DNA of 45,995 bases from Patescibacteria group bacterium. GTDB taxonomy: Bacteria; Patescibacteriota; Minisyncoccia; Phycocordibacterales; PALSA-1337. The translations under genes and the position numbers were made by a program. Location of the stretch: contig JAGWLA010000005.1 of the NCBI GenBank assembly GCA_028865095.1, positions 1 through 45,995 on the forward strand. Direction: 5' to 3'. The notes under the pieces were generated by a model, which saw only the letters and a program-made list of their open reading frames with translations, did no database searches and had not been told where the DNA came from. Numbering within the stretch: the stretch's first letter is position 1; each line of letters begins with the position of its first letter. This document shows positions 1-45,995 of the stretch, in pieces.

Positions 1-350
1 AGAGAGGCGTACCCGTTCTGGGGCAAGGACGTGAGGTCGACCCATGCGGAGACCGTGATGGCGCTCGGGTTGAGGGCGGCGTTGTCGGGGACGTTGACGT
101 ATTGGTTGGACGAGCTCGCCACCTGGAGGGCGTACGGACCGATCTTCCCAGTCACATATGTCGCCCCATTGTTGATGGTGCCGTTGTCCCCGGTCGAGCT
201 CGTATCGGTGGCCGTGGTTCCAGATCCTTCGTCGAGCTTCCAATATCCGACGAGGCCCGTCGTGATGTCGGCGTGCGCTTGAGGGGCATATGCCTGTACG
301 CCGACGATGAAGGCGAGGATGGCGAAGATTGTGGCAAGAGGCCTGTGCAT
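1..350 (-). CDS. Secreted LamG (concanavalin A-like) domain protein, N-terminal part, cut by window edge
   Basis: The open frame runs from ATG at 350 off the left edge (116 codons visible). The first 24 or so residues form a signal peptide: a short basic start, a hydrophobic stretch (TIFAILAFIVGVQAYA) and a plausible AHA-D cleavage site. Just after it comes GLVGYWKLDEGSG, then NGTINNGATY and YVNVPDNAALNPSAITVSAWV, the classic opening of a LamG/laminin-G-like jelly roll. Such domains usually bind carbohydrate or protein ligands on the cell surface. The family call is firm for the visible part; total length and any C-terminal domains are unknown. A promoter-like TGCTATAAT lies about 80 bases upstream, so a leader of about 74 bases is predicted. 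No Shine-Dalgarno sequence is seen. Confidence 0.85.
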   Translation of the reverse strand, partial: MHRPLATIFAILAFIVGVQAYAPQAHADITTGLVGYWKLDEGSGTTATDTSSTGDNGTINNGATYVTGKIGPYALQVASSSNQYVNVPDNAALNPSAITVSAWVDLTSLPQNGYAS

Positions 351-430
351 GCTTGTGTGATCGGGTTTGATATCGTGGTGACCGTCCGTAGCCCGAAAAT
401 TTCTGGCGGCGCGGGCCTTCCTTGGGCTTT

Positions 431-439
431 ATTATAGCA
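431..439 (-). promoter_or_regulatory. Extended -10 (TGCTATAAT) upstream of the LamG gene
   Basis: On the minus strand this reads TGC followed by TATAAT, a consensus extended -10. Transcription would begin near 424, giving a leader of about 74 bases before the ATG at 350, longer than is typical in this window. No good -35 was identified. Confidence 0.5.
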
Positions 440-447
440 TCCCTATT

Positions 448-468
448 AAAAAACCGAACAGAAGTTCG
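448..468 (-). terminator. Probable terminator after tRNA-Ser
   Basis: On the minus strand CGAAC-TTCT-GTTCG forms a 5-bp stem with a 4-base loop, followed by GTTTTTT. It lies about 100 bases past the 3' end of the tRNA and before the LamG promoter. The stem is short, so strength is uncertain. Confidence 0.5.
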
Positions 469-565
469 TCCGCAGCTGGGGATTCAAAGAGCGCTGATCG
501 GCGTCTTTTTTTGCCGCGCCAGCGTTCCCGATCGTCCGAACCATGTCGATGGCTGTTTCTTGCTG

Positions 566-652
566 CGGAGAGGAAGGGATTCGAACCCTTGATGCCCTTT
601 CGGACATACGTCCTTTCCAGGGACGCCCATTCGACCGCTCTGGCACCTCTCC
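566..652 (-). tRNA. tRNA-Ser (anticodon GGA)
   Basis: The minus strand folds into a class II tRNA. The acceptor arms GGAGAGG and CCTCTCC pair over 7 bp. The anticodon stem CGTCC/GGACG holds loop CTGGAAA with anticodon GGA at 616-618. A long variable arm follows, as expected for serine, then the T-loop TTCGAAT closed by AGGG/CCCT. The discriminator base is G (566), the serine identity base. CCA is not encoded. It reads UCC and UCU codons. Confidence 0.95.
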
Positions 653-711
653 ACGACGGGCCCGCCCAACCGAGGCGCAGGCCCACAGACCGAATGCCAG
701 TGATTTGTACC

Positions 712-736
712 ACAAAACCGGGCGTTTTGCACCCGG
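712..736 (-). terminator. Probable rho-independent terminator of the 749-1435 gene
   Basis: On the minus strand a CCGGG/CCCGG stem with a 9-base loop is followed by TTTTG. It sits 13 bases past the stop codon of the PsbP-like gene. Five GC pairs and a short T run make it modest. Confidence 0.5.
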
Positions 737-748
737 AAAGCGCGAGCG

Positions 749-1435
749 CTACTTGGCGGGAGCCGCTTGGACCTCCGATTCGCCGGTCGGCAGCGTGATG
801 AGCGCGAACGATTGGACCATGTTCGTGAAGGCGGCGTCGGCCGTGCTCTTGATGGCTTTGTTGTTGTTCTGCGCCTGCGTCAGGTTAGACCCGGTCAAGC
901 CTTTCGCCTCGGGCGAGAGGGCGATATAGGAGAACATGAACGAGTAGCAGATGCTGCCCTGCTGGAGCGAGTACATCCGGTTGAAATAGGACCGTCCTTG
1001 AACGTCGTTGGACATGGCGATCATGTTGAAGGAGAGCGACCCGACCTTGACGACGCCGCGATCGTCGACGGTGGTGACCGGCGGGAAGGAGCACTTGGCG
1101 GGGACGACGGCGACGTCGGCCTCGAGCTTGGCGACCGTCGATACCTGGGTCTGGTCGATGGGCATGATGAACTGGACGCCCGTGGTGGTCTCGTCCTTCT
1201 CCCACGAGCTCGGATACTGGACCGAGAAGCCCAGCTCGGCATTCTGGTATTGCGAAGACGAGCCGGACACTTTGGTCGTCTCGGAGACGGCTACGGACTG
1301 GGTGGTGCTGCCGGTCGCCTCGCCGAGGGCGGCGGGCGCGGGCGCCTTCGAAGCGCCGTTGCCGAACCAGATGATGGCGCCGATGACCAGGACAGCGGCG
1401 ATGACGATAGCGACGATCTTTGCGTTCTTATTCAT
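749..1435 (-). CDS. Membrane-anchored PsbP-like protein
   Basis: 228 residues. Residues 6-25 form one hydrophobic segment (IVAIVIAAVLVIGAIIWF) acting as an N-terminal anchor or uncleaved signal. A low-complexity Ala/Gly/Ser/Thr linker to about residue 60 follows, then a globular part that begins YQNAELGFSVQYPSSW, the entry motif of PsbP/MOG1-like extracytoplasmic domains. The bulk should face outside the membrane. Function is unknown; the fold assignment rests on that motif and general layout. It shares layout and motif with the next gene (1514-2260), suggesting paralogues. The start is supported by a TATAAT about 32 bases upstream (leader about 26 bases). There is no lipobox cysteine, so it is not an obvious lipoprotein. 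Confidence 0.75.
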   Translation of the reverse strand: MNKNAKIVAIVIAAVLVIGAIIWFGNGASKAPAPAALGEATGSTTQSVAVSETTKVSGSSSQYQNAELGFSVQYPSSWEKDETTTGVQFIMPIDQTQVSTVAKLEADVAVVPAKCSFPPVTTVDDRGVVKVGSLSFNMIAMSNDVQGRSYFNRMYSLQQGSICYSFMFSYIALSPEAKGLTGSNLTQAQNNNKAIKSTADAAFTNMVQSFALITLPTGESEVQAAPAK

Positions 1436-1467
1436 TGCGGATGAAGATATTACGTTGTAACGGGTGC

Positions 1468-1476
1468 ATTATAGCA
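1468..1476 (-). promoter_or_regulatory. Extended -10 (TGCTATAAT) for the 749-1435 gene
   Basis: Minus-strand TGC-TATAAT with the hexamer at 1468-1473. Transcription would start near 1461, giving a leader of about 26 bases. No Shine-Dalgarno motif lies in that leader and no convincing -35 was seen. Confidence 0.6.
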
Positions 1477-1513
1477 CTCGCCGCGCATCGCGCCAGGCCT
1501 TGAGGCGGCGGCT

Positions 1514-2260
1514 CTACGGCGAGAGCGCCTTGAAGCTCTGCACCATGGCCCCAAGGATATTATAGATCGACGCCATATCCGAGGCATGCTGGGCGTCATA
1601 GCGCTGGATGAGGGATGCGTCGTCGACGTAGAAGCCCGCCCCGTTCGTCCCGTGATCGAAGAAGTCTATCCGATAGCAGACGCCGGCGCCGAGCGTGTCG
1701 TACGCCACCTCGGTATAGAGGTTGCCGGCGCCGACATCGGTGCCGACGGTCCGCGTGAACGGGAGGCTGCCCACCGAGAGCTGCTCCGCGGCCGGCTGCG
1801 CGCCCGTCACGGCGGGGCATGTCGAGGTCGCGAAGACGGTCACTCGCGCGTCGTCAAGGAGCGGCCAATGGAAGTAAGGGTTCTTCGGGAATGCGAGCGT
1901 CAGGATCCCCTTTGACGAGCTCATGGTGAGGCCGGGCGGATATTCGATCGAGAACTTGTGGGACGGGTCCACATATATGAGCCACGAAGAGGTGTCCGCC
2001 GTCGAAGATGCCGGAAGGGGGATGGCCGCAGAGAAAGCCTGCGTCGCGGGCGAGACCGAGGAGGACGGGGAGGCGGACGGCGAGCTCCCGACGGCCGAGG
2101 GCGGCTGATAGAAATCGGGGGATGTCGACGAAGACGCCGGCGAAGGCGAGGGCGGAAGGGGCTGGCCGGCGCCATGCCCCGTCGCCATCGCGCCGATGCC
2201 GGCCGCGACCGCGATGACGATGATGATCAGCCCGAGCACGACAAGAGGTCTCGACGTCAT
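1514..2260 (-). CDS. Membrane-anchored PsbP-like protein, paralogue of the adjacent gene
   Basis: 248 residues. Residues 5-25 are a hydrophobic anchor (LVVLGLIIIVIAVAAGIGAM). A Pro/Ser-rich linker extends to about residue 85, and the domain begins YVDPSHKFSIEYPPGL, which matches the FSxxYP motif of its neighbour. The body carries three cysteines that could pair outside the cell. The role is unknown; an exported small-ligand or protein-binding function is a guess from location. The start ATG at 2260 sits exactly 6 bases after a TATAAT on the same strand, which predicts a leaderless transcript and fixes the start. It lies 51 bases downstream of the groL stop but has its own promoter. Confidence 0.75.
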   Translation of the reverse strand: MTSRPLVVLGLIIIVIAVAAGIGAMATGHGAGQPLPPSPSPASSSTSPDFYQPPSAVGSSPSASPSSSVSPATQAFSAAIPLPASSTADTSSWLIYVDPSHKFSIEYPPGLTMSSSKGILTLAFPKNPYFHWPLLDDARVTVFATSTCPAVTGAQPAAEQLSVGSLPFTRTVGTDVGAGNLYTEVAYDTLGAGVCYRIDFFDHGTNGAGFYVDDASLIQRYDAQHASDMASIYNILGAMVQSFKALSP

Positions 2261-2266
2261 GGGCCT

Positions 2267-2272
2267 ATTATA
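2267..2272 (-). promoter_or_regulatory. -10 TATAAT, leaderless type, for the 1514-2260 gene
   Basis: Minus-strand TATAAT ends 6 bases before the ATG at 2260, so the expected transcription start falls at or within a base or two of the start codon. Confidence 0.7.
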
Positions 2273-2311
2273 TCAGATGCGGCCGCGCCGCGGGCGCCAG
2301 GCATCCGGACG

Positions 2312-3967
<1,656 letters not shown>

Positions 3968-4017
3968 TTAGTGTGTGGTTATCGTATAGTCGGCGATGAT
4001 AAACGGGCGGGGGCGGC

Positions 4018-4323
4018 TCATTTGAGGACCGCCAGTATCTCCGATTCGCGCACGATGTAGTAGTCTTCGTCGTCGATCCTGACCTTGTCGCCCCACTGGA
4101 AGAGGACGGAGTCGCCGGGCTTGACCGAGAGAGGGACGGCTTTCCCGTCTTCGATCCGGCCGGGGCCGACGGCGATCACCTCGCCCCGCTTGCCCCCTTT
4201 GTCTTCGCTCGCCGTGACGGGGATGATGATGCCGCCGGAGGTCTTCTTCTCGCCCGACGCCTCGTCCTCGCGGATGAGGACGCGGTCGGCGAGCGGCTTG
4301 ATCTTCTTGGAGATGTCTTTCAT
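4018..4323 (-). CDS. groS: Co-chaperonin GroES (Hsp10)
   Basis: 101 residues from ATG at 4323. It is the heptameric lid of the GroEL chamber. The sequence begins MKDISKKIKPLADRVLIRE and contains KTSGGIIIP (mobile loop), GEVIAVGPGR and VKPGDSVLFQWGDKV, all standard GroES landmarks. A longer frame extends upstream to 4395 but would start inside the -10 element, so the internal methionine is preferred. First gene of a groES-groL pair. No Shine-Dalgarno motif precedes the start. The leader is about 65 bases. Confidence 0.97.
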   Translation of the reverse strand: MKDISKKIKPLADRVLIREDEASGEKKTSGGIIIPVTASEDKGGKRGEVIAVGPGRIEDGKAVPLSVKPGDSVLFQWGDKVRIDDEDYYIVRESEILAVLK

Positions 4324-4394
4324 GTGGTTGGCTTGGGATGCGCGCGGATTATGCTGATAAGCGCGGGAAGCGCGGCGCGCGCAAGGTGATTGCA

Positions 4395-4422
4395 ATTATA
4401 TGCAGGAATCGGAAGCTGGCAA
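4395..4422 (-). promoter_or_regulatory. groES-groL promoter
   Basis: On the minus strand TTGCCA (4417-4422) and TATAAT (4395-4400) are spaced by 16 bases, a good housekeeping sigma promoter. It points into groES and is back-to-back with the secG promoter. No CIRCE-type inverted repeat (TTAGCACTC-N9-GAGTGCTAA) is present, so HrcA control is not supported. Confidence 0.7.
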
Positions 4423-4504
4423 CTTGACAGCTCGCCAAAACAAGGACCCGTTGCGGCGGACCGCGGGAAGCGCGCCGCAGCGAAAGGCCCGGCCGGCGGA
4501 GCCA

Positions 4505-4533
4505 TTGACGGGACGGGCATCCGGTGCTAGCAT
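4505..4533 (+). promoter_or_regulatory. secG promoter (TTGACG-17-TAGCAT, extended -10)
   Basis: TTGACG at 4505-4510 and TAGCAT at 4528-4533 are 17 bases apart, and TGC directly precedes the -10. The hexamer ends 8 bases before the secG ATG, so the transcript is predicted to be leaderless or nearly so. Confidence 0.75.
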
Positions 4534-4541
4534 GGGAGCCA

Positions 4542-4763
4542 ATGAAGTCCCTCCTTCCTTACGTCCAGATCATCCTGTCCGTGCTCCTTGTCGCGGCCAT
4601 CGTCCTCCAAAGGACCGGCGCGCAAGTCGGGGGCGCTTTCGGCGGATCGGACAACTTCAGCTCCGCGTTCCACACCCGTCGCGGGCTCGAGAAGGGGCTC
4701 TTCATGACGACTATCGTCATCGGCATCCTGTTCGCCTTGTCGGCGCTGCTCAACCTCATATAA
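4542..4763 (+). CDS. secG: Preprotein translocase subunit SecG
   Basis: 73 residues, typical length. SecG is the small two-helix partner of the SecYE channel and supports SecA-driven export. Helix 1 is residues 3-22 (SLLPYVQIILSVLLVAAIVL), followed by the conserved cytoplasmic loop QRTGAQVGGAFGGSDN and FHTRRGLEK, then helix 2 (TTIVIGILFALSALLNLI). An upstream ATG at 4524 is in frame but lies ahead of the -10 element, so 4542 is chosen. It is followed closely by a peptide-binding protein gene and rnj. Confidence 0.95.
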   Translation: MKSLLPYVQIILSVLLVAAIVLQRTGAQVGGAFGGSDNFSSAFHTRRGLEKGLFMTTIVIGILFALSALLNLI

Positions 4764-4822
4764 CAAGGGGCGCTTCCGGCCGATCGCGCCCTTGCGCGCC
4801 CACCCTACACTATTTACCATTC

Positions 4823-6562
4823 GTGACTGATACAACGGAAAAAGAGCTGCGCCTCGAACGGGGCTCTGCCATAATCGGATACATCCGGAGATTCTCGGCG
4901 ACCGAGAAGGCCGTCTTCGCCGTGTTCGTGATCCTCGCCGCCGCCACCGCCCTTCTCATGGCAGAAGCGGTCAACGACCATTTCATGAAAGAGGTGCCGG
5001 CCGCGGGCGGCGCTTTGCACGAAGGGCTCGTCGGCCTCCCTCACACCATCAACCCGGTCCTCGCCGTGACCGACGCGGACCGCGACCTGTCGGCGCTCGT
5101 CTACGCCGGCCTCACCAGATACGAGGACGGGAAGATCGAGCCGGGCCTCGCTTCGAGCTGGAAAGCCTCTTCCGACGGCCTGACCTACACGTTCGACCTG
5201 GCGCCGGGGCTGTCCTTCCAAGACGGGACGCCGCTCACGGCGGCGGACGTCGTCTTCACCGTCGGCAAGATCCAGGATCCCGCCTTGAAGAGCCCTCTGG
5301 CCGCCGACTGGGCCAACGTGACGGCTACCGCCACTTCGCCGACGGAAGTCGAATTCATCCTCAAGCAGCCGTACGGGTCGTTCCCCGCCAACGCGACCGT
5401 CGGCATACTCCCAAAGCACATCTGGGACAAAGTGAGCGACGACCAGTTCGTCTACAGCCAATACAATATCGACCCGATCGGAGCCGGTCCCTATAAGGTC
5501 ACGAGCTTGAGCCGCGATCAGGGAGGCATACCTACCGGATGCCGCCTCGACGCCTGGAACGGCTATGCCGGCGCGAAGCCCTATATCAAGAGCATATTCT
5601 TCGCGTTCTTCCCCGATCAGGACCACGCCCTCGCGGCGCTCGACAACGGGTCGATCGACAGCCTCCCGTCCGTGCCGGCAGACGCGGCGGCGAAGCTCGC
5701 GTCCAACGCCGGCGAGCCGTATCGGATCATCGCCGCCCCGCTTTCGCGCGTCTTCGGCGTCTTCTTCAACCAGAGCAACAACCCGGTCCTGGCCGACGAT
5801 TCCGTGCGCCAAGCCCTTTCCATGGCGGTGGACCGCCAGGCCATCGTCAGCTCTTCCCTTTACGGCTACGGCGTGCCCCTCGACGGGCCGTTGCCGCCGG
5901 GGATCTCCGCCGTCGGCCCTGTCAGCCAGCCCGACATCGCCGGGGCGCAAGCCCTTCTCGAGAAGGACGGCTGGCGCCCGGGCCCCGACGGCGTCATGGC
6001 GAAAGCCTCGAAGAGCGGCGGGAAGGCCGTCTCCCAGACCCTTTCGTTCACTTTGTATACCGCCGACGCTCCCGACCTGAAGCAGACGGCGCAGTCGTTG
6101 AGCGACGGCTGGGCGAAGATCGGCGCCTCGGTGAGCATCAAGGTCTTCGACCCGAGCGACCTGTACCAGACCGTCATCCGGACGCGCTCATACGACGCTC
6201 TGCTGTTCGGAGAGGCCGTGGGCCGCGATTCCGACGTCTACGCCTTCTGGCACTCGTCGGAGCGCAACTCCCCCGGCCTGAATATCGCCATGTACGCCAA
6301 CAGCAAGGCAGACAAGCTGCTCCAGAGCATACAGAGCGAATCGGACCCCGCGGCGAGAAGCGCAGACTACGCCGCTCTGGACAAGACCATAAAAGCGGAT
6401 TATCCTGCCATATTCCTGTACGCGCCTGATTTCATATACGCCCTCCCGAAGAGCGTCAAAGATGCGCGGATCGGCACGATGACCGCCCCGGCGGATCGAT
6501 GGGCATCGGAAGCCTCATGGTATATGGATACCGAGAGAGTATGGACGATATTCGACAGATAG
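4823..6562 (+). CDS. Membrane-anchored oligopeptide-binding protein (SBP_bac_5 / OppA-DppA family)
   Basis: 579 residues from GTG at 4823. A cytoplasmic lead of about 27 residues is followed by one hydrophobic segment (about 28-48, AVFAVFVILAAATALLMA), so it is anchored by a helix, not by lipid; no lipobox cysteine is seen. The body is a clear periplasmic-binding-protein family 5 member: GLTRYEDGKIEPGLASSW, GLTYTFDLAPGLSFQDGTPLTAADVVFT, IGAGPYKV and the late VRQALSMAVDR motif. It likely binds peptides outside the membrane. No ABC permease or ATPase genes for uptake lie beside it. The start is a choice: GTG at 4823 sits shortly after a TACACT (4806-4811), while the frame upstream is open but shows no family similarity. 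Confidence 0.88.
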   Translation: MTDTTEKELRLERGSAIIGYIRRFSATEKAVFAVFVILAAATALLMAEAVNDHFMKEVPAAGGALHEGLVGLPHTINPVLAVTDADRDLSALVYAGLTRYEDGKIEPGLASSWKASSDGLTYTFDLAPGLSFQDGTPLTAADVVFTVGKIQDPALKSPLAADWANVTATATSPTEVEFILKQPYGSFPANATVGILPKHIWDKVSDDQFVYSQYNIDPIGAGPYKVTSLSRDQGGIPTGCRLDAWNGYAGAKPYIKSIFFAFFPDQDHALAALDNGSIDSLPSVPADAAAKLASNAGEPYRIIAAPLSRVFGVFFNQSNNPVLADDSVRQALSMAVDRQAIVSSSLYGYGVPLDGPLPPGISAVGPVSQPDIAGAQALLEKDGWRPGPDGVMAKASKSGGKAVSQTLSFTLYTADAPDLKQTAQSLSDGWAKIGASVSIKVFDPSDLYQTVIRTRSYDALLFGEAVGRDSDVYAFWHSSERNSPGLNIAMYANSKADKLLQSIQSESDPAARSADYAALDKTIKADYPAIFLYAPDFIYALPKSVKDARIGTMTAPADRWASEASWYMDTERVWTIFDR

Positions 6563-6589
6563 CCGGCGCCGAGAAGCGCGAGAGCCCAC

Positions 6590-6597
6590 TATATAAG
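6590..6597 (+). promoter_or_regulatory. Putative -10 (TATATAAG) upstream of rnj
   Basis: TATATA/TATAAG at 6590-6597 is the only AT-rich hexamer between the peptide-binding gene and the ATG at 6622. It predicts a leader of about 18 bases. No -35 is convincing. Confidence 0.4.
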
Positions 6598-6621
6598 CAC
6601 CCTAACCGAACACACAAAGAC

Positions 6622-8646
6622 ATGAACGAGCAGAGAACGAACGATGACGGCCGCCTCGAGCGGCAGAACCGGACGAGGACGATCCGCCCGCCGAGCGGAG
6701 CTCCTGCAGCCGCGGCTACGGGCGCAGGCGGCCGGAACGACCAGGGCGCTAACGGCCACCGCATCGTCATGGGCCGGGGCGCGCGCAAGCTCTTCGCCCC
6801 CAAGCACAGGCCGTCCGGCGGCATGCATCATCATAGGGACGGCGGCCGCAAGGCCGACATGCCGCACGCCCCGGGAGCCCGCATGTCCATCGTCCGCAAA
6901 GCCGTCGGCGGCAACCGCCGCGGCGCCCCCCGGCCGCCGGCTCCCGACCGGAGCGGCAGCGTCATCCCCCCGCTCCACGACGGAGCCATCCGCATCATCC
7001 CCATGGGCGGCGTCGAAGAGGTCGGCCGCAACATGACGGCCATCGAATATAAGGGCGACATCATCGTCATCGACATCGGCTTCCAATTCAAGGAGGAAGG
7101 CACGCCCGGCATCGACTATATCCTGCCGAACACCAAGTATCTCGAGGAGCGCCGCGACCGGGTCAAAGCCGTCTTCATCACCCACGGCCACCTGGACCAT
7201 ATCGGCGGCATCCCGTACATCATGCCCCGCATCGGCAATCCTCCCATCTATTCCCGCCAGTTCGGCGCCATCATGATCCAGAAGCGCCAGACGGAGTTCC
7301 CGCATCTGCCGCCCCTCGACATGAGGGTCATCGACAAGGAATCGACCATCACCATCAACCCGCACATGAAAGTGGAGACGTTCGCCATCTCCCATACCAT
7401 CCCCGACTCCATGGGCCTGGTCATCCATACCGACATCGGCGACATCGTCTTCATCGAGGACGTGCGCGTGGACAACGTCAAGGGCGTCCCGACCCAGGAA
7501 GAGGAGCGCCAGTACGCGCGCTTCCAGGGCAAGAAGGTCCTCATGCTCACCATGGACTCGACCTCCATCGAGAAGCACGGCTTCTCGCTCTCCGAGACGA
7601 CGGTGACCGAGAACATCGAGCGCATCATCAAAGGCTCGTCGGGCCGCATCATCATCGGCACGTTCGCCTCGCAGGTGGAGCGCATCATCAACATCGTCAA
7701 GATCGCCGAGCGCTACAACAAGAAGATCGCCATCGAAGGCCGGAGCATGAAGACCAACATGGAGATCATCAAGCAGCTCAAGCTCGCCGAGATCACCAAC
7801 GTCATCCCGATCGAGGAGATCGAGAAATATCCGCCGGACCGCATCATATTGCTCGTGACCGGCGCCCAAGGCGAGGAATTCGCCGCTCTCGGCCGCATCG
7901 CCAACAAGACCCATAAGTTCATCAAGCTCCGGCCGACCGACACGATCATCCTGTCCTCGTCCATCATCCCGACCAACTTCCTGGCCGTGACGAAGCTCAA
8001 GGACAACCTCTACCGCTCCGAGGCCAAGGTCATCACCTATCTCGACTCGGACATCCACGCTTCGGGCCACGGCAACCGCGACGAGCTCAAGTGGATCCAC
8101 GACCACATCGACTACCGCTTCTTCATGCCCCTCCACGGCAACCACTTCATGCTGCGCCAGCACGCCGAGCTCGCCATGTCCCGCGGCATCGCCAAAGAGA
8201 ACGTCGTCGTCCCCGACAACGGCTCGGTCATCGAGATCGACCCGACCGGCGATAAGATCTCCGTGCGCAAAGAGAAAGCCGCCTCGAGCCTAGTCATGGT
8301 GGACGGCTTCTCGGTCGGCGACGTCCAGGAAGTGGTCATCCGCGACAGGCAGATGCTCGCCCAGGACGGCATATTCATCGTCTTCGGCATCATGAGCGCC
8401 CAGAACGGCAAGCTGCGCAAGTCCCCCGACATCATCAGCCGCGGCTTCGTCTATCTGCGCGAGAACCAGGAGCTCCTGCACAAAGTGCGCATCCTGGTCA
8501 AAGACACCGCCGAGCGCGCCGCCCGAGGCCAGAACCCGATCAACATCGATTTCGTCAAGGACGCCATCACCGACGCCGTCTCCAAGTTCCTCCTCCAGGA
8601 GACCGCCAAGAGGCCGATGGTGATACCGGTGATACTGACGATATAA
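6622..8646 (+). CDS. rnj: Ribonuclease J (metallo-beta-lactamase / beta-CASP nuclease)
   Basis: 674 residues. RNase J is a 5'-to-3' exonuclease and endonuclease for mRNA decay and rRNA maturation. The metallo-beta-lactamase signature HGHLDH is at residues 188-193. MGGVEEVGRNMTAIEY opens the catalytic domain near residue 130, and the beta-CASP part carries GSSGRIIIGTFASQVERI and HASGHGNRDELKW. The C-terminal domain is present. The first 125 or so residues are an unusual extension, rich in Arg, Gly, Pro and His and probably disordered, plausibly RNA-binding. Start at 6622 is preferred over earlier in-frame ATGs because those fall inside or before the upstream gene's end and the TATATA element. 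Confidence 0.95.
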   Translation: MNEQRTNDDGRLERQNRTRTIRPPSGAPAAAATGAGGRNDQGANGHRIVMGRGARKLFAPKHRPSGGMHHHRDGGRKADMPHAPGARMSIVRKAVGGNRRGAPRPPAPDRSGSVIPPLHDGAIRIIPMGGVEEVGRNMTAIEYKGDIIVIDIGFQFKEEGTPGIDYILPNTKYLEERRDRVKAVFITHGHLDHIGGIPYIMPRIGNPPIYSRQFGAIMIQKRQTEFPHLPPLDMRVIDKESTITINPHMKVETFAISHTIPDSMGLVIHTDIGDIVFIEDVRVDNVKGVPTQEEERQYARFQGKKVLMLTMDSTSIEKHGFSLSETTVTENIERIIKGSSGRIIIGTFASQVERIINIVKIAERYNKKIAIEGRSMKTNMEIIKQLKLAEITNVIPIEEIEKYPPDRIILLVTGAQGEEFAALGRIANKTHKFIKLRPTDTIILSSSIIPTNFLAVTKLKDNLYRSEAKVITYLDSDIHASGHGNRDELKWIHDHIDYRFFMPLHGNHFMLRQHAELAMSRGIAKENVVVPDNGSVIEIDPTGDKISVRKEKAASSLVMVDGFSVGDVQEVVIRDRQMLAQDGIFIVFGIMSAQNGKLRKSPDIISRGFVYLRENQELLHKVRILVKDTAERAARGQNPINIDFVKDAITDAVSKFLLQETAKRPMVIPVILTI

Positions 8647-8655
8647 GAGGAGAGA

Positions 8656-8675
8656 GGAGTTAGAAGAAAGGAGAA
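8656..8675 (+). repeat. Left purine-rich inverted flank of the four-helix-bundle gene
   Basis: This 20-base purine-rich segment pairs, as an inverted copy, with 9111-9130 on the other side of the four-helix-bundle gene; 17 of 20 positions match. It begins 10 bases after the rnj stop. Purine-biased spacers flank this gene on both sides in mirrored orientation. Confidence 0.5.
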
Positions 8676-8691
8676 AAAAGGGGAGCCGGGC

Positions 8692-9069
8692 TTAATCCAT
8701 CAACCTCCTTTTTGTTGATCTAATCAGTCCATGCAGTAGAGACTCGGAATCGTGCATGCCGATAACCAACATCGCCCGATCTTCCTTTGAGAGATAGCCG
8801 AGGTCGGCCGCGATACAGGCATGGCTTTGCAATTCTGTCAGGGAGCCATGGGCCTGGTTATAGAAATTTATCTTTTCTTTTATCGAGACACGCCCAAAGC
8901 CTTCGGCTATATTCGCGACGACCGATACAGACGCTCTTCTCATCTGCGATGTAAGGCCGAATCTCTCTTCCTGAGGGAACAGCTTTGTCTTTTCATATAC
9001 GATCAAAGCCACCTCGCGGCCTTTTTGCCAGGCATCCAAATCAAAAAAGGTCTTCACTGCTGAAGCCAT
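8692..9069 (-). CDS. Four-helix-bundle protein (S23 / 23S rRNA intervening-sequence protein family)
   Basis: 125 residues. Family features are clear: FDLDAWQKGREVALIVYE at the start, LTSQMRRASVSVVANIAEGFGR in the second helix, and FYNQAHGSLTELQSH in the third. These proteins form pentamers of four-helix bundles; relatives are found in 23S rRNA intervening sequences and as the accessory Avd protein of diversity-generating retroelements. The role of stand-alone copies is unknown. The start ATG at 9069 sits 7 bases after TATAAT. The gene is bounded by inverted purine-rich spacers and is less GC-rich than its neighbours, hinting at a mobile cassette. No reverse transcriptase lies nearby. Confidence 0.9.
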   Translation of the reverse strand: MASAVKTFFDLDAWQKGREVALIVYEKTKLFPQEERFGLTSQMRRASVSVVANIAEGFGRVSIKEKINFYNQAHGSLTELQSHACIAADLGYLSKEDRAMLVIGMHDSESLLHGLIRSTKRRLMD

Positions 9070-9076
9070 GGAGAGT

Positions 9077-9082
9077 ATTATA
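9077..9082 (-). promoter_or_regulatory. -10 TATAAT, leaderless type, for the four-helix-bundle gene
   Basis: Minus-strand TATAAT lies 7 bases before the ATG at 9069. It is framed by GAGAG and CTCTC (9071-9075 and 9084-9088), a small inverted repeat that could bind a regulator. Confidence 0.7.
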
Positions 9083-9110
9083 GCTCTCTATTGTGCTGCC
9101 GTCTTCTCCC

Positions 9111-9130
9111 TTCTCCTTGCTCCTAACTTC
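9111..9130 (-). repeat. Right purine-rich inverted flank of the four-helix-bundle gene
   Basis: Read on the minus strand this is purine-rich and matches 8656-8675 at 17 of 20 positions. The purine bias continues to about 9165, beside the stop codon of the transglycosylase gene. Confidence 0.5.
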
Positions 9131-9171
9131 TTTCTTGCCCCTAGCTCCTCGTCTCTTTCTCCGAGCGCCTT

Positions 9172-10545
9172 CTACAGCCCTTGCAGCGGGTCGATCTGGT
9201 CCTGCTGGATGCTGTCGGCCAGGGCAAGGACGTTGTTGCCGTACGGCAAGCCGACGTTGGCCCGTCCGGTCACGGCGTTGTAGCAGGTGGTGCCGGAATA
9301 GTACTTGCACGCGGCGGTGCGCTGCGCCGTGTAGCTGGTCGAATCGGCTCCCAGGTCTGCCAGATAGAGCCCCGATGCCATGAAGGCGTCGAGCGGGTTC
9401 CACGGATTGGGGGCGCTCGACTTCCCGAGAGCGGACTTGATCCTGTCGATGAGGAGGGCCCACGTCGAAGCGATGAACTGGGCCGGGCCCATGGCGCCGC
9501 CATAGCCGACGGATTGCGGGCACGACACCGGCATCGACTTATAGTCGAGGCCGAGCGACGACGTGATGTCGATGAATGGCTGGACGTCGCGCGTCGGCTT
9601 CATGACGTCGGCGACCACGGCGCCCGTCCGGGAATTGACGCCCGACCCGTCCGACGTGTTGGTCAGGAAGCACGTCCCGACGTTCTTCCCGAGATTCGAC
9701 TCCTGGGTCATGATGGCGAGAAGGAACGCCTGCGGCACCCCCGTCTTCTTGTAGACGGTCGTCGCATAGTCATACGCGTCGCCGAACGGGATCGCCTGGG
9801 CGCCGTTCAGCGAGAAGAGCTCCGACCTGATCTGGGCGGCTTTAGCCTGCTTCTGGGAGACGACTTGCGAATAGGCCTGCTCGTTCCCCTGGCTGATGGC
9901 GAGGAGCTGCTTCTCCTGGGTCTGATCGGCCTGGACGTTGGCCTGTTGGACCTGGATGGCGTGCCGGGCGTCCATCTCCGCGTTCTGCCGGGCGGTCAAG
10001 GCGTCCTTCGCTGCGCTCGTCGAAGCCTCGTCCGACTGGAGCTGGGCGAACGTGTCCTGAAGGCCCTGCTGGACCGATTGGAAGGTGTCGAGGTCCTGGA
10101 AGAACCCCGACACTGAGCGCTCGGACAGGACGACTTGGACGACCGAATTGGCGTCGAGCTGGTCCATCTTCCGCAAAAGCTCGGCGAGCGTCTGCTTGCC
10201 CGCCGCTATGCTGGCTTCGAGGTCGTTGATATGGCTCTGCTTGTCGGAGATGTCGTTGCCGAGCGATTGGATGAGCAGATTCTTGGCCTTGATGTCGAGC
10301 TGGGCCGCCTTTATCTTCGCGGCCAGGACGGAGATATCCCGCGCCAACGAGGCGCTCTTGCTCTGGGCGGCTTCGAGCTGAGACTGTGCTTGGGCCTGTT
10401 CGGCCTCCACCTGCTGCAATTCCTGCTCGAGCTGGGCTCTTTGGGCGGCGGTCAGGGCTTGGGCCCGACCCGGGAGAGGCCAGAAAAGGAGCGGCACCGC
10501 CAGAGCGGCGCAAAGCGCGTACGAAAAACGGTGCCTGAGGAGCAT
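9172..10545 (-). CDS. Secreted coiled-coil protein with C-terminal lytic transglycosylase domain
   Basis: 457 residues. A signal peptide covers residues 1-31 (hydrophobic core then GRAQA). Residues about 35-240 are a long Gln/Ala-rich coiled coil like that of CwlO/PcsB-type wall hydrolases. The C-terminal 190 residues resemble a lytic murein transglycosylase: LLAIMTQESNLG holds the likely catalytic Glu, and GYGGAMGPAQFIASTW is the conserved GxxQ-type motif, followed by NPWNPLDAFMASGLYLADLG. It should cleave peptidoglycan glycan strands outside the membrane, with the coiled coil possibly linking it to a FtsEX-like activator (inference). ATG at 10545 is chosen because TATAAT ends 7 bases before it and the upstream in-frame ATG at 10554 lies inside the -10. 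Confidence 0.88.
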   Translation of the reverse strand: MLLRHRFSYALCAALAVPLLFWPLPGRAQALTAAQRAQLEQELQQVEAEQAQAQSQLEAAQSKSASLARDISVLAAKIKAAQLDIKAKNLLIQSLGNDISDKQSHINDLEASIAAGKQTLAELLRKMDQLDANSVVQVVLSERSVSGFFQDLDTFQSVQQGLQDTFAQLQSDEASTSAAKDALTARQNAEMDARHAIQVQQANVQADQTQEKQLLAISQGNEQAYSQVVSQKQAKAAQIRSELFSLNGAQAIPFGDAYDYATTVYKKTGVPQAFLLAIMTQESNLGKNVGTCFLTNTSDGSGVNSRTGAVVADVMKPTRDVQPFIDITSSLGLDYKSMPVSCPQSVGYGGAMGPAQFIASTWALLIDRIKSALGKSSAPNPWNPLDAFMASGLYLADLGADSTSYTAQRTAACKYYSGTTCYNAVTGRANVGLPYGNNVLALADSIQQDQIDPLQGL

Positions 10546-10552
10546 AGGCACC

Positions 10553-10558
10553 ATTATA
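10553..10558 (-). promoter_or_regulatory. -10 TATAAT, leaderless type, for the transglycosylase gene
   Basis: Minus-strand TATAAT ends 7 bases before ATG at 10545. It overlaps a longer candidate start at 10554 and so excludes it. Confidence 0.7.
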
Positions 10559-10583
10559 CGCTATCGAAAGCCTCTCTTGAAGC

Positions 10584-11267
10584 TTATTTCTTTGCCTCCG
10601 GGGCCTTCTTGGCGTCGGCGGCAGGGGCGGCTCCCTCTTCGCCTTCCTTGGCTTCTTTGCCCTTGGCCTCCACCTCTATGGCGGAGAGGTCAGGAGCGGC
10701 AGCGGCTTCAACCGGCTCGTCCTTGATCTCGGCGATGGACGCGACCACTTCATCGGGGCCGATCTTGAGCTCGACGCCGGCGGGAAGAGCGAGGTCCTTC
10801 GCATGGACGGTATCGGTCAGGAGGGCGAGCTTAGATATATCTACGGACAGCTCGTGAGGAAGATCGCGGGGAGCGGCCTCGATCTTGATGGTGCGGAGCA
10901 CTTTGACGAGGATGCCGCCCAGATCCTTGACGGCAGGGGCGACCCCGACGAAAGCGAGCGGGATGTCGACTTCGACTTTCTTGCCCTTCTCGATGACATA
11001 GAAATCGGCATGGCGAGGGACCCCTGATATCGGATGGACGTCGATATCGTGGATGAGCGCCTCATGCTCGGTGCCCTTTTCGTCCTTAAGGATGATGACG
11101 GACGATTCGCCCGCCTTCTTCCAGACCTTGGCGAATTCTTTGGCATTCACAGAAATAGAGGCCGCCTTCTCTTTAGGGCCGTAAAAAACAGCCGGCATCG
11201 AGCCTTCGGCTCGTATCGCGTCGAGCTTCGAAGCCTCCGGACGGGCCTTGTAGGTAAGATTCATCAT
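10584..11267 (-). CDS. rplY: Large ribosomal subunit protein bL25 (CTC form)
   Basis: 227 residues, the long CTC form. It binds 5S rRNA in the large subunit. LTYKARPEASKLDAIRAEGSMPAVFYG matches the L25 N-terminal beta barrel, and the middle carries HADFYVIEKGKKVEVDIPL and GGILVKVLRTIKIEA of the TL5/CTC C-terminal domain. The last 45 or so residues are a charged Ala/Glu/Lys tail. ATG at 11267 is 8 bases after TATGAT; the very next codon is also ATG (11264), so the true start could be either. Confidence 0.95.
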   Translation of the reverse strand: MMNLTYKARPEASKLDAIRAEGSMPAVFYGPKEKAASISVNAKEFAKVWKKAGESSVIILKDEKGTEHEALIHDIDVHPISGVPRHADFYVIEKGKKVEVDIPLAFVGVAPAVKDLGGILVKVLRTIKIEAAPRDLPHELSVDISKLALLTDTVHAKDLALPAGVELKIGPDEVVASIAEIKDEPVEAAAAPDLSAIEVEAKGKEAKEGEEGAAPAADAKKAPEAKK

Positions 11268-11275
11268 GAGGGCAT

Positions 11276-11284
11276 ATCATAGCA
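11276..11284 (-). promoter_or_regulatory. Extended -10 (TGCTATGAT) for rplY
   Basis: Minus-strand TGC followed by TATGAT (11276-11281), 8 bases before the first ATG. A leaderless or 1-3 base leader transcript is predicted. Confidence 0.65.
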
Positions 11285-11304
11285 GAGGGCCCCATTGAAA
11301 TCAA

Positions 11305-11325
11305 GCTCTGAGGCCTTACCAGAGC
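11305..11325 (-). terminator. Possible weak terminator of the pilin-LamG gene
   Basis: On the minus strand GCTCTG and CAGAGC pair around a 9-base loop and are followed by TTGATTTC. It lies 20 bases past the stop at 11345. The T tract is broken, so termination may be weak. Confidence 0.35.
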
Positions 11326-11344
11326 CCTCCTGCTCCTTTCGAGG

Positions 11345-12274
11345 CTATCTGACGGCTATGCCGTGCGCCGGAGCGGTTTCGGCATACATATCGTTGATCT
11401 GGGCCGCAGATAGGACCTGGTCGTATATGCGGAAATCATCGATGTAGCCGTCATACACGGGCCCATAGGCCACATCATGGCACATAGTCGGCGCCGTCGG
11501 GGAGTCGGAGAACGGGATCGGGTATCCGGGGTCCGAGCCGACCAGTTGCCCATCTACATAGAGCGTCACAGTGAACGGCGCTACGCCTGCATTCCCGTTA
11601 TTCATCGTCCATGTGACCTGATGCCACTGGTTATCGTATATGGTCTTGTCTATGAAGAAATGGTGGCCGACATAGAAATCAAGGACGCCGGAGGCATTGT
11701 TGAGAAGCCCATCATAGGAGCCGTTGTTCGTATTGGTGTGGGCATAATCTTGGCCAATGGCTAAACTGCCGGGAAAAGAGTTCCGGTTGCTGAAAATGTA
11801 TGTCGCCCCTTGATCGCTGGTCCTGGTCCAGTATGAGAATGTGATAGGAGGCTTCAGCCCGAGAGGCCCCGAGAAGGGGATCCCGCCAGCTGGAGAAGCG
11901 TTGCAATTCAATGAATATCCGCTTCCCGACGGCGCATCCCCAAGATTCGACCACGCGCCTGTCATCGGGGTCGCTGCCGTACCGATGGTGACGCTGCTGC
12001 CGAAATCATCTTTGGCGGAGATGTTGCCGGTCCCTTCGTTGAAAGAGAAGGAATATTGTTTCGAACCCGGCGTCGCATCATAGAGCGCCGTTTTCGTGTG
12101 ATCAGCGAACTGCATCCCCGCTCCGATGCGGCCCTTGGTGCGCGCGCCCTGCAGAGCCACGAGGATGACGCTCGCCAGCATGCCGATGATGGATATGACC
12201 ACCAGAAGCTCGATGAGGGTGAAGCCCCTGGAAGAGCGAGGTGCGGAACGGTCGTTATGGCGGGAGTGCTTCAT
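11345..12274 (-). CDS. Type IV pilin-like protein fused to a LamG domain
   Basis: 309 residues. After a short basic leader (about 16 residues) comes the prepilin signature GFTLIELLVVISIIGMLAS: cleavage after Gly, the +5 Glu, and one hydrophobic helix. The rest is a LamG/concanavalin A-like jelly roll: SFNEGTG, the YSLNCNAS strand, ITFSYWTRTSDQG, VTWTMNNGN, TLYVDGQLVG and the closing YIDDFRIYDQVLSAAQINDMY. This pairing puts a likely carbohydrate-binding domain on a pilus-type stalk or minor pilin, so attachment to a host or matrix is plausible. ATG at 12274 is chosen because TAGCAT ends 7 bases before it; an in-frame start at 12316 lies upstream of that element. No prepilin peptidase or assembly ATPase is in the window. 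Confidence 0.88.
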   Translation of the reverse strand: MKHSRHNDRSAPRSSRGFTLIELLVVISIIGMLASVILVALQGARTKGRIGAGMQFADHTKTALYDATPGSKQYSFSFNEGTGNISAKDDFGSSVTIGTAATPMTGAWSNLGDAPSGSGYSLNCNASPAGGIPFSGPLGLKPPITFSYWTRTSDQGATYIFSNRNSFPGSLAIGQDYAHTNTNNGSYDGLLNNASGVLDFYVGHHFFIDKTIYDNQWHQVTWTMNNGNAGVAPFTVTLYVDGQLVGSDPGYPIPFSDSPTAPTMCHDVAYGPVYDGYIDDFRIYDQVLSAAQINDMYAETAPAHGIAVR

Positions 12275-12281
12275 GATGGCG

Positions 12282-12287
12282 ATGCTA
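12282..12287 (-). promoter_or_regulatory. -10 TAGCAT, leaderless type, for the pilin-LamG gene
   Basis: Minus-strand TAGCAT ends 7 bases before ATG at 12274. Its TAG is also the stop codon of the 39-residue upstream gene. Confidence 0.6.
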
Positions 12288-12404
12288 TTGCTGCATAAAA
12301 TATCTGAATATGACATACGTCACGATCGCATTGGCTGCGATGGTCGCGGCGAAGACCAGATAGACCGAGAGCGGGAGCCGGGCCGGATAGAGCTTCATCT
12401 TCAT
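12285..12404 (-). CDS. Tiny single-helix membrane protein
   Basis: 39 residues, too short for usual gene callers. It begins MKMKLYPARLPLSVYLVFAA and continues as a single hydrophobic helix (about 11-33) ending YFMQQ. A TGCTATAAA lies just upstream (the hexamer is 3 bases before the first ATG and 9 before the second at 12398), so the second ATG may be the real start. It is packed between the pilin-LamG gene and another small membrane protein on the same strand. Function unknown; a pilus-associated or membrane accessory role is only a guess from position. Confidence 0.55.
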   Translation of the reverse strand: MKMKLYPARLPLSVYLVFAATIAANAIVTYVIFRYFMQQ

Positions 12405-12408
12405 AGGT

Positions 12409-12654
12409 TTATAGCAAGAAGAATTTGATGACCACGAACATGATGATAATGTTGACGATCACCACCCCGATGAGGATGCCCTGGGCGGCGCGCGAAGACT
12501 TGGCCAGCCCGTGGGCCTTCAGCCAGCGCACCATGCCGGGCTCGGCGCCGGCCGGGCCGGCGCTATAGCCGCCGCTCGGCATCTGTATGCCTCCCGGCCT
12601 TCCGACTCCTCCATACGCCGCTTTATCTTCGTCGAATTCGACTCCTGAAGCCAT
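12409..12654 (-). CDS. Small C-tail-anchored membrane protein of unknown function
   Basis: 81 residues. The first 50 or so are soluble and Gly/Pro-rich (GGVGRPGGIQMPSGGYSAG), followed by MVRWLKAHGLAKS and a C-terminal hydrophobic helix (about 58-80, ILIGVVIVNIIIMFVVIKFFLL). The topology suggests a tail anchor with the N-terminus in the cytoplasm. No family was recognised. The start lies 3 bases after the fba stop, and a TATAAT inside the end of fba sits 9 bases upstream. It forms a run with the 39-residue gene and the pilin-LamG gene. Confidence 0.7.
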   Translation of the reverse strand: MASGVEFDEDKAAYGGVGRPGGIQMPSGGYSAGPAGAEPGMVRWLKAHGLAKSSRAAQGILIGVVIVNIIIMFVVIKFFLL

Positions 12655-12657
12655 ACG

Positions 12658-13533
12658 TCAGCTATTATAGAATATATCGAGCTTGTCTTCCACGACCTTT
12701 TGCATGGCGAGCTTGGCCGGCTTCATGTACTTATACGGGGCGACCTGGTCCGGGTCCTCCGAAAGGGCTTTGACCAATCCTGAGCGGTATGCCAGCCGGA
12801 GCTCCGTATTGACGTGGACGAGCGCCACTCCGGCGTCGATGCACTTCCTGATGTCGTCGGCGGTATTGCCGGACGCTCCATGAAGGACCAAGGGGACGCC
12901 GACGGCGCCGGATATCTCTTTGACCCGCGTGGGATTGAGAGCGGGGTCGCCTCCCTTGACCACCCCGTGGATGTTGCCGACCGCGGGCGCCAGCATGTCC
13001 ACGCCCGTCTCGCGGACGAAGCGCATGGCGTCCTCCGGCTTGGTCATGTTCGCCTCCCCCACCACGGCCCCCGCCGGTATGGCGTCGAGGACCTTCGACG
13101 ACGTGCCGATGAAGCCGAGCTCGCCTTCGACCAGGATGTCCCGGCCGGCGGATGAGGCTGCGGCCTTGGCATACCGGACGCACTGCGCCGCGATCTTGAT
13201 GTTCTCGTCGAGCGGGAGCTGGGCGCCGTCGAATATGACGCTGTCGAACCCCGCGTCGATCGCTTCTTTGACCCTGTCGAACGAGTAGGTATGGTCGGCG
13301 TTCAGGTATATCTCCTGGCCGCGCCCTTCGCGGATGCTCTTGACCACGGCCGCGATCTCCCCGACGCCGAAATAATCCCTTTCGCCCTCCGACACGCCGA
13401 TGACCACTGGCACGCTCTTGGCATGAGCGGCGTCGGCGACGGCCCATACGCCGTCGATGGTCGATATATTGAAATGCCCTACTGCCCTTCCGGCGGATCG
13501 CGCGTCTTCGATGCACTGACGCAAAGTCTTCAT
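12658..13533 (-). CDS. fba: Class II fructose-bisphosphate (ketose-bisphosphate) aldolase
   Basis: 291 residues. It is a zinc-dependent aldolase that splits or forms fructose 1,6-bisphosphate (or tagatose bisphosphate) in central carbon metabolism. Visible family motifs are GRAVGHFNISTID at the start, YLNADHTYS (catalytic Asp and a zinc His), LVEGELGFIG, GNIHGVVKGG (zinc His) and LVLHGASGN (zinc His). Substrate choice between FbaA and the GatY/KbaY group cannot be settled by eye. The start ATG at 13533 is 6 bases after TACAAT. It is divergent from a PfkB-family kinase with only 36 bases between start codons, so the two may feed the same sugar-phosphate route. Confidence 0.93.
   Translation of the reverse strand: MKTLRQCIEDARSAGRAVGHFNISTIDGVWAVADAAHAKSVPVVIGVSEGERDYFGVGEIAAVVKSIREGRGQEIYLNADHTYSFDRVKEAIDAGFDSVIFDGAQLPLDENIKIAAQCVRYAKAAASSAGRDILVEGELGFIGTSSKVLDAIPAGAVVGEANMTKPEDAMRFVRETGVDMLAPAVGNIHGVVKGGDPALNPTRVKEISGAVGVPLVLHGASGNTADDIRKCIDAGVALVHVNTELRLAYRSGLVKALSEDPDQVAPYKYMKPAKLAMQKVVEDKLDIFYNS
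12664..12669 (-). promoter_or_regulatory. -10 TATAAT inside the 3' end of fba, driving the 12409-12654 gene
   Basis: Minus-strand TATAAT formed by the Tyr-Asn codons near the end of fba, 9 bases before ATG at 12654. Confidence 0.5.
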
Positions 13534-13539
13534 TGGCCC

Positions 13540-13562
13540 ATTGTAGCACAATGCTATATAAT
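13540..13562. promoter_or_regulatory. Divergent leaderless promoters for fba and the PfkB-family kinase
   Basis: Minus-strand TACAAT (13540-13545, preceded by TGC) ends 6 bases before the fba ATG. Plus-strand TATAAT (13557-13562) ends 7 bases before the kinase ATG at 13570. The two -10s are only 11 bases apart, so polymerase cannot occupy both at once and the genes may compete. Confidence 0.7.
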
Positions 13563-13569
13563 CGATGCA

Positions 13570-14619
13570 ATGCTCACGAAGAAGATCGATTTCCTGGCGA
13601 TAGGCGACACGGTGACGGACGCCTTCATCCGCCTGAAAGAAGCGCACGTCAACTGCAAGGTCAACACCGAGGACTGCGAGATCTGCCTTCCGTTCGGCGA
13701 CAAGATCCCGTTCGAATACGTGAAAGTGATCAAGGCCGTCGGCAACAGCGCCAACGCCGCGGTGGCGGCCGCCCGGCTCGGGCTCTCGACGGCGCTGGTC
13801 ACCGACCTGGGCGACGACCAGAACGGCAAGGACTGCCTGGCGGAGCTGCACAAGAACGGCGTGGCCACGACATACGTCACCAGCCATAAGGACAAGCTCA
13901 CCAACTATCACTTCGTCCTCTGGTACGAGGCCGATCGGACGATCCTGGTCAAGCATGTCGAATACGACTATCGTCTGCCCCGCTTCCCGGCCCCGAAATG
14001 GATATACCTCTCGTCGCTCGCCGACAACACGTTCCCGTACCATATGGCGCTCGCCGACTATCTCGAAGCCCACCCGGAGGTCAAGCTCGCGTTCCAGCCC
14101 GGGACGTTCCAGATGCAGCTCGGCACGGAGGAGCTCAAGCGCATATATGCGCGCACCGACCTCTTCGTGGTCAACGTCGAGGAAGCCCAGCGGATACTGA
14201 AGATCGGCCTCGACGCGCCCGGCGGCCGCGACCCGATCATGCTCATGAAGAAGCTGGCCGCCCTCGGCCCGAAGATGGTGGCGGTCACCGACAGCACGAA
14301 CGGCGCCTATTTCTACGACGGCGAGCGCTCCTATAGCGTCCCCATGTATCCCGATCCGCGGCCGGCATTCGACCGGACAGGCTGCGGGGACGCGTGGGCC
14401 TCGACATTCGTCGCGGCCATGGCCATGGGCAAGCCGCCGCTCGAGGCCCTCATATGGGCTCCCGTCAACCCGATGTCGGTAGCGCAGTTCGTCGGCGCCC
14501 AAGAAGGCCTGCTCGAGCGCGACCAGCTCGAATGGTGGCTCGAGCGCGCCCCGGCCGACTTCAAGGTCAAAGAGATCTTAGCAGCTCCTTCTTCAGCTCC
14601 GGGAACGTCCCCTCGATGA
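13570..14619 (+). CDS. PfkB-family carbohydrate kinase
   Basis: 349 residues. It belongs to the ribokinase/PfkB fold and should transfer phosphate from ATP to a sugar or sugar phosphate. The start MLTKKIDFLAIGDTVTDAF and the GNSANAAVAAARLG motif form the N-terminal substrate site, and DRTGCGDAWASTFVAAMA near residue 270 is the signature with the catalytic Asp and anion hole. The exact substrate is not evident; the divergent class II aldolase makes a sugar-phosphate kinase plausible. ATG at 13570 is 7 bases after TATAAT; an overlapping out-of-frame ATG at 13565 is ignored. The 3' end overlaps the convergent tgt gene by 53 bases, and the last dozen residues look non-conserved. Confidence 0.88.
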   Translation: MLTKKIDFLAIGDTVTDAFIRLKEAHVNCKVNTEDCEICLPFGDKIPFEYVKVIKAVGNSANAAVAAARLGLSTALVTDLGDDQNGKDCLAELHKNGVATTYVTSHKDKLTNYHFVLWYEADRTILVKHVEYDYRLPRFPAPKWIYLSSLADNTFPYHMALADYLEAHPEVKLAFQPGTFQMQLGTEELKRIYARTDLFVVNVEEAQRILKIGLDAPGGRDPIMLMKKLAALGPKMVAVTDSTNGAYFYDGERSYSVPMYPDPRPAFDRTGCGDAWASTFVAAMAMGKPPLEALIWAPVNPMSVAQFVGAQEGLLERDQLEWWLERAPADFKVKEILAAPSSAPGTSPR

Positions 14620-15805
14620 TCGCCCGGCGGAGGCGCGCCACGAGCCCGACCAGGAAATGGAGGTTGTGGATCGAGAGCAAGGTCGCGCCGAACATCTCCT
14701 TGGCGCGGAAGAGGTGCGATATATAGGCGCGGGAATAGCCCGCGCACGCGGGACATGCGCACGCCGGGTCGAGCGGCCCGAAGTCCGCGCCGAAGCGGGC
14801 GTTCAAGATGTTGACCCGGCCTTCGCCGGTGTAGGCGGTGCCGTTCCGGGCCATCCGGGTCGGGGCGACGCAATCGAAGGTGTCCGCCCCGTTCTCCACG
14901 CCGAGGACGAGGTCGGCCGGCTCGCCGATGCCCAAGAGGTGGCGGGGCTTCCCTTCCGGCAGCTCGTCGCACACCCAGCCGACGGCGGTGGCCATGTCGG
15001 CCTTCTCGAACGTCCCGCCGATGCCGAAGCCGTCGAACCTCGTCCCATCGGCCAGCTCCAATGACCCGACGGCCCGGGCGCTCTCCCGGCGCAGGTCCTC
15101 ATGCCTCCCTCCCTGGACGATGCCGAAGAGGGCTTGCTCGCCACCGAGCCGGCGGTGCTCCGCCAGGCAGCGCTCGGCCCAGGCCGTCGTGCGCCTGACC
15201 GCCCGGGCCTGCTCCGCATGCGGCGCGTCGGGCGGCGCGCATTCGTCGAGGACGAACATGATGTCCGCGCCGATGGCGTGCTGGATGGCGACCGATGTCT
15301 CCGGCGTGAAGCGGTGCGCCGACCCGTCGATGACCGACTTGAAGGCCACGCCGTCGTCGTCGACTTTCGCAAGCGCCTCTTCCCCGCCCCTCCCCGCCTC
15401 GCGGGCGGCTTTCGCGCCCCCGGCTCCGGCGCTGCCTGCACCCGCGGCCGCGGGGGCCGCGCCGAACTTGTTCGCCCGCCGCTCCTTCATGCCTCCTTGG
15501 AGGGAGAACGCCTGGAAGCCGCCCGAGTCGGTGAAGGTCGGGCCGTCCCATCCCATGAACTTCCCGAGGCCTCCCGCCTCCCGGACGATGTCCGGGCCCG
15601 GCTGGAGGTAGAGATGGTAGGTGTTGGCGAGGACGGCCTGCGCCCCGACGCCGCTCTTGACCTGCTCGGGCGAGAGGGCCTTGACCGTCGCCTTGGTGCC
15701 GACCGGGATGAAGGCCGGCGTCTCGATGGCGCCGTGCGGAGTGACGATGCGCCCGGCGCGGCCGCGGCCGTTCGGGAGGCGCTTCTCGACGTCGAATGTC
15801 AGCAT
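14567..15805 (-). CDS. tgt: tRNA-guanine(34) transglycosylase
   Basis: 412 residues. It swaps guanine 34 in GUN-anticodon tRNAs for preQ1 or a queuine-type base. Motifs present: ETPAFIPVGTKATVKAL, LANTYHLYLQPG, FTDSGGFQAFSL with the catalytic-region Asp, FGIVQGG, GIGGTFEK, HLLGIGEP and the zinc site CACPACAGYSRAYISHLF. An Ala/Gly-rich insertion of about 35 residues (roughly 115-150, starting at FGAAPAAAGAGSAG) follows the KERRANK segment and is probably a surface loop. The start ATG at 15805 is 6 bases after TATCCT; the longer upstream frame runs through the divergent LOG gene. No queuosine biosynthesis genes are in the window. Confidence 0.96.
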   Translation of the reverse strand: MLTFDVEKRLPNGRGRAGRIVTPHGAIETPAFIPVGTKATVKALSPEQVKSGVGAQAVLANTYHLYLQPGPDIVREAGGLGKFMGWDGPTFTDSGGFQAFSLQGGMKERRANKFGAAPAAAGAGSAGAGGAKAAREAGRGGEEALAKVDDDGVAFKSVIDGSAHRFTPETSVAIQHAIGADIMFVLDECAPPDAPHAEQARAVRRTTAWAERCLAEHRRLGGEQALFGIVQGGRHEDLRRESARAVGSLELADGTRFDGFGIGGTFEKADMATAVGWVCDELPEGKPRHLLGIGEPADLVLGVENGADTFDCVAPTRMARNGTAYTGEGRVNILNARFGADFGPLDPACACPACAGYSRAYISHLFRAKEMFGATLLSIHNLHFLVGLVARLRRAIIEGTFPELKKELLRSL

Positions 15806-15811
15806 CGCTCT

Positions 15812-15817
15812 AGGATA
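15812..15817 (-). promoter_or_regulatory. -10 TATCCT, leaderless type, for tgt
   Basis: Minus-strand TATCCT ends 6 bases before the tgt ATG at 15805. Confidence 0.55.
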
Positions 15818-15850
15818 TGCGAAGCGGGCGCGGCAATCAAGGAGCGGTTC

Positions 15851-15859
15851 TGCTATAAT
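15851..15859 (+). promoter_or_regulatory. Extended -10 (TGCTATAAT), leaderless type, for the LOG-family gene
   Basis: TGC followed by TATAAT (15854-15859), ending 6 bases before ATG at 15866. The predicted transcription start coincides with the start codon. Confidence 0.75.
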
Positions 15860-15865
15860 GCGCCC

Positions 15866-16570
15866 ATGACGAACGGCGAAGACCGGCAGGACCCGCTCCC
15901 CCTCACCCGGAAGGATATCCACGAGCACGCCATCGAGGAGCACCTCGAGCGCATCAACCGCGAGTTCCGCCGCGGCTTCGAGTTCCTGGAGAAGTACCCT
16001 CGCTCGGTGAGCATATTCGGCTCGTCCATGGCCTCTCGGGACAGCGAGCACTACCGGAACGCGTACGAGCTCGCCAAGCGCATCGTCGCCGAGACGGGCT
16101 ATGCGGTCATCAGCGGCGGCGGCCCGGGGATCATGGAGGCCGCCAACAAGGGCGCTTTCGAGGCCGGCGGCCCGTCCATCGGACTGCGCATCAACCTGGT
16201 GCGCGAGCGCATCGCCAATCCCTACGAGACCGACGGGCTCGACTTCACTTATTTCTTCGCCCGGAAGACCATGCTCACCTTCGCCGCGGAGGCCTACATC
16301 TTCTGCCCCGGCGGCTTCGGGACGTTCGACGAGCTCTTCAGCATCCTCACCCTCATCCAGACGAACAAGATCCCGCGGGTGCCGATCCTGCTCTTCGGCG
16401 CAGGCTTCTGGGCGCCGATGAAGGGGTTCATCGAGAAAGTCATGTACGAGGGATATCATGCCATCGACCATCCGGACATGGGGCTGTTCGAGATCACGGA
16501 CTCGGCCGACCATATCGTCGAGACGATCAAGAGCGCCCCGACGTCCGACTGGTGGAGGAACATCAACTAG
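15866..16570 (+). CDS. LOG-family protein (TIGR00730-type nucleotide phosphoribohydrolase fold)
   Basis: 234 residues. The LOG family has a Rossmann fold and hydrolyses nucleoside monophosphates such as cytokinin ribotides to base and ribose phosphate; many bacterial members are uncharacterised. Motifs are complete: SIFGSSMASRDSEHY, VISGGGPGIMEAANKGAFEAGG and PGGFGTFDELFSILT near residue 148 with the catalytic Glu. It is 20-40 residues longer at the N-terminus than the shortest members. Transcribed alone, divergent from tgt, and ended by a strong bidirectional hairpin at 16574-16597. Confidence 0.9.
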   Translation: MTNGEDRQDPLPLTRKDIHEHAIEEHLERINREFRRGFEFLEKYPRSVSIFGSSMASRDSEHYRNAYELAKRIVAETGYAVISGGGPGIMEAANKGAFEAGGPSIGLRINLVRERIANPYETDGLDFTYFFARKTMLTFAAEAYIFCPGGFGTFDELFSILTLIQTNKIPRVPILLFGAGFWAPMKGFIEKVMYEGYHAIDHPDMGLFEITDSADHIVETIKSAPTSDWWRNIN

Positions 16571-16573
16571 CAG

Positions 16574-16597
16574 AAAGCCCGCCATATGGCGGGCTTT
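16574..16597. terminator. Bidirectional rho-independent terminator
   Basis: AAAGCCCGCC-ATAT-GGCGGGCTTT is a perfect 10-bp hairpin with T runs in both directions. It lies between the convergent LOG-family and RNA-binding-protein genes. Confidence 0.85.
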
Positions 16598-16621
16598 CCT
16601 TCGCGAGGCCGGAAGCGGCGA

Positions 16622-16876
16622 TTACTGCTGCTTCGGACGGGCCTCCGAGACGACGATCTTGCGGCCGTCGAGCTCGGAGCCGTTCAGCTTCTCGATCGCC
16701 GCAGACGCATCAGCGTCATTGGCCATCTCGACGAAGCCGAAGCCCTTGGAGCGGCCGGACATCTTGTCCATGATGACCGCAGCGGACTCGACCGCGCCGA
16801 CCTGCTCGAAGTGAGCTTTGAGGCCGTCATCGGTCGTGGTCCAGGCTATGCTGCCCACGAAAAGTCTCTTTGACAT
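16622..16876 (-). CDS. Small RNA-binding protein with one RRM domain
   Basis: 84 residues, a single RRM with almost nothing else. RNP2 is LFVGSI (residues 5-10) and RNP1 is KGFGFVEM (about 44-51), both with the aromatic RNA-contacting residues. It resembles the short glycine-poor Rbp proteins of cyanobacteria and other bacteria, which are often cold-regulated. It likely binds single-stranded RNA in the cytoplasm. ATG at 16876 is chosen over an upstream alternative start because MSKRLFVGS is the normal RRM opening. Unlike most genes here it has a predicted leader of about 90 bases holding a perfect hairpin (16910-16946), which suggests post-transcriptional control. Confidence 0.93.
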   Translation of the reverse strand: MSKRLFVGSIAWTTTDDGLKAHFEQVGAVESAAVIMDKMSGRSKGFGFVEMANDADASAAIEKLNGSELDGRKIVVSEARPKQQ

Positions 16877-16909
16877 TTCTTTATTCCCGCACACTACGTT
16901 CTAGAAAAA

Positions 16910-16946
16910 CGCGTTAGCGGATCTCTCGTTCACTATGCTAACGCGT
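16910..16946 (-). repeat. Perfect 10-bp inverted repeat in the leader of the RRM gene
   Basis: ACGCGTTAGC (16910-16919) and GCTAACGCGT (16937-16946) are exact inverted copies around 17 bases. In the mRNA this forms a hairpin starting about 20 bases after the predicted transcription start and ending 33 bases before the ATG. No T tract follows, so it is not a simple terminator. It may be a thermosensor, a self-binding site for the RRM protein, or a DNA operator. Confidence 0.65.
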
Positions 16947-16971
16947 ACGGACGAGATACGTACACACGGGC

Positions 16972-16980
16972 ATCATAGCA
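16972..16980 (-). promoter_or_regulatory. Extended -10 (TGCTATGAT) for the RRM gene
   Basis: Minus-strand TGC followed by TATGAT (16972-16977). Transcription would start near 16965, about 89 bases before the ATG. Confidence 0.6.
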
Positions 16981-17063
16981 CGGAAGGCCCCGTTATGCAA
17001 GCCAGACATCGCCAAAGAGATATTGTCAAGGAAGCGGCGCTTGTATCGCCCCGCCGTACCTAG

Positions 17064-17069
17064 TAGACT
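17064..17069 (+). promoter_or_regulatory. -10 TAGACT, leaderless type, for gatB
   Basis: TAGACT ends 6 bases before the gatB ATG at 17076, matching the spacing used across the window. Confidence 0.55.
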
Positions 17070-17075
17070 ACCCAT

Positions 17076-18566
17076 ATGGAACATACGCCCGCCCGGCTCA
17101 TCCCCACCATCGGCCTGGAGATCCACGCCGAGCTCAAGACCGCCTCGAAGATGTTCTGCCCGTGCAAGAACGACCCCGACGAAGAGCGGCCGAACGCCAA
17201 CGTCTGCCCGATCTGCCTCGGCCACCCCGGGACCCTCCCTGTCCTGAACCGCGCGGCGATCGAGCGCGTCCTCTCGATCGGCGCCGCCGTCGGCGGGACG
17301 CTCGCCGATTTCACCGAATGGGACCGCAAGAACTATTTCTATCCCGACATCCCCAAAGGGTATCAGATCAGCCAGTACAAGCATCCCCTGGTCTCCGGAG
17401 GCTCTCTCGCAGGCATCGGGCTCGAGCGCATCCACCTCGAAGAAGACACCGCCCGTTCCACTCACGACCAGCACCAGAAGAGCCTCATCGACTTCAACCG
17501 CTCCGGCGTGCCGCTCATGGAGCTCGTGACCGCGCCCGCCATCCACGACGCCGCGACGGCCGTCAGGTTCGCCAAGGAGCTCCAGCTCCTTCTCCGCTAC
17601 CTCGGGGCCGGCGAAGCTAACCTCGAGAAGGGCGAGATGCGCGTCGAAGCCAACGTCTCGGTGGCCACCCCCGAAGACACCGCCGCCGGCAGGCTCGGCG
17701 TGAAGACCGAAGTGAAGAACCTCAACTCGTTCCGGGCCGTCGAGGGAGCCATCGCCTACGAGATCCAACGCCAGTCCGCCATCCTGGAGAAGAACGCCGC
17801 CGGCGACGCGAGCGAGAAAGTCGTCCAGGAGACGCGCGGCTGGGACGACAAGGCCAACGAGACCTATTCCCAGCGCTCCAAGGAGAGCTCCCACGACTAT
17901 CGCTATTTCCCCGACCCCGACATCCCCAAGATGAAGCTGTCGGAGATGCCCGGGCTCTCCGGGCCCGCCATCGCCGCCGCCCTGCCCGAGCTGCCCTGGG
18001 CCAAGCGCGAGCGCCTCGCCCGCGACTACGCCATGACCGAGAAGGAGGCGGCGGTGTTCGTCGACGACGACAAGAACGTGCTGGCCCCGTATCTCGAAGC
18101 CGTCGCCGCCGCCCTGCCGAAAAGAAGCCCGTCGTCCGTCAGGCTGGCGATCAACTATTTCCTCACCGACTACCTCGGCCTCCTGAAGAAGGCGCTCGGC
18201 GCCGCATGGATGCCGTCGCTGCGGACGGCGGTGGCGCCGGGGCCCTTCGCGGAGCTGATCGGCATGATCGACGCGGGCGAGGTCAATTCCCGCGCCGCTA
18301 AGGACATCCTGGCCCTCATGGTCGCCGAGCCGGGCGCCGCCCCTCGGGCGCTCGCCGAGAAGCACGGCCTCCTCCAGAAGAGCGACGCCGCTTCGCTCGA
18401 GCCGGCCATCGACAAGGTCATATCCGAGAACGCCAAAGCGGTCTCCGAATACAAAGCCGGCAAGGCCGCTTCCCTGCAGTTCCTCATCGGCATGGCCATG
18501 AAAGCGACGAAAGGCGCCGGGAATCCCGCCGCCGTCAAGGACATGCTCGTGAAGAAGCTCTCTTAA
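17076..18566 (+). CDS. gatB: Aspartyl/glutamyl-tRNA amidotransferase subunit B
   Basis: 496 residues. With GatA and GatC it converts Glu-tRNA(Gln) or Asp-tRNA(Asn) to the amidated form, using ammonia delivered by GatA. Motifs: TIGLEIHAELKTASKMFC, the zinc-site region CPICLGHPGTLPVLN, DRKNYFYPDIPKGYQISQY, RIHLEEDTARS and YRYFPDPDIP. The C-terminal YqeY-like tail domain is present. The first Cys pair of the zinc site reads FCPCKND. The stop TAA at 18564-18566 overlaps the stop of convergent obgE in a shared TTAA. gatA and gatC are elsewhere. Confidence 0.97.
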   Translation: MEHTPARLIPTIGLEIHAELKTASKMFCPCKNDPDEERPNANVCPICLGHPGTLPVLNRAAIERVLSIGAAVGGTLADFTEWDRKNYFYPDIPKGYQISQYKHPLVSGGSLAGIGLERIHLEEDTARSTHDQHQKSLIDFNRSGVPLMELVTAPAIHDAATAVRFAKELQLLLRYLGAGEANLEKGEMRVEANVSVATPEDTAAGRLGVKTEVKNLNSFRAVEGAIAYEIQRQSAILEKNAAGDASEKVVQETRGWDDKANETYSQRSKESSHDYRYFPDPDIPKMKLSEMPGLSGPAIAAALPELPWAKRERLARDYAMTEKEAAVFVDDDKNVLAPYLEAVAAALPKRSPSSVRLAINYFLTDYLGLLKKALGAAWMPSLRTAVAPGPFAELIGMIDAGEVNSRAAKDILALMVAEPGAAPRALAEKHGLLQKSDAASLEPAIDKVISENAKAVSEYKAGKAASLQFLIGMAMKATKGAGNPAAVKDMLVKKLS

Positions 18567-19540
18567 GGCCTGCGGGCCAGGCGCCGGGTCAGCTCGTCGC
18601 TCAGCGCCTTCATAGAATCGTCGTCGAGGACGGACGCTTCAAGGATGGCCGTGCCGTGCCCCTTGAGCGCTTCGCGGGCGGCGCTCCTCTTCGCGGCGTC
18701 GGCGAGGTCGGTCTTGGTGAGCAGGATCATCTCCTCCTTCTCGGCGAGGCCCTCGCCGTGCTTCTCCAGCTCGCGCCGCACTTCGCGGTAGGCTTTGGCC
18801 GGGTCTTCGTTCTCGAGCGACACCAGGTGGAGGAGCATCCGGGTGCGCTTCACGTGCTTCAGGAACTTATGGCCGAGGCCTTTGCCTTCCGAGGCCCCTT
18901 CGATGAGGCCCGGGATGTCGGCCAGGATATAGCCTCCGGGCAATGCCCCGAGGTTCGGGTCGAGCGTCGTGAAGGCATAGCTGCCGACTTTGGCGTTGGC
19001 ATGGGTGAGGGCGTTCAGAAGGCTCGACTTGCCGGCATTCGGCAGGCCGATGAGGCCGATGTCGGCGATCAGGTCCAGCTCGACCGTGAAATCGGCCTCT
19101 TCGCCGGGCAAGCCGGGCGTGGACTGCTCCGGGCGTATGTTGGTGGAAGCCTTGAAATGCTCGTTGCCGAGGCCTCCCCTGCCCCCATGCAGGATCTTCG
19201 AGATCTGGCCCTCTTCGACCAGCTCCACCGTGCGGCCGGTCGCCAGGTTCCGGATGACCGAGCCCATCGGGACGTCTATGAAGAGGTCGTCGCCGGCGCC
19301 TCCTTGCCGGGACCAATTGGCTCCCGACCGGCCGTCGCCCGCCCTGAATTCCTTGACCGCTTTGTGGCGGGCAAGGATGTTGATGTCGCGGACCGCCCGG
19401 GCATATACGTCGCCCCCGGCGCCGCCGTTGCCGCCGCCCGCGCCCGCGAACTCCTTGTTCTTCTCATGCCGCCAGCGCACGACGCCGTCCCCGCCTTTGC
19501 CGGCGCGGGCATGGAACATGATCTCGTCTACGAATGCCAT
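18563..19540 (-). CDS. obgE: Obg-family GTPase ObgE/CgtA
   Basis: 325 residues. Obg is an essential GTPase for 50S ribosome assembly and stress signalling. The Gly-rich Obg domain (MAFVDEIMFHARAGKGGDG, GGNGGAGGDVY, LGNEHFKASTN) covers about 1-158. The G domain follows with G1 GLPNAGKSS, G2 region YAFTTLDPN, G3 DIPGLIEGA, G4 LTKTD and a G5-like stretch near ILEASVL. The C-terminal OCT domain of larger Obg proteins is absent, giving the short form. ATG at 19540 is 9 bases after TAGTAT. It lies 30 bases after the NUDIX gene. Confidence 0.96.
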   Translation of the reverse strand: MAFVDEIMFHARAGKGGDGVVRWRHEKNKEFAGAGGGNGGAGGDVYARAVRDINILARHKAVKEFRAGDGRSGANWSRQGGAGDDLFIDVPMGSVIRNLATGRTVELVEEGQISKILHGGRGGLGNEHFKASTNIRPEQSTPGLPGEEADFTVELDLIADIGLIGLPNAGKSSLLNALTHANAKVGSYAFTTLDPNLGALPGGYILADIPGLIEGASEGKGLGHKFLKHVKRTRMLLHLVSLENEDPAKAYREVRRELEKHGEGLAEKEEMILLTKTDLADAAKRSAAREALKGHGTAILEASVLDDDSMKALSDELTRRLARRP

Positions 19541-19549
19541 GATCGGCTC

Positions 19550-19555
19550 ATACTA
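19550..19555 (-). promoter_or_regulatory. -10 TAGTAT for obgE
   Basis: Minus-strand TAGTAT ends 9 bases before the obgE ATG, inside the 30-base NUDIX-obgE gap. A 1-3 base leader is predicted. Confidence 0.45.
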
Positions 19556-19569
19556 CACTATATCCGCGT

Positions 19570-20058
19570 TTACTCAACCTCCTCGATATGCTTCTCGAGG
19601 ATGACGGCCTGGCGCTCCGCGGTCGACGGCTGGTCGAAAAGGAACCGCGCCTTGAATTTCCTGCCCTTGAGGAAGAGCGGCATCCAGTAGGCGTCGTCGC
19701 TCCACATCTGGGAGAACGGTATCTCGTCGACCGGGAACCATCGCGGCTTCATCTCCTCGCTCTCGACGGGCTCGCCCGACCAGCCCACGGCCTTGAAGAG
19801 ATGGGTCTCGAGGATTTTCGGGTCGTCTTTGAATTCGAAATCGAGCACGCCGACCTCCTCGAGGCCCTCCGCCTCGATGCCGGCCTCTTCGCGCATCTCC
19901 CGGCGGGCGGCATCCTCGACGCTCTCGCCCGGCTCGACTTTGCCGCCGAAGCCGTTCCAGCGCCCGGCGCCGAAGCCGCGCTTCTTCATGCCGAGAAGGA
20001 CCCGCGGGTGGTCGTGGACGATGCAGAGCGTCAGGATCTTCTTGGTTTTCATATCCAT
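19570..20058 (-). CDS. NUDIX hydrolase, MTH1-like (8-oxo-dGTP diphosphatase type)
   Basis: 162 residues. It should hydrolyse oxidised purine nucleoside triphosphates to monophosphates, protecting DNA and RNA synthesis. The NUDIX box is complete: GGKVEPGESVEDAARREMRE then EAG. The preceding VLLGMKKRGFGAGRWNGFGG and later WFPVDEIPF with MWSDDAYWMP strongly recall human MTH1 (NUDT1), including the nucleobase-contacting aspartates. ATG at 20058 is 6 bases after TATAAT; the in-frame ATG at 20124 lies upstream of the -10 and is rejected. The first two codons allow MDMK or a start at the second Met. Confidence 0.9.
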   Translation of the reverse strand: MDMKTKKILTLCIVHDHPRVLLGMKKRGFGAGRWNGFGGKVEPGESVEDAARREMREEAGIEAEGLEEVGVLDFEFKDDPKILETHLFKAVGWSGEPVESEEMKPRWFPVDEIPFSQMWSDDAYWMPLFLKGRKFKARFLFDQPSTAERQAVILEKHIEEVE

Positions 20059-20064
20059 ACGCCT

Positions 20065-20070
20065 ATTATA
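20065..20070 (-). promoter_or_regulatory. -10 TATAAT, leaderless type, for the NUDIX gene
   Basis: Minus-strand TATAAT ends 6 bases before ATG at 20058. Confidence 0.7.
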
Positions 20071-20127
20071 CTCCCTGATCCCGCGCCAGGAAGAGGGCCT
20101 CCCCGGCTTCGGCAGGCTGAACATTTC

Positions 20128-20141
20128 CTTGCGATCGCAAG
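20128..20141. repeat. Palindrome CTTGCGATCGCAAG followed by an AT-rich run
   Basis: A perfect 14-base palindrome containing GCGATCGC, followed on the plus strand by ATTATTTTTAAT. It lies in the gap between the NUDIX gene and the 20247-20546 gene. It could be a protein-binding site or a weak hairpin; nothing else is seen from 20071 to 20172. Confidence 0.4.
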
Positions 20142-20172
20142 ATTATTTTTAATGCCGCGCAGTCAATTTAAT

Positions 20173-20202
20173 AAAGAAAACCGCCCGACGAAAGCCGGGC
20201 GG
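20173..20202 (-). terminator. Rho-independent terminator of the 20247-20546 gene
   Basis: On the minus strand CCGCCCG and CGGGCGG pair around GCTTTCGT, followed by TTTTCTTT (20173-20180). It is 45 bases past the stop codon of the small gene. Confidence 0.8.
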
Positions 20203-20246
20203 CTTCTGTGGGCGGTGAATGAAAAGGATATTCTGACTAAGCGATC

Positions 20247-20546
20247 TCAGTCTTCCGTGCAACCTGCGAGGAGCACGTATTCGATGAACTTTCTCGGGGC
20301 TCCAGGCAATCGGATAGGCCCGAGCAGCTTGCGGGCAGCTTCGAAGTCCGACCGTTTGTCAGAGTAGATGCGCAGGAACGGCACGCGCTTCCCTTCGTGG
20401 TTGAACGAACGGGAAGATACATTCGTTACAGCACATTCTCTGGCTTCGTTTGGTGGCAGCGTAGAAATCAGCTGCCGCCAGATTGCTTCGCCGACTTGAG
20501 AGACTAGACTCTCGTCATTTGGCAGGCCATGCATTTCAATATTCAT
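20247..20546 (-). CDS. Small protein of unknown function under a near-consensus promoter
   Basis: 99 residues, no family recognised, mixed alpha/beta in look, no signal or membrane segment, C-terminus ending LLAGCTED. It stands apart from its neighbours: GGAG lies 6 bases before the ATG at 20546 (a Shine-Dalgarno motif, rare here), the leader is about 50 bases, the promoter has consensus TTGACA and TATAAT, and codon choice is more AT-tolerant. It has its own terminator, so it is a single-gene unit. A second in-frame ATG four codons in is possible but lacks the Shine-Dalgarno spacing. This could be a horizontally acquired or strongly regulated gene. Confidence 0.7.
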   Translation of the reverse strand: MNIEMHGLPNDESLVSQVGEAIWRQLISTLPPNEARECAVTNVSSRSFNHEGKRVPFLRIYSDKRSDFEAARKLLGPIRLPGAPRKFIEYVLLAGCTED

Positions 20547-20594
20547 TGTTCACTCCGTGGTTGATTGTTGATGATTTAAAGAACGTGAAATTAC

Positions 20595-20630
20595 GTGTAT
20601 ATTATACACCACAATATAGACATATGTCAA
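20595..20630 (-). promoter_or_regulatory. Near-consensus sigma70 promoter with two overlapping palindromes
   Basis: On the minus strand TTGACA (20625-20630) and TATAAT (20601-20606) are separated by 18 bases. Two perfect inverted repeats overlap them: GACATATGTC at 20619-20628 touches the -35, and GTGTATA-T-TATACAC at 20595-20609 covers the -10. They are good candidates for repressor operators. A GGAG sequence precedes the ATG downstream. Confidence 0.75.
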
Positions 20631-20682
20631 TACATGCCACGGCCCTGTGGGCCTTCAGCATATGCTATCCGCTTCTATTCCC

Positions 20683-23403
20683 TTATTTCCCCGCCATCCT
20701 CTGCCGATGCTCGTCGGTATCCTTCAGCCCGCAGTTCTTGTACTTCTTGCCGCTGCCGCATGGGCAGAGGTCGTTGCGACCCGGCTCTGCAGACGCTGCC
20801 GGCCCGGGGCCCGCAGCCGCTGAAGCCGCGCCGGTGCCGCCGCCGGCCGTTATGGCTTCCGCCTCCTTCTGGATGTCGGTCTTGGCAGGGACGCCGTTCT
20901 GGACGGGCACGATATTGGGGAGGAGCCGCGCGACCTGGCCGGAGACCGCGGCCTGCATCTCCTTGAAGAGGCGGAGCCCCTCTTTCTTGTATTCGACGAG
21001 CGGGTCGCGCTGGCCGTAGGCGCGCAGATTCACGGAGCCGCGGGTGTAATCCATGACTTCCAGATGCTCCACCCAATACATGTCGATGGTCTGCAGCAGG
21101 ACGATGCGCGCCGCCGCCAAGAAGGCATCGCGTCCGAACTCGGCGTATTTCTTCTCGACGATCGCCGCGGGCGAGGGGACGGAAGGAGCAGCGGCATCGA
21201 GCGTCCGAGCTGTCTGAGCGGAGCGGAGCGGAGCGCGTTCCGCAGGACGCGAGGAGGCTGCTGTTCCTTCCGTCCCTGCCGCTCCCGCCGCCCCGACGAC
21301 GGAGAGCAGCTCGGCCTCCACCTCGTCGAGCGAGCCGGTCAAGAGCGTGCGGCGGCGGGCATAGACCGACGAGCGCTGCTGGTTGATGACGTCGTCGAAT
21401 TCGAGGACGTGCTTGCGGGCGTCGAAATTGAAGCCTTCGATCTTCTCCTGGGCGCTCTCGAGGGCGCGCGATATCATCCGATGCTCGATGGCCTCGTCTT
21501 CGGGCATGCCGAGCCTGCCCATCATGTTCTTGAGCATGTCCGAAGCGAAGACGCGCATGAGCGGGTCCTCGAGCGACACGAAGAACTGGGTCTCGCCCGG
21601 GTCTCCTTGGCGGCCGGAGCGGCCGCGCAGCTGGTTGTCGATGCGGCGCGCCTCATGGCGCTCGGTGCCGAGCACGAACAGCCCGCCGAGCCCTTTGACC
21701 TCCTCGTACGACTCGGGAGTGTTCGGGTTGCCGCCGAGCTTGATGTCGACGCCGCGGCCGGCCATGTTGGTGGCGATGGTCACGGCCCCTTTCTTGCCGG
21801 CCTGGGCGACGGTCTCGCCTTCGCGCTCGGCGTATTCCGGCTTGGCGTTGAGCATGGTGTGCGGCACCCCTTCGCTCTTCAGGAACTGCGAGAGGAGCTC
21901 GTTCTTCTCGATGGAGACTGTGCCGATGAGGACGGGCTGGCCCTTGTCATGGGCGGCCTTGACCCGGCGGGCGATGGCCTTGAATTTGCCCGCTTCGGTC
22001 CTGAATATCTGGTCGTTCTTGTCGAGGCGGACCACCGGCTTGTTGGTCGGCACGACATAGACGTCGAGGCCGTAGACCTTGTAGAACTCCTCGCTCGACG
22101 TGGCGGCGGTGCCGGTCATGCCGGAAAGGGTGGGATACATGCGGAAGAAGTTCTGATAGGTGATGGTGGCGTATGTGCGCGACTCCTGCTGGATGGCGAC
22201 CCCTTCTTTGGCCTCGACGGCCTGATGGAGCCCTTCGGACCAGCGGCGCCCGGGCTGGAGGCGGCCGGTGAACTCGTCGACGATGACGACCTCGTTCCCC
22301 TTCACGACGTATTCCTTGTCCTTGCGGTAGAGCGCCTTGGCTTTGACCGCGGTCTCGAGATGATGGACGAACTTGATGCCGGCGTCCGTATAGATGTTGT
22401 CGATGCCGAGCGACTTCTCGGCCTTGGCGATGCCGGCCGGCGTGAGCGATATGGACTTATGCTTCTCGTCGACCGTATAGTCGCCGGCAGGGCCGCCTTC
22501 CTCGGCTTTGTCCTCGGAGAATCCGGCGACCAGGGAGGCGAACTGGCGATACGTGCCCTCGGCGTCGCGGGCGGGGGCGGATATGATGAGCGGCGTCCGG
22601 GCTTCGTCGATCAGGATGGAGTCGATCTCGTCGACGACGGCGTAGTTGAACGGGCGCTGGCGCAGCTTGTCGGCGCTGTATTCGAGGTTGTCGCGGAGAT
22701 AGTCGAAGCCGAATTCGACGTTGGTGCCGTAGGTGATGTCGGCGCGATATGCTTCGCGGCGCGAGACCGGGCGCAGGAATTCATGGACGACCTTGAAGCC
22801 GCCGGTGGCGTCGCGCTCCTTGTCGAGAGGGTCGGACGGAGAGGCTGCGCCCGCCGGGAGCCCTGCTCCGGGCTCGGCCGCCCTATGCGACGGGTCATAT
22901 ATGAACGACGCCTCGTGATTGATGACCGCCACCGACAGGCCGAGGGCGTCGTAGATCTGCCCCATCCAGACGGCGTCGCGGCGGGAGAGATAATCGTTGA
23001 CCGTGACCACATGGACGCCGCGCCCGGAGAGGGCGTTGACATAGGCGGGAAGGGTGGCGACGAGCGTCTTGCCCTCGCCGGTGCGCATCTCGGCGATGGC
23101 GCCGCTGTTGAGCACCATGCCGCCGAGGAGCTGGACGTCGAAATGGCGCTGGCCCAGGGTACGGCGCGCCGCTTCGCGCACGACGGCGAACGCTTCGGGC
23201 ACGATGGCCGAAAGGACGGCCTTCTCCTCTTCTCCTTCTTTCCCCGCCAGCTTAGCCCTGAACTCCGCGGTCTTGCCTTTGAGCTCCGGGTCGGAAAGCG
23301 CCCGGAGCGCGGGCTCGAAAGCGTTGATCTCGGGCACCATGGGCTCGAATCTCTTCAGGCCTTTGGTGTGGGCGTCGCCCCGCAATCTATCCCAGAATGA
23401 CAT
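20683..23403 (-). CDS. secA: Protein translocase ATPase SecA
   Basis: 906 residues. SecA drives preproteins through SecYEG. Walker A is MRTGEGKT (106-113). VHVVTVNDYLSRRDA, ADITYGTNVEFGFDYLRDN, VDEIDSILIDEARTPLIIS and GTERHEARRIDNQLRGRSGRQGDPG are all intact. The C-terminus holds the zinc SEC-C motif CPCGSGKKYKNC. Two oddities: an Ala/Pro-rich insertion of about 20 residues before the ADITYGTN motif, and a shortened low-complexity segment (PAERAPLRSAQTARTLDAA) replacing part of the region before LLQTIDMYWVEHLEVMDY. The start at 23403 is 9 bases after TAGAGT, which overlaps the end of the intergenic gap to murB. Confidence 0.97.
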   Translation of the reverse strand: MSFWDRLRGDAHTKGLKRFEPMVPEINAFEPALRALSDPELKGKTAEFRAKLAGKEGEEEKAVLSAIVPEAFAVVREAARRTLGQRHFDVQLLGGMVLNSGAIAEMRTGEGKTLVATLPAYVNALSGRGVHVVTVNDYLSRRDAVWMGQIYDALGLSVAVINHEASFIYDPSHRAAEPGAGLPAGAASPSDPLDKERDATGGFKVVHEFLRPVSRREAYRADITYGTNVEFGFDYLRDNLEYSADKLRQRPFNYAVVDEIDSILIDEARTPLIISAPARDAEGTYRQFASLVAGFSEDKAEEGGPAGDYTVDEKHKSISLTPAGIAKAEKSLGIDNIYTDAGIKFVHHLETAVKAKALYRKDKEYVVKGNEVVIVDEFTGRLQPGRRWSEGLHQAVEAKEGVAIQQESRTYATITYQNFFRMYPTLSGMTGTAATSSEEFYKVYGLDVYVVPTNKPVVRLDKNDQIFRTEAGKFKAIARRVKAAHDKGQPVLIGTVSIEKNELLSQFLKSEGVPHTMLNAKPEYAEREGETVAQAGKKGAVTIATNMAGRGVDIKLGGNPNTPESYEEVKGLGGLFVLGTERHEARRIDNQLRGRSGRQGDPGETQFFVSLEDPLMRVFASDMLKNMMGRLGMPEDEAIEHRMISRALESAQEKIEGFNFDARKHVLEFDDVINQQRSSVYARRRTLLTGSLDEVEAELLSVVGAAGAAGTEGTAASSRPAERAPLRSAQTARTLDAAAPSVPSPAAIVEKKYAEFGRDAFLAAARIVLLQTIDMYWVEHLEVMDYTRGSVNLRAYGQRDPLVEYKKEGLRLFKEMQAAVSGQVARLLPNIVPVQNGVPAKTDIQKEAEAITAGGGTGAASAAAGPGPAASAEPGRNDLCPCGSGKKYKNCGLKDTDEHRQRMAGK

Positions 23404-23412
23404 AGTAGGGCC

Positions 23413-23418
23413 ACTCTA
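23413..23418 (-). promoter_or_regulatory. Possible -10 TAGAGT for secA
   Basis: Minus-strand TAGAGT ends 9 bases before the secA ATG in the 21-base murB-secA gap. It is a weak match, so cotranscription with murB is also possible. Confidence 0.35.
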
Positions 23419-23424
23419 CCATAT

Positions 23425-24438
23425 TTAGTTGACCCACTCCACTTCCGCTTCGATGCCGATGCCGGTCGCGTCCTTGACCCGCTTCATGAGCTCCTGGGCG
23501 AGGGCGACCACTTCGGCCGCCGAAGCGCCCGGCTTGGCCACCACCACCAGCGCCTGCTTCTCATAGACGCAGGCGCCGCCGACGCAGAGCTCTTTGACCG
23601 CGCAGACTTTGTCGAGGATCCATGCGAGGGAGAGCTTGACGCGCCCGTCGGGCTCCGGGAATCCCGGCAGCCCGGGATAGCGCGCCTTGAGGGCCTCGTA
23701 TGCTTCCGCGGCCACGATCGGGTTCTTGAAGAAAGAGCCCGCGGTGCCCCAGAGCTTCCAGTCGGGCAGCTTATGCCAGCGGATGTCGATGACGGCGTCC
23801 CGCACGGCGGCGAGGGTCGGCTCGGTGCCCGCGCCTTTCCCTTCGCTGAAATAGAGCTTCAGGTCGCGATAGCCGATGTCCGTCATCCCGTCCTTCTTCA
23901 GGGCGAGGTCGACGCGGACGACGGCATACCTCCCTTTCTCATGCTTGAAGAGGCTGTCGCGGTAGCCGAAGCGGCAGTCCGTTCCCGCAAGCTCGACGAA
24001 GCGGCCCTCCTTCAGGTCGAACGCGCGCACTGTCCGGATTGCGGAGGCCGCCTCCGCGCCGTATGCGCCGATGTTCTGGATGGGAGCGGCGCCGACGGTG
24101 CCAGGGATGGCGGAGAGGTTCTCGATGCCGTACAGCCCTTTCGAGACGGCGAAGCTGACGGCATCGTCCCAGAGCTCGCCCGCTCCGGCCGAGAGGACGC
24201 CGTCGCGCTCTGTCATGCCCATGATCCCCATCTTGATGACCAGGCCCGGGAAGCCTTCGTCGGAGACGAGCACGTTCGAGCCGCCGCCGAGGATGAAGGC
24301 TTTCATGCCTCTCTCGCGGGCGAGCGCCGCCGCTTCTTCGAGCTCCCGCTCGTCCGTCACAGAGCAAAACAGGCGGGCCGGCCCGCCTATCTTGAACGTC
24401 GTATGCTCCGCGAGGGGGATATTCTCTTGTATGTTCAT
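23425..24438 (-). CDS. murB: UDP-N-acetylenolpyruvoylglucosamine reductase
   Basis: 337 residues. MurB reduces UDP-GlcNAc-enolpyruvate to UDP-MurNAc using FAD and NADPH, an early peptidoglycan step. Motifs: NIPLAEHTTFKIGGPARLF, FILGGGSNVLVSDEGFPGLVI (FAD site), GIENLSAIPGTVGAAPIQNIGAYG, FGYRDSLFK with the catalytic Ser region, and WGTAGSFFKNPIV with the proton-donor area. The MurB fold is complete. ATG at 24438 begins the family alignment; the longer upstream frame is not conserved. It is upstream of secA with a 21-base gap. Confidence 0.96.
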   Translation of the reverse strand: MNIQENIPLAEHTTFKIGGPARLFCSVTDERELEEAAALARERGMKAFILGGGSNVLVSDEGFPGLVIKMGIMGMTERDGVLSAGAGELWDDAVSFAVSKGLYGIENLSAIPGTVGAAPIQNIGAYGAEAASAIRTVRAFDLKEGRFVELAGTDCRFGYRDSLFKHEKGRYAVVRVDLALKKDGMTDIGYRDLKLYFSEGKGAGTEPTLAAVRDAVIDIRWHKLPDWKLWGTAGSFFKNPIVAAEAYEALKARYPGLPGFPEPDGRVKLSLAWILDKVCAVKELCVGGACVYEKQALVVVAKPGASAAEVVALAQELMKRVKDATGIGIEAEVEWVN

Positions 24439-24546
24439 GCCGGCATGGTTTGTACCAACCGATGGCCGCGGGTGCGAGCTCCAAATATAATGTCTAATTA
24501 AGATGTGAGTACAGCCGCGGCCGTCGCTTGGTGCAATCTGCGGTGC

Positions 24547-24552
24547 ATTATA
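24547..24552 (-). promoter_or_regulatory. Candidate murB -10 (TATAAT) with a leader of about 100 bases
   Basis: Minus-strand TATAAT is the best hexamer upstream of murB; transcription would start near 24540. A TACAAA nearer the ATG (10 bases away) is an alternative for a short leader. Confidence 0.4.
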
Positions 24553-24561
24553 GCTCGGCAC

Positions 24562-24590
24562 GCAAAAGGCCGCCAGAGGCGGCGCTTTGC
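24562..24590 (-). terminator. Strong hairpin, probable terminator of the ligase/TPR gene
   Basis: On the minus strand GCCGCC-TCT-GGCGGC forms a 6-bp GC stem, extended after a 2-bp mismatch by GCAAA/TTTGC. TTTT follows the core stem. It is about 100 bases past the stop at 24692. The gap 24439-24691 otherwise holds a second hairpin (24606-24626) and the murB promoter, with no convincing gene. Confidence 0.5.
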
Positions 24591-24691
24591 GTTAGACATT
24601 TTGGAGAGTGCCCACACAGGGTACTCACGGCGCTACGATAGCATATTTTGGGAGAAATGCAACCTCGCAGTGGGGATATCCGGCCCGGATC

Positions 24692-26923
24692 TTACATGCT
24701 TTGGACCTGCTTTATGGCCGCATCGATCTGGGCCTTGTATTCGGGATGGGCCTTCTCGAGAGCCTGGAGAGTGACGACCGCCGCCGCTTTCTGGCCCGCT
24801 TGCGCCTGGGCCTGGGCCAGCTGGGCGCCGGCTTGGAGGTTGGTAGGATCGGCGTCGTACGCCGCCTGATATATGGCGATGGCTTTCGGATATTCCTTGA
24901 CCATCATATAGGCCTGCGCCATCTGCGGGGTACCGAAGATCGACGACTCCGCCCCGAAGAGGTCGTGGGCCTGCGCTTCTTTGCCGTCGAGCACGAGGGT
25001 CAGGGCGTAGGCCTGGGCGACTTGGGCGTCGTCGGTGGCGGACTGATAGGCTTGGGCGAGGAGCGCTTCGGCCTGGGCCGCTTTGCCGCTGTTGATGAGG
25101 GCATTGGCGAGCTCGAGGTCGATGGATTGCTTGGCAGGCGACAGCTCATGGGCGGTCTGGAGCAGCTGGACGCCTTGGCTGAACTGGCCGATAGAGTCCA
25201 TGAATGAGCCGCCGAGAGTGTATATGCGCGCGTCCTTCAGCGGCGTCGCGGCGATCTGGTCTTGGATGGCCTGCTCCGAGAGCGTGAAGAAGGCCTGCTT
25301 GACCGGGCCGGGCACGGACTGGCTCGATATGACGCTCGACGCGCAGGAGAGGAGCTGCTCCCTGATCTCCTGGTTGGCCACATACGTCCCGACGGACAGC
25401 GCGTCCTGGAAGAGGGCCGCGTCGGGCTGGGACCCGCACCCTTGGAGGGCGGCGATCAGCTTGGTATTCGCTTCGATCGGCCTGACATTGAACGCATAGA
25501 CCGTCGCGACCAGAGCGACGACCGCTGCGGGGACCGCGATATATTCGACGGATTCGAGAGAGAGCGTCTCCGAGCCGGTCCAGCGCTTGAGGAGCTTCGT
25601 GGACCAGCAATTCTCGGGGCGGTCCTTCAAGGACTGGACGAAAGCGAGGAGCGCGAAGAAGAGGATGTAGCTGGCGAGGTTGTCGAAGACGAAAGCGTTG
25701 TGCACCGCATAGCCGGCGACCAGGCCGGTCAGGACGCTCTTCGGGCCGATGCCGAGGTCGGACTTCCAGATGACGGAAAGGAGGATGGCGTAGAGCGCGA
25801 GGTAGGCGATGAGGCCCACGATGCCGCTGTTCACGAGCCAGTCGAGATAGACGCTATGGGCGCGGTCGAACCACTGTTCCTGGCCCCAGAGGCGCGGATC
25901 ATAGTTCGCGTTGAAGATGTAATTGAAATTCTCCTGGCCCCAGCCGAGGACGGGCCGCTCGGCGAAGCCGGTGAGGGCCATGTGCCAGATATAGAGGCGC
26001 GCCGTCGTCTCGCCGTTGGAGAGCGATATGCTCGCCATGCGGCCGAGCACGGGGTTGTTCTGCAGGAACGGCTGATGGCGGAGCGCGATGAACGCGAGGA
26101 TGATGGCGACGATGCCGAGGACGATGCCGCCCGATATCCAGCGCGACCGGGCCGACGCCGGCTTGCCCTTCTTGACCATGCCGCCGAACACGGCGTAGAC
26201 CGTCAAAGCCGCCATGGCGCCCCCGACGAGGCCGAGGATGGTGCCGCGCGTGGCGGTCTCGAAGAGGAGGAACGAGAAGAAGGCGGCGAGGATGGGGTAC
26301 GCCCAGACGAGGAAGCCCGCGTTGGCGATCTTCTTGGCCTTGGCCACGAAGAAGAGGTACGCCGCGATGCCGGCATTCATGAGCATATAGACGGCCATGT
26401 ATGCCGAATTGCCGAGAGAAGCGTCGATGCGGGTCGACCCCTGATGGATGGCGAACATCCCCAGGAGCTGCCCGACGCCGTAGAGCCCGACGACGAAAGC
26501 GACGGCCAGCTCGAAATTGAACCAGCGATGCCACATGCGCTTCCCTTCCTCGCCCGAGCCGAAGACCGCCGTCGCCACCATGAAGAATGCCCAGAGGTGG
26601 ATGATGGTGATCCAGCCTTCCATGCGCTCGAAGTTAGACCACATGCTGCGGATCGGGTTGACGCCGAGAAGGTCGGCGACGAGGGCGACGAGGGCGAATG
26701 CGGTCACTCCGACGGTGAGAGGCGACCATTTCGGCCGGTACTTCGTGTCGAGGCATGCCAGGACGAGCCAGCCGGCGAAGGCGATCTCGATGAGGATCCG
26801 GAAATAGAACGCTTTCCCTGTGATGAACGGGAAGAAGAGGTCGTTGGCGACGATCAGGGCGAATACAGGGACGAGGAACAGGGCGGATAAGACGATGCCT
26901 TTGGCGATTTTGTTCATGGTCAT
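24692..26923 (-). CDS. O-antigen ligase/polymerase-like membrane protein with TPR repeats
   Basis: 743 residues. Residues 1-480 hold about 12 transmembrane helices. The Wzy_C/WaaL-type region has PVLGWGQENFNYIF, the loop RAHSVYLDWLVNSGIVGL with a conserved His, and ETATRGTILGL. The C-terminal 230 residues are soluble, with TPR-like repeats (QGVQLLQTAHELSPAKQSID, KAIAIYQAAYDADPTNLQAG). Ligase/polymerase proteins of this type join or polymerise glycans on the outer face of the membrane. It is the first minus-strand gene of the polysaccharide locus and is divergent from the cytidylyltransferase. ATG at 26923 is 7 bases after TATACT; a second ATG at 26917 is possible. Confidence 0.88.
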   Translation of the reverse strand: MTMNKIAKGIVLSALFLVPVFALIVANDLFFPFITGKAFYFRILIEIAFAGWLVLACLDTKYRPKWSPLTVGVTAFALVALVADLLGVNPIRSMWSNFERMEGWITIIHLWAFFMVATAVFGSGEEGKRMWHRWFNFELAVAFVVGLYGVGQLLGMFAIHQGSTRIDASLGNSAYMAVYMLMNAGIAAYLFFVAKAKKIANAGFLVWAYPILAAFFSFLLFETATRGTILGLVGGAMAALTVYAVFGGMVKKGKPASARSRWISGGIVLGIVAIILAFIALRHQPFLQNNPVLGRMASISLSNGETTARLYIWHMALTGFAERPVLGWGQENFNYIFNANYDPRLWGQEQWFDRAHSVYLDWLVNSGIVGLIAYLALYAILLSVIWKSDLGIGPKSVLTGLVAGYAVHNAFVFDNLASYILFFALLAFVQSLKDRPENCWSTKLLKRWTGSETLSLESVEYIAVPAAVVALVATVYAFNVRPIEANTKLIAALQGCGSQPDAALFQDALSVGTYVANQEIREQLLSCASSVISSQSVPGPVKQAFFTLSEQAIQDQIAATPLKDARIYTLGGSFMDSIGQFSQGVQLLQTAHELSPAKQSIDLELANALINSGKAAQAEALLAQAYQSATDDAQVAQAYALTLVLDGKEAQAHDLFGAESSIFGTPQMAQAYMMVKEYPKAIAIYQAAYDADPTNLQAGAQLAQAQAQAGQKAAAVVTLQALEKAHPEYKAQIDAAIKQVQSM

Positions 26924-26930
26924 GGATGCG

Positions 26931-26938
26931 AGTATACT
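26931..26938. promoter_or_regulatory. Palindromic AGTATACT serving as -10 in both directions
   Basis: The 8-base palindrome gives TATACT on both strands. On the plus strand it ends 6 bases before the cytidylyltransferase ATG (26945). On the minus strand it ends 7 bases before the ligase ATG (26923). Start codons are 21 bases apart, so both transcripts would be leaderless and mutually exclusive. Confidence 0.7.
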
Positions 26939-26944
26939 ACACGG

Positions 26945-27397
26945 ATGGCAAACAAAAAAGTCTTCGTCTCCGGCACCTATGACATCCTCCATGCCGGCCA
27001 CATCAAGTTCTTCAAGGACGCCCGGGCCCTCGGCGGGCATCTGACCGTCTGCTCGGCGAGCAGCGAGGTCATCAAGCTCTCCAAGAAGCGCACGTCCGCC
27101 CTGCCCGACCGCCACAAGCTCGCCATCATCGGGGAGCTCCGGTGCGTCGACAAGGCGCTCATCAGCTCCGACCTCGACCCCGTCTTCGATTTCCTCGGGC
27201 ATTGGAAGCGCGACGGGGCGCCGGATATCCTGGCCGTCACGGACGACGACCGCAACGCCGAGCGCAAGCGCGCCGTCTGCCGGGACTACGGCGTCGAGCT
27301 CGTCGTCCTGCCCAAGACGCCGCCTTCGGCCGACGAGCCCGAGCCCATATCGACGACGGCGATCCGGAAGCGGATCAAAGCCGATCAGGGGGTGTAG
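26945..27397 (+). CDS. Cytidylyltransferase-like nucleotidyltransferase
   Basis: 150 residues. Members move a nucleotide (usually CMP, sometimes AMP) onto a sugar phosphate, alcohol phosphate or FMN. Motifs: VFVSGTYDILHAGHIKFF (the HxGH nucleotide site, residues about 18-21) and ISTTAIRKRI (the ISTT-x-I-x-x-R motif). Such enzymes make CDP-glycerol, ADP-heptose or FAD. Next to a polysaccharide exporter it may supply an activated glycan precursor; the substrate is unknown. The start is fixed by the TATACT 6 bases upstream. Confidence 0.85.
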   Translation: MANKKVFVSGTYDILHAGHIKFFKDARALGGHLTVCSASSEVIKLSKKRTSALPDRHKLAIIGELRCVDKALISSDLDPVFDFLGHWKRDGAPDILAVTDDDRNAERKRAVCRDYGVELVVLPKTPPSADEPEPISTTAIRKRIKADQGV

Positions 27398-27412
27398 GAA
27401 AACGCTGATTCG

Positions 27413-27421
27413 TGCTACCAT
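27413..27421 (+). promoter_or_regulatory. Extended -10 (TGCTACCAT), leaderless type, for the ABC permease
   Basis: TGC then TACCAT (27416-27421), ending 6 bases before ATG at 27428. It lies just after the cytidylyltransferase stop, so the exporter operon has its own promoter. Confidence 0.55.
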
Positions 27422-27427
27422 GGCGCA

Positions 27428-28252
27428 ATGGCAACGCCGATCCTGGTGATAAAACCGAAGAAAGTCTTCAGTTTCGGAGACCTGCGCGAGCTATGGCTCT
27501 ATCGCGAGCTCCTCTATTTCTTCTCCTGGCGGGACATCAAGGTCCGTTACAAGCAGACGGCAATCGGCGTCCTCTGGGCGATTTTCCAGCCGTTCATCAC
27601 CATGGTCGTATTCACGGTCCTTTTCGGCACTCTCGCGAAAGTGCCGTCCGACAACGTGCCTTATCCAATCTTCGTCTATGTCGGGCTGCTCTTCTGGCAG
27701 TTCTTCTCCGATTCCCTGAGCGACACCTCGAACGCCCTCGTCAATAACCAGTCGATCGTCACCAAAGTCTACTTCCCCCGGCTCATCCTCCCCATCTCGT
27801 CCGTGACCACGAAGCTCGTCGATTTCGCAGTCGCCGCGGTCATCCTGGTCGGCATGATGCTCTATTACGACTATACGCCAAACCTGCTCGGCCTGCTCAT
27901 CCTGCCGCTCCTCCTCGCCATATCGTTCATGGCGGCGGTGGGGGGTGGCCTCCTGCTCTCCGCAATCAACGTCAAGTACCGCGACGTGCGCTACGCCCTG
28001 CCATTCTTCATCCAGATCCTGCTCTTCCTCACGCCGGTCATATATCCCTCGTCGATCGCGGGCAAGTTTTCGAAGCTGCTGGCCTTGAACCCCATGACCG
28101 GCGTCATCCAGAGCGCCCGCGCCGCCCTCCTCGGCACGACCCCTCTCAACTGGTGGCTCGTCGCAGATTCGCTGCTCGCCACCGTGGTCCTCCTGGCGGT
28201 CGGCGTATACGTCTTCAAGAAGACCGAGCGGACTTTCGCTGATATCATATAG
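27428..28252 (+). CDS. Polysaccharide ABC exporter permease (Wzm-type, ABC-2)
   Basis: 274 residues with six predicted membrane helices. FFSWRDIKVRYKQTAIGVLW and the next FQPFITMVVFTVLFG are the hallmark start of ABC-2 polysaccharide permeases, and YRDVRYALPFFIQILLFLTPVIYP is the matching C-terminal motif. It forms the channel that exports a lipid-linked glycan, energised by the ATPase at 29131. A methyltransferase gene lies between the two subunits. The following ATG (28259) comes 6 bases after the stop. Confidence 0.93.
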   Translation: MATPILVIKPKKVFSFGDLRELWLYRELLYFFSWRDIKVRYKQTAIGVLWAIFQPFITMVVFTVLFGTLAKVPSDNVPYPIFVYVGLLFWQFFSDSLSDTSNALVNNQSIVTKVYFPRLILPISSVTTKLVDFAVAAVILVGMMLYYDYTPNLLGLLILPLLLAISFMAAVGGGLLLSAINVKYRDVRYALPFFIQILLFLTPVIYPSSIAGKFSKLLALNPMTGVIQSARAALLGTTPLNWWLVADSLLATVVLLAVGVYVFKKTERTFADII

Positions 28253-28258
28253 ACCGCC

Positions 28259-29134
28259 ATGAATACCGGGCTCAACAGCTACAAGAAGACTATATTCTCC
28301 CAATGGGGCGAGGACGGCATCATCGAGGAGATATTCAAACGCATCGGCGAGACGAATCGCCTCTGCGTCGAATTCGGGGCCGGCGACGGCTTCGAATGCT
28401 CGAACGTCTGGCATCTCATAAAGGACCGGGGCTGGAACGCCCTTCTCATGGAGCCTGACGAGGCACGGTACGAGAAGTGGATGGCCCTGAAGAAGGAGGC
28501 TCCGCGTCTCGAAGTGCTCAAGACGGCCGTCGCGCCCGAAGGAGACGCGTCCCTTGAGAGCATCCTCGAGAGGAATGGCGCGCCCCGCAGCCTCGACCTC
28601 CTCTCTATCGACATCGACGGCGACGATTATCACATATTCAAGGACATGAAGGCATTCAAGCCACGCGTGCTCATCATCGAGCACAATCCGACCATCCCGC
28701 CCGAAGACAGCATCGTCCAGGCGTACGGCGAGAAAGAGCCGTTCGGCGCCTCCGCGCGCGCAAACCTCGATCTGGCGCATGAAAAGGGATATTCGCTGGC
28801 AGCCATGACGCATACGAACTGCATATTCGTGCGCTCCGACGAATTCGCGAAGCTGGGCATCGAGGAACCAGGCCTTGAAGAGGTGTTCGACCGTTCCGGC
28901 CTATCCTATGTCGTATCGGCTTATAACGGATCGCTCTATCTGCGAGGGTTGCGAGGGAAAGGGCAGCCGGCGTTCGGCTGGATCTATCGGGGCTTCCGCG
29001 TCTCTTTCTTCTGGTCGAGGATCCATGCATTCGCGTTCGGACTGGCCTTCAAGGCCAAGATATCGGCGACATTGGCGCGCCGATACGGAGCCATCGTCGC
29101 TTTCTATTCCGGGAAAAGGCATACACAGCCATGA
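28259..29134 (+). CDS. FkbM-like SAM-dependent methyltransferase
   Basis: 291 residues. CVEFGAGDGFECSN is the SAM-binding motif I, followed by LLMEPDE and LDLLSIDIDGDDYHIF with the acidic Ile-Asp-Asp-Gly motif typical of FkbM-like enzymes. The C-terminal 60 or so residues are basic and hydrophobic and may touch the membrane. It likely O-methylates a sugar or lipid-linked glycan. It sits between the permease and ATPase genes and ends in a 4-base ATGA overlap with the ATPase start, so translation is coupled. Target unknown. Confidence 0.82.
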   Translation: MNTGLNSYKKTIFSQWGEDGIIEEIFKRIGETNRLCVEFGAGDGFECSNVWHLIKDRGWNALLMEPDEARYEKWMALKKEAPRLEVLKTAVAPEGDASLESILERNGAPRSLDLLSIDIDGDDYHIFKDMKAFKPRVLIIEHNPTIPPEDSIVQAYGEKEPFGASARANLDLAHEKGYSLAAMTHTNCIFVRSDEFAKLGIEEPGLEEVFDRSGLSYVVSAYNGSLYLRGLRGKGQPAFGWIYRGFRVSFFWSRIHAFAFGLAFKAKISATLARRYGAIVAFYSGKRHTQP

Positions 29135-30411
29135 ATCAGGACCAGCCCATCATCGAAGCGGCGCATGTCGGGAAGCGCTATGACATCATCCACCAGCGCG
29201 GGCGCTATGTCTCCTTGCGCGACGTCATGATGAACATCGTCCGATCGCCTTTCAAGATCCTCTCCACTAAAGTCAGGCGCGCTGCAGGCATAGAGAAGCG
29301 GGAAGAGTTCTGGGCCCTTAGAGACGTCAGCTTCTCGATCGGGCGCGGCGAGGTGGTAGGCATCATCGGGCGCAACGGTGCAGGCAAATCGACGCTGCTC
29401 AAGATCCTCTCCCAGATCACACCCCCTACGACAGGAGAGATCGCCATCCGCGGAAAGATTGGTTCTCTTCTCGAGGTCGGCACAGGCTTCCATCCGGAGC
29501 TGACCGGCCGCGAAAACATCTTCTTGAATGGAGCGATTCTGGGCATGGCGCGGCGCGAGATCGCCCGTAAATTCGACGAGATCGTCACGTTCGCCGGCGT
29601 CGAGAAGTTCCTGGATACCCCAGTCAAGCATTATTCGAGCGGCATGTATGTGCGCTTGGCTTTCTCGGTCGCGGCGCACATGGAACCGGACATCCTCATC
29701 GTCGACGAAGTGCTGGCGGTCGGCGATGCCGAATTCCAGAAGAGATGCCTCGGGAAGATGGATGAGATAACGAAGAAAGACGGGAGGACGATCCTGTTCG
29801 TCAGCCATAATATGGGAGCCATCAGAGAGCTCTGCAAGAAGACCATCCTCATGGAAAACGGCCGTATCAAGGATGTCGGTCCCACCGAGAAAGTCATCGA
29901 CGGATATCTCGGACTCGATCCTGCGGCATCTCCCGCCAAAGCGGCAGCCGTGAGGTTCGACGACGACCCGGCGAAGCAGTTCCAGATCGGCTCGATATCG
30001 GTGAGAGCCGCCGCCGACGGCATGCCCCGGTCGTCGCTGCCGATCGAAGAGCAGTTCTTCATCGATATCGAATGCGTGATACGGGATACGATCGACAGCG
30101 TCTGCCTTATCATCGTCTTTTCCAACGACGAAGGCCGTCAGGTCGCCAATTTCATGGAGCTCGACTCCGATCCGCGCGCCTTGGCGGAAAGGAAGCCCGG
30201 GACATACCGCGTCCGCGCCGCCATCCCAGGCATATTCAATATCGGCTCATTCGGCACGCGCGTCATCGTCGAACGCGGCGACGAAGTGCTGGACTCCGTC
30301 GACGGGCCGCTCATACGCATCGTCGACAATAAGCCCCGCTCCTATCGGATGGAGCTCCGACGGGCGCCGCTCATCCCGAAGGCGGTCTGGACGACCGATA
30401 TCGCGGCATAA
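29131..30411 (+). CDS. Polysaccharide ABC exporter ATPase (Wzt-type) with C-terminal glycan-binding-like domain
   Basis: 426 residues. Walker A GRNGAGKST is at 80-88, the signature region is YSSGMYVRLAFSVA, and Walker B is ILIVDEVLAVGD. Residues about 265-426 are an extra C-terminal domain of the Wzt type, which in characterised exporters recognises the finished non-reducing end of the glycan; here it would check an O-methylated or otherwise capped end. The start overlaps the preceding stop by ATGA. It precedes another FkbM-type gene by 5 bases. Cytoplasmic face of the membrane. Confidence 0.93.
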   Translation: MNQDQPIIEAAHVGKRYDIIHQRGRYVSLRDVMMNIVRSPFKILSTKVRRAAGIEKREEFWALRDVSFSIGRGEVVGIIGRNGAGKSTLLKILSQITPPTTGEIAIRGKIGSLLEVGTGFHPELTGRENIFLNGAILGMARREIARKFDEIVTFAGVEKFLDTPVKHYSSGMYVRLAFSVAAHMEPDILIVDEVLAVGDAEFQKRCLGKMDEITKKDGRTILFVSHNMGAIRELCKKTILMENGRIKDVGPTEKVIDGYLGLDPAASPAKAAAVRFDDDPAKQFQIGSISVRAAADGMPRSSLPIEEQFFIDIECVIRDTIDSVCLIIVFSNDEGRQVANFMELDSDPRALAERKPGTYRVRAAIPGIFNIGSFGTRVIVERGDEVLDSVDGPLIRIVDNKPRSYRMELRRAPLIPKAVWTTDIAA

Positions 30412-30416
30412 TCCCC

Positions 30417-31208
30417 ATGCTCGCAAGCTTCGCATTCTTAAAGCGCGTAGCGGCGAATCCCGGGATCGGGAAGATCCGCACCATCGTGGAGATCGGCGCG
30501 AACAAATGCACAGAGAGCCTCGATTTCTTCGATTCATTCCCTGATGCCGATATCTATCCGTTCGAGTGCAATCCTGACACCATCCCGATCTGCAGGGACG
30601 CGATCAAGGGCAAGGCGCGGATCCATCTGATAGAGAAAGCCGCGAGCGACCGGGATGGGACGATCGATTTCTTCCCCATCGATACAGCCCATGCTGCGAC
30701 GATCCATGAGGATGGAAACACCGGCGCCTCGTCCCTCTTCCTCCGCAATGACGACAACGGGGTCACCCGCGAACGGCTCCCCCAGAGACAAGTGACTGTG
30801 GGATCGATTGCTCTGGAGACCTTCATGCGCGAGCATGAGCTCGGCTCGATCGACATGCTCTGGCTCGATGCCCAAGGGGCGGAGCTCATGATCCTGAAAG
30901 GCCTTGGCCCGCGCATCGGCGACGTAAAACTCATCCAATGCGAGACCGAGTTCGTCGAAGAATACTCCAGGCAGCCACTCTATCCCGAGATACGCTCGTT
31001 CATGGAGCGGCATGGCTTCGTCTTCTGCGGATTCTCGTCGGAATGGTATCCGCATGCCGCCGATTCAATCTTCATCCGGCGCGACATCTTCGAAGCCATG
31101 CCGCTCCTGGCGAAGATATTCTTCCGGTTCTTCGCAGCGCTGCCGGTCGGACCGGCATGGTCGCGAAAGATGACATACCGGATGCGCCGCTGGTACGCCG
31201 GGGTATAA
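30417..31208 (+). CDS. FkbM family methyltransferase
   Basis: 263 residues. IRTIVEIGANKCTESLDFF is the SAM motif I, YPFECNPDTIPICRDAI binds the ribose, and IDMLWLDAQGAELMILKGLG is the FkbM LDxxGxE motif. RKHGFVFCG-like C-terminal strand is present as ERHGFVFCG. Probably adds a methyl group to a sugar hydroxyl of the exported glycan. It follows the ATPase by 5 bases. The stop TAA at 31206-31208 lies inside the next promoter. Confidence 0.87.
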   Translation: MLASFAFLKRVAANPGIGKIRTIVEIGANKCTESLDFFDSFPDADIYPFECNPDTIPICRDAIKGKARIHLIEKAASDRDGTIDFFPIDTAHAATIHEDGNTGASSLFLRNDDNGVTRERLPQRQVTVGSIALETFMREHELGSIDMLWLDAQGAELMILKGLGPRIGDVKLIQCETEFVEEYSRQPLYPEIRSFMERHGFVFCGFSSEWYPHAADSIFIRRDIFEAMPLLAKIFFRFFAALPVGPAWSRKMTYRMRRWYAGV

Positions 31209-31209
31209 T
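31204..31209 (+). promoter_or_regulatory. -10 TATAAT, leaderless type, overlapping the upstream stop codon
   Basis: TATAAT ends 8 bases before ATG at 31218 and contains the stop TAA of the methyltransferase gene. It could give separate transcription of the glycosyltransferase. Confidence 0.6.
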
Positions 31210-31217
31210 AGAATCCC

Positions 31218-32201
31218 ATGAGAAGGATCTACATCACTTTCAGCGGCTCTGTATACGACAAGACGACCAAGCTTATTGTCCGCGACGGCCCACGCCTGGG
31301 AGCGGACGAGGTATGGGTATATGACGATGTGTGGCTCACAATGCAAGAATTCTATTCCCATAACCATTGGCTATGGGAGCATCATCACAAACGAGGCTTC
31401 GGCTGGTACGCATGGAAGCCGTTCATCATTCTCGACGCGCTTTCCCGTCTTGAAGAAGGCGACATCGTCCTCTATACCGATGCGGACACATATCCCATCC
31501 GCGACCTCTCCGCGCTTTACGACCGATGCGCCCGCGACGGCATCATGCTTTTCGAGTCTTCGGGCGAACCCCATGTCAAGTGGTGCAAACGGGATTGTTA
31601 TATCGTCATGGGGCAGGATGAGGAAAAGTATCACGGAGGGCAACACGGCGTAGCCCGCTTCATGGCATTCCAAAAAGGCCGATGGAGGCCGTACCAGTTC
31701 CTTATGGAATGGCTCGCTTACTGCGTCAATCCCCTGGCGACCACCTTCGATCCGAGCGTCCTGGGCAAACCGGAATTGCCCGGCTTCGTCGAGCATCGGA
31801 CCGAACAGGCGATCATGACGAACCTGGCGCATAAGTATGGCTACCGGCTGCACCGTGAAGCGGACCAGGCCGGCGAGGGAAGGACGAACGACCGCGACCT
31901 GTATGACCAGCTCTTCATCCAAAAAGATGACTGGGTCAAGAAGACGGGAAGGAATATGACGGCGCCCGTCGAGGGGAGCGCTTACCGGAACATACCTGGA
32001 TTCAAGGCCGAAGGGAACGCCTCCCAAAAAGACGTGGCTTCGGGGAGACGAAGAGACCTCGGGTCCCGCCTGATCGCCATAAGGAATATCGCCATCGTCA
32101 AGACCCGCAGAACTCTCATGAAGGCGGCCTTCCGCATCACTCCCCGGCCGGTCAAGACATTCATCAAGAGGCGGATGGGCCGTCTAAAGCGATCGGTTTA
32201 A
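31218..32201 (+). CDS. Glycosyltransferase-like protein (GT-A fold with DAD-type motif)
   Basis: 327 residues. GDIVLYTDADTYPIRDLSALYDR carries a DxD-type metal-nucleotide motif, and GFGWYAWKPFIILDALSRL matches small bacterial and viral glycosyltransferases that resemble capsule enzymes. Cys-rich KWCKRDCYIVMG follows. No membrane segment. The donor and acceptor sugars are unknown. The C-terminal 60 residues are basic (KTRRTLMKAAFRITPRP), suitable for binding the membrane. It ends beside a hairpin that terminates the convergent SDR gene. Confidence 0.75.
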   Translation: MRRIYITFSGSVYDKTTKLIVRDGPRLGADEVWVYDDVWLTMQEFYSHNHWLWEHHHKRGFGWYAWKPFIILDALSRLEEGDIVLYTDADTYPIRDLSALYDRCARDGIMLFESSGEPHVKWCKRDCYIVMGQDEEKYHGGQHGVARFMAFQKGRWRPYQFLMEWLAYCVNPLATTFDPSVLGKPELPGFVEHRTEQAIMTNLAHKYGYRLHREADQAGEGRTNDRDLYDQLFIQKDDWVKKTGRNMTAPVEGSAYRNIPGFKAEGNASQKDVASGRRRDLGSRLIAIRNIAIVKTRRTLMKAAFRITPRPVKTFIKRRMGRLKRSV

Positions 32202-32203
32202 AC

Positions 32204-32226
32204 AAAAAAGGAGGGTAGACCCTCCT
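32204..32226 (-). terminator. Terminator of the SDR gene
   Basis: On the minus strand AGGAGGG-TCTA-CCCTCCT is a 7-bp hairpin followed by TTTTT. It is 29 bases after the SDR stop codon and directly abuts the stop of the convergent glycosyltransferase. Confidence 0.8.
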
Positions 32227-32255
32227 CGACAGCGGCGTTATCGGACATGCGCGCA

Positions 32256-32984
32256 TCACGGGCTCTTGGCCGGCTCGGTCCGGCGCAAGAAGCCCCATCC
32301 ATCGTCTCCACTGGCCGCATCCCGCCAGGGATCCCATTGGGCAGCGATGAGACGGCCCCTCAAGCGGGACCCTTCGGGTCCGAGCAGGAATTCGACAAGC
32401 TCGAGCACTGCGGGCAACCCCTTAGTGTCGAACTTGAGCGCCTTTGCATATTCCTCGTCTCCTGCCAATCTGGGACCGGCGGCGATGACCTCAGCCGACA
32501 TCTTGGTCCTCACAGCCCCGGGAGCGATGACGAAGAAATCCTCCCCAGGATGCTCGTTAGCCAATACCTCCGCTAGCCTGACCACGCCGGCTTTCGCAGA
32601 AGCATAGGCAGAGAAATTCGGCCTCGGCTTCGTCGCGCCGCCACCCCCGAATAATATGACCTTCGGCCTCTTCGATCCCGATAACAACGCATGGAAGGCG
32701 CGCCAGACATAGAATGGGCCTTTAAGGTCCACATCGATGGTCTTGGACCATTCTCTGGGATCGACCACGCTTGATGGACCGATCGATCCTTGGATGCCGG
32801 CGCAATGTATCAGAGCATCGATATGGGATATATCGAGCCGTGAAGCCCAGCGTTCGAGAGCTCCATAATCCGAGACATCGCACAAAACGTGCGGAAGCTC
32901 AAGGATATGATGCCCCTTCTGTGACAGGCTTTCGGCGAGATAACGGCCGATGCCAGAACCGGTTCCGGTGATTAATATATTCAT
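32256..32984 (-). CDS. Short-chain dehydrogenase/reductase
   Basis: 242 residues. ITGTGSGIGRYLAE is the NAD(P) Gly-rich motif, HCAGIQG stands for NNAG, and YASAKAG holds the catalytic Tyr and Lys with an upstream Ser region at LFGGGG, where the usual Ser is not obvious. This could be a sugar-nucleotide or polyol oxidoreductase of the glycan locus. APGAVRTKM resembles the PG motif. No clear promoter hexamer close to the start; the gap to the next gene (32985-33059) is short and holds nothing else recognised. Confidence 0.82.
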   Translation of the reverse strand: MNILITGTGSGIGRYLAESLSQKGHHILELPHVLCDVSDYGALERWASRLDISHIDALIHCAGIQGSIGPSSVVDPREWSKTIDVDLKGPFYVWRAFHALLSGSKRPKVILFGGGGATKPRPNFSAYASAKAGVVRLAEVLANEHPGEDFFVIAPGAVRTKMSAEVIAAGPRLAGDEEYAKALKFDTKGLPAVLELVEFLLGPEGSRLRGRLIAAQWDPWRDAASGDDGWGFLRRTEPAKSP

Positions 32985-33059
32985 AAGTCAAATGTTCGAA
33001 TCGCTTGATAGGAAACTACCACTGCAAGGGAATTTGTCAATCTCCCTCACCGGCCTTCT

Positions 33060-34112
33060 TCACCGTCCGTCGAGCCTCTTTTTCCATCCTAACGCGCGAT
33101 AATGGTCGAAATATATCTCGGTAGGCGAAATAGGGATCGCCGGTTTCCCTTCCAGGATCTCATGGATGCTCACCGCTCTGGCTTCGGCGGTATTGATGAT
33201 GAGCTTCTTGGGGCTTGTCGGCTCCTTTTCGCGCCTCTTGAAGCTGACGACCACCCCATCTTCAGCGGCTTTCCGAAGCTCATCGGCCGTACCGTCCACA
33301 TAGTATCCTGATACCTGTATAGCAGGGGCCTTTCGGAAGCTTTCGAGCGATGCTTTGATGCCGCCGCCCCGTGCCGGATGGAAATACTCGTCGACATCGC
33401 AGGCGAGCAACCATTCTGTCTCATGGGCAAATCTGTAAATAGCGTGGTGTATCTGCGATATCTGCGTGTAAAAATGGGCGTCTTCGGGCCAGAACGGCTT
33501 GAGCCTGTAATCATACAGCCGATAAGGGTAAGGCCAGGGGATATATGTCACCAGGCCTTCCTGGACATACCTACCGACGGCTTCTCTTATGGGGGAAGAC
33601 CCGCCAGCGGCGTTATTGTCATATATATAGAAATGCTCGACCCCGATCTTCGAATGATGCTCTATCCATTCCGGCACGAATGCCGCCTCATATTTTATCA
33701 ACGTCGTTATCGACAGAAGGTGCTTTTTGGGTGGGATACGGATGTTCCGAACCAAACCTTCATAGATCGGCTTGCCTTTCCTTCTGATCGACAGGCCGAG
33801 CACGGGTGCCTCTTCCATATGCTCCGGTATCGGATAGAGGGCTATGAGGCAGCTGCTTTCCGGCTCTTCCACGAAAGAGACCGGCACGGCTCTCGCTTCG
33901 GAGCCGTCGAAGGAACATGCCGAACCGAGAAAGGCATTCTTCGAGAAGTAGGGGGCGATGGCGCATACAGAACGCCCTTTCGCAGTGATGAACACATCGA
34001 ATATCACGGGCCCTGCGGAAAGGTTGCGCACCAGCCTCGGTATCTTCATGCCTACCACGAAATATCGGCTATAGAGGATGCGGCGGTATATTTTCCGGAT
34101 GGATGAGAACAT
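33060..34112 (-). CDS. Glycosyltransferase family 92-like protein
   Basis: 350 residues. Family GT92 (DUF23) features: TTLIKYEAAFVPEWIEHH, GVEHFYIYDNNA and WLLACDVDEYFHP with the DxD motif, then AVSIHEILEGKP. Eukaryotic relatives are galactosyltransferases; bacterial ones sit in polysaccharide loci. ATG at 34112 is preferred over the upstream in-frame start at 34163, which overlaps the divergent gene's promoter and coding region. A TACAAT 17 bases upstream gives a short leader. Confidence 0.85.
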   Translation of the reverse strand: MFSSIRKIYRRILYSRYFVVGMKIPRLVRNLSAGPVIFDVFITAKGRSVCAIAPYFSKNAFLGSACSFDGSEARAVPVSFVEEPESSCLIALYPIPEHMEEAPVLGLSIRRKGKPIYEGLVRNIRIPPKKHLLSITTLIKYEAAFVPEWIEHHSKIGVEHFYIYDNNAAGGSSPIREAVGRYVQEGLVTYIPWPYPYRLYDYRLKPFWPEDAHFYTQISQIHHAIYRFAHETEWLLACDVDEYFHPARGGGIKASLESFRKAPAIQVSGYYVDGTADELRKAAEDGVVVSFKRREKEPTSPKKLIINTAEARAVSIHEILEGKPAIPISPTEIYFDHYRALGWKKRLDGR

Positions 34113-34126
34113 GGTAGTATTTGCCT

Positions 34127-34135
34127 TACATTGTA
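34127..34135. promoter_or_regulatory. Overlapping divergent -10 elements
   Basis: Plus-strand TACATT (34127-34132) ends 9 bases before ATG at 34142. Minus-strand TACAAT (34130-34135) ends 17 bases before ATG at 34112. They share three bases, so the two genes would compete for polymerase. Confidence 0.45.
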
Positions 34136-34141
34136 TCAGAC

Positions 34142-34927
34142 ATGGAGAAAAGCGGATTCTCAAAGCTGAAGAGCTGGCTAGCCCAATATTCTATCGCCCG
34201 GGGCATCTATTTTTCGGCGCTATGGATAGCGCACCTGCCCGGCTTCATCAAAGACTATGCGGCATTCCGCAGCATGGCGAGAGGTAGACGCCGGTTCACC
34301 ATGAAAGCCACGGATATCTTCCCGAAGTTGCTCGATGATACCGGGTCTACCGGTTTCGATCCTCATTACGTATATCATCCGGCCTGGGCGGCCCGCATCA
34401 TAGCGGAGCGGAAACCGGCGAAACACGTCGACATATCTTCATTCTTGCAGTTCAGCACGCTCGTTTCCGCTTTCATCCCGGTAGAATTCTATGATTACAG
34501 GCCCGCTGACGTGCGGCTTCCCGGGCTTACAAGCAGAAGGGGCGACCTCATGTCTCTCCCCTTCCCAGACGACAGCGTCGAGTCGATATCCTGCATGCAT
34601 ACCGTGGAGCATGTAGGGCTAGGAAGATACGGGGACAGGATAGACCCGGATGGAGACGTCAAGGCGGCCCGGGAACTAGCGCGAGTGGTCAAGCCGGGCG
34701 GCACTCTCATATTCGTGACACCGGTCGGCCAGCCGAAGATATGCTTCAACGCCCATAGGATATATTCATACGAGCAAGTGCTGGGCATGTTCGGAGGATT
34801 GGAGCTCCGAGAATTCTCCATGGTGCCGGACGACTTCAGGAGATACGGCCTGATCAAAGACGCGGATCCGGCGATGATCAAGGATCAATCGTATGCATGC
34901 GGCTGTTTTTGGTTCACCAAACGATGA
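34142..34927 (+). CDS. DUF268-family SAM-dependent methyltransferase-like protein
   Basis: 261 residues. The sequence follows the DUF268 pattern: HVDISSFLQFSTLVSAFIPVE, YDYRPADVRLPGL, GDLMSLPFPDDSVESISCMH then TVEHVGLGRYGD, and FNAHRIYSYEQVLGMF. The fold is a class I methyltransferase, but the SAM motif I is reduced to HVDISS. The function in polysaccharide loci is not established. A TTG 21 bases upstream is in frame, but ATG at 34142 suits the -10 spacing. Its stop overlaps the next start by ATGA. Confidence 0.83.
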   Translation: MEKSGFSKLKSWLAQYSIARGIYFSALWIAHLPGFIKDYAAFRSMARGRRRFTMKATDIFPKLLDDTGSTGFDPHYVYHPAWAARIIAERKPAKHVDISSFLQFSTLVSAFIPVEFYDYRPADVRLPGLTSRRGDLMSLPFPDDSVESISCMHTVEHVGLGRYGDRIDPDGDVKAARELARVVKPGGTLIFVTPVGQPKICFNAHRIYSYEQVLGMFGGLELREFSMVPDDFRRYGLIKDADPAMIKDQSYACGCFWFTKR

Positions 34928-35844
34928 AAGAGGCGGCAGACCAAAACGTGCCTCCCGTCCTGCTCATGCTCTTCAACAGGGCCGATACCACGCGCAAAGT
35001 GTTCGAGACGGTCAGGGCGGCAAGGCCATCCAAGCTATTCATAGCGGCTAACGGCCCCCGCCCAAACATGGCTTCCGATATCGACAAGTGCCGGGCTGTG
35101 CGCGAGATATTCAGCGGCATAGACTGGGAGTGCGACGTGCATACCAATTTCCGGGAGAAGAACATCGGCATGCAGCCGCATTGGCGGCTAGCGCTGGACT
35201 GGTTCTTCGAAGGGGCGGATGCTGGCATCATCCTCGAGGATGATTGCGTGCCGCATCCGTCTTTCTTCGGCTATTGCGGCGAGCTCCTGAAACGCTACAA
35301 GGATGAGCCGCGCATTATGCATATCAACGGTTCGAATTTCCAGTTCGGCATTCCAAGAGGCGATGCCAGCTATTATTTCTCGCGTTACCCTCACGTATGG
35401 GGATGGGCCACCTGGAAGAGGGCGTGGCAGGGATATGACGACAGCCTCTCCACCTTCCCGAGATTCGAGAAGGACGATGACATCGGCGAGATGGTCTCCG
35501 ATCGCAGGCAGAGGGATTATTGGATGAAGTTCTTCAGGGGCCTTCGGGATGGCAGATATGACACCTGCGATGCCAAGTGGATATATTCGATATGGGCCAA
35601 TGACGGCCTCTGCATAACGCCTAACACAAACCTGATCGAGAACATCGGCTATGGCGCTCAAGCCACGCACACGTTCCATAAGGATCGGATACTCGGGCAG
35701 AGCGCGCGGGACATAAGGCCGATCAGTCATCCTGCCCCGGTCTATACGGCCGACCGCGCTGCGGACGATCGCACTTTCGAGGTTTATTTCAAGAAGAACC
35801 TCCTACAAAAAGCCCTCTATAAGATAAGGCAGCATCTCTCATGA
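34924..35844 (+). CDS. Glycosyltransferase-like protein with EDD motif
   Basis: 306 residues from the ATGA overlap at 34924. PPVLLMLFNRADTTRKVFETV opens a GT-A nucleotide-sugar fold, and GIILEDDCVPHPSFFGYCGELL carries the acidic metal-binding motif. HVWGWATWKRAW is a hallmark of a family often annotated as hemolytic protein HlpA-like or nucleotide-diphospho-sugar transferase. It likely adds a sugar to the glycan chain. A longer frame starting at 34897 would overlap the methyltransferase more and is less likely. Its stop overlaps the fucosyltransferase start by ATGA. Confidence 0.82.
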   Translation: MKEAADQNVPPVLLMLFNRADTTRKVFETVRAARPSKLFIAANGPRPNMASDIDKCRAVREIFSGIDWECDVHTNFREKNIGMQPHWRLALDWFFEGADAGIILEDDCVPHPSFFGYCGELLKRYKDEPRIMHINGSNFQFGIPRGDASYYFSRYPHVWGWATWKRAWQGYDDSLSTFPRFEKDDDIGEMVSDRRQRDYWMKFFRGLRDGRYDTCDAKWIYSIWANDGLCITPNTNLIENIGYGAQATHTFHKDRILGQSARDIRPISHPAPVYTADRAADDRTFEVYFKKNLLQKALYKIRQHLS

Positions 35845-36719
35845 TCGTCGTCGCCATCAAAGCCGGCCTCGGCAACCAATTGTTCCAATATGCCTGCGGG
35901 CGGGCCCTCTCCCTACGCAACGGCGAGCCTATCAAGTTCGACATCACCAGTTATGCCAGGACCGTGAATTCAGATACGCCTCGACAATATCTCCTCGACC
36001 GATTCAATATAGCCGACGTGGCCTTCGCCGGAGAGGATGAGGTCCGCAGGCTCAAATATCCGCACGGCGGGCTTTCGATGCTCTATCGCCGCCTGCGCAC
36101 CAAGCTCGGCCTGCACAATGTGGGCTGGGTGCCTCGCATCCTCCGCGCGCGCGGAGACATATATCTCGACGGCTATTGGCAGACCGAGAAGTACTTCGCC
36201 GACCGGGCCGACGTCATCCGCGCGGAGCTCTCCTTGAAAGGGCCGCTCAGCCCTGCAGCGCAGGCGGTCGCGGACGATATCGGCGCAGGAAGCATGCCCG
36301 CCGTCTCCCTTCACGTCCGCCGCGGTGACGTGGCCCGCGACTGGAAGACCAATCCTTATGCCGGCATATGCACCCCCGCGTATTACGAAGCGGCCCTCGC
36401 CCGGATGAAGGACGAGCTCGCCAAGCGAGGGATATCCTCCTTCCGCGCCTTCGTCTTCTCTGACGGCATGGAATGGGCGAAGGAGAACATCCGCATCCCC
36501 TTCCCGACCGTCTACGTGCCTGATGAGGCGCCCGATTACGAGCAGCTCATCCTCATGTCCCGGTGCGCGCACCACATCATCGCCAACTCCTCGTTCAGCT
36601 GGTGGGGCGCATGGCTCGATCCCAAGCCGGACAAGATCGTCATAGCCCCCAAGCGGTGGATACAGAAGCACGGATATAGGCACAGAGACACGGTTCCTGA
36701 AAGCTGGATACGGATATAG
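35841..36719 (+). CDS. Alpha-1,2-fucosyltransferase-like (GT11)
   Basis: 292 residues. GT11 enzymes transfer fucose from GDP-fucose in alpha-1,2 linkage. Motifs: IKAGLGNQLFQYACGRAL at the start, YLDGYWQTEKYF, SLHVRRGDVAR (the HxRRGD nucleotide-binding motif) and ANSSFSWWGAWL. All key family landmarks are present. It is the last gene of the coupled run 34142-36719. GDP-fucose synthesis genes are not in the window, and some GT11 members use other linkages. Immediately followed by the structured repeat at 36725. Confidence 0.92.
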   Translation: MIVVAIKAGLGNQLFQYACGRALSLRNGEPIKFDITSYARTVNSDTPRQYLLDRFNIADVAFAGEDEVRRLKYPHGGLSMLYRRLRTKLGLHNVGWVPRILRARGDIYLDGYWQTEKYFADRADVIRAELSLKGPLSPAAQAVADDIGAGSMPAVSLHVRRGDVARDWKTNPYAGICTPAYYEAALARMKDELAKRGISSFRAFVFSDGMEWAKENIRIPFPTVYVPDEAPDYEQLILMSRCAHHIIANSSFSWWGAWLDPKPDKIVIAPKRWIQKHGYRHRDTVPESWIRI

Positions 36720-36724
36720 CGGGA

Positions 36725-36847
36725 AGAGACGCGGGAGCGAGGCTTGAAGGACACTTCGCAGGCGATTTCCAGCAGGAAATCGCCGAGATGTAGCGCGGCC
36801 CCTGCAGGGGCCGACGCGCGTCCTGAAGGCCTCGCTCACGCGTCTCT
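36725..36847. repeat. Three-way-junction inverted-repeat element
   Basis: Outer arms 36725-36752 and 36820-36847 are 28 bases each and match as inverted copies at 24 of 28 positions. Inside lie two perfect hairpins: GGCGATTTCC-AGCA-GGAAATCGCC (36761-36784) and the 18-base palindrome CGGCCCCTG/CAGGGGCCG (36796-36813). The whole folds as a cloverleaf-like Y. It begins 5 bases after a stop and ends 15 bases before the next -10, with no T run, so it is not a normal terminator. It may be a REP/MITE-type element, a processing or stability structure, or an unknown RNA. Confidence 0.8.
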
Positions 36848-36859
36848 GACCGAGCCATA

Positions 36860-36868
36860 TGCTACAAT
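36860..36868 (+). promoter_or_regulatory. Extended -10 (TGCTACAAT), leaderless type, for the GT2 gene
   Basis: TGC then TACAAT (36863-36868), ending 6 bases before ATG at 36875. Confidence 0.7.
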
Positions 36869-36874
36869 TCTGGC

Positions 36875-37645
36875 ATGGCTTCCCCCCGCATATCCGTCAT
36901 CATGCCCGCGTTCAACCGCGAAAGATACGTCGCCGAGAGCATGCGGAGCGTGCTGGCGCAGTCGTTCAAGGGCTTCGAGCTCATCGTCGTCGACGACGGG
37001 TCGACCGACCGCACCCTCGAGATCGCCCGGGAGATCGCCGCGACCGACCCGCGAGTGCGCATCGAGAGCAACAGCAAGAACCTCGGCATCGCCCGGACCC
37101 GCAACAAAGCCCTCGGCGTGGCGCAGGCCGAGTACGTCGCCCTCCTGGACAGCGACGACATCTGGGTCGACCGCGACAAGCTCGCCAAGCAGGCGGCGTT
37201 CCTCGACGCCCATCCCGACCATGCCTTGGTCGGCGGCGCCATCCGGCATATCGACCCCGACGGCAAAGCCCTCCGGGTCGCCGTCTTCCCCGAATCGGAC
37301 GCGAGCATCCGCAAGATCATCCTGCGCTTCAACCCGTTCGCCCAGTCGACCCTCATGTACCGGAAGGACGCCATCCTCGAAGCGGGAGGCTATAGCCCCG
37401 CCTATCAGGTATGCGACGACTATGCGCTCTGGCTCGCCGTCGGCAAGAAATATAAGTTCGCCAATTTCGGCGACATCTTCACCGGCTACCGCATCCACGG
37501 GAGCAACATCACCCGCACCAAGCGCCTCACCGCCGCCCGCGAGATATTCGAGATCGTCCGCGCGAACAGCGCCGCTTATCCGCGGCCGTGGATCGGCATC
37601 GCCAAAGCGTACGTCCGCTTGGTCGTGGCGTTCTTCAGGACATAA
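36875..37645 (+). CDS. Glycosyltransferase family 2
   Basis: 256 residues. ISVIMPAFNRERYVAESMRSVLAQ opens the GT-A fold, LIVVDDGSTDRTLEIA binds UDP, and VALLDSDDIWVDRDKL carries the DxD-type motif. Soluble, with no membrane helix. Typical GT2 donors are UDP-Glc, UDP-Gal or dTDP-Rha; the specific sugar is unknown. Transcribed alone from its own leaderless promoter at the end of the polysaccharide locus, and convergent with the VirD4-like gene. Confidence 0.93.
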   Translation: MASPRISVIMPAFNRERYVAESMRSVLAQSFKGFELIVVDDGSTDRTLEIAREIAATDPRVRIESNSKNLGIARTRNKALGVAQAEYVALLDSDDIWVDRDKLAKQAAFLDAHPDHALVGGAIRHIDPDGKALRVAVFPESDASIRKIILRFNPFAQSTLMYRKDAILEAGGYSPAYQVCDDYALWLAVGKKYKFANFGDIFTGYRIHGSNITRTKRLTAAREIFEIVRANSAAYPRPWIGIAKAYVRLVVAFFRT

Positions 37646-37669
37646 GGCCGGCGCGCCGCGGGCGCTCGG

Positions 37670-39559
37670 CTAATCGACTTTCAGCACCTTCTTCAGGACC
37701 TCCTCGGGGACCTCTCTCTGCTGCGGGTCGGCTTTCGGCACCGGCTTCAGGCCGGCGGGCGCCGGGGTCGGGGCCGGCGCCGGCGAAGACGCCGCCGGCA
37801 TCGGCTTCGCGGCCGCATTCTTGGCCAGGATCGACTGCAAGGCGCTCTTCAGCTGGCTGACGTTCTCGGGAGTGGGGATCTTCGGATCGGGCCTCGAAGG
37901 AGGCTTGGCCGCCGGCGCCGCGCCCGAAGGCTTCGGGGCGAGAGCGGAGAGGGACACGGGCTTCGGCGCCTGGGCTTGCTTCAAGACGTCGGCAAGGGCG
38001 GCCTTGAACGGCTGATGCACGGGCTTATCGGCCGGCGCCGGAGCGCGAGGAGCGGACGGCGCGGCTTTCGGCGGCATCGCTGGGATAGGCGCGGCGGCAG
38101 GGGCCGCTTTCGGGAGCGCCGTCGGCGCGGCAGGGCGCGCGACAGGGGCCGTCTGCGGCTTGGCGGGAGCGACAGCGCTCGCAGCCGGCACAGAAGGGGC
38201 GGCGGAGGCAGCGGCCGCGGCGGGCGCGATGGCCGCAGGAGACGCCGCTTTCGGCGCCGGCCTCGGGACGGGAGTCGGCTCGTGGAACTTGACGATCTCT
38301 GCTTCGACGTCGGCGCGCGGCTTGGCGAACTGCTCGCGCGACGCGGCGATGATCTCCTTGACGTACGACGTGTCAGGATGCGGGATGGGCAGCATGGTCA
38401 CCGCCGAGAACGGCGCCGACGACAGGCCGTCGATCATGAGCTTCAGATATATCTGGGCGAAGCCGAGATTGACCAGGTCTTCGGTGGTGAATTGGGGCAT
38501 GAACTCCTTCTCGAGGATCTCGGCGTCGCTCGCCCCCACCCGGAAGACGATCATGGTGCCGACGTTGCCGAAGACGGCCGGCCTGACGATCTCGTCCATC
38601 TGCTCGACGTATTGATGGGCGATGGTCAGGTTGAGCTTGTACTTGCGGGCCTCCGAGAGGATGTCTGCGAACGAGGCGTTGGCGAAGTTCTGGAACTCGT
38701 CCACATATAGGTAGAAGTTCGGCATGATCTTCATGACCCGGTCGGGGATGTCGGCGCGCGACATGGCCGCCAGATAGATCTTGGTGACCAGGAGGCCGCC
38801 GAGGAGCTTCATGTTCTCGTCGCCGATCTTGCCCTTGGACAGGTTGATGATCATGATCTTCCGCTTGTCCATGGCTTCGCGGAAATCGAACGACGACGTG
38901 GGCTGGCCGATCATGTTGCGGATGAGAGGGTTGGCGGTGAATTGGCCGACCTTGTTCTGGATGGCGGGCACGGCTTCCGCGGCCTGGCGCTCGGTGTAAT
39001 TGGCGAATTCCTTGGTCCAGAAAGCCTTCACGGAAGGGTCTTTGACGTGCGAGACGATCTCATTCCGGTACGCCTTGTCGGACAGCATCCGGTTCACGCC
39101 GAGAAGGGTCGAGCCGGGCGCTTCGAGCAGGGCGAGGAGGGTGTTGGTCAGGATATATTCCATGCGGGCCGACCAGGCGTCGACCCAGATCTTCTTGAAC
39201 GTGCTCATCAGGCCCGACACGACCAGGTGGCGCTTGTCGGGATCGACGCTCTCGAGGACGTTGAACGAGATCGGATATTCGGTGTCGAACGGGGCGATAT
39301 ATATGACGTCGCGGATGCGCTTCTCCGGGACATATTCCATGAGAAGGTCGGCGGTCTTGCCGTGAGGGTCGATGAAGCACATCCCTTCCCCGTTCTGGAT
39401 GTCCTGGACGGCCATGTTCTCCAGGAGCGTCGACTTTCCCATGCCCGTCTTCCCGAGCACATAGACGTGGCGGGTGCGGTCTTTGGCTTTTATGCCGAAG
39501 CGGACCCGCTTGTTGCGGGCGTCGGTCTCGGCGAAATATGTGATGCGGTTCTCGTCCAT
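37670..39559 (-). CDS. VirD4/TraD-HerA-like DNA-translocase-type ATPase
   Basis: 629 residues. Walker A GKTGMGKST (residues about 36-44) and Walker B FYLYVDEFQNFA place it in the HerA-FtsK/type IV coupling-protein class; FIDPHGKTADLL and GNVGTMIVFRVG with the late QFTTEDL motif are typical of VirD4-like proteins in CPR genomes. Such proteins move DNA or proteins in type IV secretion or conjugation. The C-terminal 200 residues are Pro/Ala-rich and probably disordered, ending in a conserved-looking VPEEVLKKVLKVD. No N-terminal membrane helices are seen, unlike classic coupling proteins. No relaxase or VirB genes are beside it. Leader about 14 bases after TATAAT at 39581-39586. Confidence 0.88.
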   Translation of the reverse strand: MDENRITYFAETDARNKRVRFGIKAKDRTRHVYVLGKTGMGKSTLLENMAVQDIQNGEGMCFIDPHGKTADLLMEYVPEKRIRDVIYIAPFDTEYPISFNVLESVDPDKRHLVVSGLMSTFKKIWVDAWSARMEYILTNTLLALLEAPGSTLLGVNRMLSDKAYRNEIVSHVKDPSVKAFWTKEFANYTERQAAEAVPAIQNKVGQFTANPLIRNMIGQPTSSFDFREAMDKRKIMIINLSKGKIGDENMKLLGGLLVTKIYLAAMSRADIPDRVMKIMPNFYLYVDEFQNFANASFADILSEARKYKLNLTIAHQYVEQMDEIVRPAVFGNVGTMIVFRVGASDAEILEKEFMPQFTTEDLVNLGFAQIYLKLMIDGLSSAPFSAVTMLPIPHPDTSYVKEIIAASREQFAKPRADVEAEIVKFHEPTPVPRPAPKAASPAAIAPAAAAASAAPSVPAASAVAPAKPQTAPVARPAAPTALPKAAPAAAPIPAMPPKAAPSAPRAPAPADKPVHQPFKAALADVLKQAQAPKPVSLSALAPKPSGAAPAAKPPSRPDPKIPTPENVSQLKSALQSILAKNAAAKPMPAASSPAPAPTPAPAGLKPVPKADPQQREVPEEVLKKVLKVD

Positions 39560-39580
39560 AGAAACGTATGATTCATGAGG

Positions 39581-39586
39581 ATTATA
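39581..39586 (-). promoter_or_regulatory. -10 TATAAT for the VirD4-like gene
   Basis: Minus-strand TATAAT lies 21 bases before ATG at 39559, giving a leader of about 14 bases. An out-of-frame ATG lies in between. Confidence 0.6.
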
Positions 39587-39595
39587 CCACAGAAA

Positions 39596-39624
39596 CAGCC
39601 CGGTCTCCGCGAGGAGCCGGGCTG
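39596..39624 (-). terminator. Hairpin between a small gene and the VirD4-like gene
   Basis: AGCCCGG and CCGGGCT form a stem of at least 7 bp (8 with C/G closing) around 13 bases. On the minus strand GTTTCTG follows, on the plus strand GGGTTTTG. It is 23 bases past the stop of the 39647-39835 gene, so a minus-strand terminator is likeliest. Confidence 0.5.
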
Positions 39625-39646
39625 GGTTTTGTCATTGTTACGAAGG

Positions 39647-39835
39647 TCACTGGGCGACTTGCCTCACCTGAAAGGTGCCTCCTGCACCGTCGATGCTGCG
39701 CAGACCTTGATACCTTACCTCTTCCTGATGAGCTCTCTCTTCAGGAGTCAGTTGCCGCGCCGTCTTAGAGGCGCTCTTCAAGATATCGGCCGCTGAAACA
39801 GGGCCCCGAACCTTGCCTGCATTTTCTTTTGCCAT
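39647..39835 (-). CDS. Small hydrophilic protein of unknown function
   Basis: 62 residues, charged and probably helical: AADILKSASKTARQLTPEER then AHQEEVRYQGL. No membrane segment or recognised domain. ATG at 39835 is used; the nearest -10-like TACTAT (39977-39982) implies a leader of about 135 bases with a perfect hairpin in it. Codon use fits coding, and a hairpin terminates it. It stands alone between the VirD4-like gene and a small membrane protein. Confidence 0.55.
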   Translation of the reverse strand: MAKENAGKVRGPVSAADILKSASKTARQLTPEERAHQEEVRYQGLRSIDGAGGTFQVRQVAQ

Positions 39836-39890
39836 ACACAATGAACGATCTGTCCTCGAGATGCCCGATCGTCCCGGCGCTGATTGCGCG

Positions 39891-39911
39891 ATGCCGGTCT
39901 AGATCCGGCAT
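39891..39911 (-). repeat. Perfect 7-bp hairpin in the leader region of the 62-residue gene
   Basis: ATGCCGG and CCGGCAT pair around 7 bases. It lies within 39836-39989, where I see no convincing gene, only this hairpin and a candidate -10 at 39977-39982. Confidence 0.4.
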
Positions 39912-39989
39912 GCCCACGGAGCCAAAGCCGCGGGCTCGGCAACGAAAAGGCTATCTGGGAGCAAACCTGGAATGATATAGTACTCCTTC

Positions 39990-40247
39990 CTATCTGATTT
40001 GCAAATGATCTTCCGCGGGCGATCCGGCGGGAGAAGACGGCCCGCTCTCTTGGGAAGCATGCTCCTCATACGGCCGGTCGGGGCCGGTCTTTCCGGCAGC
40101 AGCCGGAGGCTTCATGAGATATGCGACGGCTATGATGACCAGGCCGGTGACGAAGCCGAGAAAGCGCTCCCAGCTGCCCGGGAAGCCCAAGAATGGGAGC
40201 ACCAGGACCCAGACGCCTAAGAGCATGATGGCTTGCCGTTTCGACAT
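39990..40247 (-). CDS. Small two-helix membrane protein
   Basis: 85 residues from ATG at 40247. Two hydrophobic helices (about 5-22, IMLLGVWVLVLPFLGF, and 28-46, FLGFVTGLVIIAVAYLM) form a hairpin, followed by a Pro/Gly/Ser-rich hydrophilic tail. No domain was recognised. TATAAT ends 6 bases before the ATG, which fixes the start; the longer frame upstream crosses the divergent gene. Function unknown. Confidence 0.75.
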   Translation of the reverse strand: MSKRQAIMLLGVWVLVLPFLGFPGSWERFLGFVTGLVIIAVAYLMKPPAAAGKTGPDRPYEEHASQESGPSSPAGSPAEDHLQIR

Positions 40248-40253
40248 GTTGTG

Positions 40254-40259
40254 ATTATA
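40254..40259 (-). promoter_or_regulatory. -10 TATAAT, leaderless type, for the two-helix membrane protein
   Basis: Minus-strand TATAAT ends 6 bases before ATG at 40247. The divergent gene starts 56 bases away at 40303. Confidence 0.7.
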
Positions 40260-40302
40260 GCCCACAGTGGTACGATTATGCCAGGACCAGTCCCTGATAC
40301 GT

Positions 40303-40713
40303 ATGAAAACGACCGAACCGCTCCCGCTCCTTGAAGAGCACGTCAGGCCGTTCTTGGCGGCGGACGCTGCCGCTCGGCTCTGTATAAACGGAAAGTGGTT
40401 CGTAGGCTTCCTCGAACGATTCACTTTCCAGAATAGGCCGCACCTCCTCGGTATATGCCCGAGAGCCTGCCTCAATCAACGCCTCGACCGCGACCCCGGC
40501 GGCACGGATCGGCTGATCGGAGACGGAGACTGGGCAGTCGGGCACAGCTTCGCCGACGACCATCAGCCGTTCCTGCTTGACCAGGCGCAGTTCATAGGAT
40601 CCGACGACGGCGAAGCCCTCGAGGTCTCGTTCTCCAACGGGGCCGTCCTCGTGCTCTCTAAGCGCCCTTCCGACAAAGAAGCGGTCGAAAAGCTCCTCGA
40701 AAAAGCGTGCTGA
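40303..40713 (+). CDS. Hypothetical protein of 136 residues
   Basis: From ATG at 40303. It has no signal or membrane segment. Codon choice (CTC, GTC, TTC, GCC rich) matches neighbours and favours this strand over the opposite-strand frame 40276-40563. The C-terminal half (ALEVSFSNGAVLVLSKRPSD, KEAVEKLLEKAC) reads like a real fold. A strong terminator follows at 40731-40757, supporting a plus-strand gene. A candidate -10 TACGAT lies at 40271-40276, giving a leader of about 20 bases. No family recognised. Confidence 0.65.
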   Translation: MKTTEPLPLLEEHVRPFLAADAAARLCINGKWFVGFLERFTFQNRPHLLGICPRACLNQRLDRDPGGTDRLIGDGDWAVGHSFADDHQPFLLDQAQFIGSDDGEALEVSFSNGAVLVLSKRPSDKEAVEKLLEKAC

Positions 40714-40730
40714 CGCCCTTCCCCGCTCCC

Positions 40731-40757
40731 GCGCCGGACTCCCCTCCGGCGCTTTTT
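40731..40757 (+). terminator. Rho-independent terminator of the 40303-40713 gene
   Basis: GCGCCGGA-CTCCCC-TCCGGCGC is a perfect 8-bp hairpin followed by TTTTT. It overlaps the last bases of the convergent rsmI gene. Confidence 0.9.
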
Positions 40758-41481
40758 ATTCGCCGGCCTTGTCCGGCTTCCCGGCCGCCGACACGATGAT
40801 CGCCAGCTCGCCGCGGACTTTTCCGGGCGCGGCGGCGAAATAGGCCCTTGCTTCGGCGGCAGTCCCCGCCACGACCTCTTCGAACACTTTCGTGAGCTCC
40901 CGGCAGACGGTCACCCGCTTCGGAGCGGGACCGATATGCTCGACGAGCGAGCCGAGCGCTTTCATGAGCCGATGCGGCGACTCGTAGAACACCGCCGTCC
41001 GTTCCATGGCGGCGATCTCCTTGAAGAGGGTCTCCCTGCCCTTCTTGTGCGGCAGGAAGCCGAAGAAGGTGAAATCGGCGCAGGGGACGCCGGCGACGGA
41101 CAGAGCGGCCGTCAGGGCCGAAGGGCCCGGCACCGCTTCGATCTTCAGGCGGCCGTCGGCGAGCTCGCCGGCGAGCTCGCGCCGGACTCTCGCCACGAGC
41201 TCGGCGCCCGGGTCCGATATGCCCGGCGTGCCGGCGTCAGAGACGAGAGCGAGACTCTTCCCTTCCCGCAGCATGGCTACCGCCAGGTCGGCGCGCGCAG
41301 CGCCGCTATGGGCGTGATACGAGAGCGTCGGCCTGTCGATGCCATGGCGGCCGAGCAGCCGCTTCGTCACCCGGGTGTCCTCGCACAGGATCGTGTCGGC
41401 GGCGGCCAAAGCCTTCAACGCCCGGAGCGTGACGTCTTCGAGGTTGCCGATGGGCGTCCCGACGATAGAGAGAGTGGCCAT
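40756..41481 (-). CDS. rsmI: 16S rRNA (cytidine1402-2'-O)-methyltransferase
   Basis: 241 residues. RsmI 2'-O-methylates C1402 in the decoding centre of 16S rRNA. The tetrapyrrole-methylase fold is clear: LSIVGTPIGNLEDVTLRAL, CEDTRVTKRLL, ALVSDAGTPGISDPG (SAM loop), EAVPGPSALTAALSVAG and FFGFLPHKKGR, then FYESPHRL. The short C-terminus lacks the extra HTH-like tail. Divergent from the ATP-grasp gene; no clear close -10 is seen, and the leader holds a short GC hairpin. Confidence 0.97.
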   Translation of the reverse strand: MATLSIVGTPIGNLEDVTLRALKALAAADTILCEDTRVTKRLLGRHGIDRPTLSYHAHSGAARADLAVAMLREGKSLALVSDAGTPGISDPGAELVARVRRELAGELADGRLKIEAVPGPSALTAALSVAGVPCADFTFFGFLPHKKGRETLFKEIAAMERTAVFYESPHRLMKALGSLVEHIGPAPKRVTVCRELTKVFEEVVAGTAAEARAYFAAAPGKVRGELAIIVSAAGKPDKAGE

Positions 41482-41549
41482 AGGGATCGGGGGGTCCCCG
41501 ATGCCGACACCTTACCATATCGGGAGCTATTGTGATAATGTATGCCCAT

Positions 41550-42791
41550 ATGAAGCCGTCCTCCGGAACGATCGTCTATGTCAGCCGCGAGATAGAGCGG
41601 GCTCTCGGCATGGAGCCCTGCGAAGGCTATCGCATCGTCTCCAACCGCTCGCCGTACGGCGAGACGGTCAAAGAGCGCTTCCCGGGCTTCGTCGCCCTCG
41701 TCGACGCCCCCGACGGCGCGGCCCTCGGCACGGCGGAGCTCATCCGCCATCCGGAGACGGAGAAGCTCGTCGGCGAGCTCGAGCGCTCCGGCACCCAGCC
41801 CTCTATCCTCGTATTCAAGAACACCGCCCGCATCGAGCCGCTCATCCGCGAGAAAGGATGGCGCCTCCTCAACCCGCCCGCGGCCGCCTCCGAGAGGATC
41901 GAGAATAAGGTCTCCCAAGTCCAATGGCTCGGCGAGCTCGAGCGGCGCCTGCCGCCGCACCGGCTCCAGTTCATGAAGAGCGTCGAGTGGCGGGGCGAGC
42001 CCTTCATCGTCCAATGGGCCCATGGGCATACCGGCGCCGGCACCATCCTCGTCGATTCCGAAGAGGCCCTCCGGCCGCTCAAGGAGCGCTTCCCGGAGCG
42101 CCGGGCGCGGATCGCCCGCTATATCGACGGCCCCTCGTTCACGGTGAACGTGGTCGTCTCGCCGGAGTCGATCGAGGCCGCCGGCATCAGCTACCAGATC
42201 ACCGGCCTCGCGCCTTTCACCGACAGCCCGTTCACCACCGTCGGCAACGATTGGGGCGTGGTCGGGTCGCTCCTCACCGGCGCCGACGTCGATGCCGTGC
42301 GCACGCTGGTCGGCGACCTCGGAGCGAAGATGCGGGCGGAATCGTGGCGCGGCCTCTTCGGCATCGACCTCATCAAGGACCGCTCGTCCGGCGAGCTCCG
42401 CCTCATCGAGGTCAACGCGCGCCAGCCCGCGTCGGCCACGTTCGAGTCGTCTCTGCAAGAAGCTGAGCGGGCCAAGGGCGCCGACGGCCTCACCACCTTC
42501 GAAGCGCATATCGCCGCCCTCTCCGGGCAGCCGCTCGAGAAGCCCGTCATCGAGATCGCGGCCGGCGCCCAGATCGTCCAGCGGGTCACGGCGACGGTAT
42601 CGTCCGTCCCCGCCGGCGCCGCTGCGGCCCTGGAGAAAGAGGGCTTCACCGTCGTCTCCTACGGCAATTCGAAGGAGCATGAAGACCTTCTCCGGGTCCA
42701 GAGCGCCGGCAGCCTCATGGCCGGGCACGGAGCCCTTAACGATGCCGGCCGGATGATAGCGGGCATAGTCTCCCCCGGCCCGCGCGCCTGA
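41550..42791 (+). CDS. ATP-grasp enzyme of unknown substrate
   Basis: 413 residues. A central ATP-grasp fold is seen: PFIVQWAHGHTGAGTILVD (Gly-rich ATP loop), IARYIDGPSFTVNVVVS, and GLFGIDLIKDRSSGELRLIEVNARQPASATF, where the Asp, Glu and Asn that hold Mg-ATP are present. Such enzymes join a carboxylate to an amine, thiol or hydroxyl with ATP. The neighbouring NlpC/P60-like gene, mraY and an arginyltransferase-like gene suggest a wall-precursor or peptide-ligation step (inference). ATG at 41550 is preferred; GATAAT lies 10 bases upstream. Confidence 0.83.
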   Translation: MKPSSGTIVYVSREIERALGMEPCEGYRIVSNRSPYGETVKERFPGFVALVDAPDGAALGTAELIRHPETEKLVGELERSGTQPSILVFKNTARIEPLIREKGWRLLNPPAAASERIENKVSQVQWLGELERRLPPHRLQFMKSVEWRGEPFIVQWAHGHTGAGTILVDSEEALRPLKERFPERRARIARYIDGPSFTVNVVVSPESIEAAGISYQITGLAPFTDSPFTTVGNDWGVVGSLLTGADVDAVRTLVGDLGAKMRAESWRGLFGIDLIKDRSSGELRLIEVNARQPASATFESSLQEAERAKGADGLTTFEAHIAALSGQPLEKPVIEIAAGAQIVQRVTATVSSVPAGAAAALEKEGFTVVSYGNSKEHEDLLRVQSAGSLMAGHGALNDAGRMIAGIVSPGPRA

Positions 42792-42815
42792 CCTCATCGC
42801 ATCGCCTCCCCTCCT

Positions 42816-43592
42816 ATGAACACCAAGACCCTCACCCCCCGCGCCCTGTCCGTCATCGACCAATATCTCCACTTCAAGGTCGGCGGCGCCGTCTGCTCCG
42901 TCCCTTATTTCAATAACAAGACCGTCCGGGCACGGGCGGCGCTCCCCGTCTTTGTCGGCAAAGGGAGCCCTAAAGAGATATTCGACGAGATGAGCGCTTT
43001 TCTGGTGAAGAGCCATGTCTCACCTGACAGCGTGGCCGATGATGCGTTGAAGAAGCTGCTGGTGGACAACTCCATCGGCATAGACTGCTCGGCCTTCGCG
43101 TACTATGTATTGGATGCGGAGAGCAGAGAAGCCGGCAAAAAACCGCTCGACCGGCGCTTGTCGCCTATACGGGCGTCGGGTCTGCTCGGCCGGATCGCAT
43201 TCAAGCTGAACCCTGCAAAGAACATCGACGTAGCGACGTTCGCCAACGACAAGAATAGCGTCGTCATCCGGCCCGAGGATTCCCAGCCTGGAGACGTCAT
43301 CACGATGATGAAAGATGACGGCCACGACAGCCGCAACCACATCCTCGTCATCCATCAGGTCGAATACCAGAATTTCGCGGCCACGAAGATCCATTACTCG
43401 CACGCCATCGCGTACCCGGAAGACGGCCTCTACGGCAGCGGCATCCGGCAAGGGACGATCGAGATCGCCGACCCCGGCAAGCCGCTGCTCGACCAGGCCT
43501 GGACCGAGGACGGGAAGACGGGCGCCGACAGCCGCATCGCGGCGCGCGCCCGCGAGTCGACCACGGAGCTGCGCAGATTGTCCGCGTCATAG
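42816..43592 (+). CDS. NlpC/P60-like cysteine peptidase or amidase (putative)
   Basis: 258 residues. No signal peptide is seen, so the protein may be cytoplasmic. IGIDCSAFAYYVLD resembles the DCSG-type nucleophile motif of NlpC/P60 enzymes; RPEDSQPGDVITMM and HILVIHQVE supply the GD and His motifs, and IHYSHAIAY could provide the third polar residue. Such enzymes cut peptide bonds in peptidoglycan stems or transfer acyl groups. The assignment is moderate because overall similarity is not visible. It follows the ATP-grasp gene by 24 bases and precedes mraY. Confidence 0.65.
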   Translation: MNTKTLTPRALSVIDQYLHFKVGGAVCSVPYFNNKTVRARAALPVFVGKGSPKEIFDEMSAFLVKSHVSPDSVADDALKKLLVDNSIGIDCSAFAYYVLDAESREAGKKPLDRRLSPIRASGLLGRIAFKLNPAKNIDVATFANDKNSVVIRPEDSQPGDVITMMKDDGHDSRNHILVIHQVEYQNFAATKIHYSHAIAYPEDGLYGSGIRQGTIEIADPGKPLLDQAWTEDGKTGADSRIAARARESTTELRRLSAS

Positions 43593-43651
43593 GAGCGCGG
43601 GAACGACCGGCAGAAGCGCCTCTGCGCTTCGACACAGAGCGGCGAAAGTGA

Positions 43652-43657
43652 TATTCT
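43652..43657 (+). promoter_or_regulatory. -10 TATTCT, leaderless type, for mraY
   Basis: TATTCT ends 7 bases before the mraY ATG at 43665. Confidence 0.5.
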
Positions 43658-43664
43658 TGGCACG

Positions 43665-44792
43665 ATGATCACCATCCTTCAGGGAACGGCCGACTTGGCC
43701 TACATACTCGGCTTCGCCCTCATCGGCGCGGCCGCGGCTTTCCTCTGGGCGCCCCTGCTGTCCCGCCTCCTCTATCGGTATAAGGTCGTCAAAGGGCCCA
43801 AGACCGAGCTCGTCGCCCTCGGCTCGCACGCTTACAAAGCCACGACTCCCGTCATGGGAGGCTTGCTCGTCATCCTGACGGTCGCCGCGGTCACGTACCT
43901 CTTCGACTGGTCGCGCTCGTTCACCTGGGTGCCGGTCGGCGTCATGCTCATATCCGCCCTCCTCGGCGCCCTCGACGACGTCATGAACATATTCGGCGCC
44001 GAGCGCCGCTCGCGCAAGCTCAGCCATGTCCTGCGGCTCATCCGCGTCCACCGCGACCTGAAGATGCGGATCTGGTACGCCCTCACGCTCCCGTGGACCG
44101 CTTTCAAGCGCCTCTCCGTCTGGTTCGGGTCGCGCACCAGCCGCGGCATCCTCGTCCACGAGAAGCTCATCCTCCAATTCATCGCCGGCAGTATCACCGC
44201 CTGGTGGATATTCGACAAGCTCGGCCCCGCCTGGCACTTCGTCTATTTCCCCTTCGGCTGGGACTGGGACGCCGGCTGGCTGATCGTGCCGATCATCATC
44301 CTGACGGTCATGTTCACCGCCAACGCCGTCAACATCGCCGACGGCATGGACGGCCTGGCGGGCGGCATGCTCATCATCACTTTCAGCGCCCTGACCCTCC
44401 TGTCATGGATCAACGGCTTCGGGGAGGTCGCCATCATGAACGCCGCCACGGTCGGAGCCTTGGTGGCCTATACGTATTACAACATCAAGCCTGCCCGCTT
44501 CATGATGGGCGACGTGGGATCATTGGGCCTCGGCGCCCTTCTGGCGGTCAACGCCATGGCCATCGGCGAGATAGGCTCCCTCTTCTTCCTGGGCTTCATG
44601 TTCTACGTCGAAGCCCTGTCCGTCATCGCCCAAGTCGGCTCGCGCTACCTCTTCGGCCGCAAGCTCCTGGCCATGGCCCCTCTCCATCACCACTTCGAGG
44701 TCAAAGGCTGGAGCGAGGAGAAGACCGTCATGCGCTTCTGGGTCATCCATTTCTTCTTCGTGGTCTTCGGTTTCTGGCTGGCGCTGCATTAG
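43665..44792 (+). CDS. mraY: Phospho-N-acetylmuramoyl-pentapeptide transferase
   Basis: 375 residues, about ten membrane helices. MraY moves phospho-MurNAc-pentapeptide from UDP to undecaprenyl phosphate, making lipid I. Catalytic motifs: LGALDDVMNIF (Asp-Asp), NIADGMDGLAGG (223-230 onward), and APLHHHFEVKGWSEEKTVMRFW with the histidine triad. The first loop, ELVALGSHAYKATTPVMGGLL, matches the family. It is not in a mur-fts cluster here but beside ATP-grasp, NlpC-like and arginyltransferase-like genes. The stop is 2 bases before the next start. Confidence 0.96.
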   Translation: MITILQGTADLAYILGFALIGAAAAFLWAPLLSRLLYRYKVVKGPKTELVALGSHAYKATTPVMGGLLVILTVAAVTYLFDWSRSFTWVPVGVMLISALLGALDDVMNIFGAERRSRKLSHVLRLIRVHRDLKMRIWYALTLPWTAFKRLSVWFGSRTSRGILVHEKLILQFIAGSITAWWIFDKLGPAWHFVYFPFGWDWDAGWLIVPIIILTVMFTANAVNIADGMDGLAGGMLIITFSALTLLSWINGFGEVAIMNAATVGALVAYTYYNIKPARFMMGDVGSLGLGALLAVNAMAIGEIGSLFFLGFMFYVEALSVIAQVGSRYLFGRKLLAMAPLHHHFEVKGWSEEKTVMRFWVIHFFFVVFGFWLALH

Positions 44793-44794
44793 CC

Positions 44795-45523
44795 ATGGAT
44801 GAGAAGCCGGCGAAAAGCTACCTGCACTGGGACGAGAAGGTTGTAACAGACTTCTCCGACGGAGCCGTCGCGGCCCTGTACGAGCGCGGCTATGTCTTCA
44901 CCCGCAAAGGCAGAGGCGTCATGCAGCAGACCCGCTCCGTGCGCGTGGACCTCTCGAAGCTCGAGCCCTCCAGCGAGAACCGGCGCATCCTGAAGAAGAT
45001 GGCCGGCATATCGCTGGCGCTCGAAGGGCTCCCGTTGAAGGGATACGACTATACCCTCGGCCGCGACGCCAAATATTTCTATGACATGAAGTTCGGCCCC
45101 GGCGTCATGAGCGCCCAGAAAGTGAAAGAGATGCTGACCGACCCGGCGAAGAGCAATTTCAACGCTTTCCTGACCTATTCGCAGGAAGGGGCCGGGCTCG
45201 GCTACGCCATCTGCCGCCAAGGCGCCGGCCTGCTCCATTATTCCTATCCGTTCTATCATATCGACCGGGCGCCGAAGGACATGGGCCTCGGCATGATGAC
45301 CATGGCGATCATGTGGGCAAAGGACGCCGGCAAGCGGCACGCCTACCTCGGCTCCCTCCAGCGCCCAGGCGACGCCTACAAGCTGCAATTCGCCGGCCTC
45401 GAATGGTTCGACGGCGAGAGGTGGCGCAGCGACACGGAAGGAGCGAAGCAGGCGCTGGCAGGCCTGCCGGGGACAAAAAAAGCCGCCGAGGGGCGGCCTG
45501 ATACGGACGGCGAGCCTGCGTGA
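44795..45523 (+). CDS. Arginyl-tRNA-protein transferase-like (GNAT-fold) acyltransferase
   Basis: 242 residues from ATG at 44795. The sequence RVDLSKLEPSSENRRILKKM recalls the C-terminal domain of ATE1-type aminoacyl-tRNA-protein transferases, and YPFYHIDRAPKDMGLGMMTM with YLGSLQRPGDAYKLQFAG follows their GNAT-like pattern. Related GNAT folds also occur in FemXAB enzymes, which attach amino acids from tRNA to the wall peptide. Position 2 bases after mraY favours a link to wall synthesis, but the substrate is unknown. A longer frame upstream lies within mraY and is rejected. Confidence 0.7.
   Translation: MDEKPAKSYLHWDEKVVTDFSDGAVAALYERGYVFTRKGRGVMQQTRSVRVDLSKLEPSSENRRILKKMAGISLALEGLPLKGYDYTLGRDAKYFYDMKFGPGVMSAQKVKEMLTDPAKSNFNAFLTYSQEGAGLGYAICRQGAGLLHYSYPFYHIDRAPKDMGLGMMTMAIMWAKDAGKRHAYLGSLQRPGDAYKLQFAGLEWFDGERWRSDTEGAKQALAGLPGTKKAAEGRPDTDGEPA
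45475..45497 (-). terminator. Terminator of the 45530-45757 gene, inside the convergent gene
   Basis: On the minus strand GCCGCC-CCTC-GGCGGC is followed by TTTTTTT. It lies 33 bases past the stop of the small gene and within the last codons of the acyltransferase gene. Confidence 0.85.
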
Positions 45524-45529
45524 CGGCGG

Positions 45530-45757
45530 TCAGGCGGCTATCGGATCCCCCGCCGCGCGGTGGAAAACCTTGATCTCCGCTCCTTCGACGATGGTCGCGT
45601 CGGGAGGGACTTCGAGCTCGTTCATGACGAACCTCCAGGACCCGTGGCCCTGAGAGGGATACCAGAGCTCGGGAAGGACCTGCTCGATCCTCCGTCCGAC
45701 CCAAGCACCCGCGTCCACGGCTTTGGCTGCATGCATGATGCGAATGGTAGCGTTCAT
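45530..45757 (-). CDS. Small protein of unknown function with a Shine-Dalgarno leader
   Basis: 75 residues, no membrane segment or signal. MNATIRIMHAAKAVDAGAWV then a middle with WYPSQGHGSWRF and a C-terminal strand-rich part (ATIVEGAEIKVF). No family recognised. AAAGGA (45765-45770) sits 7 bases before the ATG, a real Shine-Dalgarno motif and rare in this window. The promoter at 45805-45832 gives a leader of about 40 bases. It ends at a strong terminator. Confidence 0.7.
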   Translation of the reverse strand: MNATIRIMHAAKAVDAGAWVGRRIEQVLPELWYPSQGHGSWRFVMNELEVPPDATIVEGAEIKVFHRAAGDPIAA

Positions 45758-45804
45758 AGCGTATTCCTTTGTCAGCGTTCGCGAGCGTCAGCTTCGCTGC
45801 GCCC

Positions 45805-45832
45805 AGTATAGCTCCGCCTGGCGAAAAGTCAC
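45805..45832 (-). promoter_or_regulatory. Promoter of the 45530-45757 gene
   Basis: Minus-strand GTGACT (45827-45832) and TATACT (45805-45810) are 16 bases apart. The leader of about 40 bases includes the AAAGGA motif. Confidence 0.6.
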
Positions 45833-45887
45833 GCGAGCGCGCACGAGTCGCACAACCTCCTTTGATAGACATATCACTGTAGGAGCA

Positions 45888-45995
45888 CTATTTTGATAGG
45901 TTCTCTGGCAATTGGACTAGCTCAAATCCTAGAATCGTTTTGTAATTTTTTAGCTTCCTTCCGTTCATAACTACACCGCCATTAAAGCATGCTCT
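45888..45995 (-). CDS. C-terminal end of a gene cut by the window edge
   Basis: The minus frame is open from the right edge for 35 codons and ends TAG at 45888-45890. The peptide reads FNGGVVMNGRKLKNYKTI and ends ELVQLPENLSK. Codons such as AAA, CTA and TTT are AT-rich, unlike the GC-rich body of the window, so it may be acquired DNA. No family can be assigned from 35 residues. The stretch 45833-45887 holds no gene I trust, only a strong AAAGGAGGT on the minus strand at 45855-45863. Confidence 0.5.
   Translation of the reverse strand, partial: RACFNGGVVMNGRKLKNYKTILGFELVQLPENLSK

Follow-up and report, generated by a model that had tools for sequence, protein, structure and literature searches.

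A dispersed hairpin repeat with a conserved core and locus-specific inverted arms in Candidatus Taylorbacteria

Introduction

Among described repeats, Rickettsia palindromic elements (RPEs) are the closest in behaviour to the Patescibacteria element reported here. RPEs are palindromic, ~100–150 bp long and dispersed in a small host genome, and they often lie in frame within conserved genes (PMC10969869). The Patescibacteria element likewise inserts in frame into genes for conserved proteins (ligA, infB, mnmA, tgt, folD and others). In contrast, RPE families are defined by conserved sequence, whereas the outer arms of the present element vary at each locus, its core is a three-way junction and its copies lie mostly between convergent genes.

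Two further comparisons were raised when the locus was first annotated. REP/BIME repeats are also palindromic, intergenic, present in many copies and found at gene 3′ ends. However, the present element inserts within genes, its arms are host-specific and its host genome lacks a Y1 (RAYT) transposase, so a REP/BIME assignment does not hold. MITEs are, like the present element, short, non-autonomous and dispersed, with terminal inverted repeats. Enzyme recognition normally keeps the terminal inverted repeats of transposons conserved, whereas those of the Patescibacteria element are locus-specific.

Mitochondrial double-hairpin and repetitive hairpin elements are small, mobile, organellar DNAs that share with the present element both their mobility and the possession of two hairpins; an enclosing locus-specific arm is not known among their features. 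Near-perfect inverted repeats also arise by fold-back copying during template-switch (quasipalindrome) mutation (PMC7202029), and perfect inverted repeats may occur in genes as coding palindromes (PMC6649704). Both differ from the present element in having neither a conserved dispersed core nor a fixed arm length. No description of such elements in Patescibacteria was found in the open-access literature searched, which is not proof that they are undescribed; apparently, a hairpin repeat family in these tiny genomes has not been reported so far.

Results

The window, a stretch of 45,995 nucleotides, comes from the 758-kb genome of a Ca. Taylorbacteria member (Patescibacteria). The element that it contains (Table 1) has the sequence organisation originally claimed for it, with outer inverted arms enclosing two hairpins, and 25/28 arm positions are paired in the fold. 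This fold is a three-way junction of −96.1 kcal/mol, compared with −55.0 ± 4.7 kcal/mol in shuffles (z −8.7), and its energy was equalled by 0/200 shuffles. The element fills the gap, as initially described, from just past the fucosyltransferase stop to a promoter-like stretch, TATGCTACAAT, ahead of the next glycosyltransferase gene. The reported lack of a T tract after the stem was confirmed, and the structure does exceed a terminator. The ~67-nt core of the family, comprising two hairpins and tandem G·A mismatches, is conserved, and the mismatch appears as GA facing GA in 60/97 aligned copies. Beyond the G·A pair, ~21 nt of the left arm are particular to the window copy and are not matched elsewhere in 406 kb of genome sequence.

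Table 1. Features of the element and its neighbouring genes, in window coordinates.
Feature	Position	Strand	Remarks
Upstream gene, glycosyltransferase family 11 (fucosyltransferase)	35841..36719	+	PF01531, 2.6e-26
Left outer arm, 28 nt	36725..36752	+	Pairs with 36820-36847
Tandem G·A mismatch, left half, at arm/core border	36746..36747	+	
Conserved core	36753..36819	+	blastn and covariance-model matches in genome, genus and order
Hairpin H1, GGCGATTTCC-AGCA-GGAAATCGCC, 10 bp, AGCA loop	36761..36784	+	
Hairpin H2, 18-base palindrome CGGCCCCTGCAGGGGCCG, extended by GCG/CGC	36796..36813	+	
Right outer arm, inverted complement of left arm	36820..36847	+	
Tandem G·A mismatch, right half	36825..36826	+	
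Downstream gene, glycosyltransferase family 2	36875..37645	+	PF00535, 1.1e-34

The initial proposal of a dispersed repeat family is borne out by further copies in the genome and in relatives, among which covariation is pervasive. The host genome holds at least 7 copies detectable by blastn and ~11 detectable with a covariance model built from 25 copies. Within the genus, the model finds copies in 30/34 genomes, with a maximum of 32 in G032. A sample of the order gave matches at E ≤ 1e-4 in 62/297 genomes; the top matches, on inspection, mostly had the same layout, with long arms running past the model ends. Four order-level copies (L142, L145, L146 and L150) contain a GCTTGG-containing module within H1 and may form a subfamily. 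Across a phylum-wide sample, 14/379 genomes match, all but three of them from the same order, and two weak matches from another class share core sequence. The family is almost absent from the phylum outside the order. In an exact pattern search of 84,980 species genomes, all matches came from Ca. Taylorbacteria and Patescibacteria metagenome-assembled genomes, and on this basis the host is assigned to Ca. Taylorbacteria.

The arms behave differently from the core. Complementarity between the two arms of one copy is 0.87, compared with 0.30 when arms are swapped between copies, and clustering the arms of 65 copies gives 58 groups; copies do not share their terminal inverted repeats, and the earlier likening to MITEs fails. 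L004 and L006 have identical 68-nt cores, yet their outer arms match at only 7/19 positions, and L019 and L026 have identical 72-nt cores, yet match at only 5/19. Drift is not expected to replace arms while sparing the core, and identical cores with unrelated arms imply that arms are acquired, whether made or captured, at each insertion. One pair, L178/L179, is an exception that shares 14/19 outer arm positions, which counts against arms being made afresh per insertion.

Arm complementarity (0.7–0.85) is high up to offset 27–28 and then falls to 0.35, near background, at offset 29. Element lengths, taken from stricter arm-extension scoring since a lenient version overran the arms, peak at 123–125 bp, with a usual overall span of 123–127 bp. 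In some copies the arms are longer or interrupted, which counts against a fixed limit. Two subfamilies in G032 have the core and ~18 bp of inner arm in common and differ only in the outer 9–12 bp, which are again paired perfectly or nearly so and abut the inner arm without a loop. At the outer borders, purines are favoured on the left and pyrimidines on the right, and arm GC follows flank GC (r 0.48). By inspection of boundary composition only, no direct repeat (target-site duplication) was noticed. We also considered arms as guides or spacers and rejected this idea: elsewhere in 406 kb, nothing close to a full-length match to the arms of the host-genome copies occurs, only chance matches of 13–14 nt.

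Convergent gene ends host 33/38 classified intergenic copies, whereas gaps of this type make up ~20% of gap bases (P ≈ 2e-18, a count based on a crude ORF caller), and these copies often span the gap from stop to stop. The window copy is an exception, its two neighbouring genes having the same direction. Eight or more copies are inserted in frame within genes. The host genes, confirmed by Pfam, are ligA, infB, mnmA (in two species), tgt, folD, those for a GT4 glycosyltransferase and an ABC-F-like ATPase, and a comF-like gene, whose comF match falls under the Pfam cut-off. Copies probably persist at sites where an insertion is least damaging, namely between convergent genes or, in frame, in protein loops; the bias towards convergent gene ends could also reflect selection for a function.

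Several loci can be compared between species. The host genome (G000) and G017 lack an insert in the ligA loop that carries one in G033 and G009, although the insert is 108 nt against a 123-bp element, and part of each flank could be native. Elements with unrelated arms, partly in opposite orientation, occur in different species at gyrB and recR, indicating independent insertions or fast turnover. These three loci served better than infB, at which relatives are too dissimilar (only ~60–70% identity) for empty sites to be read. At the recR locus of G008 (L252), the final codons of recR, which are conserved, and its stop lie in the left arm, and the right arm carries them as an inverted copy. This arrangement is suggestive, fitting a native left arm and a copied right arm, although a single case is not proof.

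Some loops carry other inserts. The ABC-F gene of the host genome (L232:17848-17911) has a different hairpin insert, GAAGGAGAAAGGAG...CTCCTTTCTCCTTC, in the loop that bears the element in G024. Three species have different inserts, each with its own arms, in the same variable loop of mnmA (L098, L100 and L102). Within the window, positions 16570-16632 correspond to the site of copy L014 in G032 but are empty; L014 itself adjoins an intact ordinary terminator.

The position of the intergenic copies invites the reading that the element is a bidirectional transcription terminator or an mRNA 3′-end stabiliser, under selection and occasionally duplicated, with arms that drift by compensatory change. 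The preference for convergent genes, the copies that fill a gap from stop to stop and the ordinary short terminators at many empty sister loci would agree with such a role, and L135/L137 do show compensatory arm change. We consider it unlikely, however. An intrinsic terminator would have a U tract after its GC-rich stem, and none is seen here, L014 stands beside a terminator that is still intact, and the copies within ligA, infB, tgt, folD and mnmA are in frame. Identical cores with unrelated arms, and the near-lack of G·U pairs in H1 and H2, also speak against it.

If the core instead inserted into the centre or loop of existing palindromes or hairpins, the arms would be older than the insertion. 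In favour of this, GGCGGT...ACCGCC in the ligA flanks may be a short native inverted repeat. However, 406 kb of host sequence contain only ten inverted repeats with arms of at least 15 matches (none in shuffled sequence), and about half of these are the element itself. Hardly any long inverted repeats lack the core, and pre-existing hairpin targets are thus improbable. The fixed outer boundary argues in the same direction, as do the G032 outer arms, which leave no loop bases where they meet the inner arms, and the empty sister loci, which have short ordinary terminators, a few unrelated inverted repeats or nothing in place of long hairpins. The arms therefore probably did not precede insertion.

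In an alignment fitted to the structure, and hence biased towards it, 32/32 modelled pairs show two-sided changes in some copies (10/10 in H1 and 7/7 in H2), and 96.9% of cells pair, compared with 61.9% in shuffles; the unfitted alignment A1 shows covariation at 28/32 pairs. The share of G·U among pairs is 0.9% in H1 and nil in H2; in the outer arm it is 9%, mostly beside the G·A mismatch. Selected RNA helices are usually richer in G·U, and its near-absence from H1 and H2 suggests pairing at the DNA level. A structured non-coding RNA family, or a regulatory element acting as RNA, would account for the three-way junction, its conserved junction sequences and the strong covariation, but this reading, raised at first, is very improbable given the scarcity of G·U, the occurrence of copies in both orientations with respect to host genes and of some inside coding frames, the unrelated arms of different copies and the lack of a gathering-level match in Rfam.

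Discussion

Dispersed copies, a conserved core, unique complementary arms, a fixed boundary, DNA-type pairing and loci that are occupied in some species and empty in others were all observed, and mobility of the element is well supported. On balance we favour, with some reserve, a non-autonomous mobile DNA hairpin of ~123–127 bp that gains its arms by fold-back synthesis, as inverted copies of the target flank. The part copied to new sites would be the core, consisting of the inner stem, the tandem G·A mismatch, H1 and H2, and the element may travel as folded single-stranded DNA. Upon insertion, ~10–21 nt of target flank would become an inverted pair flanking the core, so that every copy would have arms of its own and a fixed outer limit. 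Fold-back (snap-back) synthesis from the inner stem could copy the target flank outward to that limit, such that the second arm is templated on the first and one arm is native while the other is its inverted copy. Copying of the flank in this manner would explain the complementarity, uniqueness, fixed length and composition of the arms. The data compare species and hold no strain-level empty site, and thus the inverted-copy step is not seen directly.

As for the enzyme, which like the arm-making step we infer, neither a mobilising enzyme nor an autonomous relative was found. The Y1 transposase domain (PF01797) is absent from the host genome, which is 99.9% complete; across the genus it is present in 21/34 genomes and absent in 13, including the element-rich G010 and G024, both incomplete. 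A reverse transcriptase (PF00078, RVT_1) is also absent from the host genome, and we rejected both enzymes as mobilisers encoded there, together with a group II intron, retron or DGR retroelement.

Variable ends around a conserved centre imply that both movement and the formation of inverted repeats differ from those of transposons with conserved termini. The family may perhaps represent a new class of mobile DNA, with a folded core only, that makes fixed-length terminal inverted repeats from host flank in a genome with neither Y1 transposase nor reverse transcriptase. For a mechanism that makes terminal inverted repeats from host flank, we tentatively offer the name "inverted target duplication"; a literature search for "inverted target site duplication" gave one unrelated match only. 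The family is abundant in small-genome Patescibacteria, where it probably shapes gene ends, and its in-frame copies probably add ~36-residue peptides to essential proteins. The element provides a marker for recent transposition, and its copies are a natural collection of near-perfect DNA hairpins for template-switching studies.

Other inverted repeats occur in these genomes. G004 (L284 and L256) has long inverted repeats of AAATCCAAA-like units at gene ends, which are unrelated to the element core. At positions 31004-31107 of the window, a 70-nt loop is enclosed by perfect inverted arms of 17 bp, a structure that is not a member of the hairpin-repeat family.
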